A stretch of 64,000 bases of DNA, taken from Apostichopus japonicus (lineage: Eukaryota; Echinodermata; Holothuroidea; Aspidochirotida; Stichopodidae). The notes under the pieces are model-generated. The model saw only the letters and a program-made list of their open reading frames with translations, made no database searches and was not told where the DNA came from. Each line of letters opens with the position of its first letter. Position 1 is the first letter of the stretch. The DNA lies in the NCBI RefSeq assembly GCF_037975245.1, contig NC_092574.1:15265713-15329712 (forward strand). Direction: 5' to 3'. Below are positions 1-64,000 of this stretch, piece by piece. Made by a program: the position numbers and the translations under genes.

Positions 1-27
1 TAATATCCATAGTAATTGCAAACTTAC

Positions 28-215
28 TTCCAAGAAGGAACACTTCAAGATAAAGTCAGCCGATTCCATCCTCTCTTCGATGCCCTGGAAGAGAGACTTG
101 ATAACTCTCGGTATGACTCCCATCTTCTCAGTGTCAGTCAAGTCGTAACCACTTCCCATGGAATAAGTTTTGCCAGAGCCTGTCTGGCCATATGCCAAAA
201 CAGTGGCATTGTACC
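28..215 (-). CDS. KIF4: KIF4 coding exon 2 with the P-loop
   Basis: 188 nt. The acceptor TTCAG lies just before 215 and the donor is GAA|GTAAGT at 28/27, ending in phase 0. It encodes [16 protein letters not shown] followed by a stretch ending KCSFLE. The Walker A lysine and threonine are intact, so the motor should bind ATP. Confidence 0.92.
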
Positions 216-859
216 CTGAAATAATTTCAAAGCATTTTGATTAAGTACTGTAGAACCAAAACAAACAGTAATAGTATTGCAATACGGTGGAAGTATCCAT
301 TACAGAAAATTGAATATATTGTGTAAATGTGTATATTCAGGAATTTAACTGTGAGGGGACATTACAACTTGAATGTAACTGATTGAAACAATTATAAACT
401 TATTAACTAATGTAAGTACTGTATGTATAAACAACACCAGTGTAAATAATTCTATGACTTTTTCTACTCAGTCAGCCTTATATATATCAAGAATACTTCA
501 GAAAGAAAATGTAATACTAGCTTTAATTATAAGACATAAATTTCAATCCACTGCACACTTTTGGTACAGTATGTAATGTACAGTACATGTAAATCTGGTA
601 AAATAATATGTAGGTAGATCTCACCTTTGAAAATACCGTCAACAAGTCCAAAAACCACATCATCAAAAAGTTTTTGTTGAGGATCTGTCGGGCTGAAGGC
701 AAAATCGTACGTGAAGGCTTTGTCTTTTCCAAGAATTACTTGTGGTTCTCCTGGCACAAATTCTATACACTGCTGACATCCTTCACTGATCTCCTTCATA
801 ATCAGCGGACGACATCTGACCGCAACCCGAACAGGAAGGTCAGAATTTTCCCCTGCCAT
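28..859 (-). CDS. KIF4: KIF4-type kinesin-4 (chromokinesin), N-terminal motor part, gene runs off the left edge
   Basis: Plus-end-directed microtubule motor of the kinesin-4 family; family members act on chromosome arms and the spindle midzone. Two coding exons join(859..625, 215..28) give 141 residues. They contain the first motor strand ([10 protein letters not shown], residues 10-19), a block typical of KIF4 ([10 protein letters not shown], then FVPGEPQV), FTYDFAF (49-55), and the nucleotide-binding P-loop GQTGSGKT (88-95) in [17 protein letters not shown]. The exon 1 donor leaves one base (G) and exon 2 begins with GG, restoring Gly-Tyr-Asn-Ala as in other kinesins. The start is the ATG at 859-857 ([12 protein letters not shown]): the open frame extends further upstream only through an apparent 3' splice site. 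Switch I, switch II, coiled coil and tail lie outside the window. KIF4 is favoured over KIF7/27 or KIF21 because of the ISEGCQ and FVPGEPQV blocks. Confidence 0.93.
625..859 (-). CDS. KIF4: KIF4 coding exon 1 (start codon exon)
   Basis: 235 nt, 78 codons plus one base. The donor is AAAG|GTGAG at 625/624. On the minus strand a pyrimidine-rich TTTCTTTCTCAAG precedes position 876, so this exon probably starts at 876 with a 17-nt untranslated piece, and a separate 5' non-coding exon lies further right, perhaps near 1482-1600. Encodes the first part of the motor head up to the residues before the P-loop. Confidence 0.9.
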
Positions 860-1751
860 AAGTGGATTTACAGTACCTTGAGAAAGAAAGGATGAGATCA
901 ACCTTTATGACACTGGCAATATGGCTAGGCCTAAGTTGTCCTAACGTGAACATTGTCAGGAAGTGAACCAGGCAGTTTAATTACTCCAATCAATTAATTA
1001 ATTCAGACAGTAATCTCAATGTTTTAACTCCAAAGATATTGTGTTCAATTGCTGGGAAGCAGAAACTACCATACTGATTATTATATACAAATTACCAGTC
1101 TTATCATAGTGCATACAGTTAAACTGAACATATCTGGTAGTCTTTATGTGAGTAGCCTAAATGGCTTAGGCCTAGGCTAGTCCTAGACTATGCAATTTAT
1201 GAAAGGAGGAGCAAAAGAAACAGCAAACTACGATCATAACTTTGGTTATAAAATAATAAATATTACTTTCTTAGTATAACTATGCTTTACGATTGTATAA
1301 CGTTAATTTAACATGAGTTTTAGCCTGCTACTACTGAGCATAACTTAAGCTTAGGCTAATATAATAATACTATTATTAACCTGTATTGTACTAATAATAT
1401 TGTGCAGAAACCACGAAGTTTAGCCTAAATCCTTGACTAAGCCAAGGTTAGGACAAAAATTGGGAGAAATTAATATCTACCTTTTAAATGAATTCCAATA
1501 AGACGACTAATCCAATGTAATTCGGTAACTTTCCAGTAGCATTTGAATATTTTGCTTGCTGAACACGCATAGTACAGACTGATCCTTGTTCATGTAAATA
1601 CCAGTTTAAATTGCTTGGTGGGCGGAGCAAATGTTACTTAAATGCACTATGATTGGTCGATTTCGGTTGTTTGCCTGAAGCGATTTAATGATCGCCCGGG
1701 TTATTATTATGGAACGCGAAAAGGAAAAAAATAGTTCACAACTAATCATTC
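860..1751. other. KIF4 upstream region: 5' intron, possible 5' non-coding exon and promoter
   Basis: No coding exon seen. The segment 860-1480 is AT-rich and probably the first intron of KIF4. A minus-strand donor-like AAAAG|GTAGAT near 1482 could close a 5' non-coding exon reaching toward about 1600. Confidence 0.4.
1600..1700 (-). promoter_or_regulatory. Candidate KIF4 promoter with CCAAT box and GC box
   Basis: Read on the minus strand, CGACCAATC (1652-1660) is a CCAAT box and CTCCGCCC (about 1618-1626) a GC-box-like element, about 750-800 bp upstream of the KIF4 start codon and next to the possible 5' exon. A TTTAAA lies near 1610. CCAAT (NF-Y) boxes plus a CHR-like element are typical of G2/M genes, which would suit a mitotic kinesin. 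No TATA box is evident. Motif evidence only. Confidence 0.3.
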
Positions 1752-2003
1752 CATATGTATGTATGTATGTATATGTGATCTTCCCGCAAGCAGGAACTCG
1801 CGAAAGAAGCCATGGAGGCTTGTAGACTCGCAAGCTGACCGAAGCCAATCTCTCGGCACACATCCATTTAACGTCCATGTCAGGAAGTTGTTATTGAACA
1901 ACACCCTTGCCAGACGACACACATTGCTGTCGGCGGGGGATCGAACCGGGGATCTCATGACTGGGAGACGCCGGCGTTAACCACTAGGCTATACACTCCG
2001 CCC
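1752..2003 (-). mobile_element. tRNA-derived SINE with (CATA)n tail
   Basis: Read on the minus strand from 2003, the sequence begins GGGCGGAGTGTATAGCC and shows a pol III A box (TAGCCTAGTGG) and a perfect B box (GGTTCGATCCC, around 1947-1937). It then runs through a body to a 3' CATACATACATA tail at about 1755. AACTAATCAT occurs on both sides (about 1739 and 2014), probably a target-site duplication, although the right flank also repeats this motif. Confidence 0.75.
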
Positions 2004-2009
2004 ATATAG

Positions 2010-2100
2010 TTAACAACTAATCATCCATAACAACTAATCATCCCAACTAATCATCCCCAGCCATATAGTTAACAACTAATCATCCCAATAGTTAACAACA
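2010..2100. repeat. Short tandem repeat of AACTAATCATCC and ATAGTTAAC
   Basis: AACTAATCATCC recurs four to five times, interspersed with CATATAGTTAAC, directly beside the SINE. Local slippage of the SINE target site is the simplest explanation. Confidence 0.7.
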
Positions 2101-2213
2101 AATCCCTGATTTGTCACCATTTAAATTCGTTAATAAAGTCCTGATTTGTAGTAACAACCATGTAAACTTCGTTAACAACGTCGTGATTTGTAGCGAAAAC
2201 CATGTAATAAAAT

Positions 2214-2576
2214 TTAAAGGCATCGAAGACTCTCCCCAAACCGCGTGCCGCGCTCTGAAAAAGTTAACTTTCCATTGCTTGCAAAAGACGTTTTCTTCTT
2301 GTCGCTACAAAATTCAGACAGTAATGAACGTGATACATTGTTATAGTTTATCTAGACCTGAGATGTCCACGCTGCTATGTACACTGTGTTGTGGATATTA
2401 ACCGCGTAGCTGTATGTATTGACTGTACACTAGTGTCTAATTACCGACGGTAGCAAGCTGTGTGTGTATTATCTGGGATTGATGGTGGTGTCTAACACTT
2501 CTGTTACACCTCACTCGAAACTAGGTCATTACCGGCATGAGACGTTTCTTTGTGCGCGAGTCTTCACACCCTTTAA
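2214..2576. mobile_element. MITE family A, copy 1 (TTAA-flanked, imperfect terminal inverted repeats)
   Basis: 363 bp. The left end TTAAAGGCATCGAAGACTC is nearly the reverse complement of the right end GAGTCTTCACACCCTTTAA, and both ends carry TTAA. A second copy in the same orientation lies at 22779-23152 with high identity along the whole length (shared blocks AAGTTAACTTTCCATTGCTT and TACCGACGGTAGCAAGCTGT). No transposase coding is visible, so it is non-autonomous. TTAA target duplication would fit a piggyBac-type mobiliser, but the termini are not the usual CCY, so the superfamily is left open. Confidence 0.75.
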
Positions 2577-3784
2577 GAACATGATTTGTAGCAACGGCGC
2601 CCTTCCGATTTTTTTTTTTTTTGGAGGCGTGGCCTACAATGATTATGATATACGCATGTTCATATAAAAAAGTTTGGTGCTTGGCTTGTCGACTTGGGAG
2701 TAATGAAAGTAACAGCAGTATTTTAGCAACATAGTTGGAATTTTATAATTAGCGAAAGATCAGGAAATTAAATACAATGACAGTAAAGAAAGAACTATTA
2801 CGGGACCTGGGATATAGCCAGGGTGTGATTGAAAAGAAGGTGAAGGGGTAACTTAACATCTTTACAATTAACGAAGTAACGTAGGTCTTTCATTGTTGTT
2901 ATAATAACTTTTATATCTTTTTGTTTTCAATTTCGGAACTCACTTTGTCATCTCCGTAAATATAAACATATACATGTGGAATAGCGTGTTTATAAATGCA
3001 TCTATATAGCTGGGTGTACCTTAGCACGCTGTGGACCAGGTGGCCCCCTGTATGCTTAAGTACACCCATACTGAAAAAGGTCAAAGTACCTAAGGCAAAG
3101 CTTGTTTAAGCATGTTATCAGTTACTGTCATCGTTTGCTCGTTCTGCCTTTGTATGGAAGAGCATAATTTAAAGTACAGATGGTGTGAAAATAGAGAGGA
3201 TCGAAGGTATGATATAAACCATTTTTGAAAATCATTGGTTAAATGTTGATATAACTCCGTACGAGCAGATGGAAGGGTGGGGGTTCAGTATGCTAAACTT
3301 GCTGCTCTTCTAGCTCAAAATCTAACGGTCATGAAGATGGCATACTCCTATTAGAGTCTATATCCATCCGCTCGAATGTTCTCCTTCAGGAAAAGTGGCA
3401 AAAAGCAGCAGGAGAACATCTTTTTTGGCCTGTTATCAATCATGATCGAGTTTTTTTGTGGATTGCATGTTGAAGAGCATGAATGGAAGTACATGTGGTG
3501 AGGCAATTTTAGACCCCTTTAGGCCTCCCAGGAGCAGCGTAGGAAAATTTTTTACTAAACTGAGTGAAGAGGTTTGTTTACAAGTGACGAAAACTTCCGG
3601 CTCGGATAGCAAAAACACTGCACGGTCATGGTACGGAAAATTGATGGTGCAATGAAAGGCCAACTTGTCAGCTATCCGGTGATGGGTAGCGTTTAGCTAG
3701 TGAACACTTCTATCTAGACTTAGAGACCATATTACTTTTGTGATTTAGTGTGTTAGTCAATCGGGCTTTAAATGGGCGTATGCT
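2577..3784. other. Non-coding, nothing recognised
   Basis: AT-rich DNA with only short chance open frames. Includes a T14 run near 2612 and AT-rich spacer. No exon, RNA gene or repeat family could be supported. Confidence 0.5.
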
Positions 3785-4095
3785 ACCTTAGAATAGTAGC
3801 GACTCCATTTTGGAGTGGTAGCACCTTCTGTTTAGGGTAGTAACGCCACTAATTTACAGTAGCATCGCCGCATGTAGTAGTAATAGTAGCATCGCCTTTT
3901 TAGAGTAGTAGCGCCACCTTTTTACAGCAGTATACGTCACTTAGGAGTAGTAGCACCTCCTGTTTAGAGTAGTAGCACCTTCTGTTTAGAGTAGTAGCAC
4001 CTCCTGTTTCGATTAGTAGCACTTCCTAATAAGAGTAGTAGCACTCCCTGTTTAGGGTAGTAGCACCTCCTGTTTAGGGTATTAGCGACACCTAT
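3785..4095. repeat. Minisatellite, about 24-bp unit (AGTAGTAGCACCTCCTGTTT)
   Basis: About a dozen diverged copies of GAGTAGTAGCACCTCCTGTTTA in tandem, most regular between 3950 and 4080. The left half is more degenerate. Confidence 0.85.
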
Positions 4096-4489
4096 GGTCC
4101 TTTTGGCGTTCCATAGAAGTTTGGGCCAAGGGCCTCGAAGTTTCGACAATTTGTGTGCGAAATCTGCGAGATAAATAAATGAGCTGATAAGAGTCGACTT
4201 TTCATATCGAAAAGAAAGAGTCGAAGAAAGTTCGGTAGGAGAAGAAGACATTTAGAGAAGATACTCGAAAGTTTAAACAAAAACAGTCGAAAGCAGGGTA
4301 AAGCAGTAGAAATATCTAGTAAATTTACCGACAATTCGAAGTATGATGAAGCCTGAATGTATGACTGTTTAGCTTTGTACCGCACAGACATGTTATACAT
4401 TTATTTTCTGTACACTAGGATTTTTTTAGAATCTTCTGTCTGCCAGTGGAGGAGGAGATGGGGCATGATGCCTTGATTTTATTCTAGAG
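4096..4489. other. Non-coding segment rich in TCGA/TCGAAA
   Basis: Many TCGAA and TCGAC words (for example near 4135, 4190, 4210, 4288), unlike most of the window where CpG is sparse. Similar composition recurs at 53240-54240. No gene seen. Confidence 0.4.
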
Positions 4490-4892
4490 CAGGGTTGTCC
4501 AACCTACGGCCCGCGGGCCACAGTCCGGCCCGCCGCAGGGTTGCGTCCGGCCCGCCAGAGATGCTCTACGGTGTGAAATTTTAGTGAACAGATTTATTGA
4601 TAACAATTTGAAGCTATATAATCAATCATTCGAACCTTCTGGGTCCAAAAAAACTGCATACAGGTCAGTTTGTGTGACACTCTCTCAGCGGAGGGAGGGG
4701 GGCGGCTGAACTTTATTCATCTGTTTTATCAGGAAGGAAAATAAATCAGTGCGCTCCGCGCGCAGTGCTCACATTTTGTTGCCTTGGGCTTCGGGCAAAA
4801 AATCGGAAAATCGAGCGTAGGGTTCATGCGGCCCCCTCCTTCATCATAATCATTCCATGTGGCCCTCCTCTGCAAAAGGTTGGACAACCCTG
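4490..4892. mobile_element. hAT-type MITE with 8-bp target-site duplication
   Basis: 403 bp bounded by 16-bp inverted repeats (CAGGGTTGTCCAACCT at the left; AGGTTGGACAACCCTG at the right, allowing one gap). It is flanked by a perfect 8-bp duplication TTCTAGAG (4482-4489 and 4893-4900). The GC-rich CGGCCCGCGGGCC subterminal stretch resembles well-known hAT non-autonomous elements. No transposase frame. The perfect duplication suggests a relatively recent insertion. Confidence 0.9.
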
Positions 4893-6698
4893 TTCTAGAG
4901 GGAGGGGGATACATACTCCTCCCCAGAACTGCCATGTATGTTATCGTCTCTGCATACGTACAATGTTTTCTGCCAACTTTCAATTCCAATGCAAATACTA
5001 AATATAGACTTCCCTCGTAAATTCTATCTTCACAAAATCTCTTATAGACCTTTTAAGAATGGTTGCTCCTAGTAATACCCATTTCGTTCAATATTCATAC
5101 TGACTATTTATTAAATTCATATCGATGTGTTAGGAATTTTAAAGCGGAAAATAATGAGCAAGTATAGGTATCAAACTTAATAGTAATAGTTTAACGTAAT
5201 AATTCCTAAGAAAGCCTACTACAGTACTGATCAATTGAATTATCGATTTGTTATCAATAACTTGTTATAACACAATTTAATGACTTGTTTGCAAATTAAT
5301 TATTTTAGTTTACATGGCATTATTGGGCTCTCGTAGTTTCCATACTTTCACGTTTTCAAAAAAACTTTTCTTTGCGGTCCCCGTTTATTATTAGCCTACT
5401 TCATTGCATAATGGTTGTGCAAAACAAACACTGTCAGATGTAACTGTCATTGATAACCAGCGACAGTTTTCTGTGATGTTTTTAATTCTACTTTTGTTTT
5501 GCCTCTCGCAACGCAACGCATGTCGTTTACTACTAATAACAATAAAGCAAGCATGCATGCAGCAGGGAACTCCATTGAGAAAACATTGAGCGTACGACAA
5601 CACACATTTTGCTTACCCAGTAACACTACGTACACTACAGACTGCCTTGCCTTATTGAAAGAAATACTTAGGATTACTTGGCTCTGAAAACAGTGAAACT
5701 AAAAAGAAGAACGAAGATATTGATCCGCAAATTGTGTCTTTGAGGCATTTCCTCAAGTAAAAAAGGTTAGTGTTGAATTATGACATGCAACAAGAAATAT
5801 TGCTTCCGATTGTAAATAAATGTAGCCTAAACTAAAGTTAGGCCCGTATTGTGCAAACTTCCTGCACCGTTTCATTTATAATTATATTGATTAATTGGCC
5901 CGTTAGGCTAAACCCTGTGTAAGTTAAGACTGGGGTAGCAGCATTTGCATTATTCACACGTTGACACGAAGGCCTACACATAGAGTAATAGTAATACTGT
6001 TTGTTTATAATTATATACCAAAAAAGACCTATTCAAAAGTTGGACTGATAGTGGATAGTGCAGTCATTAGGTATGCAGATTTCAAGTCTTCCAGGTATTT
6101 AGAATTGTATATGTATTTAAGTCAGGGGCCTACATAAAAGAAAACATAGGTGTAGAATTGTTCTGGCCCACCCAGCAAGCATGAAAGTCTAGCCTACAGG
6201 TACAGTAGGGCACTGCTACCCAGACATGTCTCTTTGGTAAATTGGTGTGATTTTTCTTAAACCCATAACTCATAAAATTACACAATATGGACCCCACTTA
6301 GTGCAATTGACTAAATTACGCATTGAATGATTTGATTGCACATTGTGTGAAAGTAAAAGACAGCACACTCCTATTTATCAAAACTTGGGAAACAAACAAA
6401 TCACCACATAGCATTGCGAATGTTTACTGCGAGATTTCACTGCAAACTTAGTTCACCAATGTTCCATTATTTTGTTTTCCCATGGTAAGCTTTTGCCACC
6501 GGTTTTGGGAATGCGACCCACTGCTAATAAAGCAGGGGCCCTTGGACACTAGTGGTACCAATTTCACGATTCATAGTGAACAGATGAGCAAAAATTACTG
6601 TGGGTCAACGTTGTTTCTGAAGTATTTTGGTGATTGCCAAGAGATTCAATCTAATTATATATCTTATAATGAAAATCCACGTTTACTCCAAAAGAAAA
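4893..6698. other. Non-coding, nothing recognised
   Basis: AT-rich sequence without supportable exons. Scattered TACAGTA-type words begin to appear. Short open frames here lack conserved motifs or flanking splice signals. Confidence 0.5.
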
Positions 6699-6850
6699 TA
6701 TTATTAGAGAAAAACAGAGAAATAAGATATGACTCATAATTGACAAAATAAGGAGTACAGTTATAGAAATTCCAATATATTTTTTTCAAACTTTTCTCCT
6801 TATTTGTCAATAATGAGTCATATCTTATTTCTCTAGTTTCTCTAATAATA
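6699..6850. repeat. Long inverted repeat (arms about 55 bp, spacer about 40 bp)
   Basis: The left arm 6699-6755 (TATTATTAGAGAAA ... AAATAAGGAG) is complementary to the right arm 6796-6850 (CTCCTTATTTGTC ... TCTCTAATAATA) with a few mismatches. The core AGAAATAAGATATGACTCAT is matched exactly. A transcript would fold into a long hairpin. Could be a palindromic MITE or a local inverted duplication. Confidence 0.85.
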
Positions 6851-8370
6851 TGTTATGGACTTTATTCAGTTTTTCATCTTACAGTTTGCAAAAGTAGCAG
6901 ATGTACATTTGAGGCTACTTAGTTACCCATGTGTTACAAATGATATCCAATGTTGAGATAATTGACACAGCAAATTGATTGAGACATGAAGATTGAAGTT
7001 TTATTTTGTTGATACTTTCTCTAATCTTGTAATGCAGTCAATAATTAGGTTTAATCTTTGCCAAAATAGCAATTCACCAAAAAAAAAAAACTCTAATTTA
7101 ACAATAGAATCTATCAGAAGCTGAATTTGAATTGTATTGTATATTCACCTCTTTGATTGATGACAAGAAAAATTCTTTGTTTAAATGTTAGAGACTAACA
7201 TTTTTTTCAATTGTGATCAGTTTATAGCAGCTTTTACATTTGCATCCTCTGTCCTACAGTATATCTTCTAAAATTGTGACCAACAGTTCAGGAGCTGAAT
7301 ATTGTATCATCTTTTTGTTCCTTCACAAGGAAATTTCTACCTGATTTGTGGAGATGTAAGTGCAAGGGTTATGTGTAATGGGCATGACACAGTATATTAG
7401 GGAAGGAAGATTTGCAGTGAAGTGTAGCAAACCTAGAGCAATTATAAAGTTTTACCATTTCTGTATTTTGTAATTAAAGGTGAAATGAGATCTAGAGAAG
7501 CTTTAGTTATTGGATCATAATATCACAGAGGATCCCCACCCCCCCAAAAGACCCCCTCCCAAAACAAATTGACTTCCCAAAAAGACTCCCAAAAATAGAC
7601 CTTCCAAGAAGAGATGCCCACAAAAAAGAAGACTCCTCCCCCCCCCCCAAAAAAAAAAATGAAAGAAAAAGTATATAGTGTAGTAAAATTGTTTTGAAAA
7701 CCAGTGAGGTCCATGTCAAGTGTCTTTGTTATTGAAATTGCAAAATTGAAGGACTATTTAGTAACAAATTATTTATTCATACAGTACATCATCATTTCCT
7801 TGCATCTTTGAGTGGGTACTGGTTACTGTACAGTATGGTATACCAGTACTGTGAGTCACATACAATGTATATGGCAGTTTCAATGCCAAAGAAATTCTAA
7901 ATGCCATGGATCATATTGAGTCCTGTTCTAATCCTTTCCCTACTGTATATATATAACAAATTGTTTCCTCTGTTAAATGGTTGGTGTTAAAAGTGTCAAA
8001 CTTGGTTTCCCAGGGTCAATCTACAGTACATTATATTGATTCTAACACTGTGACTAAAACATTCTTTTCTAGCCATTTCTAGCAATTGAGTAAATACTTG
8101 TTTTTCATTAAATACACTATGTACTAGGTTTGTGATGTTATGTTAAATATATTGGAATATAGGATTGGTGGAAGATACAGGCTACTGACACTGGGATACA
8201 CTGTAGCATTTGTATGCAAGAGCCAAGGTACTGTATTGAGGCAAAGAATTGGAAGGGACAGCAGTGAAAAGGTAGCGTACAGCAGAAGAGCAACTTCTTT
8301 TGGAAGAGGAGGGCAAGGGGTTGGAGGAGGGGGAAATCAGGGATGGTTGGCAAGAATACTGACATATAGA
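6851..8370. other. Non-coding with C-rich/A-rich low-complexity tract
   Basis: No gene seen. At 7540-7660 there is a low-complexity stretch of CCCAAAA and polyC/polyA blocks, which generates spurious glycine/phenylalanine-rich frames on the minus strand. Confidence 0.5.
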
Positions 8371-8662
8371 TGTCTGGTTTCGTGGCCGAGTGGATAAAGG
8401 CGGTGGCATTTGAAGCAATGAGGTTAGCAATGTGGAGGTTTGTGGTTCGATTCCCGGCCGGGTCATAGTAAGGTGGGTTTCTCATTGAAGAGGAAACTAC
8501 AGTTTTCCCTTCTGAAATGACTTTCTAAATGAAAAGATTCCAAATTTGAGTTAAAATGTTGAATTGGAAGTCACCCGACGTGTAAGTTGTAATATATAAG
8601 GCCTTGCTGGTTTCTCCCACATTTGTGGTTGTTTAAGCGTCTTAAAATAACTGCTGACTAAA

Positions 8663-8738
<76 letters not shown>

Positions 8739-8740
8739 GA
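8371..8740 (+). mobile_element. tRNA-derived SINE with (ATT)n tail
   Basis: The head at about 8378-8466 has an A box (TGGCCGAGTGG) and a perfect B box (GGTTCGATTCC) and looks like a long-variable-arm (Ser/Leu class) tRNA. The body runs to about 8660, followed by an expanded ATT tail. The minus-strand open frames here are shadows. Confidence 0.8.
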
Positions 8741-8880
8741 TATTATCATTATCATTATCATGATCATTATCATAATCATTATCATTATTTTAATGATTAT
8801 TATTGTTATTGGTTTTATTATTATTGTTATCATTATTATTTATGATTGTTATTTGTTTTATTATTATTATTACTAAATTA
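8664..8880. repeat. (ATT)n / (ATC)n microsatellite
   Basis: About 75 bp of pure ATT followed by degenerate ATC, GATT and TTATTG variants to about 8876. Probably grown from the SINE tail. Confidence 0.95.
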
Positions 8881-9116
8881 TAAGATAAGAGAGTTGCAAA
8901 GCACAAGTGTTAAACAGTTACTTTTCTAGTATCATGTACAGTGCATGGTGTAATAAATGTACAGAAAGCCAACTCGGGTTAATCTTTCTCATTAAGTGAG
9001 TTTGTAACATGTTCCTTTAATGGTTTCGCCTAAAAGTAAAATACACAGTACTTTGGCCGTAAATATGCTGGAAAGTAACACAATGATGACTCGATTTGTA
9101 AAGTATGTATAGTAGT

Positions 9117-9440
9117 TTGAGTACAATTTTCCGAGTACAAGTACAAAACTACTCATGAGTATGAGTAAAACATTGTTATTTTTGCTCAGCATGAGTACAA
9201 ACCCATGAGTATGAGTAAAAATCAATGTGTATGAGTACAAACCCATGAGTATGAGTACAAACCCATGAGTATGAGTACAAATCAATGTGTATGAGTAAAA
9301 ATTGATGTGTATGAGTACAAACCCCATGAGTATGAGTACAAATCTATGAGTATGAGTACAAATATATGAGTATGAGTACAAACCCATATATGAGTACAAA
9401 CCCCATGAGCGTGAATACAGTATATATGAGTACAGAAAAT
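9117..9440. repeat. Minisatellite, about 20-bp unit (GAGTACAAACCCATGAGTAT)
   Basis: Around fifteen variants of GAGTACAAACCCATGAGTAT in tandem, with CAATGTGT alternates. Translated frames are tyrosine/leucine-rich artefacts. A related short repeat of GAGTCAGTGACTT follows at about 9505-9560. Confidence 0.92.
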
Positions 9441-9504
9441 TGTGCTCAAGTACCAGTACGGACTTGTGTAGTACAAGTCTGACACGTGAGCTGCTGGCGA
9501 GTCA

Positions 9505-9565
9505 TTTGAGTCAGTGACTTTAGTCAGTGACTTGAGACAGGGATTTGAGTCAGTGACTTGAGAAA
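9505..9565. repeat. Short tandem repeat of GAGTCAGTGACTT
   Basis: Three to four copies of TTGAGTCAGTGACTT(GAGA). Individual units are themselves partly palindromic (AGTCAGTGACT). Confidence 0.75.
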
Positions 9566-10845
9566 AGAAAGCTTAAGTTGGTAGTGACTCAACTTGACCA
9601 TAAAGTGAAGTGACCATTTTACAAAGTCTCTGGTATTAAGGGCACATCCTGATGGAGGTATTTTTACTGAGCTATGAAAGAAAGGAAGTGTTTTATTATA
9701 ATACACTGACCATCTGCCTGATCTAATCATTTCTTGAATAAGTTTAAAAGTGCTACGCACGGTACAGTTAGTAACCCGAAATGGACTCTGGATGTCCCTT
9801 ACAACTCTGTTCTTCTTCCAATAGTTTCTACAATTGTACTGGTCAAGTGGATATATGCAGTCCCAGGTGGGTAATGGATCATGTATCGCAGCTTACACTT
9901 ATTAAGGAACGGCTCAACAGAATAGTTGAGACTCAAGAATAATAGAATAGAATGATAGATAGCCAGACAAATTCAAGACGACTCTTGACCGAATCAATGT
10001 CTGATTTACGGATTGAGTGAAAATGACATTTGAAACTTCAGACCACTATCCCCACTCCCCCACAAAAATTATTTATGACGTATAAACAGAGAACTTTGTT
10101 ACCTCACAGATTAACTTTGTCCAGACAGCCCAGTTTATTTTATCCCCTGGTCCTGTTCAAACAGGGGAAAAAACATTCTTTACTGACATAGCAGTATTTT
10201 AGACCATTGACTGTACCTACTTAAATGTACAGCTAGTGTCCCTTAATATACAGTACAGTAGTGTGACTTTACATAAAGCAGAGCATTAAAAAAGTCGAGA
10301 GAAGCACCGCATAATTAACCAAATGAAGAGAATAAACTGGTGCTAAAAGCCAGTACAGTAAGTGACTAATGTGATTGAGAGGCTTACTCACTTTCACTTT
10401 AAGATATTTACTCTTAATCTGTCAATTAAGCAGCTTTTGGCATGCAGAGTGTGGATCGAAACAATGACAGGTTGTAATAAGTGTTGGAAATTTGCTATGG
10501 TAACATCTTCTTTAAATTTGGAGTGTTTTTGAGGTCTTTATTTCAGTGCCTACGTTATACATTTGACAAGTACAGTAGGCATGATCTGTACAGTGTCTCT
10601 ATGCGGTACAGTGTGTGGTCCACCTACATTGGATGTTTAAACAGACACAGAGTGAATGGGTGATGTCACAACTGTACTACAGTACAGTTGTTTGTTTGTT
10701 ATCTTCAAATGTAAATTTACTCTTAACCTATAATTCATATACAGTATATGACAAATATGCTTGGTATGATAAACACTGTTTGAAAAACCTCTTTGTCTAT
10801 TCTTTTCAAGGACTTTGAATTGACAAAAGATGTCTCTCTCTATGT
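9566..10845. other. Non-coding, nothing recognised
   Basis: AT-rich sequence with frequent TACAGTA/TACTGTA words. No supportable gene. Confidence 0.45.
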
Positions 10846-11041
10846 AGCTTTTAAGAAAAGTCACCCAAGAAGAACCTAGGCACGTAAAACCAAACAACCG
10901 AACTGACTGATCCGCTCTTAACACCAGTCCCCTTGCATAAAGACTGTGACTTTGTGACGCATCATCAGGTGTGTATCACAGTTCCCCTACACTGGGAACA
11001 TAATGATGCACATGATCTTAGCCAAGAGGCAGAAAAGTGAT
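10846..11041 (-). mobile_element. U2 snRNA-headed SINE, copy 1
   Basis: Read on the minus strand from 11041, the element starts ATCACTTTTCTGCCTCTTGG, then CTAAGATCATGTG. This is a diverged copy of the 5' end of U2 snRNA (ATCGCTTCTCGGCCTTTTGG, CTAAGATCAAGTG). The remaining 150 bp is unlike U2 and matches the element at 49680-49864 through to its end (shared TTTGGTTTTACGTGCC and TTGGGTGACTTTTCTTAAAA). Target-site duplications are not clear at this copy. Confidence 0.82.
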
Positions 11042-13204
11042 TTTATCTCTGTATATAGTTTATTGTACTCATCTTTGCAAAGTCTTGCTTCAGCTATGGC
11101 AAGAATGTTGATGGTACAGTAGGCTAAACACTTAGATCTCTTCTACAGATTGAACTTAAATAATTTGTTGAGCTCTTTAAGTCACAAACTTCATAATCTT
11201 CCCAACTTACAGTACAGTGCAATTTACTTTCCTTCCATTGTGATTGTCTATTCAGTTCCATGGGAAAGTTAAATGCTTGAATGATTTCTGATTCAGCTGC
11301 TATCTTACGAGGATGCTGAAGTGAATTTTGTACCCGCATTTCCCACGAGTCATACTCTGTTTGCTTTCTTCCTTCATATTTATTGAACCAGATCAAGTTA
11401 GTATTTATACAGTATCTAACAATAAAATGACAGTAGAGTGCCTAGTACGATTATATATACTCAAAATTATTCAGTATTGAAAAATTTTTACAACATGTAT
11501 CATACTGAAGAATGTCACAACTTGTCTCTTGTATTCATGACAGTTCTTGATAATTTATTTTCAAAAGAAATTGAGAAATTAAAATCAATCAGATCCCTGA
11601 TCTTTTCATAAAAGCTGGGAAAGGAGAGGAAAAAATTCTCAGTTTGACAAATTCAAAGAAGTTACCTTGCAAGACACATCCACTTTAAATTATAAAGAAA
11701 TCAGTCTATGATTCGGCTAAGTGACAATGTAGCATTTCGTATGCACTTGCATCATGTTGTCACCAGAATTTGATAATGTACATTCTACGGACTAGTGTTT
11801 ATTCAGGGCTGTGTACAACTGTACATGCATATAAATGTTCTTTAAATTTCATTGGTACTGGTACAGTATGACCCCTAGAATTTTAAAGCCATTAATTAAA
11901 CATTTGAAACATGCATTTAGGGTTTCACCCTATTTTGGAATTGTGGCTCTATTGGCCCAGTGTGGGGGAAGGTGGGTGGGGATTAGAAGATGAATGTTTG
12001 TCCAATGAAATTCCTTGAAGAATTGTGACTAATCGTTTCAGTCACCCAAAAACACAAAAACAAAACATACAAAAACAGGGAATGCTAGATTCAAATTAGG
12101 ACAAAACATGACTGGGATGAAAATTATATCAACAAATTGCAAATTGCCTGTGAGGAAGTACAGTATCATGTATCCTATTGAGAAATACTTAATCAGAAAA
12201 TTTAATCATGGAATGGGATTGTTTAGAGAATTATTAGCCAAAACTCTCTCTCCTCCAGCTCTGAAAATTTCTTTGGCACTCCCAAAAAAGTTTGTTGAAT
12301 TATGAAATGTTCCTGCTCAGTTGTCAGTTCTATAGTTTTGATAGTTTGGTCAATGTGAATATAAATACATGAAAGGTGGGGGATGATTTTCAGTTGTTTT
12401 CCAAAGCTGTACACATGTACAGTATAGTACGTCGTACAGTATGATCCTGACACTGCCAATATATTCCTTCTTGTCATCGTTTTAAAACTATTTATCCTGT
12501 ACTTTAATTTTAATTTCCTGATTCACCAAGAAAAAGTTAAATTGGTTAATACATGGATATAATTTAATTGCTTTAAATTGAATCCTGTCAATAAAAAATT
12601 GAATCTACACATATGAAAGCATTTTTCAACTGGTTATGTGTAGTACAGGTAAGTATATTTTAATATGTCAAATTTCAATTGGGTAAAAAAAAGCCATCCA
12701 TTTTATGGCTCAAATAATTTTTGAGTTTGGTGTATTTTATAATATGTACCTTTAAATATCATTTGATATAAACAAGCACTGTATGGATTTTTATTCACAC
12801 GTATCCTATTTAAGGGCCAGGAAGTGTAGCAGGTGTTTGAAATTTACCCTCACACCATATATGTCATAATATATTTAGGTTAATATTGAAGAGCGGTGGT
12901 TGGAAGGGAAACATAAAATATGAGATTGACAGCTCAGCTAGGTATAGTACAGTATACTGTATGGCTAAGTATAGACTAAGCTTTTCATGTACTTTCAATT
13001 AATGAGCTAAATTAATACACAATAAAATTGCATGATGTAGGTTAAAGCACTGTGCAAAGCATCTTTGTAATCTGTCTCATTTCCACCCTTTCAGTGAAAC
13101 TCAATGATACATTGGAATTTTTAAGTTAGTAGCAATGTCGGGTTCATGGAATCTAAGGGCCAGGACACAGGGTGGTTGAATGGGGGGGGGGGAAGGGGTC
13201 CAGA
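11042..13204. other. Non-coding, nothing recognised
   Basis: AT-rich, many TACAGTA-type words, no exon with splice signals and recognisable protein motif. Confidence 0.45.
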
Positions 13205-13590
13205 AAGAGAGAGCATAGTGGTCAAGTGGTTAAGGCAGTGGACTTGTGATTCAAGGATTACAGGTCCCAGTCCTGGCCAGATCATTGCGTTGTGTCCTTG
13301 GGCAAGGCACTTTATCTCCATTTCCTGTCTTCACCCAGGTGTATAAAGGGGGACTTGCAAGGTAACTTGTAAATATAGTTGCGTGCATCGGTTTGTGGCT
13401 GCACCCTATGGGAAGTCCCCCGGGGACACATGGTAGTTAAGTGATGCACTGTGGTGCCCCAGGAGAGATTGATTGAATTGTGCACACTTTGGTGTGTACA
13501 GTAGGTGTGACAAGTTACCAATGACCAAAGTCGTGTGACAGGGCATTGGCCTTGAACAAGACTGTAAACCTAAAATAATAATAATGATGA
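13205..13590 (+). mobile_element. tRNA-derived SINE with TGTCCTTGGGCAAGGCACTT motif and (AATA)n tail
   Basis: The head has an A-box-like TGGTCAAGTGGTTAAGG and a degenerate B box. At about 13292 it carries TGTCCTTGGGCAAGGCACTT, a block recalled from several animal SINE families (similar to the V-domain class). It ends in AATAATAATAATGATGA at about 13575-13590. Open frames across it are shadows. Confidence 0.75.
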
Positions 13591-16245
13591 AAGGTATGGC
13601 GATATGAAATAATGTTGTTAAAATTTGTGTCTACGAGTACAATATGTTTATGGGAAGTCCATATACAGTAGATCTATTTCTCAAGGACATATTGGCGCCA
13701 CAGAATCAAAGAGCTAATTGTAGCCTACAGTATATTGCAAGTGTTAACATTAATTGTTTTGAGAAGGAAAAGTACACATGTACCTACAGTATAGTGCCAA
13801 GTGTGTGAATAAACTTGGTGGGGCAAAATGACATTTTATTCTTTATACTCAACATTTCGGTGTAGACATGCATGGCTACACACAGTACTGTGGTGATGTC
13901 ACATTGGAAGGGCTGTACATGCAGTAAGATGGCAGTGCCTATCATTTTGTATGTTTGAGGTGCCAACAATAAATTTATTAGATAATGGTATACATGCATT
14001 GTAATATTTAAGATCGTTTTCAAAAGTCTCTCAGATTATTTAAAATATTTGCAAGAATTGATGCAAAAGGGATCATAATACTGTATGTACAGTGTACATA
14101 CTAAATTACTATAGACACTCATTGGCCAGAACATTTCCCTCAGTACATACTGTACTATAGAACTGTACTTTATTATACATGTACTGGTGTTGTATTAAGG
14201 TAGGCTCCTCACCTGAACATAACATGTACTGCACATAAGCTGCATTGTTTGTTTCTTGAAGGCCATATGTTTATTGGTCGTCAGTGCAGAACCTCCCCAT
14301 CTCCTCCCCCCCCCCCCCCATCCCAAATGAGCATTCAAACGGTCACACAAGTTTGAAAGTTTGCGATCTTTTTTTGATGCTTTCTAAAGAACTTTTTTCC
14401 CTCACAGTCACAACATTATTTCAGTGTCTTTTTTATACTTCCCTTGAATGTCCAAGAATATTGTTGATGGTTAAAGCCTTTAAGGAAATGCTCTCAGAAA
14501 AAGCCTGGTAATCGAAGTAGAAAGAGTGCAATCATTAGCAGAGCAATTTGGGGCAATACTGACAACCTTTAAACACTATTAAACTGGAAAAGTAATTTTG
14601 TTGGGAAACCTGTCTTATAAACACACAGTACAAATGTATTGTACAAGTCATTTAATGGAGACTTGTCTGTCCAAGAAGTAGAAAGAAGAGTGAAGGCTAG
14701 TACTAGCCTTCTGCATATATACTGTAGATTGTAAAAACAGATTGTAACTTCACTTTATTGATCTAGTCTGATTGTTACCATAACTAATTGTAAATTTCTT
14801 CCATCATTTGTCTCCATCCATTGTCTTAAGTTTGCCCGCAATATGACCCTAACCAGCCACAGAACACTACTCCTCCGAACTGGTGTCTTTGGTAGCGCAC
14901 TCAGTTGTAAAAAGTAACCGAGAGCGTCTTCAATATTTCCATTCCGTTGACTTTTCGTCTGTCAATCACAATGACTTTTCATGGTTGAATAACTTCGAGC
15001 TTTCAAAGGTGTAGGGATTTCTAAAAGAGCTGAAAGTCTTTATCTATCTTCTTTTTATATATTTTATTCTTGGTGGGGTTTTCACAGCTCTTTGAAAGAC
15101 TGTTGTTTACTGCTGGCTGGGTCGACTGACATACTTTTTAACTTACTGGTAACAGTAGCAAGCTGCTCTAGTAGTTTTCTTGTATGCTGTGTTATATATA
15201 TGCTGTATTATTGTTGTATAGTGTGTTCCCAATTCTTCTCCTTGCCGCGGTGGTATGTACACTCTGATAGTGATAGTGGGAATGTCCATATAGTATACTG
15301 TACATACAGGACTTGTAGCAATTCGTAAGTACTGGTAGGTTTCTTGAGATTGCTTCATCTTTTAATACTAAACAAGGCAAAATTGGAACTTTACATGATA
15401 AATTGATCATGGTAAAAATTTTGTAATCCTTTCAAAATTTCAAGCCTTAATATTAAGATAGAAGTAAGAGTGATGACATCGTTTGCAAAGATATCAGAGC
15501 TATTATTGTAATGTATACAAGAAAGTCAATATCTTAGCAGTGTTTTAGGAATGAAAGTCTGTAAGCCTGTAAATTACAGTAATTCAAAGAAAGTGGTAGG
15601 CCTGCTCATAAATATAATTACAGTACTTATATACATTAAATTTTCATAATTATGTAAATTGTGTATGCTGTCTCTGGAAAGTGGAGTTTAACAGAACTTT
15701 ATTGAGAGTGTTTTGCAGTTGTCATGTGTATCACTATATTTTTCAACAAAGTCAAGTCTCTGAAATTATGGGATTTTGTGGAAAAGTGAGTAATTCTGCA
15801 GGATTTTTATATTCTTTATTATGAAAAAAGAACCGGACCACTTAAATGTAGTCGTTGAAGTTGACTAGAACTTAGCACTGTTGAATGATCTGTTAAGTTT
15901 GAATTTTGTGGAAAATGAGAACAACTGCAGGATTTTAACAGTGTTAGCCATAAAGGAAAGATACTGTAAATATACTGTACTGCTTAGATACAGTAACTAC
16001 GTACATATATATAGTCCAAAATCTGATGTCATTTAAATAAATTTAATGTACTGCACTCTCAGCTCTGTTTAATAATCTTCAGTTGTTAAGTATCATTTTT
16101 TTAGCAGATCTCTTGTTGAACTATAAACTGTATCGTAGTGTATCATACACCATACAGATGACATATTTGATACATGTACAGTATGTACTGTATGATGCAC
16201 CATAATTCTTGCCGTTGCTACCGGTGAAAAAGTAGCTCAGAATCT
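13591..16245. other. Non-coding, nothing recognised
   Basis: AT-rich, with a C14-like tract near 14305 and many TACAGTA words. No gene could be supported on either strand. Confidence 0.45.
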
Positions 16246-16291
16246 TGGTAATTATACGATTGGTAATTATACGATTGGTAATTATACGATT
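16246..16291. repeat. 15-bp tandem repeat (GGTAATTATACGATT), three copies
   Basis: Three consecutive exact or near-exact copies of GGTAATTATACGATT. Confidence 0.9.
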
Positions 16292-16819
16292 CTTTGAAGT
16301 GTTGAATATATTGAAATAACATCTCATATTTTCTACTTGACATTGATTGAAGTTGTCACCTTTTCAGATTAATTATTCATTTTTAAGAAGAATACACCGC
16401 CTAGCAGCTGTATACAATGCACATTATGAGACTGTTAAAACTGGCAGCAAATGGGCCAAAGGCAATGAGATGTTAATTAATCCTAGATATACATAGTGCA
16501 ATGAAATAATATAAACTTCAAGCCTGTCATTTACACTTACTGTTTGCCTTAGAAACTTTTCATACAAAATGATAAACCACCTGCATTGTATGAGTTGAAT
16601 TAGATTTTTAAATCAACTTGGTAAACAGTGAATAATACTTATTGTAACTCTGTTGTTGGTATGTTTCTCTACTTTTTATATGAAGTTTTGGCTTAACTTT
16701 ATGTGTATTAAAGTTTAGAACAGTGAAATTCATCAAAAAATATTGGCTTTCTCAATCTTGGCAGAAATTAAGGTCAAACAAGCAGCAGGATCAGCTGCTT
16801 TCAGATGATCAAGTCTGTT

Positions 16820-17172
16820 CAGTACAGTGGAGTACAGTACAGTGGAGTACAGCACAGTACAGTACAGTGGAGTACAGTACTGTACAGTACAGTACAGTAC
16901 AGTATAGTACAGTACAGTACAGTATAGTACAGTGGAGTACAGTACAGTACTATACTGTACTGTACAGTACAGTGGAGTACAGCAGAGTACAGTGGAGTAC
17001 AGTAAAGTACTAAACTGTACTATACTGTACTATACTGTACTATACTGTACTATACTGTACTATACTGTACTGTACAGTGGAGTACAGCACAGTACAGTGG
17101 AGTACAGTACTACTGTATACTGTACTATACTTTACTGTACAGTACTGTACAGTACTGTACAGTGGAATACAG
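16820..17172. repeat. GTACA-based satellite array with inverted halves
   Basis: About 350 bp of AGTACAGTAC and AGTACAGTGG units. From about 17010 to 17075 it switches to CTGTACTATA units, the opposite orientation of the same words, then back. Because GTAC is palindromic and both orientations are present, the array can pair with itself. The frames across it (repeated YSTV) are artefacts. Confidence 0.95.
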
Positions 17173-18217
17173 TTGGTTTCGTTTTCAAGAATTTGTCCTC
17201 ACTATGTACAGTATGATATACTGTAGTATCACAGTACCTATAATTTGACAAGCTCTAAATTTTCTTCTTTTTAATCTTTGAAAGAAATTTTTCCATCTAA
17301 CAATTCAAATTGACTACACCTTGAAACTTATACTGTATATAGCATATGTCCAGCCAACCAAAAGTTTTTCTCGAAGATAAATATTGCAATGTTGCGGAAG
17401 AAATTTGTGTGTTTTTCTCATTTTTCTCAATTTTTTTTTATCTTCAGTGAGTTACTGTATGTATGTATTATACAGTGTTCTGATAAGTCTACTGAAAGTG
17501 ATGTTTTAAATCTTCTTGCCCTGAGTTTATAATTGTATCTGTATCCTGGCAACCCATTGGGCATGACTAGTCGTAATCGAGTTAAATTTGCCAATATGTG
17601 CTAATTTGTACAGTGTTTTTCTCATTTCACATCTTTGTTTTTGTACTCAAAATACAGTAGAAAGTGGAGAAGTGACCAGGGAACTCAAATCTAGATCGCA
17701 GAATTAAATTGACCAATTACAGAAGTACGTTTAGCTCGATCATCTATTGGACGGTACGGTCAGAACGTGAGTCAGCTACTGTAAACTGGGTAGTCTTCCA
17801 AAACAGCTGATCTGTTGATTATGGGTCGTGTTTCAGACAATTAAACCAATCGTGATTGACAGTGACCAGTCGGACAGCAAGTCTTATATACTGTACAGTA
17901 GCTGCTGGCTGCAGATATCAGCAAGTTCCTGGTGAGTATAATCCACATGAGACTTAATATGTTTAGGAAATATCTCAGTCCAAAAGACCATCACCGATGG
18001 AGAAACCAAGGGGATATTCTGGGATGTGTAAATCTCAGGAGGGGGGGGGGATAGGGGAATGTGTAGGTACAGTATTCTTTCTGAATGGTACTTTAGGAGG
18101 TTTAGAAGGAATACATTTCAGTTTATTGGGATAGAGGGAGCACAGTGGTGAAATGTTACCTATTGCTTCTAGGGTACATACAGTACAGTAGTATAGATGG
18201 AAAAATTTACTTCGCTC
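17173..18217. other. Non-coding; possible 5' non-coding exon near 17932
   Basis: No protein-coding exon. A strong donor-like CTG|GTGAGTAT at about 17932, preceded by about 180 bp of less repetitive sequence, could be a 5' untranslated exon of the downstream gene at 19991. Not demonstrated. Confidence 0.25.
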
Positions 18218-18390
18218 CCCGCTTACCTGTCTCCCCACAATTTTTTCTAGCTTCCGAAAAACGTAGCTAGACACTTTGTTGGTAGAAAAATGAAGGAAGG
18301 CCATTAGGGTGTACAGTGTTAAAAGATTACCAGGGCATTCTAGACACAGTAGAATGTGGTGCTAAGGTTGTGGGGAGACAGGTAAGCGGG
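18218..18390. mobile_element. Short inverted-repeat element (perfect 23-bp arms) carrying splice-donor-like ends
   Basis: The left arm 18218-18240 (CCCGCTTACCTGTC ... CCACAA) is the exact reverse complement of the right arm 18368-18390. The right arm includes GAGACAGGTAAGCG, a near-consensus 5' splice site. Related fragments, right arm only, occur at about 18446 (GAGACAGGTAAGT) and 25685-25704 (GAGACAGGTAAGC). Probably a MITE; no target duplication was identified. Confidence 0.65.
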
Positions 18391-19341
18391 TCACTCGTAA
18401 ATATATAAACCAGTAAGTTTTATTATGTGCTCTTGAATGTAGATCAGAGACAGGTAAGTATCACCACTCATAAATACCCAAACCACAAAGTAATTAGTTT
18501 TGGAGAATCTCATTGATACATTGTGTACAGTCTTCTCTTAATTGACACTGTACATATAATATTGTAACCATTTTGATAAATATTGTTAAGTTATGGCCCT
18601 TAACCTTTATTGTTTTCTTTTATATTAAAACGAAGACATATGTACAAGTGAAATTTGCTTGTAGCAATCTGGATGGACGTAATGTATTTTAAAGTAAGTT
18701 TTTGATTGCAGTGTGATCGTCCAATATGATATTTACTGTTTTAGTTAATCTGTGTAAAAGCTGTTAGTATGTGTGTACAGTACAGTAAGTCTAGTGTTTC
18801 ATGAGAAATAATATATATAAAAAATATATAAATAATACATACCATTTATAAAAGTGCTGTTATCATGAAATAAAACATGCTCAAGAGCACTGTACAAAAG
18901 AACTGATACCTGGAATATAAAATTACCAAACTTAAGAAAACCTAAAACCTAAAAGTAATAACAACAGCAATAAAAGTAAAATATGATATATAAGACAGTG
19001 TTCAAAAGCACAATAAAGAATATGCTCTAGTGTAGTTGGTTCATCCAGTCAACATGTCAACACACACACCCTCTCCCACCAATGAATGATCATTGATCAT
19101 TGTATCGTTACTGGCCTGGAATTTCACAAGTTTAGTCCACTTTCTACAGTATTTAACAAAATGCAGGGCACTTAAAAATTCTGGTTAAAATTCAAGTCCT
19201 CAATTGGCATCTTCCTGAAATATGTCAGTAAGTCTGTGTTTCATTGGTATTGCTGCACTGTAGTTTGGCTGACAAAAGAGGAAAATTCACTGGCATTTAG
19301 CCAGTAAGTGTTGTGAATTTTAAAGCCTGTGTAATGAAATA

Positions 19342-19749
19342 TGTGTAGAGAGCCATTTTGGTTGGTTGATTTGGTATAAAGATTATAAAGATTCTATTAT
19401 TGAGCATGATAATCCATCAATTTCAAATTTAATATCTTAAAACTTGCAAACTGTGATATTGATGAAATGAAGTTGGAAAGGGGTTCCCCCCATTGTATCC
19501 CCCCTGTCCCATTTGTTTCTATTCTCACACTGTGTAGAGGGCCATTTTAGTTGGTTGGTTTGGTATAAAGGGAGATAGTGTACAGTATAACCAGGGAGCT
19601 GTTAGAGTAGCAGCTCCCTGGTATAACTAAGCATGATAATCCATTAATTTCAGATTTACTAAAGTTTAAAACTTTCAAACTGTGATATTTGACATAATAA
19701 AGTTGAAGGGGTTCCCCCATTGTATTCCCCCATTTGTTTCTATTCTTTG
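19342..19749. repeat. Tandem duplication, about 190-bp unit, two copies
   Basis: The unit starting TGTGTAGAG(A/G)GCCATTTT at 19342 recurs at 19531. Shared blocks include AGCATGATAATCCAT and CCCCATTTGTTTCTATTCT. Copy 2 carries an extra hairpin insertion at 19590-19622. Lies just upstream of the start exon at 19991. Confidence 0.88.
19590..19622. repeat. 33-bp perfect hairpin inserted in repeat copy 2
   Basis: ACCAGGGAGCTG, a 9-base loop TTAGAGTAG, then CAGCTCCCTGGT. The arms are perfectly complementary over 12 bp. It is absent from the sister unit at the homologous position, so it arrived after the duplication. Confidence 0.85.
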
Positions 19750-19990
19750 AATTGCAATTGTTGTCTTGCAAGCAATTTCTTTTGTAAATATTGTTATGTA
19801 CATGACTGTACTGTACCACATATCCAAACAGTGACAGATTCTCTCACAACCTTGAAAGTTAGTGAATCATAGTAGAAAGTGTGCTGTGAAGGTTTTGAAA
19901 AGGACGTCAAAGTGCTAGAAGCTCACTTTTGAAGAAAAAAAATTCCAAAACCCAACCGATCATCGCATATAAGCTGGGTGGGCATAAAGG

Positions 19991-20732
19991 ATGGAGGGTG
20001 CACAAGAAGAAATGAAGAATGGGGAAGATGCCGACTTTGAGGGGAACTCTGCTCTGGTAACTAGCGAGTCACATGGTACCTCGTCTATGGCACTGGACGG
20101 TGCGACCGAAAAAGGTATTTTGGGTGACATTAAAGAAGAGATAAATGAAGACTTGGAGCTGATGGTTAAGACTGATCACTACCAGCCCTCACTGAGTGAT
20201 TTCTCTGACGACTCACAGGAGGGTGGGACCGATGTTAAAGAATCCCTAGAGGAGGGTCTAGTGGTATCAGATACAGAGGGCGTAAGTAAACCTCAGGGTT
20301 CCGATCTTCTGAGCCGACATGATCTCTATCAGAGGAGTAACAGTCCATCAGAAGCGGTTGCAGATGGGGATGAGATTTCCCATGGAAATTCCGACTCGGT
20401 ATTAGGAGATGATGAGGGAAAATTTGAGAATTCGGAGAAGGATCAGGGAGCTGGATGGAGCGGGGCTATAGTTGAAAATGATGTTGTCCTTGAAAGGGAT
20501 GGGATAGTTGACACTGTCTTAGATTATGGTTTGGACAGTGATGACAGCATCTCACCTGAGGAAAGGGGGAAGACTAAAGAGGAAGTGAGATTGGTGTCAG
20601 CAGTGGGATTAGATCATGCTGCAGGTGCTGAAGTACAGAGTTGGGATGTAAATGTCCTCCTGGATCACGGTTTAGATAGCGAGGACGAAGTGGACGAGAA
20701 ACGTGCGAAAGGACGTTATGAATTTCCGAAGG
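19991..20732 (+). CDS. CRACD-like gene exon 1 (start codon, acidic N-terminus)
   Basis: 742 nt, residues 1-247 plus one base. Starts [13 protein letters not shown]; rich in Asp, Glu, Ser and Gly with no known fold. Contains DYGLDSDD (178-185) and DHGLDSED (225-232). The donor is AAGG|GTACGT. The stronger-looking GTGAGA four bases on would put a stop codon in the next exon, so GTACGT is chosen. The following intron is about 7.7 kb. Confidence 0.82.
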
Positions 20733-23700
20733 GTACGTGAGAATGTACAATTACTGTACGTATCGATGTAGCCATGGTTACTGAGGTATTTGGTTGACTA
20801 GAATAACTGATAGTACTTACACTCACTTTTTAATATACCCATTACTTTAGAAATCTCTACAGAGACGGGCCAGGGGCAATAGTTCATACAGACACAGTCA
20901 CGTGAACATCATTAAAGGATTCATTAAAAGAAAGTTCCCACCAGTGGGAGTTCAAAGGGGTTTAACGCTAATGATATGCAATTGTGAATCAAGGATTGTT
21001 TTTTCCTTTTTCATGTGCTTGGGTTCGATGGGGAATGGGATGTCAAAGTCCAGGGAATAATTTATTTGGATTCACAGAGCAAAGTGCTCAACAAAGTTAT
21101 GCTTGTTTGTGCAGAAAAGCATGGTATTTCCAGTATTTTACATCACAATTAATTCTCAAAAAAGGGGTGTTTCTTGGAGGAATCTCTTTTCAGTCACTAA
21201 ATATTTTAGTCTCATTCCACAGTCCATCCCACCTCAAGGTAGCAGTTGGGGAAGGGTTGAATGGAATGAAAAAGTGCTGCACTGGGGTGGGAGGCTGGGG
21301 GAATGGATGGATGGATGGGTAGGGAAGGAGGAACTTGGCCCCTGCCTCTTCTGACTCTGCTGAGTTCACACTACATTGCTACAGTACTGTGCATGTATGA
21401 AAATGCACAGAATCTCATAATGTAGAGCTTACAGCAACAGTTGGTCATGTACTGTATTGTCTGCTGCCCCTAATTGATGTCCTACGTCCCTGACACAATA
21501 TACATTATACAGATATACGGTACTATATTACTAATTCAATAACAATCTGTGTAATCAAGTGTATAACCACTAATTATCATTTTCCAAGAATGATAAAGGA
21601 CTGACAATAATAATCAAGTTCTTTGTACTTATTTTAACAAACATGTTTTTTATTTCTCAACTATTTCTGTAACGAACCACCTGTGCGGTAGTCGGTGACA
21701 TAAAAATTAATAACCCAAAGTACTGTTTGTGATGCATGAATATTGGCCCTATATTATAACTGTTAAAATTTAACCTTTAATATTAAAATACTTGTTGTAA
21801 AGTATATGAACACTTCAATGCTGCTAAGTATATACTTTAGATTCCGAAAAATTCTGCTTGAAAATATTTTGATTTCACTCAAAAAAATAGAATAATTACT
21901 GGTAGATATCCCCCACAAGTGATTGACTAATGTACTGTACTCTCTATCCTACAATTTAATCTTACTGTATATGTACAGTAAAATATGGAACCTAATTAAA
22001 GTAGGGTTGCATGTACTGTGCTGTATGTACAGTACAAGGACACACGTGTATGCAGTACTGTATATATAAATGCACTATGAAGGAGTTGCACCAACTTTAG
22101 TATATATTTTGTTCTTTGGTGGGGGTGGGAGGGTGTGAGGAGCTTGGATGAGTGTTATAATCAATGTTATTTTGAAAATCAAGGCTTTTTTTGAGGTTTT
22201 ACAGTATATGTGCTCTGGACGTCTCAAAAGTTGCAGCAAATCATACTTTATCAAGAGTACAGTATCTTGTGGTTTATGTACCTGTTCTTTTTTCCGGGGG
22301 GGGGGGGGGGGGTAGGGTATTGCATTGTGATGCAATCAATTTCAGAATTTGAAAATCTACAGTATAAAGTATTGTCAAGTATACAATTGATACATGCGAA
22401 TATGCCTTGAAAATTGCACAACTTCATGTCATGAGAGCCAGTAGCCTTGAACAAGAATCACAGTCGCCTTGAACAAGAATCTCTGCAACATTCATCAAAA
22501 ATGTAGATTTCTGTTTCATCCTCCATTTTGTTTTTGCAGAGATCAACATTAATTGGATTCTGCGATGATCGTTTGTGAATGCAGACTTAATGTGATGAAT
22601 AATAACGTACTGTACATGTACAGGTATCATATAACTGTAAAGTTAAAGTACTGTGCTCGTAATGTAAGCACCGTACAGTAGCTTGTAATCATCATGCTAC
22701 GTACTTCTCAACGCCATTTGAAAATGGATACCCCTTAACATACTGTAAATGGGTTAAAGTAATTCTCTGGAATGCGCCTTAAAGGCATTGAAGACTCACC
22801 CCAAGCAGCGTGCTGCCATCTTTAAAAAGTTAACTTTCCATTGCTTGCAAGTGAAGTTTATCTCTTGTCCCTACAAAAAGCAGACAGCAATGAAACCTGA
22901 TACCTTGTTATCTTTAGCTGGACCTGAGATGTCCATCACTGTATCGTTTGTACACTGTGCTGTGGGTATTGACCGCAGCTGTATGTACTGACTGTACACT
23001 AGTGTCAAATTACCGACGGTAGCAAGCTGTGTGTGTATTTTCTGGGATCGATGGTGGTGTCTAACACCTCTGTTACACCTCATTCGAAACTACTGTAGGT
23101 CAGATTACCGGCATTAGACGTTTCTTTTTGCGCGAGTCTTCACACCCTTTAAATGCTAAATTGACGATGACTTCTGCTCCCCAATGCAGGGCAATAATTT
23201 AGTCCATTATGTAGGCTTTAAACCAAAACAGTTGTTCTTTTACATTTGAACACATGGATCTACAACATAGCACATTGAGATGACATTCAACACCATAATT
23301 TACAAAAAATTGGGACTATATTTTTAACATGTCATTTCAGGCCATGAATGTTTCCAATTGAGTGTTTGTCTAGCATCTGAGGAACTGACCTATTAAATGG
23401 TTTCTGTGTTAGAATAAGTAGTCCAGCCACTTTAATAGATGAGCCTCAGATATTTAAAAGGCCATTTCTCAAAAACTTAACATCGTTAAAATAGAACATA
23501 CAGCCCAGACTGATAGAAGTACATGTGTTTTTCAACGGGTCTACAAACATATCAAAATTAATTTTGTGCCAAAGTCATCCTTAACTGTACACGCCATGTA
23601 TGGCCATACCACAGGATTGTGGCAACATCTATCTTGGCAAAACTTATCTAACTGTAGCCATGCACTATAATTCTACAGGAAACGATTTCTTAGAGTTATC

Positions 23701-26700
23701 AAGATTTGGTATGTCCTTTAGAGTAAATTCAGTTTGGTGTAATTTAGGTTTTCAACCCTCCCCCTCCCGCTCCCCCCCACCCTTCCCCGCCGAGTTTGAG
23801 ATAATGCTTTTGATACATTTTGTCTCATAATTAAAGGATCTTCTCAGGTATTATTTACAACTTAACATTATCAGTCGTACACTCCCTGTGCTGTACCATT
23901 AAAGCTCAGCAGGAACTATGAAACGAAAACCCAAGGTCACAGTATTCCCAACCATGTCTAAACATAAAAATGACTTAATTGCTACAGATTGAAGATACGT
24001 AGACCAGGAAACAAGTCCTTACTTTCCCATTCTGCAGGTTTCTTTGAAAACTTAAAGTTTACAAAATCCCCGATAAGTGAATCATTGTAAGAAGGAACTG
24101 CACTGTATTGTCTACAGTACACTACTGTATCTTACATTAGGTGAATATCTATTATCTATGAAAGTATCTGCTAATTGGCACTGCACACAGGTCTTAAACC
24201 ACAACGCAGGCCGCACTGAATTTATTTGGTGAATCAGAGACTGCTACGAGTCTTTGGTTGGATTGTCAGTAAGTAATGTGCTGTAATTCTGTGACAATAT
24301 TTAAAGAAAATCAGTGTTTATTGAATGGAGAAAGATCTTCCAGTTTTGCAAAGGTAGGCTAAGTACTTTATTTTCTTATCACTTACTGTATTTAAAATGT
24401 TATATAATTTTAATTTTTTTTTTTTTAAATAATAATTTTTGGTATCATCGTACTGTACTATACATGCTTTTTCATAGTACACTGCAATATAAAAGTATCC
24501 TTGGAATCTTCTCTTTACCACTCGTTGCAAAAATTTCAGTTTGCTGATTATTGAATTTTGCTGTCAGTCAATGTGCCTGTACATAGCTTTGAGATACATT
24601 TCTGCTTCTTCCATGAACCTCCTCTAACCCCCCCCTCGAGCCCCTTCTCCCTCTCCAATATTTATCTCATATGTGGTCTTGATGGGTTATAAGATCAGTA
24701 CAGTAAAGTATATCAAAAGCTTTCCAGAATCTTCTGCACAATTCTTTATGTGCCCCTATTCAGTCACTGTATCACCCCCTTGCCCATTTCCTTGCCCTTT
24801 CACTTGCCCATGTCCTTGCCTTTTCACCTTCCCCTTTCTCTGCTTGCTCAAAGGGTTACAGAGCTGATAGGAAAATATTTCTGATAAAACAGCACCAAAC
24901 TTGGTGTCAGTTGAATTGCTAATGACATGGTTGTTGTAGTCATCGTATCGACAAGTAATATAGTTCTGTACAGTAGGTATGATCATTCAAACCGATCAGA
25001 AATTGTTCAACAGGAAACTGCACTACAATTGTCGGCACAAACCATCAATCTCCAAAAATTAATATATGACTGAAGATTTGAAGATGATTTTTCCCCAAAT
25101 ACCAGTTTTTTGCTTTCCTATGATTAAATTATGTGATTTTTGTTTGCACAGATGAGAGATAATGGTACAGTGTACAGTATAAGTGCTTCCCAAATCAAAT
25201 GTGTCAAGTGCATGTACAGCTTTATGGAAATGTGCTCTAGGGCATGAGAGAAGAGCCAGTTAAAATCCATCTAACTTGATATTTAGTAATAATTTTTTGA
25301 TAAAGTTAAATTTTGAAACAGGTGATAGATCCCGGCCAAATGTTACACAAGAGTAAACGGAAGTAATCGTGATGTATACAATTGGACAAAGTAGGTTGCA
25401 TTCACAGGTGTATTGCATAAGCGGTGCGGATAAACGCGAAATGTCCTGTAATTTTTGTATGCAAGAAAGGGTCTCTAAGTTTTGTTTAAAATTTGTGGAA
25501 TATTGAATATTTACTTCACATCTCAATAACCAGTCTCCTTACAACCTCGGCATGATCGCCATAGCTTGCCTCGAGTGAACCGGTAGTTATTTTAATAGAT
25601 ACTGCACTCTCTACGACCAGCTACTTTTGGTCAAGGCCCCATCTTCTCATTCTACCACCCAAAGTGCCTGGATGTGCTTTAAGGGTTGTGAGGAGACAGG
25701 TAAGCTTGGTAAATGTCCAAACTTCTAATGAGCTTTGGATTTAACTAAAATAAGACTGTTAATCCTAAGTGCAATACTTTGAAAAAGATTGCAAGCCTTA
25801 AACGTGGCAAAACGAAAGTTTGTATGAAATCCCTACTCTAATACCACATCTACAAATTTTATAAAGCAAAAGTTGGTGAGTGCATACAGTACCATGCAAA
25901 GAAGGACTGCATAGGGCAGTACATAAGTCATTACAACAGAAAAGAGTATTGAGTAATTATCTACAAATTATTCCCCCCCCCCCCCCTCAAAAACAAAACA
26001 AAAAGGAGATAGCTGAATTCTTAGGAGAAAGGTTCTGGATGGGTAAACCTACTGTAAATGACATACATACGCCAGTCAGTGCAGCTCGAAAATATTTCAA
26101 AAAGTCATCACACTTCATCGACAGTGAATAAACTTTTGTGACCGTCTATGATGATGTGTAGTCCATGCAGTAGTATTTACTGTACTTGTCATGAAAACAT
26201 CACTCTATGCCAGTGCACAGATATACTGTAGGGGCTCATAAGTCTGAGCATGTTTCCAAAACAACTCTCGCTTAAGCTTCTTTTTGTCGAAACCACTGTA
26301 AATTGTTCATTGTTTCTAGAAACAATGTAGGACAGTGAAATTAGAGAGATGACTTGTGTTTGTGAGAGAGAAAAAACATGTGGATTAATTCTAGAAGTGT
26401 TTTATTGTTAACTACTGTGTTAATGACCACGACAGGATTATGAAGATTTACCAATAGTTGAAATGAAGTAACCAACCATATATGTTTATGGTAACAGTGT
26501 CAGTCATTTTCTCTTGCGATAACCCCTTCTTTGTGTTATACTAAAAAAAAAGAGGAAAAAGAAAGAAAAAAGAAACAAATTCATACAAACACAAAAAAGA
26601 AGAGAAAACAGTATTACAATTAACAGCACTGTATTTGTTTACTTTCATGCATACAGTGTCTGTGAAATGTGTTTCAATTTTACCAATTGTAATAATTCAA

Positions 26701-29700
26701 TAACCTTTAATTTATTTATAATCTAACTGTGCACTTTCTCTCGATCTCGTCATTAACCACCAAATATTATCTTCTCTTTTTAACAGCATACGGTACATAC
26801 TGTGCATGACTGAATACCTTATAATTTACATGGAAAATACTTACCGTAACTTCAATGTTTAATCATACTGTATGTAATTTAAGAAAATAAAACCTCCGCT
26901 CAGCGGAAACCCAGGAAGTGTGTCGAAAGGATCAGTGAATACTAAACGAACAACAAATTTTAACCAACAGGTTAACATGCTGTGTCAAATCTAGTGAAAC
27001 CGGTTAAAAAATAGTGCAGTGAAATTGCCGGAAGGAATTAAGTTCTGTTCAATAAATGTGCTCTCCCGTGGCTTAAATACCATCTATCTTACATTATTTG
27101 AATATTGTTATCTATATTTAGACATGTTTGTCTAGTTTTCAAGAAAGGTCAAAAAGTGCAGTCTTGCGATGAATATTTCTTTTCATTCAACTTGACATTT
27201 AAAATAAAGCATCTCCTGTGCGCTGTTTAAAGTAGCATTAATGCAAATACATGAACTTTGCTTGCTCCATAGCCCAGAATCCCAAGAAAATAAATTTCTT
27301 TTTTAAGGCTATTCACATTTTCTTATGTAAATAATAACTCAGTATCCTGCACTGTACATTATAACCGAAAAAAAAAGAAAAAAAGAAAGATTGAATTTGT
27401 AGTTTGAATCATTTTTGCATGTTGGGCTTGAATGTGATAAATGTTTGTAACCAACAGCTTAATAGCTTTCAGTAAAGTGTTCAAGTTTTGCGTCATGAAA
27501 TGTCATGTCATCAAAATCAAATGTTTCTATCTGATGCTACAGTTTTCTTTCTACAGTACATTACTGTATGTGCGACTACCATCGACATTATACCGTAATG
27601 TACATTTCATGTTTGTTAGAATCAAATGGAATGTATAGTTTAATAATAATACTTGTTAAAATTGGCCTCTTTTTAGTCAAAAAGAAAGAAGAAGAAAAAA
27701 AAAGAGTACATTAATGCTACTTTGATCTGCCCGGTGACACTTTGTAATAACTGAACCAATTTGTAGACATATATTATGTAGTTGTAGTATTGTTTGTAGT
27801 ATTTTGTATTAATTTATTTACATGCAATAATAGTGGCAGCATTTAGTAAATTTATGACATGTATCTAGTAATATATTGTCATTGACAGTCATTGTCCACT
27901 TCCGTCACCTTTTTGTCTGGCTTAGAGTGCATTACCGTAAAGGGGAATCTATATGTTCTTCCCTTACTGTATGTGTTTGCATCAGCGCTACCTGTCAACA
28001 GGAAGGCACAGTTCTCACTCTAATTTGTTATGCATCAATTGTTGATGCTAAGACAGAAGACCTTTGCTACAAATGGAGTCAGTTATTACAAAATAGCACT
28101 TTAACCTTATTACAAAATGCATCAATTGGTTATTACAAAAAGTATTGATCAGTTAAGACAAGATGCATCCGTGCAGGGAACTGAGATTTCAGCAGAACTT
28201 TGTAATCACACTTATTTGCAATCATACTTATTTGCAATTTGATCAATATATTTATACTAATATGTCCTATGCATTCCTCCCTGCTGTGTTCTCAGTGTAA
28301 CTACTGAACCATGAAAGTGATGCCAGACTGTATGGAACAATGTTCTTGAATGTTTTAAGTACTACATTGCTGCTAGTCAAGATTTCATTTGCTTCTAATA
28401 AGAACATGAGATAACTGTTATTACTTTCCCCCTCTTTATTTCAAATTCAGTTAGTGATAGCCGAGGAAAATTTGCTGGCTCAACATCCATGGCTGACTCT
28501 GACCCAGAGGTGGGGGTAGGGGATGCTGAGGGTACCTTCGATTTTGATGTCACCAAAGATCACGGTCTGAGCAGCGATAGTGAAGAGGAAGAGGAGGATG
28601 AAGACACAGGTGAGACGGTGTTGTGACTTGTAATGTCAGAACATGAGCACATCTTGTGGTGCACAATGAATACAGTGATTTCTGTGACTTTTAAAATGAC
28701 TTAGTTTTGTTGTCATAACAACATGACAATGATATTGCAGTCTACAAAATTAAATATAAAAGGAATATGGAATACAGCAAATGTACGAAAACAACACTTC
28801 TATCACATTGTTTCCGATTCACTTGAACATATTTATACTAATCTGTCAATAGATCAAGTTTAGAATTTCAGGTAGGTGAGGAATACCAGCTGAGTCCAGA
28901 TGGGGGGGGGGGGGAGGCGGGCGTTATAACTACAAATGGAGGGTATTATATGACAAATGTATCTTTCAAAAACTCTGTTTCCGTCAAGTGTGGCTAGAAA
29001 TAGAACTCAGTAGAACTGGCAAATTTTGGCCAAAAGAATTCTAAAAATGATTTACATGGAAGCCTCAGATGCAACAATTACTCACTGCAGAGAATACAAA
29101 CACCTATTTTGCATAGGGTACTGTACATCCAATCTTAAAAATGCACACTGAGTACTGAAAGCTGTCAAATTTATGCTGTAGTCTGCTCCACGAATGATAT
29201 CATATTATAATCTACATTTGAAAGAAAAACTGCAGTATGCCATCACATTTTGAATGCCTGTCAGCAAGCAGAAGTGAAAAGACCCACTGGATTTATAAGT
29301 GTACGATACGATATGAGGGAGAGCCTGATTGATCCGGGGCTTGGAGGGGATCCCTGTTCGATCCCTAGGAGGAGATCCCCGTTTGATCCCTAGGAGGGGA
29401 TCCATTGGGGGAAAAAACCCAGATATGGAATAGTAGATGCAGTGAACAACTGTTTAGTTTGGATATTTAATCTTTCTTCTTTAAGGTGGGTCATATACGA
29501 TATGAGGGAGAGCCTGATTGATCCAGGGCTTGGAGGGGATCCCCGTTTGATCCCTAGGAGGGGATCCCCGTTTGATCCCTAGGAGGGGATCCCCGTTTGA
29601 TCCCTAGGAGGGGATCCATTGGGGGAAAAAACCCAGATATGGAATAGTAGATGCAGTGAACAACTGTTTAGTTTGGATGTTTAATCTTTCTTCTTTAAGG

Positions 29701-32700
29701 TGGGTTTAAAGATGTTGTCTGGGGGACTTCCCTTGAGTAGACTGGTTATTTACTGGTATTTATAGAGTGTTTCCATTGGTATTTACTGGTATTTCTAGAG
29801 TGTCATGGAAACACACTGGGTTTTTATTTTGAAATGAAAGGGAAATGAAACAATGTCATTCCTGCAAGATGTATGAAGCAAAATAAAATGAATGATATTG
29901 TAAACATGCATTACTGCAAAAACACTTTCATGTTCCAAATATTAAATTAAATACAGATAAATTTTTAGTGTCGGCTTCAGTTCCTTGGGTTTAAATCTAT
30001 CGATTTCAGAGCCTACAGTACACCTCTCCACACTCACATGGCAGTCAATTATTTATCAGAAAGATTGTTTCTTTTGAGGTGTAACATATTGCAACAGTTA
30101 ATGTACTTTCATATAAATCTCAAATATGTATCTTCATAGGGATAGCAAATGTGACTATACACTCTACTTCTGCGGAATGATTTCGTCTTTACAGTTCACA
30201 GTCTGCACAAGTAGCTGAGTGTTGGCAGTATTGTATAGAATCTTGAACCCAGTGATGCATTTTCCAAGTTACAAGACTACAGGAACAGATTTTTGCAAAC
30301 AGGGTACATGTACTACAGGTTGACTTGAGTCAATGACAGAATACCTCAAGTGAAGGGGATTTGCTTGGTAATGACTTGATAAAGTTAAAGAAAGACTCGG
30401 CTGTGACAAAAGAACAAACTCAATTGAATTTCCTAAAAAGGGATCCAGCATTGACCTGAGTCATTGACACAACTCAAATACTTAAAAGAACATGACTTGA
30501 ACATTTCACATGAAGTCATCTGTCCACAACACTGTCGATCGACATGTTCTGTAACGTGACCGTTATTTTGCTTCCATTTAACGTAGATGCACCACCGCCA
30601 AAGAAAAAGAAGAGATTTAGGCCCTGGAAGAACTTGAAAAGAATTTTCAAAAAGAAGAAGATAATGGAACCAAAGACAGAGTTGAAGGATGATCAACAGC
30701 AGAAAGATGAACAGGAGAATAATCAAGAGCAGGTTGTGTAAGTCAGTTTTAAATTCTCTATTTTATTTTCCTCCACCTGTGTACAGTATTCAAAATATAT
30801 TAAGCCCTCCAATCGAACCTAACGTTTCAGCATTGTATCTCCACCGACCTCCGGTCACCTTCCAGTGTCACTGCTCACTTCTGACATTGATTTAAATTCT
30901 GGTTTCTTAATCTCATAAACACAACTTTGACTTTATATCAAATTTCTTCAAACTATAAATATCTATTTCCACTCCCAGAAGATCCGATAATTTCTTAGAA
31001 ATTTATGTTTACACTAGAGCAGTGTTCCTGATCAATAGGAAGGAGACACTTAATTGTCCTCGTAATGGTAGACATTTGCTGGTAATTAGCCTTGTCGGTT
31101 GATGAAAGAATATATTTAAAAACAACCGCCTCTAAATGCAAATTTTCTTTTTCCTGGCAAGTAAGTGTATCGGCACAAAAAGTGCAAACAAAAAGCTAAA
31201 GCTATAGTTTTGATGTTCAACTTTGATGTTATAGAACTCACTAGGAAGCCCAAACCCCCCCCCCCACCCCTTCCATGATCTTCATCTGCTAAGAGCATAT
31301 GTTGTGCTGTTGTATTTGCATGGCAGAGTCAATGTGACAAACATAAAACATGTACAGTATGTGTTAAGTGTGTACCTCTGTTATTTTTTGAGGTAACAGA
31401 ACTTTACATAGTAACTGCTGAAGGAATATTTTTGCAACCTTTTCTCTTCCATCATTCATTATAGATCTACTGAGCAGTATCTCTTATCAAACAATCCAGA
31501 GGCTCCAACCAAGGACAACACATCGGCAGGACACTCTTTAAGTCAGGAAGACGTAAGTCCAATGTATTGAAGCGATCTGTGTTTAATAGAATAATGAATG
31601 GCTTGTTGGTTTAATACAAGCCATTCAGATTTTCCTACATACTGTGGCTGATTAGTGTCTTTGAAAAATATCTGCCTTCCAGGCTGATTATGTTTGCATT
31701 ATGTATGTCAAAGGTTGTTGAGATCGTTTTTCATGGAAGCACATGTCCTTGCTGCAAATTGTTGTAGTTAGATACAGGGTTGCCAAGGTACAGTAGTAAT
31801 GATAGAAGCACATGTACTTGTTGCAAATTGTTGTGGTTGGACAGGGTTGCCAAGGTAGTAATTCTTGAAGCACAGCTGGTCCTTGCTGCAAATTGTTGTA
31901 GTCAGATACAGGGTTGGCAAGCTAGTAGTTATGGAAGCACATGTCCTTGTTGTAATTGTTGTAGTCGAATGTAGGGTTGACAAGGTAGTAATGATATAAG
32001 CACATGTCCTTGTTGCAAATTGTTGTAGTTGGACAGGGTTGCCAAGGTAGTAATTCTTGAAGCACATGTCCTTGCTGCAAATTGTTCTAGTGCACGCAGG
32101 GTCTCAAATAACATGTTTACAATGGATTTGCAATTTTATGAAGGACAGATGGTGATGAGTGTCATCCGAGGGTGCTGATATGGAGTTAAAAGAATATGGT
32201 TTGGTTGAGTGATTAGGAATAAAATCAAATATTTAGGCCTGAAATGAGGAATCATTATCATAGTCAAGGTAGCTGTAAAGAGCCTCCCAAGAGATTCACC
32301 ATATTTTTACAGTTGAAGTATTTTTAAAAACAATAATAGGTATATCTTGCACTCAAAAGTTTGTTTTTCTTTTTTCTTCTTTTCCCCCTTTGACTATTAA
32401 TTTCTGCCTGCATTCCACCTTTTAATGCATTTTCTTACTAATCCTGAAAACAAACAAGACTTTTTTGTGTGTGTTTGCATCTTGAGAAGTTCTCCTTTCC
32501 GTCCTTGAATTAAAAAATTGATAGCTACTTAATAGCTCCGTGGATTACCACACAATGAGAGCGTGTGCTTGTTTACTTATTAAGTATCTTTGGTTGACCC
32601 AAAGCAACTAACAATGAGGTCATTTTTTGGTCAAGTCTTTTGCATCAAATAGGATTGATTTCGTTCCTGTTGATTCCCTCAATTTGACTTGTTCCTCAGT

Positions 32701-35700
32701 CAGTGAGGCTAGATGTCTTCTTCAATAAGTAAAACTAGATATCTATTGTGTCACTCTATTGTGACGAAACCAAAGTAAAGTAATGAAGTTATTGGTCAGG
32801 CTTTTTTGTGATGGGAAGCCTTCACAGCTGGTCAGCGGTTCGAATACCCCTAGTCACCCTCCAATTCACTTCTATCTGAAGTCGGTCAACTTTTCACAGA
32901 TTTGGTGGTAATTCTCTAGGATTACTGTAATTATTGTGTATTTTGTTTACTCATCTCAATTCTTTGGATAATTTTTAATCTCTAAGCATGTGGTGACAGA
33001 GTATAAAAAATGCTTTGTTCAGTTGAAACTGGTATTTTAATACCTATAATCCCTCAAAATGAAAGTTGACTTGTGCCTTTTTGTTTTATGTTCAATTATT
33101 TCATGAAGGCAGCTCTTTTTATTTGGTAAACAATATTTTTCTTTATCAAACCTACTAATTTCTTTTGAAGGTCAGAGAGCAGGTAATTAACAAATTGTGT
33201 TTTAAATTTCCCCAACATTTTGTTGCCAAAGAAACATTTAGTAGTAGTATCTTGTTTTCAAGTACTGTAAGTACTTTAAATAGCTAATAATGAAAAATTT
33301 CACAAGATTGTCACATTTAGTTTTTTTTAAATCAAATTTGCCTAATCAATCAAGCTATTTGTGTGGGCTTCATGCACAGGCCACTGACCAGTATTTTACA
33401 GTAAATTTTTGTGGTTAATGATATTCAGTTCATAATGGAGACATTACCAAAATGCACATCTGCTGAAAACTTATTCAGTTTCTTGTTTCAAGGTTTGATC
33501 TGTTAAACTGATCAACAAAACCAACCTGGTCAGTGTCAGTGTGAAGAAACAAGAGTGGGATGTTTATAAATTTAATTTAAATGTTTATAGTACTGGAGAA
33601 GACTAATAGCGTGATGCTTTTATCCACGGACTGTTAGGGGGTGGGTGGTGGGGGGGGGGGGGGTGGATAGGGGAATGAAGGTTGGTGGCAGAAACTACAA
33701 TTTGTACAGACCCATCACTCATCCTGATAGCAATGGATAATCAAGTCTCAAACTTAAACCTGTAGATATTCATTTCAGAATAAAAGGCTGGTTACAATTC
33801 TCTCAACATGCAGGAAATGATGTAATTGTTAACATTTTCTTAACTGATGTACCACTACCGGTAGATCATGTGAGTTTTCTAGTTCAGGAGATGTTTGATG
33901 AAGTTTGCTAAGGAAGAACTAAATGAGCATTTTGCTTGGCAATCCGTTGTTGATATTTTTTTATTAATTGTATTACTATGCTTAACTTCTTGCCACACTT
34001 TCTATAGTATCTCTCTTTATATGTAGATATCAAGGCGCAGAACGGATTCTGATGAGGGTCTCCCCTTGTCTCCAGACAGTCCTGCTCTGACCTTTGACCT
34101 CACTACATCCAGTGAACAAGAGATATCTGTGCATGGTAGTGGTGCTATATCACCAGACGTTGAGGTGAGCGATAGTAACATTCTTATTTTGTAAGGACTG
34201 GTCCATGAGGATATATGTATTCCTTCAACTTGTCCATTTTACTTGCTATGGTGCTTCCTCTTAACCAGAGCCAGATGAAGGCATTGGTTGGATCAAAGGG
34301 ATAGACTAAATCTTGAGTAATGTGTAGGTTATGCTGCTGGTAGGGTACTCAAGCCCATGGCCCTGATTGTACCCATGCAAAAATTAATTTATGCACGATT
34401 GTTTGCCAGGTTTGGTCCGTTGGTCCACCAATTGAGTACCCTTGCTCTAAACACAGGTGTTAGAATTACACCTTATCGTCAGAAATAAATTGTAGACTGT
34501 CACTTGGTGTCCCACTGTGACAGTTTTTGTAGGTTCATGGTAGCTCATAAAGAGATGAAGAAAATCTCAGAAATAAAAATGGTCCAACTTCCAAGTTTCT
34601 TGGTGTGTTCCATTGTCGAGGATTAAATGTTGTGGTTTATGTCGGTGGGGCTGTTTGAAAACTCAAACAGAGGCAAGTTTGAGCTACTTGTATGCTTCTA
34701 TTAAGTACGTAAGAGCTATTTAGACAGTTGTTTTAAATTTCATCCGAAAGTCAGTAACCCTTTCTCCTTTTCCATTAAGTTACCTCCTCCAACACCAAAA
34801 TTACATTTCCCTAAATTAGACCTGTAATTAAAACAATCAGAGCTGAATCAGTCTCTTCCTGTTTATTCTTGGCCTTTTGTTAATTCTTTAAACATTTGGT
34901 CACTTCCTTCTCCCTTGGTGGCAAAGTGAGCCCCCCCACCCTAACACTTTTGATAACTGGTGTATCTACTGTACCCATTAAAATTGATTCTTATATGTGT
35001 GTCTAGTATTTAGCTGCCTGTAACAGAACTCTGTTGTTTCTAATTGTGTGATTTGAAATTACATTACCCTAAATTAGGTATTAAAACAATTTATCAGAAC
35101 TGATTCTCACTCTCTAGACTTCCTGTTTATACTTGGCCTTTTGTTAATACTTTAAACATATGGTCACTTCCTTCTCCCTTGGTGGCAGTGAACCCCCCCC
35201 ACCCCTAGCACTTTTGACAATTTGTGCATCTAACATAAACAATTCATTTATATATTATCAGTGATGGTAATTGCTGTTTTTTATGTGTGCCTAGTGTTAA
35301 TCTTCCTGTAGCAGAATTCTGTTATTCCTAATTGTGTGTAGATGATGTATATTTAGGATTAATGTCAGTTTGAGTTTTGTTGTGCTAGTACTATTCAAGA
35401 ATTTAGCATGGTGATATAAACCAAAGTTGTGGAGATGAAGGTGGTGCAGGGATGGGGAGTCCATGGGTGAGCCTCAAGTTGTTTTCATGATAAATAATAG
35501 CATACTGTAAGTTTGTCTACCCAAGAGTACGAACACTGATTGTTTGTTTAGTGTTATTGTTTCCAATATTAAATACAATCGTTTGTATCTTGCTATTAAA
35601 CATACTGCGCAAATGTACAAATGGTTCGATTTCTGTTTAACTAATTATCTTTGGCTTTTTTATGTATTTGTATGAGATCACTTCCACTAAAATGTGTCCC

Positions 35701-38700
35701 TTTTACCCTCCCGACCCCCCACCCCCACCCCTTGCTAAAAGCACAACAAGGAGAAAAAGCATCACATACACACTTAGGTACTGTTACTGCCTGAGCCCGA
35801 ATTCTCAATTAACTGAGAAACGTCCTCGTGACTTCACAAATATCTGGTCCTCACGTTTACCACCTGTTGTTTGTAAACAAATGAAACTTTGAAACCCTTT
35901 CTCAACTCTTCTGCATAGTTGTGGATATTGTGTATATAAATTGTAGGAAGAGAAATACAACAGGTTTTAACAAATGTGTTCATTATGAAAAAGTGAAAGG
36001 CCAAATTTACATTTGAAAACAAAATAAATTGTAGATGATATCTGTCTTCCTGTTTTCTGTAACAAAGCTTTACATGCTCCTCTAGGAGAAAGATGTTCCC
36101 CCGTTAACGAACTTGTATGATATACTTCCATCTTAGCCCCTTTGTTTCATTTCCTGAAGGAGTGATAAGATGGCCTTCTGATTAAGTTAGGAAGTTCATC
36201 AGCGTGTGGTAAGATCATGTGCCACAGTTATTTACCCCCTGGTGCGTTGATAAGCTATTTCAAGCTAGCGGGTCGGTGACGTCGAATCGTTTTGGAAACG
36301 CATTCAGATTGGATATTTTAGAGACTCAAGGACGGAGGTTGTTTTCTTCCTGTTTCTCCAGGGTCTTCGAAGGGGATTACATTTTATCGTTTATAAAATA
36401 AGGAAAGAATAAATCACATTGACATTCTTCCAAAAGGCAGTCAAACAAACCAGTTGAAGAATGTTGTTCTAGATTTCTTTGGCTTCTATTTTTCGGATTG
36501 TTTATTCGTGAGAGTGGTTTGCTGTTGATATTGATGCTTTGAGTACCTTTATCTTCTGATAATTCATTCATATTAAATTCAAAATTTACTGATTGGAGAT
36601 GAGCTTTGTCTAACAATCTAGTTTCTGGAACTTTTAAATGTTACCCAATTGTGGCTATTGTTATGAGTATCGAGTGGCCAAACTTGAGATGTAAAGAAAT
36701 AGTGAGATGAAGAAACCAGTACATTACACTTGGTGATGTTTCCATGTGATGTTTGGATACAGCAGTTAGTTGTACCGGAGGAGAATCAATGACAAATAAT
36801 CACTTTAAGACTGTGTAAATCGTTGTAGCCCCTGTGATCATATCATCATCTTCCTGCATCTGATTGTCATGACGATGGATTTTAACCGGGATCGTTTTCA
36901 TTTTCCGCAGTCGAGGCAGCACTCTCAGGTTCACAAGGGACTTTATCATCCCACGCCAAGTCCACGGCTCTCACTCAGGAACAACTCTAATGGTAAGCTA
37001 AGCAACACTTCTGTTAATGCATGTCTTTCTTTTTTCTTTGCAAAAGTTGTTTTTCTTCTTGGTCTGTGTAATCTCTTTCAAAGCAGTTGCTTCGATGTCA
37101 TTTCTGTATTTGTTCTTAAGCTTACAAATAATCCTTTGCTACAGTAATTTCTGCCAGGTTTCCTCAAGTAAAAATGATCTTATTAGTACAATCACTACTA
37201 GGATGTTCCCAACCAAAAAGGTGCAATTAACTAAATAAGTTTACTGTTAGCCATTTGAGACAGCGAAATCTCTTCGTGGATGCAATATGCTTGTTAGGCT
37301 TATTCCTAGGTATGTACTGATAGACAAATGATGTACCAAGCTTAAAAAATGGCCAATGGATTAGTGAGCTATTGTAGAGTGTTATATTGTGCTTGTCTTC
37401 ATCAGTTATGTGATGCTATAATTTATATGCAACATGGTGAAATCTGGTACAGAAGTATATGCTATATGTGCAACATGGTGAAGTCTGGTACAGACATATT
37501 GTTCATAATATGTACAACATGGTGCAATCTGGTAATGGTGTGTATTTTATGATATGCAACATGGTGAAATTTGGTACTGTTTTTTATAATATATGCAACA
37601 TGGTGAAATCTGGCGCAGAAGTGTATTTTATAATATATGCAACATGGTGAAATTTGGTACGAGGTGTATTTTCCTGACCATTCTCAACTAACAGTGTTGA
37701 CTAGTTTTTTTCTTTTTCCATAAAAGTGTCACATAATCTACCTCTTGAATATCCCTTGAAAGGCATCAAATTATTATTTTCAATGTCACCGTACAGCAGT
37801 TTGTGTTAGGCACCATAATGTAATTTTACAGAGTGCAAGTTTGGCTCTTGGCCTCCAAATGTCAGGCCCAATTAAGTGTAAACTATGGCAATTTATGCAT
37901 GCTGCTTGTTTCTTATCAATTAGTTTAATTTTGTTGATTTAATGCAGAAACAATCTCGCTAGCAAGAAATCTATTGTATTATTTTTCTTTCTACCATATT
38001 TGGGGTCAACAGAGGTCAAAGCTACAAACTTGTTAATTCCAAACTTTTGCCTGGATGAACATTTTGACTTCTGACATGGAGTTATTACGTTCCTGTAAAA
38101 AACATTGCTGATCGCTTGACAGTCCAACTCTTCACGTTTAATGTTCTCATATAAACATGTCAAGGAATCGATAAATCTCTCGTGTTTGGGTCATGCAACT
38201 ATCTATAGGGAATTGTATTGGCAGAATTCCCATATGTTAACACATTTTAGTTTGCAGTCTGGATGCTCACGATAGCAGCAAAGGAAATGAGAAGTGGCAG
38301 AACGCAGCCGGAATGACTATTTCTGCCATATTTATGTCAGTCATCCCAGATCTCCATGACAGTTCATTAACAAGTTTAGGAAATCCGGGCAGCATGGACT
38401 GCACCCTTCGTTTGCTCTTTCCAACACTGGTCACTATTTTTGGGTAGCATTGCGTGCAGAATTGCCCCGGTTACAAGACTTGAACCTACTGTAGTGCCTT
38501 GAAATTGGCATACTTTGCCAAAAGTGGCAGTTATTTACAGCTTTATTATGAACACCTAGATCCTACACTCCCGGGAAGAATTGTCTCTCTTGGACAGTAT
38601 TGTGAAGTCATCAAGCCGCTTCCCATACAGTTTATATGTAACTTCATTATTTGTTCCTTTATCTTAAACAGTACAGTGTATGCTAGTGATGGCAATTCCC

Positions 38701-41700
38701 TCTTGCACCTTAATATTTTTAGAATTTGTTATTAATGTTAATGTAAAATGGTGGCTGAGAGAGCACCTAGTATAAAGAAAGAATTTAAAAAGGGAAAAAA
38801 AGAAAGAAGGATTTTTGTGTTTTTAAGATTCATTGACTGAAGTCATTTGCATCTTTAATCAAGGTTTCCACTAAGCATAATTTTCTGAGCAGGCTCTTCC
38901 AGGCTCAGGTACGGTATGTAATAAGACAGAGCCTAATTCATTAGAAGTTTGTTAAGAATGGTATGAGAAATGAATGTAAGTAAAGGCTGAGTTGTTGGAA
39001 CAGTGTGTTATTAGTAACAGTGCATTGCCTAGACAGAGAACACTAGATTCTATAAGGAGAGCATATGTATTAATGTAATGCCAAGAAGTTTCAGTTGGCA
39101 ACATAGTAATTTGCTCAAATGGTAAAATTCAGGAGCATTCAGCCTTTTTTCAGCCAAGAGGCTAAATTGGAATTTACTCGTTTATTACATGTTTATCAGC
39201 TGTGGCCAAGAGTAAATTCAAAGAACAGCAACATATGAGACATTTATGAATATGTGTCATAAAGAGAATCATACAATATTTGAATAGTTTTTGTATGAAT
39301 TAAAAATACCCTCTTATATTCTGCAGTTTCCTTCTCTTCACATTTACCATAGATCAGAGCGGCAGCGATTTTGACTCGGTCACAACCTCTCCAACATTAA
39401 ACAGCGATGCTGCTAAACATAGGATTGCCATCAAACCGTCAGCTCGTAGACCCTCCAGCAGAATCAGGTCACCTCAGGTAAGCCATTTCCACGATAGTTT
39501 GTGAAGTTTTTTTTACCTTTGTGAACCTAGTTTTTATTTCAACCTAAAGTATTTTCTATTGTGAACCTGAGGTCACTGGTTCAAATCCTATGCCAGCCTC
39601 CCCCTCCACCCTCCCCCCTCCCCCCTCCCCCCAAAATTACCTTTTGCTATTCTAAAATTTAATTTGTACAACAAGTGATTCCCCCACCCCCCCCCCCCCA
39701 GATTTTTAAGTTTAACATGGATTCGAACATTAGAGTATCATAATGTATCATTGTGTCAAATATAAAATAAAAAGATTTGGTTTTGAAGAGAGTGCAATTT
39801 ACATAACTTTATTCCACACACTATTAAATTCGACATGGTCTTGTCATTCTTGTTTATTTTGAAAAAGTGGAAGCGGCTCTTGCCTTTCAGGTTTTAAACA
39901 TTTTGTCCTTCTTGCGACTTTAAGGCAGCACGCCAACAGTAGTACCCGTTTGCACTCAAGAATGTAGGCATGCCAGGGGTCTTTGCATTTTTGATGAAGC
40001 CAATAGAATTTAGAGTACATTGACAGCTAAGGAACTATTCAATTGTGTCACATTTCAAGGATAATTATATAACAAGGCTGCAAAGGAAGTGGAGCTTTTA
40101 AAACCTATGTACCATAATGACATGGCAGACAAACTGCTGTATTCCATATTCCTGGACTAAGCAAGGGGTTTATATCTGACAACAATAGTTTGCCTTCAAT
40201 TTGACAACCATCTCCAGAGTAAGGACAAGATAGTCAGATGGAGTTTGCTCTTATATATATCTAGAATATTCTTTGTCTTCTCTGTTTAAACTGTCACATT
40301 TGTCTGTCACTGGAATAATAATTTGCAGCGTTACTACTTAGCAACCTTCCATCATTGTTGTTAAAGTACTATGGACACTTAGCCAATTTGCCCCATATTC
40401 AGTTATAGATATATACATATTTTTTTATTACTTTCTTATTACTTTTTTTTTCTGTTCTCCTTTCTTCTTATATTTCATTTATTTTTGTGTTTTATTCCTT
40501 TGCACTATGAATTCATGACCTCAATTTTCCATTAAAAACCTGATTCTGATGGTTCACAATGTTTTCCAACCCTGGTTCTGTGTACAAATAGTACTCTCCA
40601 ATATGCATACAGTATATGTGGCCAGTTGGCCAGGAACAGTATTTCGCACAACTTGTTGCCAAGCAATTTGACATCCTTTTTTCCCCCTATGGACATGATG
40701 TGATATTTCCCTTGAAGTAAGAAAGTAAAGAATCATGTCTGATATTGAATTGAAGTTGACAAGATTTTAACCTTGTCTCTGAAAGTAATGAACGACTTCC
40801 CTGTTTGACTCTTCAAGTAAGTTGATCAAATTTCACATTGGCCAGATACGCACTTGGATGCTAATCATTGTGAGAGTCAATGCAATTACATGGTGGACAG
40901 GGAAGATTGAAGGAACTCGTACATGAAGAAGAACATTACGATGCTGCCAAGTTAACAACATGGAAATACTCACACCCACGCTTCTGTGACAGACTAGCAC
41001 TTTGCACGCTTTTGAAGATATAACCTTGGCCTCAATTTCAGGTAATTTATTCCCCACCTGAAGCTATCTCTACCCTGACCTGGATTGAAACACCAACATG
41101 GTTGTAGAGGAGGACATCATTCTACAATGTCTTGTTTGTCTTACCGTCCATGTTTCTTGTTCTCTCTGCAGCAGACAACTCCGACAGCCTTTGATTTTGA
41201 TGCCAACTCGCTCTCCTTCGCCTCTGAAAGTAAGTCCAATAGGAACAGATTTATCAATCGCGATTACTCGTATCTCATCAATCGTCCGGTCCCCAGGCCC
41301 CCAGGCCGGCCAGCCACAGCGTTCTCCACGCTGAATGGGAGGCCGAGGCGCCTGGGTAACTACACTTACAAGGTGGTTCCCTCGTGGTGTCGAGGCCTGA
41401 ACCCACCTTTGGAGGAGTGCGAGCTGGAGAGTAGTATGTCGTCCTCCACCGACAGTGACAGCAGCGAAGACAGAAGCAGTCTGGAGGACTCTGTCCAGAT
41501 AAACGATTGGCCGGAAAATCAAGAAGTTGAAATAACCGATATAAATACCATGATTAGAAGATGGTCGTCACATGCAAGTGAAGGTATTGCACAGCATGCT
41601 GGGTAAAATGGCATGCTGGGTAATAAGGCATGCTGGTTGATAATGCATGCTGCGCAACTATGGTACTGCACGATTGATTAGTGCTTGCGGGACATTTGCA

Positions 41701-44700
41701 TGTGACATGGGTCGGTGGTATTCCAAAATGGGTTGCTGGGTAGTGGCTACGAAAAGTAGGGGAAACTCGAATTTGACACAGGTGCTTTGATTGGTCAAAC
41801 ATTTGCATGCATGGCTTGCAGTACGTGAAAGCCACCCAAGTTCTGAATGTCAGAAGCTTGTTTGAAGTATGTTGCTTTGTTACATTAATGATATTGTAGA
41901 GCCTGGATAGTGGTAGTTTAGTTTTTAAGGGTGAAAGAACAAATTTTGATTATCATGCACTTTCATACAAAAATGTCAACAAGGTGTTTGTTGATGGTGT
42001 ACTGAACACTTTGAACTGGTAAATGCTACTCACTGTCTATTTAATTCCTCTAGTTGTGTACATTTCTAGCATTGCAGTGTGTTAATAAAATGCACGTCTA
42101 TATTTAATGTGATTTGACAAACAATTGAATGAAACTCTTAATAACTCCTTGAAAGAATCAATTTTGGCATATTTCTTCAGTCAATACATTGGACAAAAGA
42201 CAAATATTGAGTTGATATAAGTAAGCTCCCAAAAGACAAGAATTTCTTGATAGTGATGATTTGGACCCAGCTTACCAAATTTAGTTCATTGTTGACTTCA
42301 CTATTTCAAGTTTGTACTCCCTTCCTATTGCTATGGCTCCTATGCTCCTATTTATTTGCAGACTACTTTTTACTGTCAGAGTTTGTGCTGTTGGGCTTTT
42401 ACACTTTATTAATCACATTGTACAGTTAAGATGTTGTATTTACATCCATTGTAATTCAAATCTTTGGGGTATCTTTCAGTTTAATAATAATAGTTTAACC
42501 ATCTCAAATGAATTTTAATTTTTATTTTGTCTCCTGTCTCTACCAAAGCTATTGATGAAGAAACCGAGATGGAAGAAAAATCCACCATGAGCATTGTATA
42601 TGAGAAGAAGGATGCTGAAGGATTCAAAGAAGGGAAACGACCACTAAATGGGATCTTAGACCAGTTAATCGAGGAGTCCAAAGAAGCTTATACCTATGAC
42701 ATTGACCCTGTAGAGGTACCTCTATCACCTACCGAAGTCTCCAGTCTGAGCGATAAAGAAGAAAATGCCTCCATAAAGGAATCTGACAGAAACTTCATGT
42801 TTAACTCTCAAAGTGTTAAGTTGGAGGATGCAAATGGGGATGGTCTGGGAGATGTAGCACAGAATGAGGTTCAAGACCTAACGAGGGAAGAAGACATCAG
42901 TGAAAGTAAGGTGGATGAACTTGTCGCAGATGACAACCCTGCCGAGGAGGGCATGGAGAGAAGTAGTGAAATTATGGGCCAGTCGGAAGGGAAGGGAAGT
43001 GACCATGGTCAAATTGAAATGGAGGTAGAAACGTCTGCAGAAGTGACAGACGACGAAATTAGACTAGAAACAAAAACTGAAGAGACAGAAGGAGTAAACC
43101 TAAAGGATGATGAAGTTTTCAAAATTGTCCAAGTTGAAAATGTCAAATCTGAGAGTAAAGAGGATGAGGATGAAAAGACAAATGAAGTAGGAGTAGAAGA
43201 TGATGTCAAGGAGGAGGAGGAGGAGGAGAAGGAGGAGGATGAGGCAAAGGTAGAGGATATTAAGCAAGTAGAGGTAGAGGTAGAGGATGAGGAAAAGAAA
43301 GTTGTGATCATCCAGAAACCTAGTCCATCTCCACGACAGAGGTCACCACCTCAAACAAGGCCAAGGGTGAGCTTTGTACAGGATGAATCTAACAAGGAAG
43401 AAACAAAGGATTTGAATGGCAATGAAGACAGACCAGTGTCTGTGAAGGATAGGATCTTAAGGTGAGCCTTTTAATGTTAGGGGTTGGAATGGTGTGGTTC
43501 ATTGTTTAAGTTCATTTTGAATTATTAGGGGTTGTGCATGTGTGGGAAGGATGGAGGGAGGAAAGTGGGGATTGGTTGGTTTTAATGTTAGCGTGGTTTG
43601 GAAAACGGTTCTTTTCTTTGGGAAGGGGGGTGGGTGCTTGAGGAATTGGGTTTGGTATTAGGGTTGGTTTGAATTAGTGTAGCTTTGCTATTGTGTTCTG
43701 TTGGATTAGCTTAATTTGGCCTGGATAAATTGGTGCATATACCTACCTTAGTATCAGCAATTGTGAGATCAAACCTGAAATCCTGGCTTGAGGAGCTCCA
43801 GTGTAGCTGTAAGCCTATAACTCAATACCTGGTATCAGCAATTGTGAGATCAAATCCAAGATCCTCAGCTTTAGAAGCTCTAGTGTAGCTGTTAAACCTG
43901 TAATTAAGTACTTTAATTGGTCGATCCTTGTATGATGGTGAAGGTGCCAGTAAGCTGATCAAATTTCACTCTCAGTCATTCCCTGGGGATGATTGATTAA
44001 TTGTCTATATATTATACATGAGTAACACCATCTTGTTCTGCTCAGATAATTGCTACCTGTAGACTGTGGATGTAATCAAATTGCCAGCAGTAGGGGTCCG
44101 ATGGTTAATCGTTGATTAATTGATTAATCGTCTATATATTATCCATGATTAACACCATCTTGTTCTGCTCAGATAATTGCTACCTGTAGACTGTGGATGT
44201 AATCAACTTGCCAGCAGTAAGGGTGCGATGGTTAATCGTTGATTAATTGATTAATCGTCTATATGATCTATGATTAACACCATTACATTCTGCTAAGGTA
44301 CTGTAGCTACTATCTGTAGACTGTGGATGTACTCAAATTGCCAGCAGATGGGGTCTGGTGGTTGATCGTTGTTTAAAGAACAGATAATTCTAGTTTTCAC
44401 TCGCATGGACAAGTTGGCGCATCACTACATGAAGAGTTGTCTGCCTCTCGATTAGAAAAACTAAGGAGATAAAAGAGTCTGAAGAGAACAGACTAACGCT
44501 TTTATACAAGTCTAGCCGACCTGTAGTGTAATTATTTCACCAGGAAGTAAACATGCAGGATATCTCAATTGTTACAATTCACTCAGCTCCTCTGTTTACT
44601 CGTCTCAGGTCTTCTTGCAAACTTTCCCCACCTACCCTACCTTCGGACAGTTTGTCATGTAAGGGACGAGGTTATGATGAAGGATCATCATGTGAAACCG

Positions 44701-46068
44701 GTTAATGTTTTAATGATGTTGAGTATAGAGCATAGAGCAGAGTGCCTTTGATGTACTTAGTTTTATCATACTCAGATTCTGTCAACATCCATTGTTTATG
44801 AAATGTTTGTTGGCAAGTATTAAAATGAGACGAAAGAGGCTCTTATCTTATATGTTGTGTAAACTTGACAGTATAAAATTGAATGTGTAAAAGTAAGTGG
44901 GCCTGACGTTTTGTTCCTAGCAGGAACTGCTCAATGAAGAAGATCCTGCTTGGGTCGGAACGTCAGGCCAGCTTACTTTTACACATTCTCTTACACAGGC
45001 TCTCGAATGGATAAGCAGTTTGCTAACAGTTTTTGCATTAGTTTTATTTAGTATAAAATTGAATTAGAATCTGTGTTCTCATATGTACAAAAGTATCACT
45101 AATGTAACGTAATGTATAGTATGAATGTATAGCTGGATTAATCAGTCTGAAGGTGGGATCTAAGGAATTCCATATTTTCTTTATCTTAATCTAGGTTGCA
45201 AAGTAAGTCATTCACTTCCTCGCAGCCAGCTGCTCTCATCAAGAGGTCACCTCGATGGACCTTACCAAAGTCTAAACCAAGCTCTCCGAGTCCCACCGCA
45301 GTTGAGAGGAAGGTCACAACACCCACTCCTGCGAGTTCATTCCAAGCAGAGGTGAAGGTCACAAGTAGCTCTTCGAGTCCCACTGCAGTTGAGAGGAAGG
45401 TCACAACACCCACTCCTGCGAGTTCATTCCAAGCGGAGAAGAAGGATACAAGCAGATCTTCGAGTCCCACTGCAGTTGAGAGGAAGGTCACAACACCCAC
45501 TCCTGCGAGTTCATTCCAAGCGGAGAAGAAGGATACAAGCAGATCTTCGACTCCCACCGCAGTTGAGAGGAAGGTCACAACACTCACTCCTGCAAGTTCA
45601 TTCCAAGCGGAGAAGAAGGATACAAGCAGATCTTCGAGTCCCACCGCAGTTGAGAGGAAGGTCACAACACCCACTCCTGCAAGTTCATTCCAAGCGGAGA
45701 AGAAGATCACAAGCCCCAACGAGAGCAAAGTAGAAAAGGTGAAAGAAGACACCCCTGAGATAAAGCCAACACCAAGAAGACAGACTCCTCCAGTGAAGGT
45801 TAAAACAGTGAATGTATCAATTAGAAGCCCACCTCCAAAGGAGACCACCCCACCGCCAACTCTCAGGAGGGAGAGCAAGGATGAAAACTCCAACAATAAG
45901 AGCATAGGTAGATTGCCTTAGTTTATAGCTCAAAATGGAAGTAAAAAACTCAACTCAGTGATATTGCATGTTATGAGTAGTGGGAGAGAAGGTATCAGCA
46001 AGAACTTTATAGTTGAATATATAGATAGATATATATATAGATATATATATTTATATATAGATATATAT

Positions 46069-46151
<83 letters not shown>

Positions 46152-47126
46152 TATATATATATACACACACTTAAGGCAAATATGTCACCAAACAGAACTA
46201 GTATTGTTCGATACAGGTGACCAAAGCCTACAGTGGAATTACAACCTTACTGGTTTCGAACCTCTGGACATACAATCAGGGTACATCTAGAGCCTAGTGG
46301 TTAGGGTCTCCGCATATAAAGCGGGAGGCCGGTTTTGAATCCCGGTGGAGGCTGGAAGTTTTTTCACTGTTCTGGATTTTCCAACTCACTACAATTTCAA
46401 TTATATATATATAAACTTTTATACTCACAAGGTTATCATGGTGATTGAATCTAATTGTGGAAATATATATATATATATTTTCATATTTGCATAATTAGAT
46501 TCAATCACCATGATAACATTGAAAGTATAAAAGGAATGCCTCCTGTATTCTCATCCATATACTACTGAGCAGATATTTGAAGTTGGTTGTAAAATTTTCT
46601 GTTATTCATGCCAGGGTTTGTATCCATCATGTTTTTAAAAATCTGTTTTTTTTTCAGTGAAAACTGTGATTAATGTCCAAACAGTGATTTTGTCCCAGCT
46701 TTTGCTGCCGACCTTCAAATATAAATTACTTAGCAGGTAGTTTAGACTTTACGCTAGCAGAAAATGTCTGTAATTTATGCAACATCAAACTTTATTTGAA
46801 TACATTCGCATAAGTGTCGATTTCACCAACTGAAAATTGGTATGCAATTGTGTAGTGCATTAGAATGGTACTATCGCTGCAATATGTTATCATATACTAT
46901 ATATATATAAGTAACATATACTTATATATATGTTATCATATACTCATATACTATTTTTGTATAATAATAATAAATATCATATATCATATATAACACTCTG
47001 TGTATAGCATTTAAGTACAGTGATCTTTCTTCTAATATTTGTTTTTTATTTATACCAACAGGAGGAGTAAAAGCACTCATTATGAGATTTCAAGAGACCC
47101 AACAGCAAGTTAGCTCAACCAGTTGA
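19991..47126 (+). CDS. 1195-residue acidic, proline/serine-rich protein with CRACD/CRACDL-like motifs (11 exons)
   Basis: Join of 19991-20732, 28451-28609, 30587-30737, 31465-31552, 34027-34164, 36911-36992, 39353-39477, 41172-41583, 42549-43461, 45195-45907 and 47062-47126. Every junction is GT/AG, all phases agree, and the sum is 3588 nt (1195 codons plus TGA). An in-frame TAA six bases upstream fixes the start. Order of features: acidic N-terminus with three D(H/Y)GL(D/S)S motifs (178, 225, 284); basic patch [20 protein letters not shown] (306-325); [23 protein letters not shown] (473-482); Ser/Asp-rich segment; Glu-rich segment; RVSF (905-908); five 29-residue repeats; C-terminal [12 protein letters not shown]. 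The basic patch, DEGLPLSP and AKHRIAIKP, in this order, recall vertebrate CRACDL/CRACD (capping-protein-inhibiting actin regulators, DUF4592). That link is from memory and only moderate. Mostly disordered, no membrane segment; probably cytoplasmic. Confidence 0.8.
20733..28450. other. Intron 1 of the CRACD-like gene
   Basis: Apart from MITE copy 2 and an inverted-repeat-element fragment at 25685-25704, holds AT-rich DNA with dense TACAGTA/TACTGTA words, a G15-like tract near 22297, a (TTGCCC)-rich stretch at 24765-24830, a C14-like tract near 25973 and A/G-rich runs near 26545 and 27368. No further coding exon seen. Confidence 0.6.
22779..23152. mobile_element. MITE family A, copy 2 (intron 1)
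   Basis: 374 bp, same orientation as the copy at 2214-2576. The left end TTAAAGGCATTGAAGACTC pairs with the right end GAGTCTTCACACCCTTTAA. Bounded by TTAA on both sides. Confidence 0.78.
28451..28609 (+). CDS. CRACD-like gene exon 2
   Basis: 159 nt. The acceptor is TTCAG|TT and the donor ACAG|GTGAGA. Encodes [20 protein letters not shown] followed by [20 protein letters not shown]. Carries the third DHGL motif, followed by a run of acidic residues. Ends in phase 1. Confidence 0.85.
29308..29704. repeat. Two tandem 190-215 bp units with nested 26-bp repeats (intron 2)
   Basis: ACGATATGAGGGAGAG starts units at 29308 and 29497. Inside each, the 26-bp word GGATCCCCGTTTGATCCCTA recurs, twice in unit 1 and three times in unit 2. 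Both units end CTTCTTTAAGGTGGGT. Confidence 0.93.
30587..30737 (+). CDS. CRACD-like gene exon 3 (basic patch)
   Basis: 151 nt. The acceptor AACGTAG|AT completes GAT with the previous G; the donor is TTGT|GTAAGT. Encodes DAPPP, then [20 protein letters not shown], then a Gln/Asp/Glu-rich tail. The patch looks like a nuclear-localisation or phosphoinositide-binding amphipathic basic helix. It recalls the KKKSKFKTFKKFFGKKK stretch near the N-terminus of CRACDL and, less closely, the FKPWKWRKKK of PHACTR proteins. Confidence 0.85.
31465..31552 (+). CDS. CRACD-like gene exon 4
   Basis: 88 nt, residues 351-380, [20 protein letters not shown] then AGHSLSQED. The acceptor is TTATAG and the donor GAC|GTAAGT; ends in phase 0. 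No domain recognised. Confidence 0.8.
31736..32100. repeat. Minisatellite, about 65-bp unit, six copies (intron 4)
   Basis: Units begin GAAGCACATGTCCTTGCTGC at about 31736, 31806, 31868, 31935, 31998 and 32060, each followed by AAATTGTTGTAGT and CAGGGTTGCCAAGGTAGTAA. The open frames across it are repeat artefacts. Confidence 0.93.
34027..34164 (+). CDS. CRACD-like gene exon 5
   Basis: 138 nt, residues 381-426, [20 protein letters not shown] then [15 protein letters not shown]. Phase 0 at both ends, so it could be skipped without a frameshift. RRRTDSDEG is a plausible basophilic-kinase site. The [13 protein letters not shown] stretch resembles a DDGLPRSPPEMSL-type stretch recalled from CRACDL. 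Confidence 0.82.
34780..35345. repeat. Tandem duplication, about 265-bp unit, two diverged copies (intron 5)
   Basis: Shared blocks in the same order: ACATT(T/A)CCCTAAATTAG, TTGGCCTTTTGTTAAT, GGTCACTTCCTTCTCCCTTG, a polyC block, and TCTAATTGTGTG. The two copies differ at many positions, so the event is old. Confidence 0.85.
36911..36992 (+). CDS. CRACD-like gene exon 6
   Basis: 82 nt, residues 427-453, [20 protein letters not shown] then SLRNNSN. The acceptor is TTTTCCGCAG and the donor AATG|GTAAGC. Basic and proline-containing. The ATG at 36869 is intronic and not a start. Confidence 0.8.
37426..37672. repeat. Minisatellite, about 43-50 bp unit, six copies (intron 6)
   Basis: ATATGCAACATGGTGAAATC followed by TGGTACAGAAGT and a TATTTTATAAT spacer, repeated six times with substitutions. 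Confidence 0.92.
39353..39477 (+). CDS. CRACD-like gene exon 7 (AKHRIAIKP motif)
   Basis: 125 nt. The acceptor CCATAG|AT completes GAT; the donor is CAG|GTAAGC. Residues 454-495: [18 protein letters not shown], then [20 protein letters not shown]. This is the clearest family signature: vertebrate CRACD/CRACDL have an SAAKHK/RLxVKP-type motif followed by a basic stretch (from memory). Confidence 0.85.
39478..41171. other. Intron 7 of the CRACD-like gene
   Basis: 1.7 kb, AT-rich; a C-rich tract at 39597-39635 and a C12-like run near 39686. No exon or element recognised. Confidence 0.6.
41172..41583 (+). CDS. CRACD-like gene exon 8 (tandem NAGNAG acceptor)
   Basis: 412 nt from the first acceptor, TCTCTGCAG|CAG|ACA. 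Use of the second CAG (exon from 41175) would drop one glutamine without changing frame. Encodes [20 protein letters not shown], a Pro/Arg-rich stretch ([12 protein letters not shown]), and a Ser/Asp run ([19 protein letters not shown]) that looks like a CK2-type target. Donor GAAG|GTATTG, fairly weak. The C-terminal part [17 protein letters not shown] is predicted helical by eye. Confidence 0.83.
41589..41660. repeat. Short tandem repeat of GGCATGCTGGGTAAT (intron 8)
   Basis: Four imperfect copies of GCATGCTGGGTAAT immediately after the exon 8 donor, period about 16 bp. Confidence 0.85.
42549..43461 (+). CDS. CRACD-like gene exon 9 (acidic region, RVSF motif)
   Basis: 913 nt. The acceptor CTACCAAAG|CT completes GCT; the donor is TTAAG|GTGAGC, leaving AG. 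Glu/Asp-rich, with [16 protein letters not shown] encoded by a GAG run at about 43210-43240. It is followed by a basic Pro/Ser stretch ([15 protein letters not shown]), then RVSF (43364-43375; residues 905-908), a consensus PP1-docking RVxF motif, and VKDRILR at the junction. The serine-rich minus-strand frame here is a shadow. Confidence 0.85.
43462..45194. repeat. Intron 9 with two tandem repeat families
   Basis: At about 43752-43915 two copies of a 95-bp unit (TATCAGCAATTGTGAGATCA ... GTGTAGCTGT). At about 43990-44370 three copies of a 130-bp unit (TAACACCATCTTGTTCTGCT, CTGTAGACTGTGGATGTA, GGTTAATCGTTGATTAATTG). An inverted pair lies at about 44888-44910 and 44962-44986 (GTGTAAAAGTAAGTGGGCCT against GGCCAGCTTACTTTTACACA). 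No exon. Confidence 0.85.
45195..45907 (+). CDS. CRACD-like gene exon 10 (five 29-residue repeats)
   Basis: 713 nt. The acceptor AATCTAG|G completes AGG; the donor is ATAG|GTAGAT. Starts [20 protein letters not shown]. Five copies of [20 protein letters not shown] plus EKKDTSRSS (DNA period exactly 87 bp, at 45301, 45388, 45475, 45562 and 45649). Copies 1 and 4 and the last tail carry a few substitutions. Repeats are basic and Ser/Thr/Pro-rich, each with TP sites. The tail is Pro/Thr-rich ([18 protein letters not shown]). The long minus-strand frame 45905-45186 is a by-product of a repeat length divisible by three. Confidence 0.88.
45283..45714. repeat. Coding minisatellite, 87-bp period, five copies
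   Basis: The phrase GTTGAGAGGAAGGTCACAAC recurs at 45301, 45388, 45475, 45562 and 45649, spaced exactly 87 bp. Nearly identical at synonymous positions too, so recently expanded or homogenised. Frame is kept because 87 is 29 codons. Confidence 0.97.
46015..46170. repeat. (AT)n / (ATAG)n microsatellite (intron 10)
   Basis: ATAGATATATATAG variants grade into long ATATAT tracts, ending in ACACACAC. Confidence 0.97.
46285..46360 (+). mobile_element. tRNA-derived SINE head or tRNA pseudogene (intron 10)
   Basis: AGAGCCTAGTGGTTAGGGT gives the A box/D arm. TCCGC-ATATAAA-GCGGG forms a 5-bp anticodon stem with a 7-base loop. GCCGGTTTTGAATCCCGGT is a T arm with one extra base. The damaged T loop and missing acceptor pairing argue against a working tRNA. 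A T6 run follows. Confidence 0.6.
46416..46533. repeat. Long inverted repeat, arms about 41 bp, AT-rich loop (intron 10)
   Basis: CTTTTATACT-cacaa-GGTTATCATGGTGATTGA at the left is answered by TCAATCACCATGATAACatt and AGTATAAAAG at the right. The inner AATTAGATTCAATCACCATG is an exact match; only a 5-base bulge differs. The primary transcript would form a long hairpin. Confidence 0.88.
47062..47126 (+). CDS. CRACD-like gene exon 11 (stop codon exon)
   Basis: 65 nt. The acceptor ACCAACAG|GA completes GGA. Encodes [20 protein letters not shown] and S, then TGA at 47124-47126. The short [10 protein letters not shown] helix is the likely functional C-terminus. Confidence 0.8.
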
Positions 47127-48000
47127 TGATGATTATACAGATTAGAAAATGCCCGCTGCGACAAAGTCATCGGAATAAATCTCGAACACATTTATGATGC
47201 ATGGAAGTCACAACTTTCAATTGTGGACAGGTTAAATGGTTACTTGACAGAGATGCCATCAAAGGGTCCTGCAGAAACAGAAGGATTTATGCTGCTTTTT
47301 AACCATTTTCATTGGCATCGTAAATAGCCTATCACACAAATTTGTATGGGAAATTGTGCCTTGGTGTATTGAGGCTTGTAGCACTGTTAGGGGTTGTCAG
47401 GAAGATGTAATATCATTTGCTGCATATTGATGATCATCACTAGCTTTAATGTAACTGACTGAGTATAGTTGGAAACAAAATGAACTTTGAAGTTTAAAGA
47501 TGTAACTGGTAATTAAGACTTTTTTTTCTTCAAAACATCAACTCTTAGCCTTGGCCTACAACACATTTGTAGGAGCTGTTCCTAAAGCCAAGTTGTAATA
47601 ATTTTCATAAACTGTTTATGAGATTTAAGCCCATATGAAAGATTAGGTAATGCTTGTGAGAGTTATTGCAGTAGTTACTGACATGAATCTGATGAAAAGG
47701 GGAACATGAGTAAGTTTCCTTAGAAACAAAACCTAAAACCAACTGCTTTGAAAAGGCTAGTTTGCTGAAACCATATTTCTAGGAACCCTTATTCCTTAAA
47801 TATTTTTACCCAAATTCAACCAATTTAATGTCTTTCATACTTTGGACATATTATTGCCTATTTTTCAGTGATATTCTTAGATAAAAGGTAGCAATAAAAT
47901 GGGAAAACTATCAGTTTGAAACAACTAAAGGAAATTCACAGTGAGTTGCAAATAATGACCTCATATTGGCAAAAATGTGGAAAAGTTGGCTGAAAAGGAT
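47127..48000 (+). other. Probable 3' untranslated region with polyadenylation signals
   Basis: AATAAA at 47174-47179 and another at 47893-47898. The first lies only 48 bp past the stop codon, so the second or a later one is likelier to be the main site. No coding exon. Confidence 0.45.
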
Positions 48001-49359
48001 TTTTCTCACATTTTGTGGTGTAAAAACTAGGAATCTCTACCTCACACACACACACAGCGTGTTTTTAGGTTAAGGACTTGTTGATATTGTACAACAACTT
48101 ACATTACAAACGGTGCTAAATTAATGCTTGCAAATGAAAAGACTTATTGTATTTGCCACTGGCATTTGAAGCACTGGCTGGATACAAATGACGATACATG
48201 CAAACAGTTATACAAATTATGAATTTTTTAATTTCGGACATGAGTAATTTCGATTAATGTAAGATATTTGTGTACGAATAATCAGCATTGTCCTGCTTAA
48301 ACTTCTTCCATAAAGAGTGACAGAATTCAATTATAATAACATGATTTTTTAATTTTTTTCCATAATTTTAGGCCTGTATATCAGTTTCATATGCAAGATA
48401 TTAACATCAAAGCGTGTTATCAATTTAGAAGCAACTTTTCAGAATGCATTTCAAGTTTAAAGCTCTGTTGTTATGGTAATATCGTTTAAATTTGATAAAT
48501 TGTGGCCTTAAGCTCCACTGCCATATTTAATGCCTCATTCCATCTGCTGCCTGGCAACCTGCAGCAACAGATATACTATCTGTATTCCTTCTTGGAATAA
48601 ATCATTTCTATTTGCATAATTGAACATACTGTTTGCAGGTTTCAATTTCATATCAATTATAAAATGACTTAAGTGTTCCATCTTATAGTGACTGTATTTC
48701 TTTTGTTTCATGATTGACAAGGACAAATTGACAAGATTAAACTTAAATGACATTTTTGTCTTTAATATGAAAATTTTGTTTTCACATGTCAGACATTTTG
48801 TGAAAAAACGATGTCTTATTGATGCAACCCTTAATACTGCCAAGGAAGTATGATTGGTTGGTGGTTTTTTTCACTAATATAGAATCAATGTAAGAGATGT
48901 TCTGTTCAAGATTGGTTTTCACAGGTGATATTTCATAAATGATTATAACTATGAAAATCATTAATTCATAAATGCTCAAAACTATTGAAAACAGCAACTA
49001 ATTTTCTCATTAGTATTGGGCATTCATGTATTCATCTGTGATGTACATCAGAATCTGGGGTATTGCAGGGGTTGGGGGGGGGGGCTGGATTGTTTGTTGG
49101 GGAGGGTATGGAAACTTCCAAACACCTTTACAATGCTGCTTATTTGTTTGCCAAAATGCCAAAATTGAGTTGAGTCAAAAAAAAGTTGAGTCAAATCTAG
49201 ATACCTGCTTTCAGTATGTTAGAGTTTAACTTTTGACATGGCCTATTTACTTTACATTCATTCCTTTAGTTATGTAAACTAGTAATAGCCATTTCAAATG
49301 CCACACAATGACAGGATGTGTTCCCAATGGTTATCATTACATCAGTATCAATATTCATT
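48001..49359. other. Intergenic, nothing recognised
   Basis: AT-rich, no repeat family or exon identified. A G9 run at about 49075. Confidence 0.45.
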
Positions 49360-50905
49360 TAGTTGGATCTGAATATTCAGTTTAAGCTGTAATCTATTCT
49401 TTCAAGCTGTTAGAGAGATTCCATGGTAATATTCTCATATAAAATGAAATATGCTGTTTTCTTTCAAAAGATTCTAAATATTCATTGAACCAAATGGTTT
49501 CCAATATTCAGTGAGGCTGTATTCTTTCAGAGAGCTCTGAATATTCAGTTCAGATGTAGTTCTATCCTTTCAAAGTGTTACAAAGGTTCAGTGGTTGTAT
49601 TTCTTGTAATTAGTATTTAATATGCTAAATTTCTTTCATAGAGGAGTCTACAGATTCATTGAGCAAAATGCGTATCAGTATCGCTTCTCAGTGTTTTGGC
49701 TTAGATCATTATGTTCCCCTTCTTGGGGAATCGTGACACACACCTGACGATGATCACACAGTCACAGTCTCTATGCAAAGAGACTGGGGTTGAGATCAGA
49801 TCAGTCGTTTGGTAGTTTGGTTTTACGTGCCCAGGTTCTTTCTTGGGTGACTTTTCTTAAAATTATGCTTATCAGCATACAGTGAGGCTGTATTCTTTTA
49901 CATTATTACTACAACTAGGATTAATTATAAGGACATAGAAAGTCCATCTCCATAAACAAAAGAAGATACTTCCTATGCATATATCCTTCACAAATATGAA
50001 CATTACCTATGGATATTACCTATCGAGGGTGATTCTTTCGGACGGCTCTGAATATTCAGTTCAGTTGTACTACTACCCTTTTAAGCTGTTACAAAGATTC
50101 GATAGTTATATTCTTTCAATGAATGTTTAATTTGCTAATTTCTTTCAAAGGGTCTGAATATTCATTGTGCCAAATGCTTATCAACACATGTTGAGGCTGT
50201 ATTCTTTCAGACGGCTCTGAATATTCAGTTCAGTTGTAATTCTCTCCTTTCAAACTGTTACAAAGATTTATTGGTTGTATTCTTTCAATGCATGTTTAAT
50301 TTGCTAATTTCTTTCATAAGGTCTGAATATTCAGTGTCCCAAATGCTTATCAACACATGTTGAGGCTGTATTCTTTCAGAGGGCTCTGAATATTCAGTTC
50401 TGTTGTTATTCTAGCCTTTCAAGCTGTTACAAAGATTCAATGGTTGTATTCTTTCAATGAATGTTTAATTTGCTAATTTCTTTCATTGTTTCTTAATATT
50501 CATTGTGCCAAGTGCTTATCAACACACGTTGAGGCTGTATTCTTTCAGTGGCTCTGAATATTCAGTTCTGTTGTAACTCTAGCCTTTCAAAATGTTACAA
50601 ATATTCAATGGTTGTATTCTTTCAATGAATGTTAAGTTGCTAATTTCTTTCATAGTATCTGAATAGTCATCGTGCCAAATGCTTTTCAACACACGTTGAG
50701 GCTGTATGCTTTCAGAGGGCTCTGAATATTCAGTTCAGTTGTAAATCTATCCTTTCAAACTGTTACACTGATTCAATGGTTGTATTCTTTGAAAGGCCTC
50801 TGAATATTCAAAAAGCTGTTTTCTCTCAAAGTGTTTGACTATTAGTTCAGGTTGTATTCTAATTAAAATGTCGCTAACATTCAGTGAGGCTGTATCCTTT
50901 TGGAA
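49360..50905. repeat. Satellite, about 168-bp unit, eight to nine copies
   Basis: The landmark GAGGCTGTATTCTTTCAG lies at 49512, 49883, (50024 diverged), 50193, 50362, 50531, 50698 and 50885. Spacing is 167-169 bp in the regular core. Each unit also carries CTCTGAATATTCAGTTC, CTGTTACAAAGATTC and CAAATGCTTATCAACACA. The 371-bp gap between 49512 and 49883 is one unit plus a 196-bp insertion. Confidence 0.93.
49680..49864 (+). mobile_element. U2 snRNA-headed SINE, copy 2, inserted in the satellite
   Basis: Starts ATCGCTTCTCAGTGTTTTGG, CTTAGATCA, close to the U2 snRNA 5' end, then the same non-U2 body as the copy at 10846-11041, ending TTGGGTGACTTTTCTTAAAA. Flanked by ATGCGTATCAG (49668-49678) and ATGCTTATCAG (49865-49875), an 11-bp target duplication with one difference. 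Removing the insert plus one duplicate restores a satellite unit of about 175 bp, which independently confirms the boundaries. Confidence 0.9.
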
Positions 50906-53239
50906 TGGTTGTGCCTTGTCGTTTTGTAAATACTAAACTTAACATGCAAACAGGGTTTTATCCAAATTTGTATATTTTCTTACTGCACATGTTTATGGTT
51001 TGAAAACAAGTTATGCACATTGGAATGGCCTTTTCCAGTTTAATACCTGTCACATTTACTCCTTTTATTTCAAATTACTGTACATTACATAACATAAATG
51101 AAATATACTTATCTTCTTCTCTTCTCTTCACATTCTTTCATCTTTTTATTTTTATTTTAACCTGTCTATTTCTCTTTAAAACAAACTTTCATTGATGTAA
51201 ATAATTTTAATACACATCAGTTTTAAAAAGGGGAAACATTTTACCACAGGGAATTCAAAAATGTATTTAAGAATAGAGTATGCAAAATGTACGGAAAATA
51301 AAGATATTTAATCTCGCATCGAATATTAGCACTCTGTCTGCTGGGTATCTTTGTCTTTGTACATTTATTTTTTAATACTGCCATGAATATTTTCATTTGG
51401 TTTTTCAATTTGTTCAAAGTAATTTGAACCAATTGTGAACAATGATCCTGGCATTGTTTTATTTTTACCTATTTCATATGATGATATGTTCTTTAAACCT
51501 GTACGACAAAAAGTGTTCACTATGGGTGGTCGAGAACTCACATTTAAACTGTTGATTTTTTAATTATCACGTAGCACAATTGATCTTTGAATGGTGATTG
51601 TAACAAGGAGTGACAGTTATGGATTTTGTGGATAATTACTTTGTATTCTTTAAGGTGGGTGTCCAACTCCATTTACTCCCTTAATTATGATTCCCTTACA
51701 ACTTAGACTTGTTTGAAAAGAGTTATAAAAAATTCTACCACCAAATGAAAGATACTGCGTCCGAAAGATATTTACCTTGAAATGTTATTTTATCAACCCT
51801 AACACCAGCAATGATGCAGACAATAAACCTTCAATTTTCCAAATGAAAAAAAAAGAAGAAGCATAAACACAAATTATTTGGCACTAGATTAAACGATACC
51901 TGGTTCTAATCGATCAATAGAGCTGTAGAATATACATGATCACTGTACCAGCTTTAATATGTTGACTTTTTAATCTCAATATCTCAACCCATCATTTTTT
52001 TCCATCCAAAGGGGGGTGGGGGGAGGTGTATCTGACAACCGCATGGAATTTCCCCTGATATTGTATTTTTGGTATCACTTGGATGAAGTTCCCTTCTATA
52101 TATATAAACTCCTCACACCATGTCCCACTTGTGAATTCATAAAAGAAAAGCCCTGCTTCCTATGTTGTGTAATAAGTAGCTAGAAAAAGCACGCAAACCT
52201 GCCCTGAATATCATTCAACTGCGCATTTTATTTCAGGATGACATAATGAGCAACGAATGCAACAATATATTAGCTAGGATCTGTGTAATTTTCTTATGGC
52301 ACTTCAACTCTCCCATCAAAAAATGAATACGCTTTTTAAGAGAACATAAGATAACATAGACTCTGACTTGAAATTAGTTTTCTTATGTATGTCTGTATAG
52401 TGCAGTTATTAACACAGTTCAATGTTTAAACAGGCATTGCAAGCCATCGCCTGCCCACTTCAACTGAACAACTTGGATATTAATAATAGCGATGGTGTGC
52501 AAGGACTGGGGGTAGTGATTGCGGTAGTTCTTACGTCACTGCCATGAACTTGGACTATTGTCACAGACTCAGCATGTGACTGCAGCCGTGTCACACTCAC
52601 ATTACGAATCATAGCGTGGAATCCACCTTCCTACTTCACCCGACCAACCCCCCACCCACCCCCACCCCCCCCCCCCGCCCCATGCACAGTTGGGTAAATT
52701 TGACAACACCATTGGAGGTAACCGTGATGATCATCTATTTAGAAAACATAAACAGAAAATTTAAAGAACTTGCAAACTACAGGAGTGATTTTTGTGAGGC
52801 AAGCTGTGCATTAACAATGCTTGATGCGAAGCTCAGCTTATGGTATTTTTTTGTTTACATCCACACAACTGCAATAATGGCTATTCTATTTCATTAAAGA
52901 AAGAATTGATAATATAAAATTTGCAATTGGATACTTATAATTGTTGACACTTTATAGAATACAAAGTTTTGACCAACATCGACGGCCTGGTAATGTTGTC
53001 TGGCTTTCACCATTATAGAGGGAGTATCACGAAAGCGGACTGGGTGTGGGGGTGAAGAGGGGGCTATACTGTCTTCCATTCGAAAAGTGTAGGGGCATCA
53101 GGAATATTTTGCTGTCTCCTCACTTTTCAAGTAGGAGGTGCATCTCCTAGAGTAGCCTGTAGGCTATACACTATGGTATTGCATAGAATTTTCAGCTGGG
53201 TCATTTGTGTGAGCAGAAAAGATTTTCATAGACATAATC
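50906..53239. other. Intergenic, nothing recognised
   Basis: AT-rich, with a G-rich tract near 52012 and a C-rich tract at 52645-52680. No supportable gene on either strand. Confidence 0.45.
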
Positions 53240-54240
53240 GTAAATGAGAAGTTTTTTTTTCGATCCATGCATTTCATGGTCCGTCGAAACTTCGACACAA
53301 AATCAACATTTTGACATTAAAAGTATAGATTCGGATAAAACGCCGATCGCAGTTGGAACAGTTTCTGTGGACATTTTTTCATGAAATTTAAAAATTCCAA
53401 AATAAAGTCAGAATAAAAAATAAAATTCTAAATAAAACATTACAAAATTTCAAAATACAATATCAAACTTTCGAAAAACAAAATTAAAAAAATTATTTTA
53501 TTTTGAGATTCAATTGTGGAATGTTTGTGATGTGATATTTTAAAATAAAAACAAAATCGAAATTACTTAGGGACATTCGAGAGTGCTAGAAAATAGACAA
53601 TATTATGGGATAAGAGTGGAAGTTTCTATTAAATATTCGATGTTTCCACTTGTATCTCAAAAGTTCCCCTTTTTATGACGTAAAAGTCGAAAAAAAAAAC
53701 TTCTGTGTCGATAGTTTATTTGAAGAGAAAAGATCGAAATATTTCTAGAAAATAATTAAAGTTGAATCCTTAAGGTAGAAAATATAAATTTTAAATTTCG
53801 AAAATTCGAGGTGCAAGTCGATATATCGACAAAAGTAGTCGAAAGACAGTAAAAAAGTAAACAATGGGAGCTAAAATTGTCAACATTTTGAAATTTTCTA
53901 ATGTCACATCTGGATCTTCATAGCACCAACAAAGCCAAAAATCTTCCCGGGAAGACTTTTCCCCTCGTTTTCTTGATAGTTCTCACGTCACTGAAGTCAA
54001 TGAAAAAATGTGAACGGAATGAAATAGTATCGAAAGTTACGAAAAGTACTTTACTTGAATTGAACAAAGGCCGCGAAAGAGTGTCCAGTTTCGGGAACCG
54101 CAAACTTCGAGTGCAGTGGGGCATGTGACTAATTTGATTTAAGGGCCGGGGTGGGGGGGGGGGGGCATTCATCAAAATCACATCTAGTTCCGACAAAATG
54201 AATCCTTTTTCCATTCTCAAGGGGAAGTTTCGACTATAAA
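53240..54240. other. TCGA/TTCGAA-rich non-coding segment
   Basis: Dense TCGAAA, TTCGA and TCGATA words (for example AGTCGATATATCGACAAAAG at 53816) over about 1 kb, unlike the CpG-poor surroundings. Similar wording occurs at 4096-4350. No coding motif recognised. A G-run follows at about 54150. Confidence 0.4.
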
Positions 54241-54957
54241 GTAAAGCTGCAATTACCGTAACTTATTATTTAAGCAGTATCACTTTGAATGCAGCCGGCA
54301 ATCTGAAAACCCTCATTAGAACCCTCCTTAGAATTTGCCAACGTGTCTTTAATTACAGAACTATCTTTTTATAGAATAATAGTCTCAACGATGTTGAGAC
54401 AAGTTATATACGATCCCAATCGACATGCAAGATCCCTTCGCTGCAAACATTTTCAAGCAATTCTCACGTGAACATTCAAACGACTCTCCAACTCCCCTAA
54501 GCAAAGATCTCCTTGTATTGAACTACCTCTGAGCCTCCTCCCCCCCCCCCCCCCAATTTTAAGGCATGTTCCTAAGCGACAGTTGTAAGTTGAGAGACAG
54601 GATGGGGGAGGAATTTCTCGCAAGATGAGATGTAGAAACTATCGGGTATTTATTGCTTCAGCACATCCCAGGTAGTCTTACCAGGGGGCTTTCAAATGGT
54701 CTTATGCAAACCTTTACATTTCCCAGGCTTCAACCACGACAATTTCCACAGTAAGTTTTCGTCATCCGGGCAACATTCTCAGGGGGTACGGCAGCTCCGA
54801 CCGAAAACAAATGCCAAATGTCAGCAGCTGTCCATGGATAGCAATTTTCTGTATGAAAATCTGGTCAATCGCAGAAAAAAAATTAAAGGATTGCCAAGAT
54901 CCAAACGTTAGAAAATTCTTTAGAAGATGAAGAATTTGATCTTATTTTTAGGTCACA
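54241..54957. other. Upstream region and probable 5' leader of PHKA
   Basis: Contains a C14-like tract near 54541. No TATA box or other clear promoter element seen. An upstream ATG at 54696 opens a 71-codon frame that ends at 54911, before the PHKA start. Confidence 0.35.
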
Positions 54958-55035
54958 ATGCGGAGCAGAAGTAATTCGGGCGTCCGTTTGGACTTTTTTC
55001 ATCGTTTACTGGAGAAAACCATTTTTATCAATCAG
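54958..55035 (+). CDS. PHKA: PHKA exon 1
   Basis: 26 codons, [20 protein letters not shown] then TIFINQ, donor CAG|GTGAAA. The start matches the conserved [12 protein letters not shown] of alpha subunits, which fixes the initiation codon. Compared with vertebrates, the segment after VRLD ([14 protein letters not shown]) is diverged. Confidence 0.93.
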
Positions 55036-58000
55036 GTGAAAAGCTCTAACCGTTAAGGCCTTAATACATTAAATACATTACAAGTTAACATGTTCAGTCT
55101 AATGGGTTGGCCTAACGCTGGAGCATAATGGTGATAGCACTAGCGGTACCAATTTCACGAATCAAAAATAGACTTTACCCAGGCATGACCAAAAGACTAC
55201 CGCGGCACGATAAAATTCGAAAATATCTCAACATTTCTGTGAATGTAGCTTGAGCTTAGCCATATAAATGTTTAACAGCCAGTTGGCCAAAACAACTGAC
55301 TGATCATTGTACTGATACACCTAGGCCTAGTGATAGTAGATACAATCACAAAGTATCAGTATGAACTGCTTCTTAAGTCTACTAACTAGTTTTAAGCTAA
55401 GTTCTAGCCATGGTAACATGCTTCGTTAAATCGCTTCCCCCAAAGGACATCTACTTGTCACAGAAGTAGCATCCTTTTACTTAAATACTGTAGGCTATAT
55501 GGTTGTGCCTGTCAGGTGAATGAATATGGTAACTAGTGTGCATCAGGCTGCCAGATGAATGTGCTATATCAGTACAGCCATGAATTGGTATGGTTTCAAA
55601 TCCAGTTAGACAGTGCATGGTTTTAGAAAGTACAATTTGAGTGGATTGGGCACCCTTTATATATTTGCTTTAACATCATGAAACATGTAAGTCAGTTCTC
55701 TGACTGGGTTTGTAAAAGATGAAATGTGAGCAGAAGAAATATATTGTACTTCATTCCAATAACAATCTCTCTCTCTCTCTTCAGAATGCAGTGACTGGGC
55801 TATTTAGGTCCAGCAACAAAAGCAATGATGCCTGGGTGCGTGATAATGTCTATGCAATTATGGCTGTCTGGGGCCTCTCCATGGCGTACCGAAAACAAGC
55901 CGACTTGGATGAGGATAGAGCTAAAGCCTATGCCCTGGAACAAGTAAGTACTGTATGATATCACTACCAACCATCTGGACTAGATATTATCCAAATAGAT
56001 CTGTGCAGCCATGTTCATGGTCCAAAGTCTCTAATGATTTGTGAATGTCCCATATGCAACGGTCATAATGAGGAGTAAAAAACAGTTCTGTAGCCTACTT
56101 TGTTTGCAGTTGATTCCATTTGCTGCCATTTGGTACTACTGTATACAGGTCTCCCCTTCCTTCCCTCCTTACCTTCCCCTCTCCACACCATCCACCCCTG
56201 CTGAAAAGGTCAATAAACCAATAATAAACTCCACTAAAATGAAAGGATAGCGGGAATGGGGTTGAAGATTAGAATTTTGAGAGATGTATTCAGGTTAAAT
56301 TATGTGATTAAACGCTATAAGTACGCACTTTGATGCTTTTGGACTGTCTTTGCCCATTTTTTAGGATGTTGTTCGTTCAATGAGAGCTCTGCTGACCAGC
56401 ATGATGAAGCAAGTAGAAAAGGTGGAGATGTTTAAACACAGCCAGTCACCAGAGGACAGCCTACATGCCAAGTACAGCTCACTGACAGGACACACCTGCG
56501 TGGGGGATCAGGAATGGGGACACCTACAGATTGATGCAACTTCACTGTTCCTCCTTATGCTCTCACAGATGACTGCATCAGGTAAGAGAATTTGTTTTAA
56601 GAGTCCAAGTGATGAGGTTTTAGGAGTGGGGGGGGAGGGGGGAGGGAATGGGGATCCTGACCAAAGATAGAAGGGGTGGTGGTGGGAGAAAATTGATGGG
56701 AGGGATGAAATGGGGGACAAGGCCAAGCTGAATACTGTTGTTACGATGACTTTATTGTTGATAAGAAAGCAGGGTGATTGACCAGTGTAATGTCTGTCTG
56801 TGAGTGAACAAAACTCTAGGATATAGAGGCACAACAGGTGCTGAAATTAGGAGGTCTCTCTCATTGCAACCATTGTATGGTGATTGTTTTGTTAGTGTTT
56901 ATGTGCGAGCCTGATGTTATTAATATTACATGTTTGTACAAGCCTGGACCAGAGATGAATCACTTGGGTTTGAGTATTTGTTTTGAGTATTTGTTATTGT
57001 TTTAGTTGATTCTTACTGTTACACTTGATCCATCATATATCAGTTGAACTCCATAACATCAGACTCTAATCATCTTATTTGTTCGATGCAAAACATAACA
57101 GTGATAAGCCCAGCACTTATTATTATTTTGTTACTTTGGAGTGATATCTTGAGATTTTTAGTACAAAAGACAGACAAAGAAACACAATTTGATCAATTGG
57201 GAGAGGTTTTTAATAAGAACCATCACCTCCCTCTCCCATGCCCCTCGGGAAGAAAAGAAACTCTTTAGGTCTGTGCGTGAGAAAGGAGGATAACCAAAGT
57301 CTTGTTACATGTTACTAACTTTTACTGCAAGGAGTTGTTCAACATTTGAATCACATTGTTTTTAATTTTTTTCTTCTTCTATAGGTCTTCAAATTGTGTT
57401 CACTCTAGATGAAGTAGATTTTATTCAAAACCTTGTCTTTTACATCGAGAACGCGTATCGCATTCCGGTAAGTTCTTGAGATCTCTGACTCACCTTTCAT
57501 TGTTTGTTAAATGCAAAGAATTTGTAAAATAGATTCCTTCAATGCAATTATGTATAGTAATTACTAAAAGGTAAGTGACTTTCAGTAAGATACCATATAA
57601 CATGCAGCAGTTTTGCTCATTATTACAGGGTAAAAACATCTGAAGGGATAGATGATAGGAGATTTAAAAACTATATAGGAAAGGATATGTAAAAAGGATA
57701 TATCAAAGGATATATAGAAGGATCTTTACACAGTATAACAACTGTTAGATCTATGTTAACTCATCCTTCTGTTTGCTTGTCTTGATGAATCAGCTCACTG
57801 TTGCTTCCAATTACAATTATCTATCTTTGCAGGATTATGGTATATGGGAAAGAGGTGACAAAACAAACCACGGTTTCCCTGAACTGAATGCCAGCTCAAT
57901 AGGAATGGCTAAGGTAATCAAACCTACAGTATGAAATGTTTCCCCCGAAAGGAAAGGAGGGCGGTATTGAAGAACTTAGCATGCATAGACTCCGGATGTA

Positions 58001-61000
58001 TGACCTGATTAATTCGCCTCGGCTTTGAGTACAACGTTCCTGTAAGCTGCTGTACTGGACGAATCTAACCGTAATAGTAATTGCAGACTTTGCGATGCAT
58101 GTTATAGTCAGTGCAGACTTTGCCATCCGTGGTCCCACCTAACAATTTTTGTGAGGTCGTAAGAGTGACTCCCATAGTGTCCACTTTTGGGAAACCAAAA
58201 ATGAAAATGTTTCTTATTTTTCTAACATAACAGCTCTGTGATTTCCCATTAAATCGTAATCAAATCACAATGGTCATAGACCATACATAGTTAATTTTAA
58301 ACAATTTGTAATGTATCAAAACACTGTTCTGTCTTTTTAGTCTTAATGTTAAATACATTCTGTAAAATAGCTAGCAACGTTTTTAGTATTAGGCCTGCAA
58401 TGCAACCAAACATGGTAACCCCTCTGTAACTGCATGAACTTTTAGGTGCAAAAAACTTCATGTTTAGTAGCATTTGAAAATCAATGCCCAGGAAATGCTG
58501 TCATACCGGACAGTTATTTTAATAGTTTACTTCAGATGTGCAATGTTTATCTCAAATTGATGAACGCAACTGTCGGCTAATTGTAGTTGTGGCGCCAATC
58601 ATTGATGTACTATTCTCTCACCTGTTGCCGATGGCAACAACTACTGTACTTTGGCTCCTCAATCAAAGTGTAGTAGGACATTAAACCTGGCTCAAAAATT
58701 GACCAAAACTCTAGCGCTCTAAAGCAGTATGAGAATAAACTAAATAAAAACATTGAAAAGCACATACATGTCCTGTGTTTTGTCATTTCTGTAAGTTTGT
58801 TTTTAAATTTGCCTTGTTGTCCATTTGAAAGCTGCAAAAACATTCTAGGGCATATCGGTCCTAAAAATTCACAAAGTTTTACTGGTTAGTATGTTGATAG
58901 TTTTTTAACTGTTCCTGCTAGTAACTGTGATAATGTTATTTCGACAGGCTGCCATGGAAGCTGTTAATGAGTTGGATTTATTCTGTGCGAGGGGCGGAGC
59001 CTCATCTGTCATTCACGTCAAGTCCGATAAAGTTGCTCAGTGTCAGGCCATACTGCATTCTATGCTACCCAGAGAGTCAAATTCCAAGGTAAGAGCGACG
59101 AAAACAAAAACAGAAGTTTTTTTTTCTTCTCTCTTCAAACTTCACTGCTACTATAAATCATCTTCTGTAATTTTAGCTTGGTATGTATTAGACAAGCATT
59201 TGAGGGATTTCAGTAGGTGATCTTCTGCTTAGTGGCTTGCTTCTTCAAAGCAAGCAGGCACATAGGTTTTACACACTGAATGTATTATTAGGCCTTTGAT
59301 TTTGCATATTATTCACCGACATTGTTTGACGATAGTTTGTGGTAGCCGAGACCTAAAGTTATTTGATCTTGACCAACCAAGATATTCTTTGACAATTCTA
59401 TATGATTTTCACATGTAACATAATGGCTGCTTAGATTCAATCATATCATAAATTAAATAATTTGGAAATTAAAATTGATTTGCAGCATTTTCTTTGTTCC
59501 TTATTTTTCCATTTAAAAAAAAAAAGTCTTGGTTTAGCTAAGATAAAAATTCATTTTACCTTTCGTAAGTCAGTCCATGCTGCATTATGGAAATAAGTAA
59601 CCAAGAATGCTTAGAAAGTGTCAATAGTACTATTATACCTAAATGCTCATCACAATACTTATTGTGATGATATTTCCAAAATTGTTAACCTCAAGTTTCA
59701 AGTGATGTTAAATGATACAGTAAATATTTGTGACTTGGTCTTTGTCATTCTACTTCTTCAGTGGGGGGAGGGGAAAGGGGCAGGGGGAGACTGCTAATCT
59801 CAAAATAGCATGCAACAATAACAGATTTTACTCTTTTTTTAAGTTCATGCAGCCTTATACCACATTACTATTAATAGAATTCTACTTTGTATCAATTGTG
59901 ATGCAACCTTCTCTGAAATTGAACTTACTGTTGCAAACAAGCAAAAATAACATACTTGGCTTTTGTGCCACATTTACTTTGAGAGAGATGCTTAAGTGAC
60001 TTGATATGTTTATTACTTTTAATAATGCCATTTTCATAAGATTATTCAAAAGTGTAATTAAGTTAGATTGTCTTTTATATTGTCTCAGGAAGTTGATGCT
60101 GGTTTACTCTCAGTCATTGGTTTCCCTGCTTTTGCGGTGGATGATGAGAGCATCTTGAATCACACCAAAGATGATATTATGTGCAAACTTCAAGGAAAAT
60201 ATGGCTGTAAGAGATTTCTCAGGGATGGATATAAGACGGTCAAAGAGGTAAAAACACAAACAGTTCTGAAGTTTTTTCCATTATTTACAGATGCGGTCAG
60301 TTTTCCTGAAACGACATACTTTTATGATACAGGAGAATACATCCGTTATTTAACCAAAGATTTATTGCAAGGTCAATTAACAAAGGTTATGTTGGCCCTC
60401 CCTGTAGAGAATGGTTACATTGTTAATGTCACTGCTGTGATGTTCATGTATGCATGCTTTGGGATAAATACACACGTCCTCCTTCCGCTCAAACCTTGTG
60501 CCTTTCGACATTTTTTGGTCTCCAGGATCAGCTCCCACATATGCTCTCTGTACATCCAAAGTCCTAACTTTATGCTCAATTATGAATCACCTTGATTTGA
60601 GCCTTGAAAAAATCTTTGATCACTCTCTTTCTCTCCCATCTCAACTTCTCCCCGAGCTCTATTTGCTACACATGGTTTTAACTGTTGAAATTTTATAAAC
60701 CCAAGTAAAGTTCCAATATCAAAAGATGAAAGAAAATACATTGCAGGTAAATGTCTGTTTATGCGAACAACTGCTTAAAAAGTGGCCATTAGATCCTGGG
60801 TATCTTCAAATAGTTTCAATAAATTGTAACTATAAATAATATTTTGACTTTTCCACTTATTCAGGATCCAAACAGGATGTACTATGAGTCAGCCGAACTT
60901 AAGATTTTTGAAAACATCGAGTGCGAGTGGCCAGTCTTTTACATCTTCCTAATGCTAGATGGCATATTTAGCAACAATAAGGAACAGATCAGTGAGTACC

Positions 61001-64000
61001 ATGATGCTATAGATGACTTGATGATATACTTGCCTGACGCCTCTAAGGTCATTCCGGAGTTATACTACGTTCCAGAGGAAAAGGTAAAAAACGAACCCTT
61101 TCTGTCACAAAGTTGATGTTTTAATATCCAAAAATGGTTGAGGTTATTTAAGTATCTCAGGGTGTCACTTGTAGTGTAATGTTTCCACTCATCAAGGAAG
61201 CTGTAACAACAACCAGTAAAGATAGGTTGTTGAATTTAATGCCATTGACAGATGATTTGTAGAGTTTGTCACTTTTAAAACAAACTGTAACTCTTATTCT
61301 AAACCTACCACACTTTAGTAGTGTAGAACTACTTAGCCTAGCCTATAAGAATCAGGACTAGTCTGGTCACTTGCATGACATCAAAATGGAGGACATCAAG
61401 CCATGGATGACATGCTCATGCACTGAGAGAGGAGCTGACAAACCTTTTTATTTTAGCACAAGTTCATTCCTTGATTCTATACTGGACTTTAGGTGGACTT
61501 AGAATACAAGACTCCCGGTAGTCAGGACAGAAAACCGGGTGGACAGGTGCCACATTTATGGAGTCAGTCCCTCTTCATCCTCGCAATGCTCATGAAAGAA
61601 AAATTCATCACGCCCGGAGAAGTGGATCCCTTGAACAGAAGGCAGTCTATTCGTCCGAAACCAGATTTGGTTGTTCAAGGTACCATAGTGTAAAATTTTG
61701 TTTGCATTTAATCATGGTTGGGGGGGGGGATGAGAATTCAAATTAAAAGTCATTGAAATGCTGTGGAAAATCCTTTGAGGGATTGCCAGGTAACTAGTAC
61801 TGAAGGTTAATTATTACAAGACATGTATTGTCTCCTCTGCCATGAGAATAACTAAACAAGAATTGTAGTCTAAGTTAAAAAAAGCGATGTGGAACCTATT
61901 AATGAATTAATAAAGATAGCTTGCTCCAGATTCACTTTTAACCCCAAGAGATTCATTGCTGTAAAAAAATTAAGGGGTTTGAACCTCTTATACATGTGTC
62001 ATGTTGTTAATTTTGCTCTCACATTTACCTTGGTCACTCTTTCTAGTTTTGTATAAATTATGATTTTGATCCCAGCAGAACTTTTTCTATCAGATTCTCT
62101 TTTCTAGCAGAATCTCTTTCAAGCCATCTCTGGTCTTTCTTGCTTTACGTCATTATTTTATGATGCGGTCTTTATTTCCCAGTTGCTGTGCTAGCAGAAG
62201 ACACTCTTGTTCAGCAGATTCTCAAGTCACATGACATCGTTGTACAGACAGTCGCCGAGGCAGCTCCTATCTTCATCTATCCTGCGAGAGTACTTATCCA
62301 TGTTTTTAAACACCTCGGTGAGTATAACATACTCTGTCTTATCCGCCAGCATTGTACATTCTCAGGAAGTTTTTAAGTTAATCCTGCATGATTCTGAAAG
62401 AAAACCGATCAATGTTACCGAAGGGAACCTCCGCTCCTACACAAAGAATGGTTAGAAGGTACTTTAGTAAACGTCTGTTGATTTTGATAGAAATGTACCC
62501 GTTTACTCTGTACCAAGTTTTCTGCCTTTCATTCCAGGTGAGAACAAGAAGATGGAATTAACTGGTAACGTTTGTGGTGAGACAGGAGTCCTCGGCACGA
62601 GTATGTTGTATACCTTGCATGGTAAAATATTAGCCTTTGTACCTCAGGTGAGTTTACTTCATGATTTCCCTGGCTGGTTTACAATTTCTTCTTGCTGTAT
62701 CGTTGGTAAAAGGCTATTTAATGCTTCCTTTCTGGTGATTGAGCTGGGTGTGATGGGGAGGAGGGGGGGGGGTGTGGGAGGGGGTGGGAAGGAATGGTGC
62801 CATAAACTGAAGGGTACTCCTGCATTTTTGTGATCATTCCTCCCATTACATGTTTTATTATGTAAAATGTCCTTTTGATCAACCTTTAGATACCCTAGGG
62901 CCTATAATACGTTCATGCACCTCGCTATGATCCTGCTATGCATGTGAGGTTAATTATGCAGAGAATCACAAAACCATGCACATGGAATAAAAAAGAAAGA
63001 CAATTATGTTCAATATTAGTACATAGCAATAAAGAAATCACTGGGCTGAAAAATGAGGAATTGTAATGATTACATGCAACAGGTAGCTCTAAGTAAATCT
63101 CTCAGTTTGTCACAGTGGATAAATGACTCCTTGGTTAGACTTCTGCGATTATGCAGATTTTTTGTAGAGGATAGTGAAATCTTTAGTTTCCTGTTTTTAT
63201 TGTTTATTAGTTCCTTGACCATCATCAGTTCTATCTTGCCCTTGACAATGACCTTCTTGCCGACCTTACCAAAAATGATATTAGTTTCCTGAGGAACAAC
63301 TGGAGGGAACTGGGGAGACCCACCGTCACCATCACCGTCACCCACGGAATGATAGGTAGGTAAAATCAGATGGCACCCACCAGCTTTGTCAAAGGCAGAT
63401 TCTGTCCTCCAGCGTTTTGATGGTTATCGTTCTTGTCCTTCTTGCCATGAAACACTTTTGTTTGTTATAAACAGACTTACAAAGTACTTTATTACAGCCA
63501 TTTATCAATATCAACATTTACTCCCCTCCTAATAATCACAAGTTAAATTGGTCATCATGAATCTCCACTTTCTTCCTCTGGCAACATGCTATAAAGCTTT
63601 ATACCAAACCTGCTCCCCCAAATACTGTTTAAGTTATGCTTTAACAATACCTCCACAAGTGTCTGCCATTCTCTAAAACATAGCATTCAGGCAGCATACA
63701 ATCCTTTTATGTTTAATAGCTATGTATCTTTGGTAGCCTATCGTTTGCAACTTAGTCTCAAACCCTACTAGTACAGGATTTTAGTTTGTTTGTATAATCG
63801 AATCAAGTATATATTTATAAGTCCAAATATTACAAACTATATTAACACGTTTTGTACTTGTGTATGTATGTATGTTTGTAGGGGAGATGGCATTTATGAG
63901 AAAGAAATAAAATTGATAGTTATAGAGCGAGAGGAAAGAGAATCGTATTATCCTAAATAAGTAAAACTCTTGTTTTTCTGCAGCGAATGAAAGCATCCAA
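54958..64000 (+). CDS. PHKA: Phosphorylase b kinase regulatory subunit alpha (PHKA-type), first 13 exons, 3' part outside the window
   Basis: Regulatory subunit of the phosphorylase kinase holoenzyme (alpha, beta, gamma, delta)4, which activates glycogen phosphorylase in the cytosol. Join of 54958-55035, 55785-55943, 56365-56581, 57385-57467, 57833-57913, 58948-59088, 60089-60247, 60865-61083, 61493-61679, 62183-62317, 62538-62647, 63211-63355 and 63984-64000 gives 577 in-frame codons, about half of the roughly 1200-residue family length. Nearly the whole read matches the N-terminal glucoamylase-like (GH15-like) domain: [17 protein letters not shown] (residues 41-57), [75 protein letters not shown]. 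Alpha is preferred over beta because of the [12 protein letters not shown] start, DAWVRDNVY and WERGDKTN. The calmodulin-binding and lipidated C-terminus is not in view. Confidence 0.95.
55785..55943 (+). CDS. PHKA: PHKA exon 2
   Basis: 159 nt, 53 codons, phase 0 at both ends; acceptor TCTCTTCAG after a CT-repeat, donor [29 protein letters not shown], then [20 protein letters not shown] and [13 protein letters not shown]. Confidence 0.95.
56365..56581 (+). CDS. PHKA: PHKA exon 3
   Basis: 217 nt, residues 80-151 plus one base. Acceptor TTTTTTAG, donor TCAG|GTAAGA. Contains [26 protein letters not shown], and [20 protein letters not shown]. Confidence 0.95.
57385..57467 (+). CDS. PHKA: PHKA exon 4
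   Basis: 83 nt. The acceptor CTATAG|GT completes [23 protein letters not shown] then ENAYRIP. Donor CCG|GTAAGT. Confidence 0.94.
57833..57913 (+). CDS. PHKA: PHKA exon 5
   Basis: 27 codons, [20 protein letters not shown] then SSIGMAK. Phase 0 both sides, donor AAG|GTAATC. Carries the WERGDKTN hallmark. Confidence 0.95.
58948..59088 (+). CDS. PHKA: PHKA exon 6
   Basis: 47 codons, [20 protein letters not shown] then [20 protein letters not shown] and PRESNSK. Acceptor TTCGACAG, donor AAG|GTAAGA. Confidence 0.95.
60089..60247 (+). CDS. PHKA: PHKA exon 7
   Basis: 53 codons, [20 protein letters not shown] ... [17 protein letters not shown] then VKE. Acceptor TTGTCTCAG, donor GAG|GTAAAA. The open frame continues into the intron but the next exon restores the conserved DPNRMYYE. 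Confidence 0.95.
60865..61083 (+). CDS. PHKA: PHKA exon 8
   Basis: 73 codons, [40 protein letters not shown], ending [12 protein letters not shown]. Acceptor TTATTCAG, donor AAG|GTAAAA. Confidence 0.95.
61493..61679 (+). CDS. PHKA: PHKA exon 9
   Basis: 187 nt, [62 protein letters not shown]. Acceptor CTTTAG, donor CAAG|GTACCA. The usual WGQSL is WSQSL here. Confidence 0.93.
62183..62317 (+). CDS. PHKA: PHKA exon 10
   Basis: 135 nt. The acceptor TTTCCCAG|TT completes [47 protein letters not shown]. Donor CTCG|GTGAGT. Confidence 0.93.
62538..62647 (+). CDS. PHKA: PHKA exon 11
   Basis: 110 nt. The acceptor ATTCCAG|GT completes [23 protein letters not shown] then [16 protein letters not shown]. 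Donor CAG|GTGAGT. Confidence 0.93.
63211..63355 (+). CDS. PHKA: PHKA exon 12
   Basis: 145 nt, [48 protein letters not shown] plus one base. Acceptor TTTATTAG, donor ATAG|GTAGGT. Matches the [13 protein letters not shown] region of alpha subunits. Confidence 0.92.
63984..64000 (+). CDS. PHKA: PHKA exon 13, cut by the window end
   Basis: After TTTTTCTGCAG, CG completes GCG (Ala) with the previous G; ANESIQ follows and the window ends. Frame agrees with exon 12. Confidence 0.75.

What the first reader, a model, noticed from the sequence alone, without database searches (positions are those of the whole stretch)
49680..49864. U2 snRNA-headed SINE with a target duplication proven by the satellite it landed in
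The element begins with a near copy of the U2 snRNA 5' end (ATCGCTTCTCAGTG, TTTTGGCTTAGATCA) followed by an unrelated body of about 150 bp. It has an 11-bp flanking duplication and interrupts a 168-bp tandem repeat so cleanly that subtracting it restores one unit. snRNA-headed SINEs are known in few lineages (crocodilian SINEU families are the case I recall). A family in an echinoderm-like genome would be unusual and possibly undescribed.
Basis: partly seen in the sequence, partly recalled or inferred. Interest (0 to 1): 0.72.

Follow-up and report, generated by a model that had tools for sequence, protein, structure and literature searches.

The report
U2-headed SINE that inhabits U2 genes
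A short repeat scattered through this animal genome begins with a piece of the U2 spliceosomal RNA, and copies of it also sit inside the animal's U2 genes, which suggests that it borrows the U2 promoter and carries the piece of gene upstream of its landing site away as its own head.

Summary
Window 49680-49862 is an old copy of a dispersed SINE whose head is U2 snRNA nt 1-45; a second, inverted copy lies at 11041-10849. The window's genome holds 1,305 matches to the head (U2 genes included) and 1,487 to the body at up to 3 mismatches in 35; reversed controls give 0. The consensus head equals host U2 45/45, and dispersed copies have 8-19 bp duplications (18 of 32 loci).

The unexpected part is a U2 gene array on contig C16. 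Six of its 84 U2 3' halves are interrupted by this SINE at nt 38/39, the site known for the LINEs Keno and Utopia. In the stretch read, upstream sequence is unchanged, and one U2-resident copy is identical over 191/191 to two dispersed copies. A ~5.3-kb L1/Tx1-type LINE occupies the same site in a neighbouring unit; 15 of the 84 have LINE-like 3' junctions.

Best reading: the SINE inserts into U2 genes, is transcribed from their promoter, so acquires U2 nt 1-45 as head, and scatters when the RNA is retrotransposed elsewhere. Transcription and partner LINE are inferred; the two LINE tails read share only 6-7 terminal bases with the SINE. New variant of a known kind.

The parts
49680..49708 (+). 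U2 snRNA-derived head (U2 nt 1-29; about nt 30-38 lost in this copy)
   Evidence: 25 of 29 identical to host U2; alignment
49709..49862 (+). SINE body and 3' end; near its start TGTTC (49712-49716) probably remains from U2 nt 41-45
   Evidence: whole element 85.4% to family consensus positions 1-191; a 35-nt body segment has 1,487 matches in the genome
49668..49678 (+). left target-site duplication ATGCGTATCAG
49865..49875 (+). right target-site duplication ATGCTTATCAG
10849..11041 (-). second copy of the same SINE, U2 head at 11041-11009
   Evidence: 84% to consensus positions 1-191; 25 of 29 to host U2
50025..50790 (.). 169-bp satellite array (4.6 copies) next to the insertion; the insertion lies in a diverged unit upstream
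   Evidence: alignment

Best explanation
The element is a SINE of about 191-195 nt made of U2 snRNA nt 1-45 plus a ~150-nt structured non-coding body ending in AAAAAGTA. [quoted passage not shown] Such an interrupted U2 gene is then transcribed by RNA polymerase II from the U2 promoter (inferred), so the RNA begins with U2 nt 1-45. The head is therefore the flank of the element's own target and not a separately fused RNA gene (inferred). A LINE reverse transcriptase, most likely an L1/Tx1-type Keno-like LINE found in the same U2 array, copies the RNA by target-primed reverse transcription (inferred). It does so back into U2 genes, where the U2 head may help re-form the 5' junction by homology (inferred, by recalled analogy with R2), or at unrelated sites with 8-19 bp duplications (shown), giving the dispersed, promoterless copies such as the one in the window.
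For: Consensus head equals host U2 nt 1-45 at 45/45, including this host's T at nt 30 where the Rfam consensus has A. In the 4,630 bp of C16 array read, 3 U2 units are intact, 3 carry the SINE and 1 a LINE; 400 bp upstream of each SINE and LINE unit has 0 mismatches to an intact unit, and 420 bp of the six 3' halves differ by at most 1. Six exact SINE-tail/U2-nt-39 junctions on C16, where 84 U2 3' halves were found. Two different 5' junctions (full after nt 45; truncated after nt 52) with one 3' junction imply at least two insertions at the same nucleotide. One U2-resident copy is identical 191/191 to dispersed L029 and L030 and 1 nt from copies at six more loci. 22 of 41 dispersed elements compared start exactly at U2 +1 (21 of 40 without one copy counted twice). 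TSDs entered in 18 of 32 dispersed loci, 8-19 bp, median 13. T-runs of 4, 4 and 5; best match to full A or B box consensus has 3 mismatches (a 9-nt B core has 2). SINE-SINE junctions at the same U2 site: L037, C3, C6, C13; a dispersed array on C5 carries U2 nt 39-50 between units. LINE in the same site with 12-bp duplication, ORF1 with zinc knuckle, ORF2 with APE and RT, best solved match L1 ORF2p.
Against: No transcript was examined. Both LINE 3' tails read (171 and 152 nt) match the SINE only in the last 6-7 bases, no better than shuffles otherwise. Of the more than a thousand body matches only six were found at the C16 U2 site, and by eye only one or two of 18 dispersed sites look like it. 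RNA from a U2-resident copy should run on into U2 nt 39 onward, yet the dispersed copies read stop at AAAAAGTA; the pattern search found SINE tail plus a long U2 3' stretch outside C16 once, on C20, which I could not read. U2-resident copies could be sinks and not sources. The six array copies may partly stem from array homogenisation. The C5 junction could also come from about two substitutions and one insertion. The loci compared are biased to close relatives of the window copy.
Confidence: 0.7

Rival explanations
1. An ordinary snRNA-headed SINE in the manner of crocodilian SINEU: the U2 head was fused once (template switch), dispersed copies are themselves transcribed, and the U2-array copies are occasional insertions by a LINE that likes U2 genes, with no role as sources.
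For: Dispersed copies with ordinary TSDs are the rule in the loci read, and head and body matches far outnumber the six U2-site copies. Identity between resident and dispersed copies does not give direction.
Against: Where a TSD abuts the head, no U2 upstream sequence is carried along; no convincing Pol III boxes and internal T-runs; the head ends close to the site where the element inserts (nt 38/39), a coincidence under this reading.
Confidence: 0.2
2. The SINE is driven by a LINE not seen here; the Keno-like LINE in the U2 array is only a neighbour using the same site.
For: LINE tails L052 and L053 do not match the SINE tail beyond the terminal 6-7 nt. Five C16 inserts of 5,035-5,037 bp have unread 3' ends.
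Against: Same 3' nucleotide junction and similar duplications (12 nt for the LINE, 14 for the truncated SINE) at the U2 site; shared AAAGTA end.
Confidence: 0.35
3. Chimeric U2 retropseudogene, a one-off fusion during reverse transcription.
For: Such chimeras are known for L1 and small RNAs (recalled).
Against: Over a thousand head and body matches on both strands of many contigs, and one shared head-body junction in the loci read that keep the head.
Confidence: 0.01
4. The body is a remnant or internally deleted derivative of a U2-targeting LINE, like the short internally deleted R2 derivatives (recalled).
For: Shared target and terminal AAAGTA.
Against: No significant similarity between the SINE consensus and the 4.1 kb of LINE read or the two LINE 3' ends; about 1 kb of that LINE is unread.
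Confidence: 0.07

Closest known systems
SINEU (crocodilian SINEs with U1/U2 snRNA heads; Kojima 2015, paper not held, content recalled; class named in passages of PMC4455052 and PMC8010984)
   Same: Short dispersed retroposon with the 5' end of U2 snRNA as head; recalled to be tied to a Tx1-type LINE.
   Different: Different genome; body homology untestable here; copies lodged in the U2 genes themselves at the LINE target site, which I do not recall for SINEU.
Keno (APE-encoding Tx1-type LINE in U2 genes; PMC4640811 section 6 read, PMC6136364 passages)
   Same: Occupies U2 at the same site, downstream U2 flank as for Utopia (nt 39 on); the LINE in this array has APE and an L1-like RT.
   Different: Keno is an autonomous LINE; the SINE is 191 nt and non-coding, and is found mostly outside U2.
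Utopia (U2-targeting LINE with restriction-like endonuclease; PMC4640811 abstract and sections 5, 6, 8, 11 read)
   Same: Same 3' insertion nucleotide in U2; some families also insert outside U2.
   Different: The LINE read here encodes an APE and its best solved matches are L1, not R2-type; its C-terminal part was not read.
R2 and its non-autonomous derivatives in 28S genes (recalled)
   Same: Transcribed with the host RNA gene they sit in; upstream target sequence in the RNA helps integration.
   Different: Different gene, different endonuclease; this SINE shows no similarity to the LINE read and has a large dispersed population.

Membership tests
SINE (general) | Short non-coding element, many dispersed copies with target-site duplications | tested here: met
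   1,305 head (U2 genes included) and 1,487 body matches; TSD 8-19 bp in 18 of 32 loci
SINE (general) | Internal Pol III promoter in the head | tested here: not met
   Best full A and B box matches have 3 mismatches, 9-nt B core 2; T-runs at 15, 150, 180. snRNA-headed SINEs are, as recalled, an exception in this feature
SINE (general) | 3' tail shared with a partner LINE | tested here: inconclusive
   Not found for the two U2-site LINE tails read; other LINEs not read
SINEU (snRNA-headed SINEs) | Head derived from U1 or U2 snRNA | tested here: met
   45/45 to host U2 nt 1-45
SINEU (snRNA-headed SINEs) | Body homologous to crocodilian SINEU families | not testable with these tools
   No repeat library or SINEU sequence available; paper not held
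Keno (for the LINE in the array) | APE endonuclease plus RT | tested here: met
   PF03372 3e-19, PF00078 2e-38; L1 ORF2p 9.7e-79
Keno (for the LINE in the array) | Insertion in U2 with downstream flank from nt 39 | tested here: met
   3' end at C16:31125715 followed by TCTGTTC; 5' junction after nt 50; the ~1 kb between the two read parts was not fetched
Keno (for the LINE in the array) | RT falls in the Tx1 clade | not tested
   No Tx1 reference sequences available; only L1-like by solved structures
Utopia (for the LINE in the array) | Restriction-like endonuclease | tested here: inconclusive
   An APE at the N-terminus of ORF2 speaks against it, but the C-terminal part, where such an endonuclease would lie, was not read

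The most novel reading that the evidence does not exclude
The head of an snRNA-headed SINE is not a fused RNA gene but the upstream flank of its own target. The element lives inside U2 genes, takes over their promoter, and its thousand or more dispersed copies are off-target offspring of a few U2-resident masters. If so, the crocodilian U1/U2-headed SINEs may have arisen in the same way, and repeated head acquisition would mean repeated landing in snRNA genes.
Probability: 0.55. Interest if true: 0.85.

Novelty: new variant of a known kind. Interest (0 to 1): 0.75.

Why it matters
snRNA genes have external promoters, so, as far as I recall, it is unclear how SINEs headed by U1 or U2 are transcribed once they leave the gene. 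Here a SINE copy identical to dispersed ones sits in a U2 gene at a known LINE target site, under unaltered upstream sequence. That makes the question directly testable in a living animal and offers a general route by which a site-specific retroposon can turn its target's promoter and 5' flank into its own head. It also means that part of this animal's U2 array is interrupted by retroposons, while 55 of the 84 C16 units counted are uninterrupted.

Tried and rejected
Rfam over the window: no U2 call, probably because little more than 29 nt of U2 remain in the window copy. tRNA scan: none. Phage collection: no match. Internal Pol III boxes: none convincing. Shared LINE tail: not found beyond 6-7 terminal bases; a common terminal hairpin of LINE and SINE was considered and dropped because L053 folds otherwise. 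SINE as a deleted LINE: no similarity to the part read. The library lacks the SINEU paper, and Repbase and SINEBase could not be searched. Never answered: counts of U2 upstream sequence plus head outside the arrays (last tried) and of LINE tails outside U2 (last tried).

The TSD list is selected: 18 of 32 dispersed loci (L001-L026, L029, L030, L036, L037, L046, window 11041; L001 is the window copy at 49680). The other 14 were left out: weak or short candidates in L002, L010 and window 11041, duplications seen by eye in L003 (dimer) and L025, nothing clear in the rest. The A at -1 in 18 of 18 is partly a product of how I placed the boundary. The 30 loci are the best of 40 scored out of 2,336 candidates, hence biased to close relatives; the 20 x 10 kb sample is systematic and held one young locus (a dimer, L037) and old relatives in L036 and L046. 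In one search ten of the 30 loci were aligned in reverse orientation; handles them in the right one.

Full report
At 49680-49708 the window carries a near copy of the U2 5' end: 25 of 29 bases identical to the host's own U2, against at most 19 in 30 shuffled windows. The element runs to about 49862 and is flanked by ATGCGTATCAG (49668-49678) and ATGCTTATCAG (49865-49875), 10 of 11 alike; leaving out the insert and one duplicate gives a satellite unit that aligns at 76-78% to four neighbours without a gap at the site. A second copy of the same element, inverted, lies at 11041-10849.

It is a family. The window belongs to an unnamed 671.6-Mb genome in 35 contigs. A search with the window copy gave 2,336 first-look candidates, of which 40 were scored, giving 58 matches. 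In the 30 loci fetched plus the second window copy, those that keep the head share one head-body junction; some are 5'-truncated, and ten were aligned in reverse orientation by that script (right orientation). A 35-nt head pattern (U2 nt 11-45 of this host) at up to 3 mismatches has 1,305 matches (647 and 658 on the two strands), U2 genes included, and a 35-nt body pattern has 1,487 (774 and 713); the reversed-pattern controls give 0 (only the first 100 places are listed in each). At this stringency copies as old as those in the window can be missed, so the family is probably larger. In 20 systematic 10-kb samples one young locus (a dimer) and old relatives in two others were found. A young copy folds far better than shuffles (z = -4.5, 0 of 200).

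Dispersed copies look like target-primed retroposons. Of 41 dispersed elements compared, 22 start exactly at U2 nt 1 (21 of 40 without one copy counted twice) and others within a few bases or truncated. Full young copies end in AAAAAGTA. In 18 of 32 loci a duplication of 8-19 bp (median 13) was entered; sites tend to have a purine at -3 (16 of 18) and a pyrimidine at +1 (15 of 18), as does the U2 site GTA/T, but they are otherwise diverse.

The head matches this host's U2. Rfam's U2 model finds intact U2 genes at 184.8 bits in loci L027 and L028, and these carry T at nt 30 where the Rfam consensus has A; the SINE consensus has the same T and equals host U2 nt 1-45 at 45 of 45.

The key finding lies outside the window. 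L027 and L028 come from a tandem U2 array on contig C16 with 645-bp units. In the 4,630 bp read there are seven units: three intact, three interrupted by the SINE, one by a LINE. In the SINE units U2 nt 1-45 (two full SINEs) or nt 1-52 (one 5'-truncated SINE) is followed by the body, and after AAAAAGTA the U2 gene goes on from nt 39. Upstream sequence of the three SINE units and the LINE unit is identical to an intact unit over 400 of 400 bases. Over the whole array there are 84 U2 3' halves on C16 (one with a mismatch) and 4 on C15. By model and spacing, 55 on C16 are uninterrupted (42 by the U2 model, 13 by spacing alone), 6 carry the SINE (exact tail-U2 junctions), 15 carry a junction ending in GAAAAGTA or AGAAAGTA, 12 of them with 4,975-5,314 bp extra, and 8 are other, five of them with 5,035-5,037 bp of unread insert. 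Nt 38/39 is the published insertion site of Utopia, whose downstream U2 flank starts at nt 39 and is identical to that of Keno (PMC4640811, sections 5, 6, 8 and 11 read; PMC6136364, passages, counts 37 nt).

A LINE sits at the same site. The seventh unit holds an element of about 5.3 kb (C16:31131016 down to 31125715, the middle ~1 kb unread) after U2 nt 1-50, so its duplication is 12 bp. The 4.1 kb read contain an ORF1 of 496 aa with a zinc knuckle and an ORF2 open for 817 aa with an APE endonuclease (PF03372) and reverse transcriptase (PF00078). Its best solved relatives are L1 ORF2 proteins (9.7e-79), far ahead of R2 proteins (2.3e-20). This fits Keno better than Utopia; RT phylogeny could not be run, and the end of ORF2 was not read. 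Its 3' end and that of a second LINE type share TTGAATAAACTTGAAAG(A)AAAGTA with each other but only the last six or seven bases with the SINE; the rest scores no better than shuffles. The partner is therefore plausible but unproven.

Resident and dispersed copies are of one stock. A full U2-resident SINE is identical over 191 of 191 bases to dispersed copies L029 and L030 and one base from copies at six other loci (L012, L018-L022); L029, L030 and five of the six have their own duplications, while the duplication listed for L021 flanks a neighbouring unit. Some dispersed copies bear the mark of the U2 site: tandem pairs joined as AAAAAGTA/TCTGTTC (L037 within a single outer duplication, C3, C6, C13), and an array on C5 in which U2 nt 39-50, of which nt 46-50 are not in the SINE consensus, lies between two units.

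Mechanism. U2 genes are driven from upstream (established knowledge), and the SINE has no convincing Pol III boxes and three T-runs that would hinder Pol III. A U2-resident copy has the upstream sequence; dispersed copies whose duplication abuts the head do not. The simplest account is that resident copies are the sources: Pol II transcribes U2 nt 1-45 plus the body, and a LINE enzyme copies this RNA into U2 genes or elsewhere. Shown: residence at nt 38/39, intact upstream sequence in the stretch read, identity of resident and dispersed copies, frequent start at U2 +1, TSDs. Inferred: transcription, direction from resident to dispersed, the partner LINE, the role of the head in re-insertion. 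Against it stand the unshared tails, the lack of RNA data, the rarity of U2-like dispersed sites and the absence of U2 downstream sequence in the dispersed copies read.

Compared with what is known, the element works like an snRNA-headed SINE (SINEU) combined with the promoter borrowing of R2 in rRNA genes; SINEU and R2 statements are recalled, since the SINEU paper is not held. I saw no SINE inside U2 genes in the listings of searches.

Noticed in passing
G000 C16:31051650, 31083233, 31097672, 31109802, 31118062: Five U2 3' halves with 5,035-5,037 bp of extra sequence and a 3' junction not matching the SINE or LINE junction pattern; probably another U2-site element or a spacer insertion.
   Followed up: partly
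G000 C16:31041024 and 31046337: Two U2 genes intact by the U2 model with exactly 4,668 bp extra before the next unit, so probably a duplicated spacer insertion.
   Followed up: no
G000 C20:14906438-14906486: SINE tail followed by U2 nt 39 onward outside the C16 array; a U2 copy elsewhere or a read-through retrocopy.
   Followed up: no
L021 1290-1373 and 1501-1584, L003 1695-1771: Rfam's U2 model scores these dispersed SINE copies above its gathering cut-off (48.6-53.3 bits against 46), so automatic annotation may call them U2 genes.
   Followed up: no
L036 6165-6798: Old run of U2-headed units, some with U2 nt 1-31 followed by a different body; hints at older or parallel U2-headed families.
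   Followed up: partly
L017 2953-2931, minus strand: U2 nt 1-23 (one mismatch) followed by sequence unlike U2 or the SINE, a bare U2 head.
   Followed up: no
G000 C2:21947645-21948933: Head-to-tail run of nine SINE pieces, the first full, the rest 5'-truncated at various points.
   Followed up: no
L020, C11:20354631-20355219: Trimer of the SINE with its short duplication between units, as from unequal exchange between duplications.
   Followed up: partly
window 45283-45714 and 29343-29617: Clean tandem repeats: 87-bp unit x5 at 95%, and two short arrays of a 25-bp unit (GGAGGGGATCCCCGTTTGATCCCTA or near it); nature not examined.
   Followed up: no
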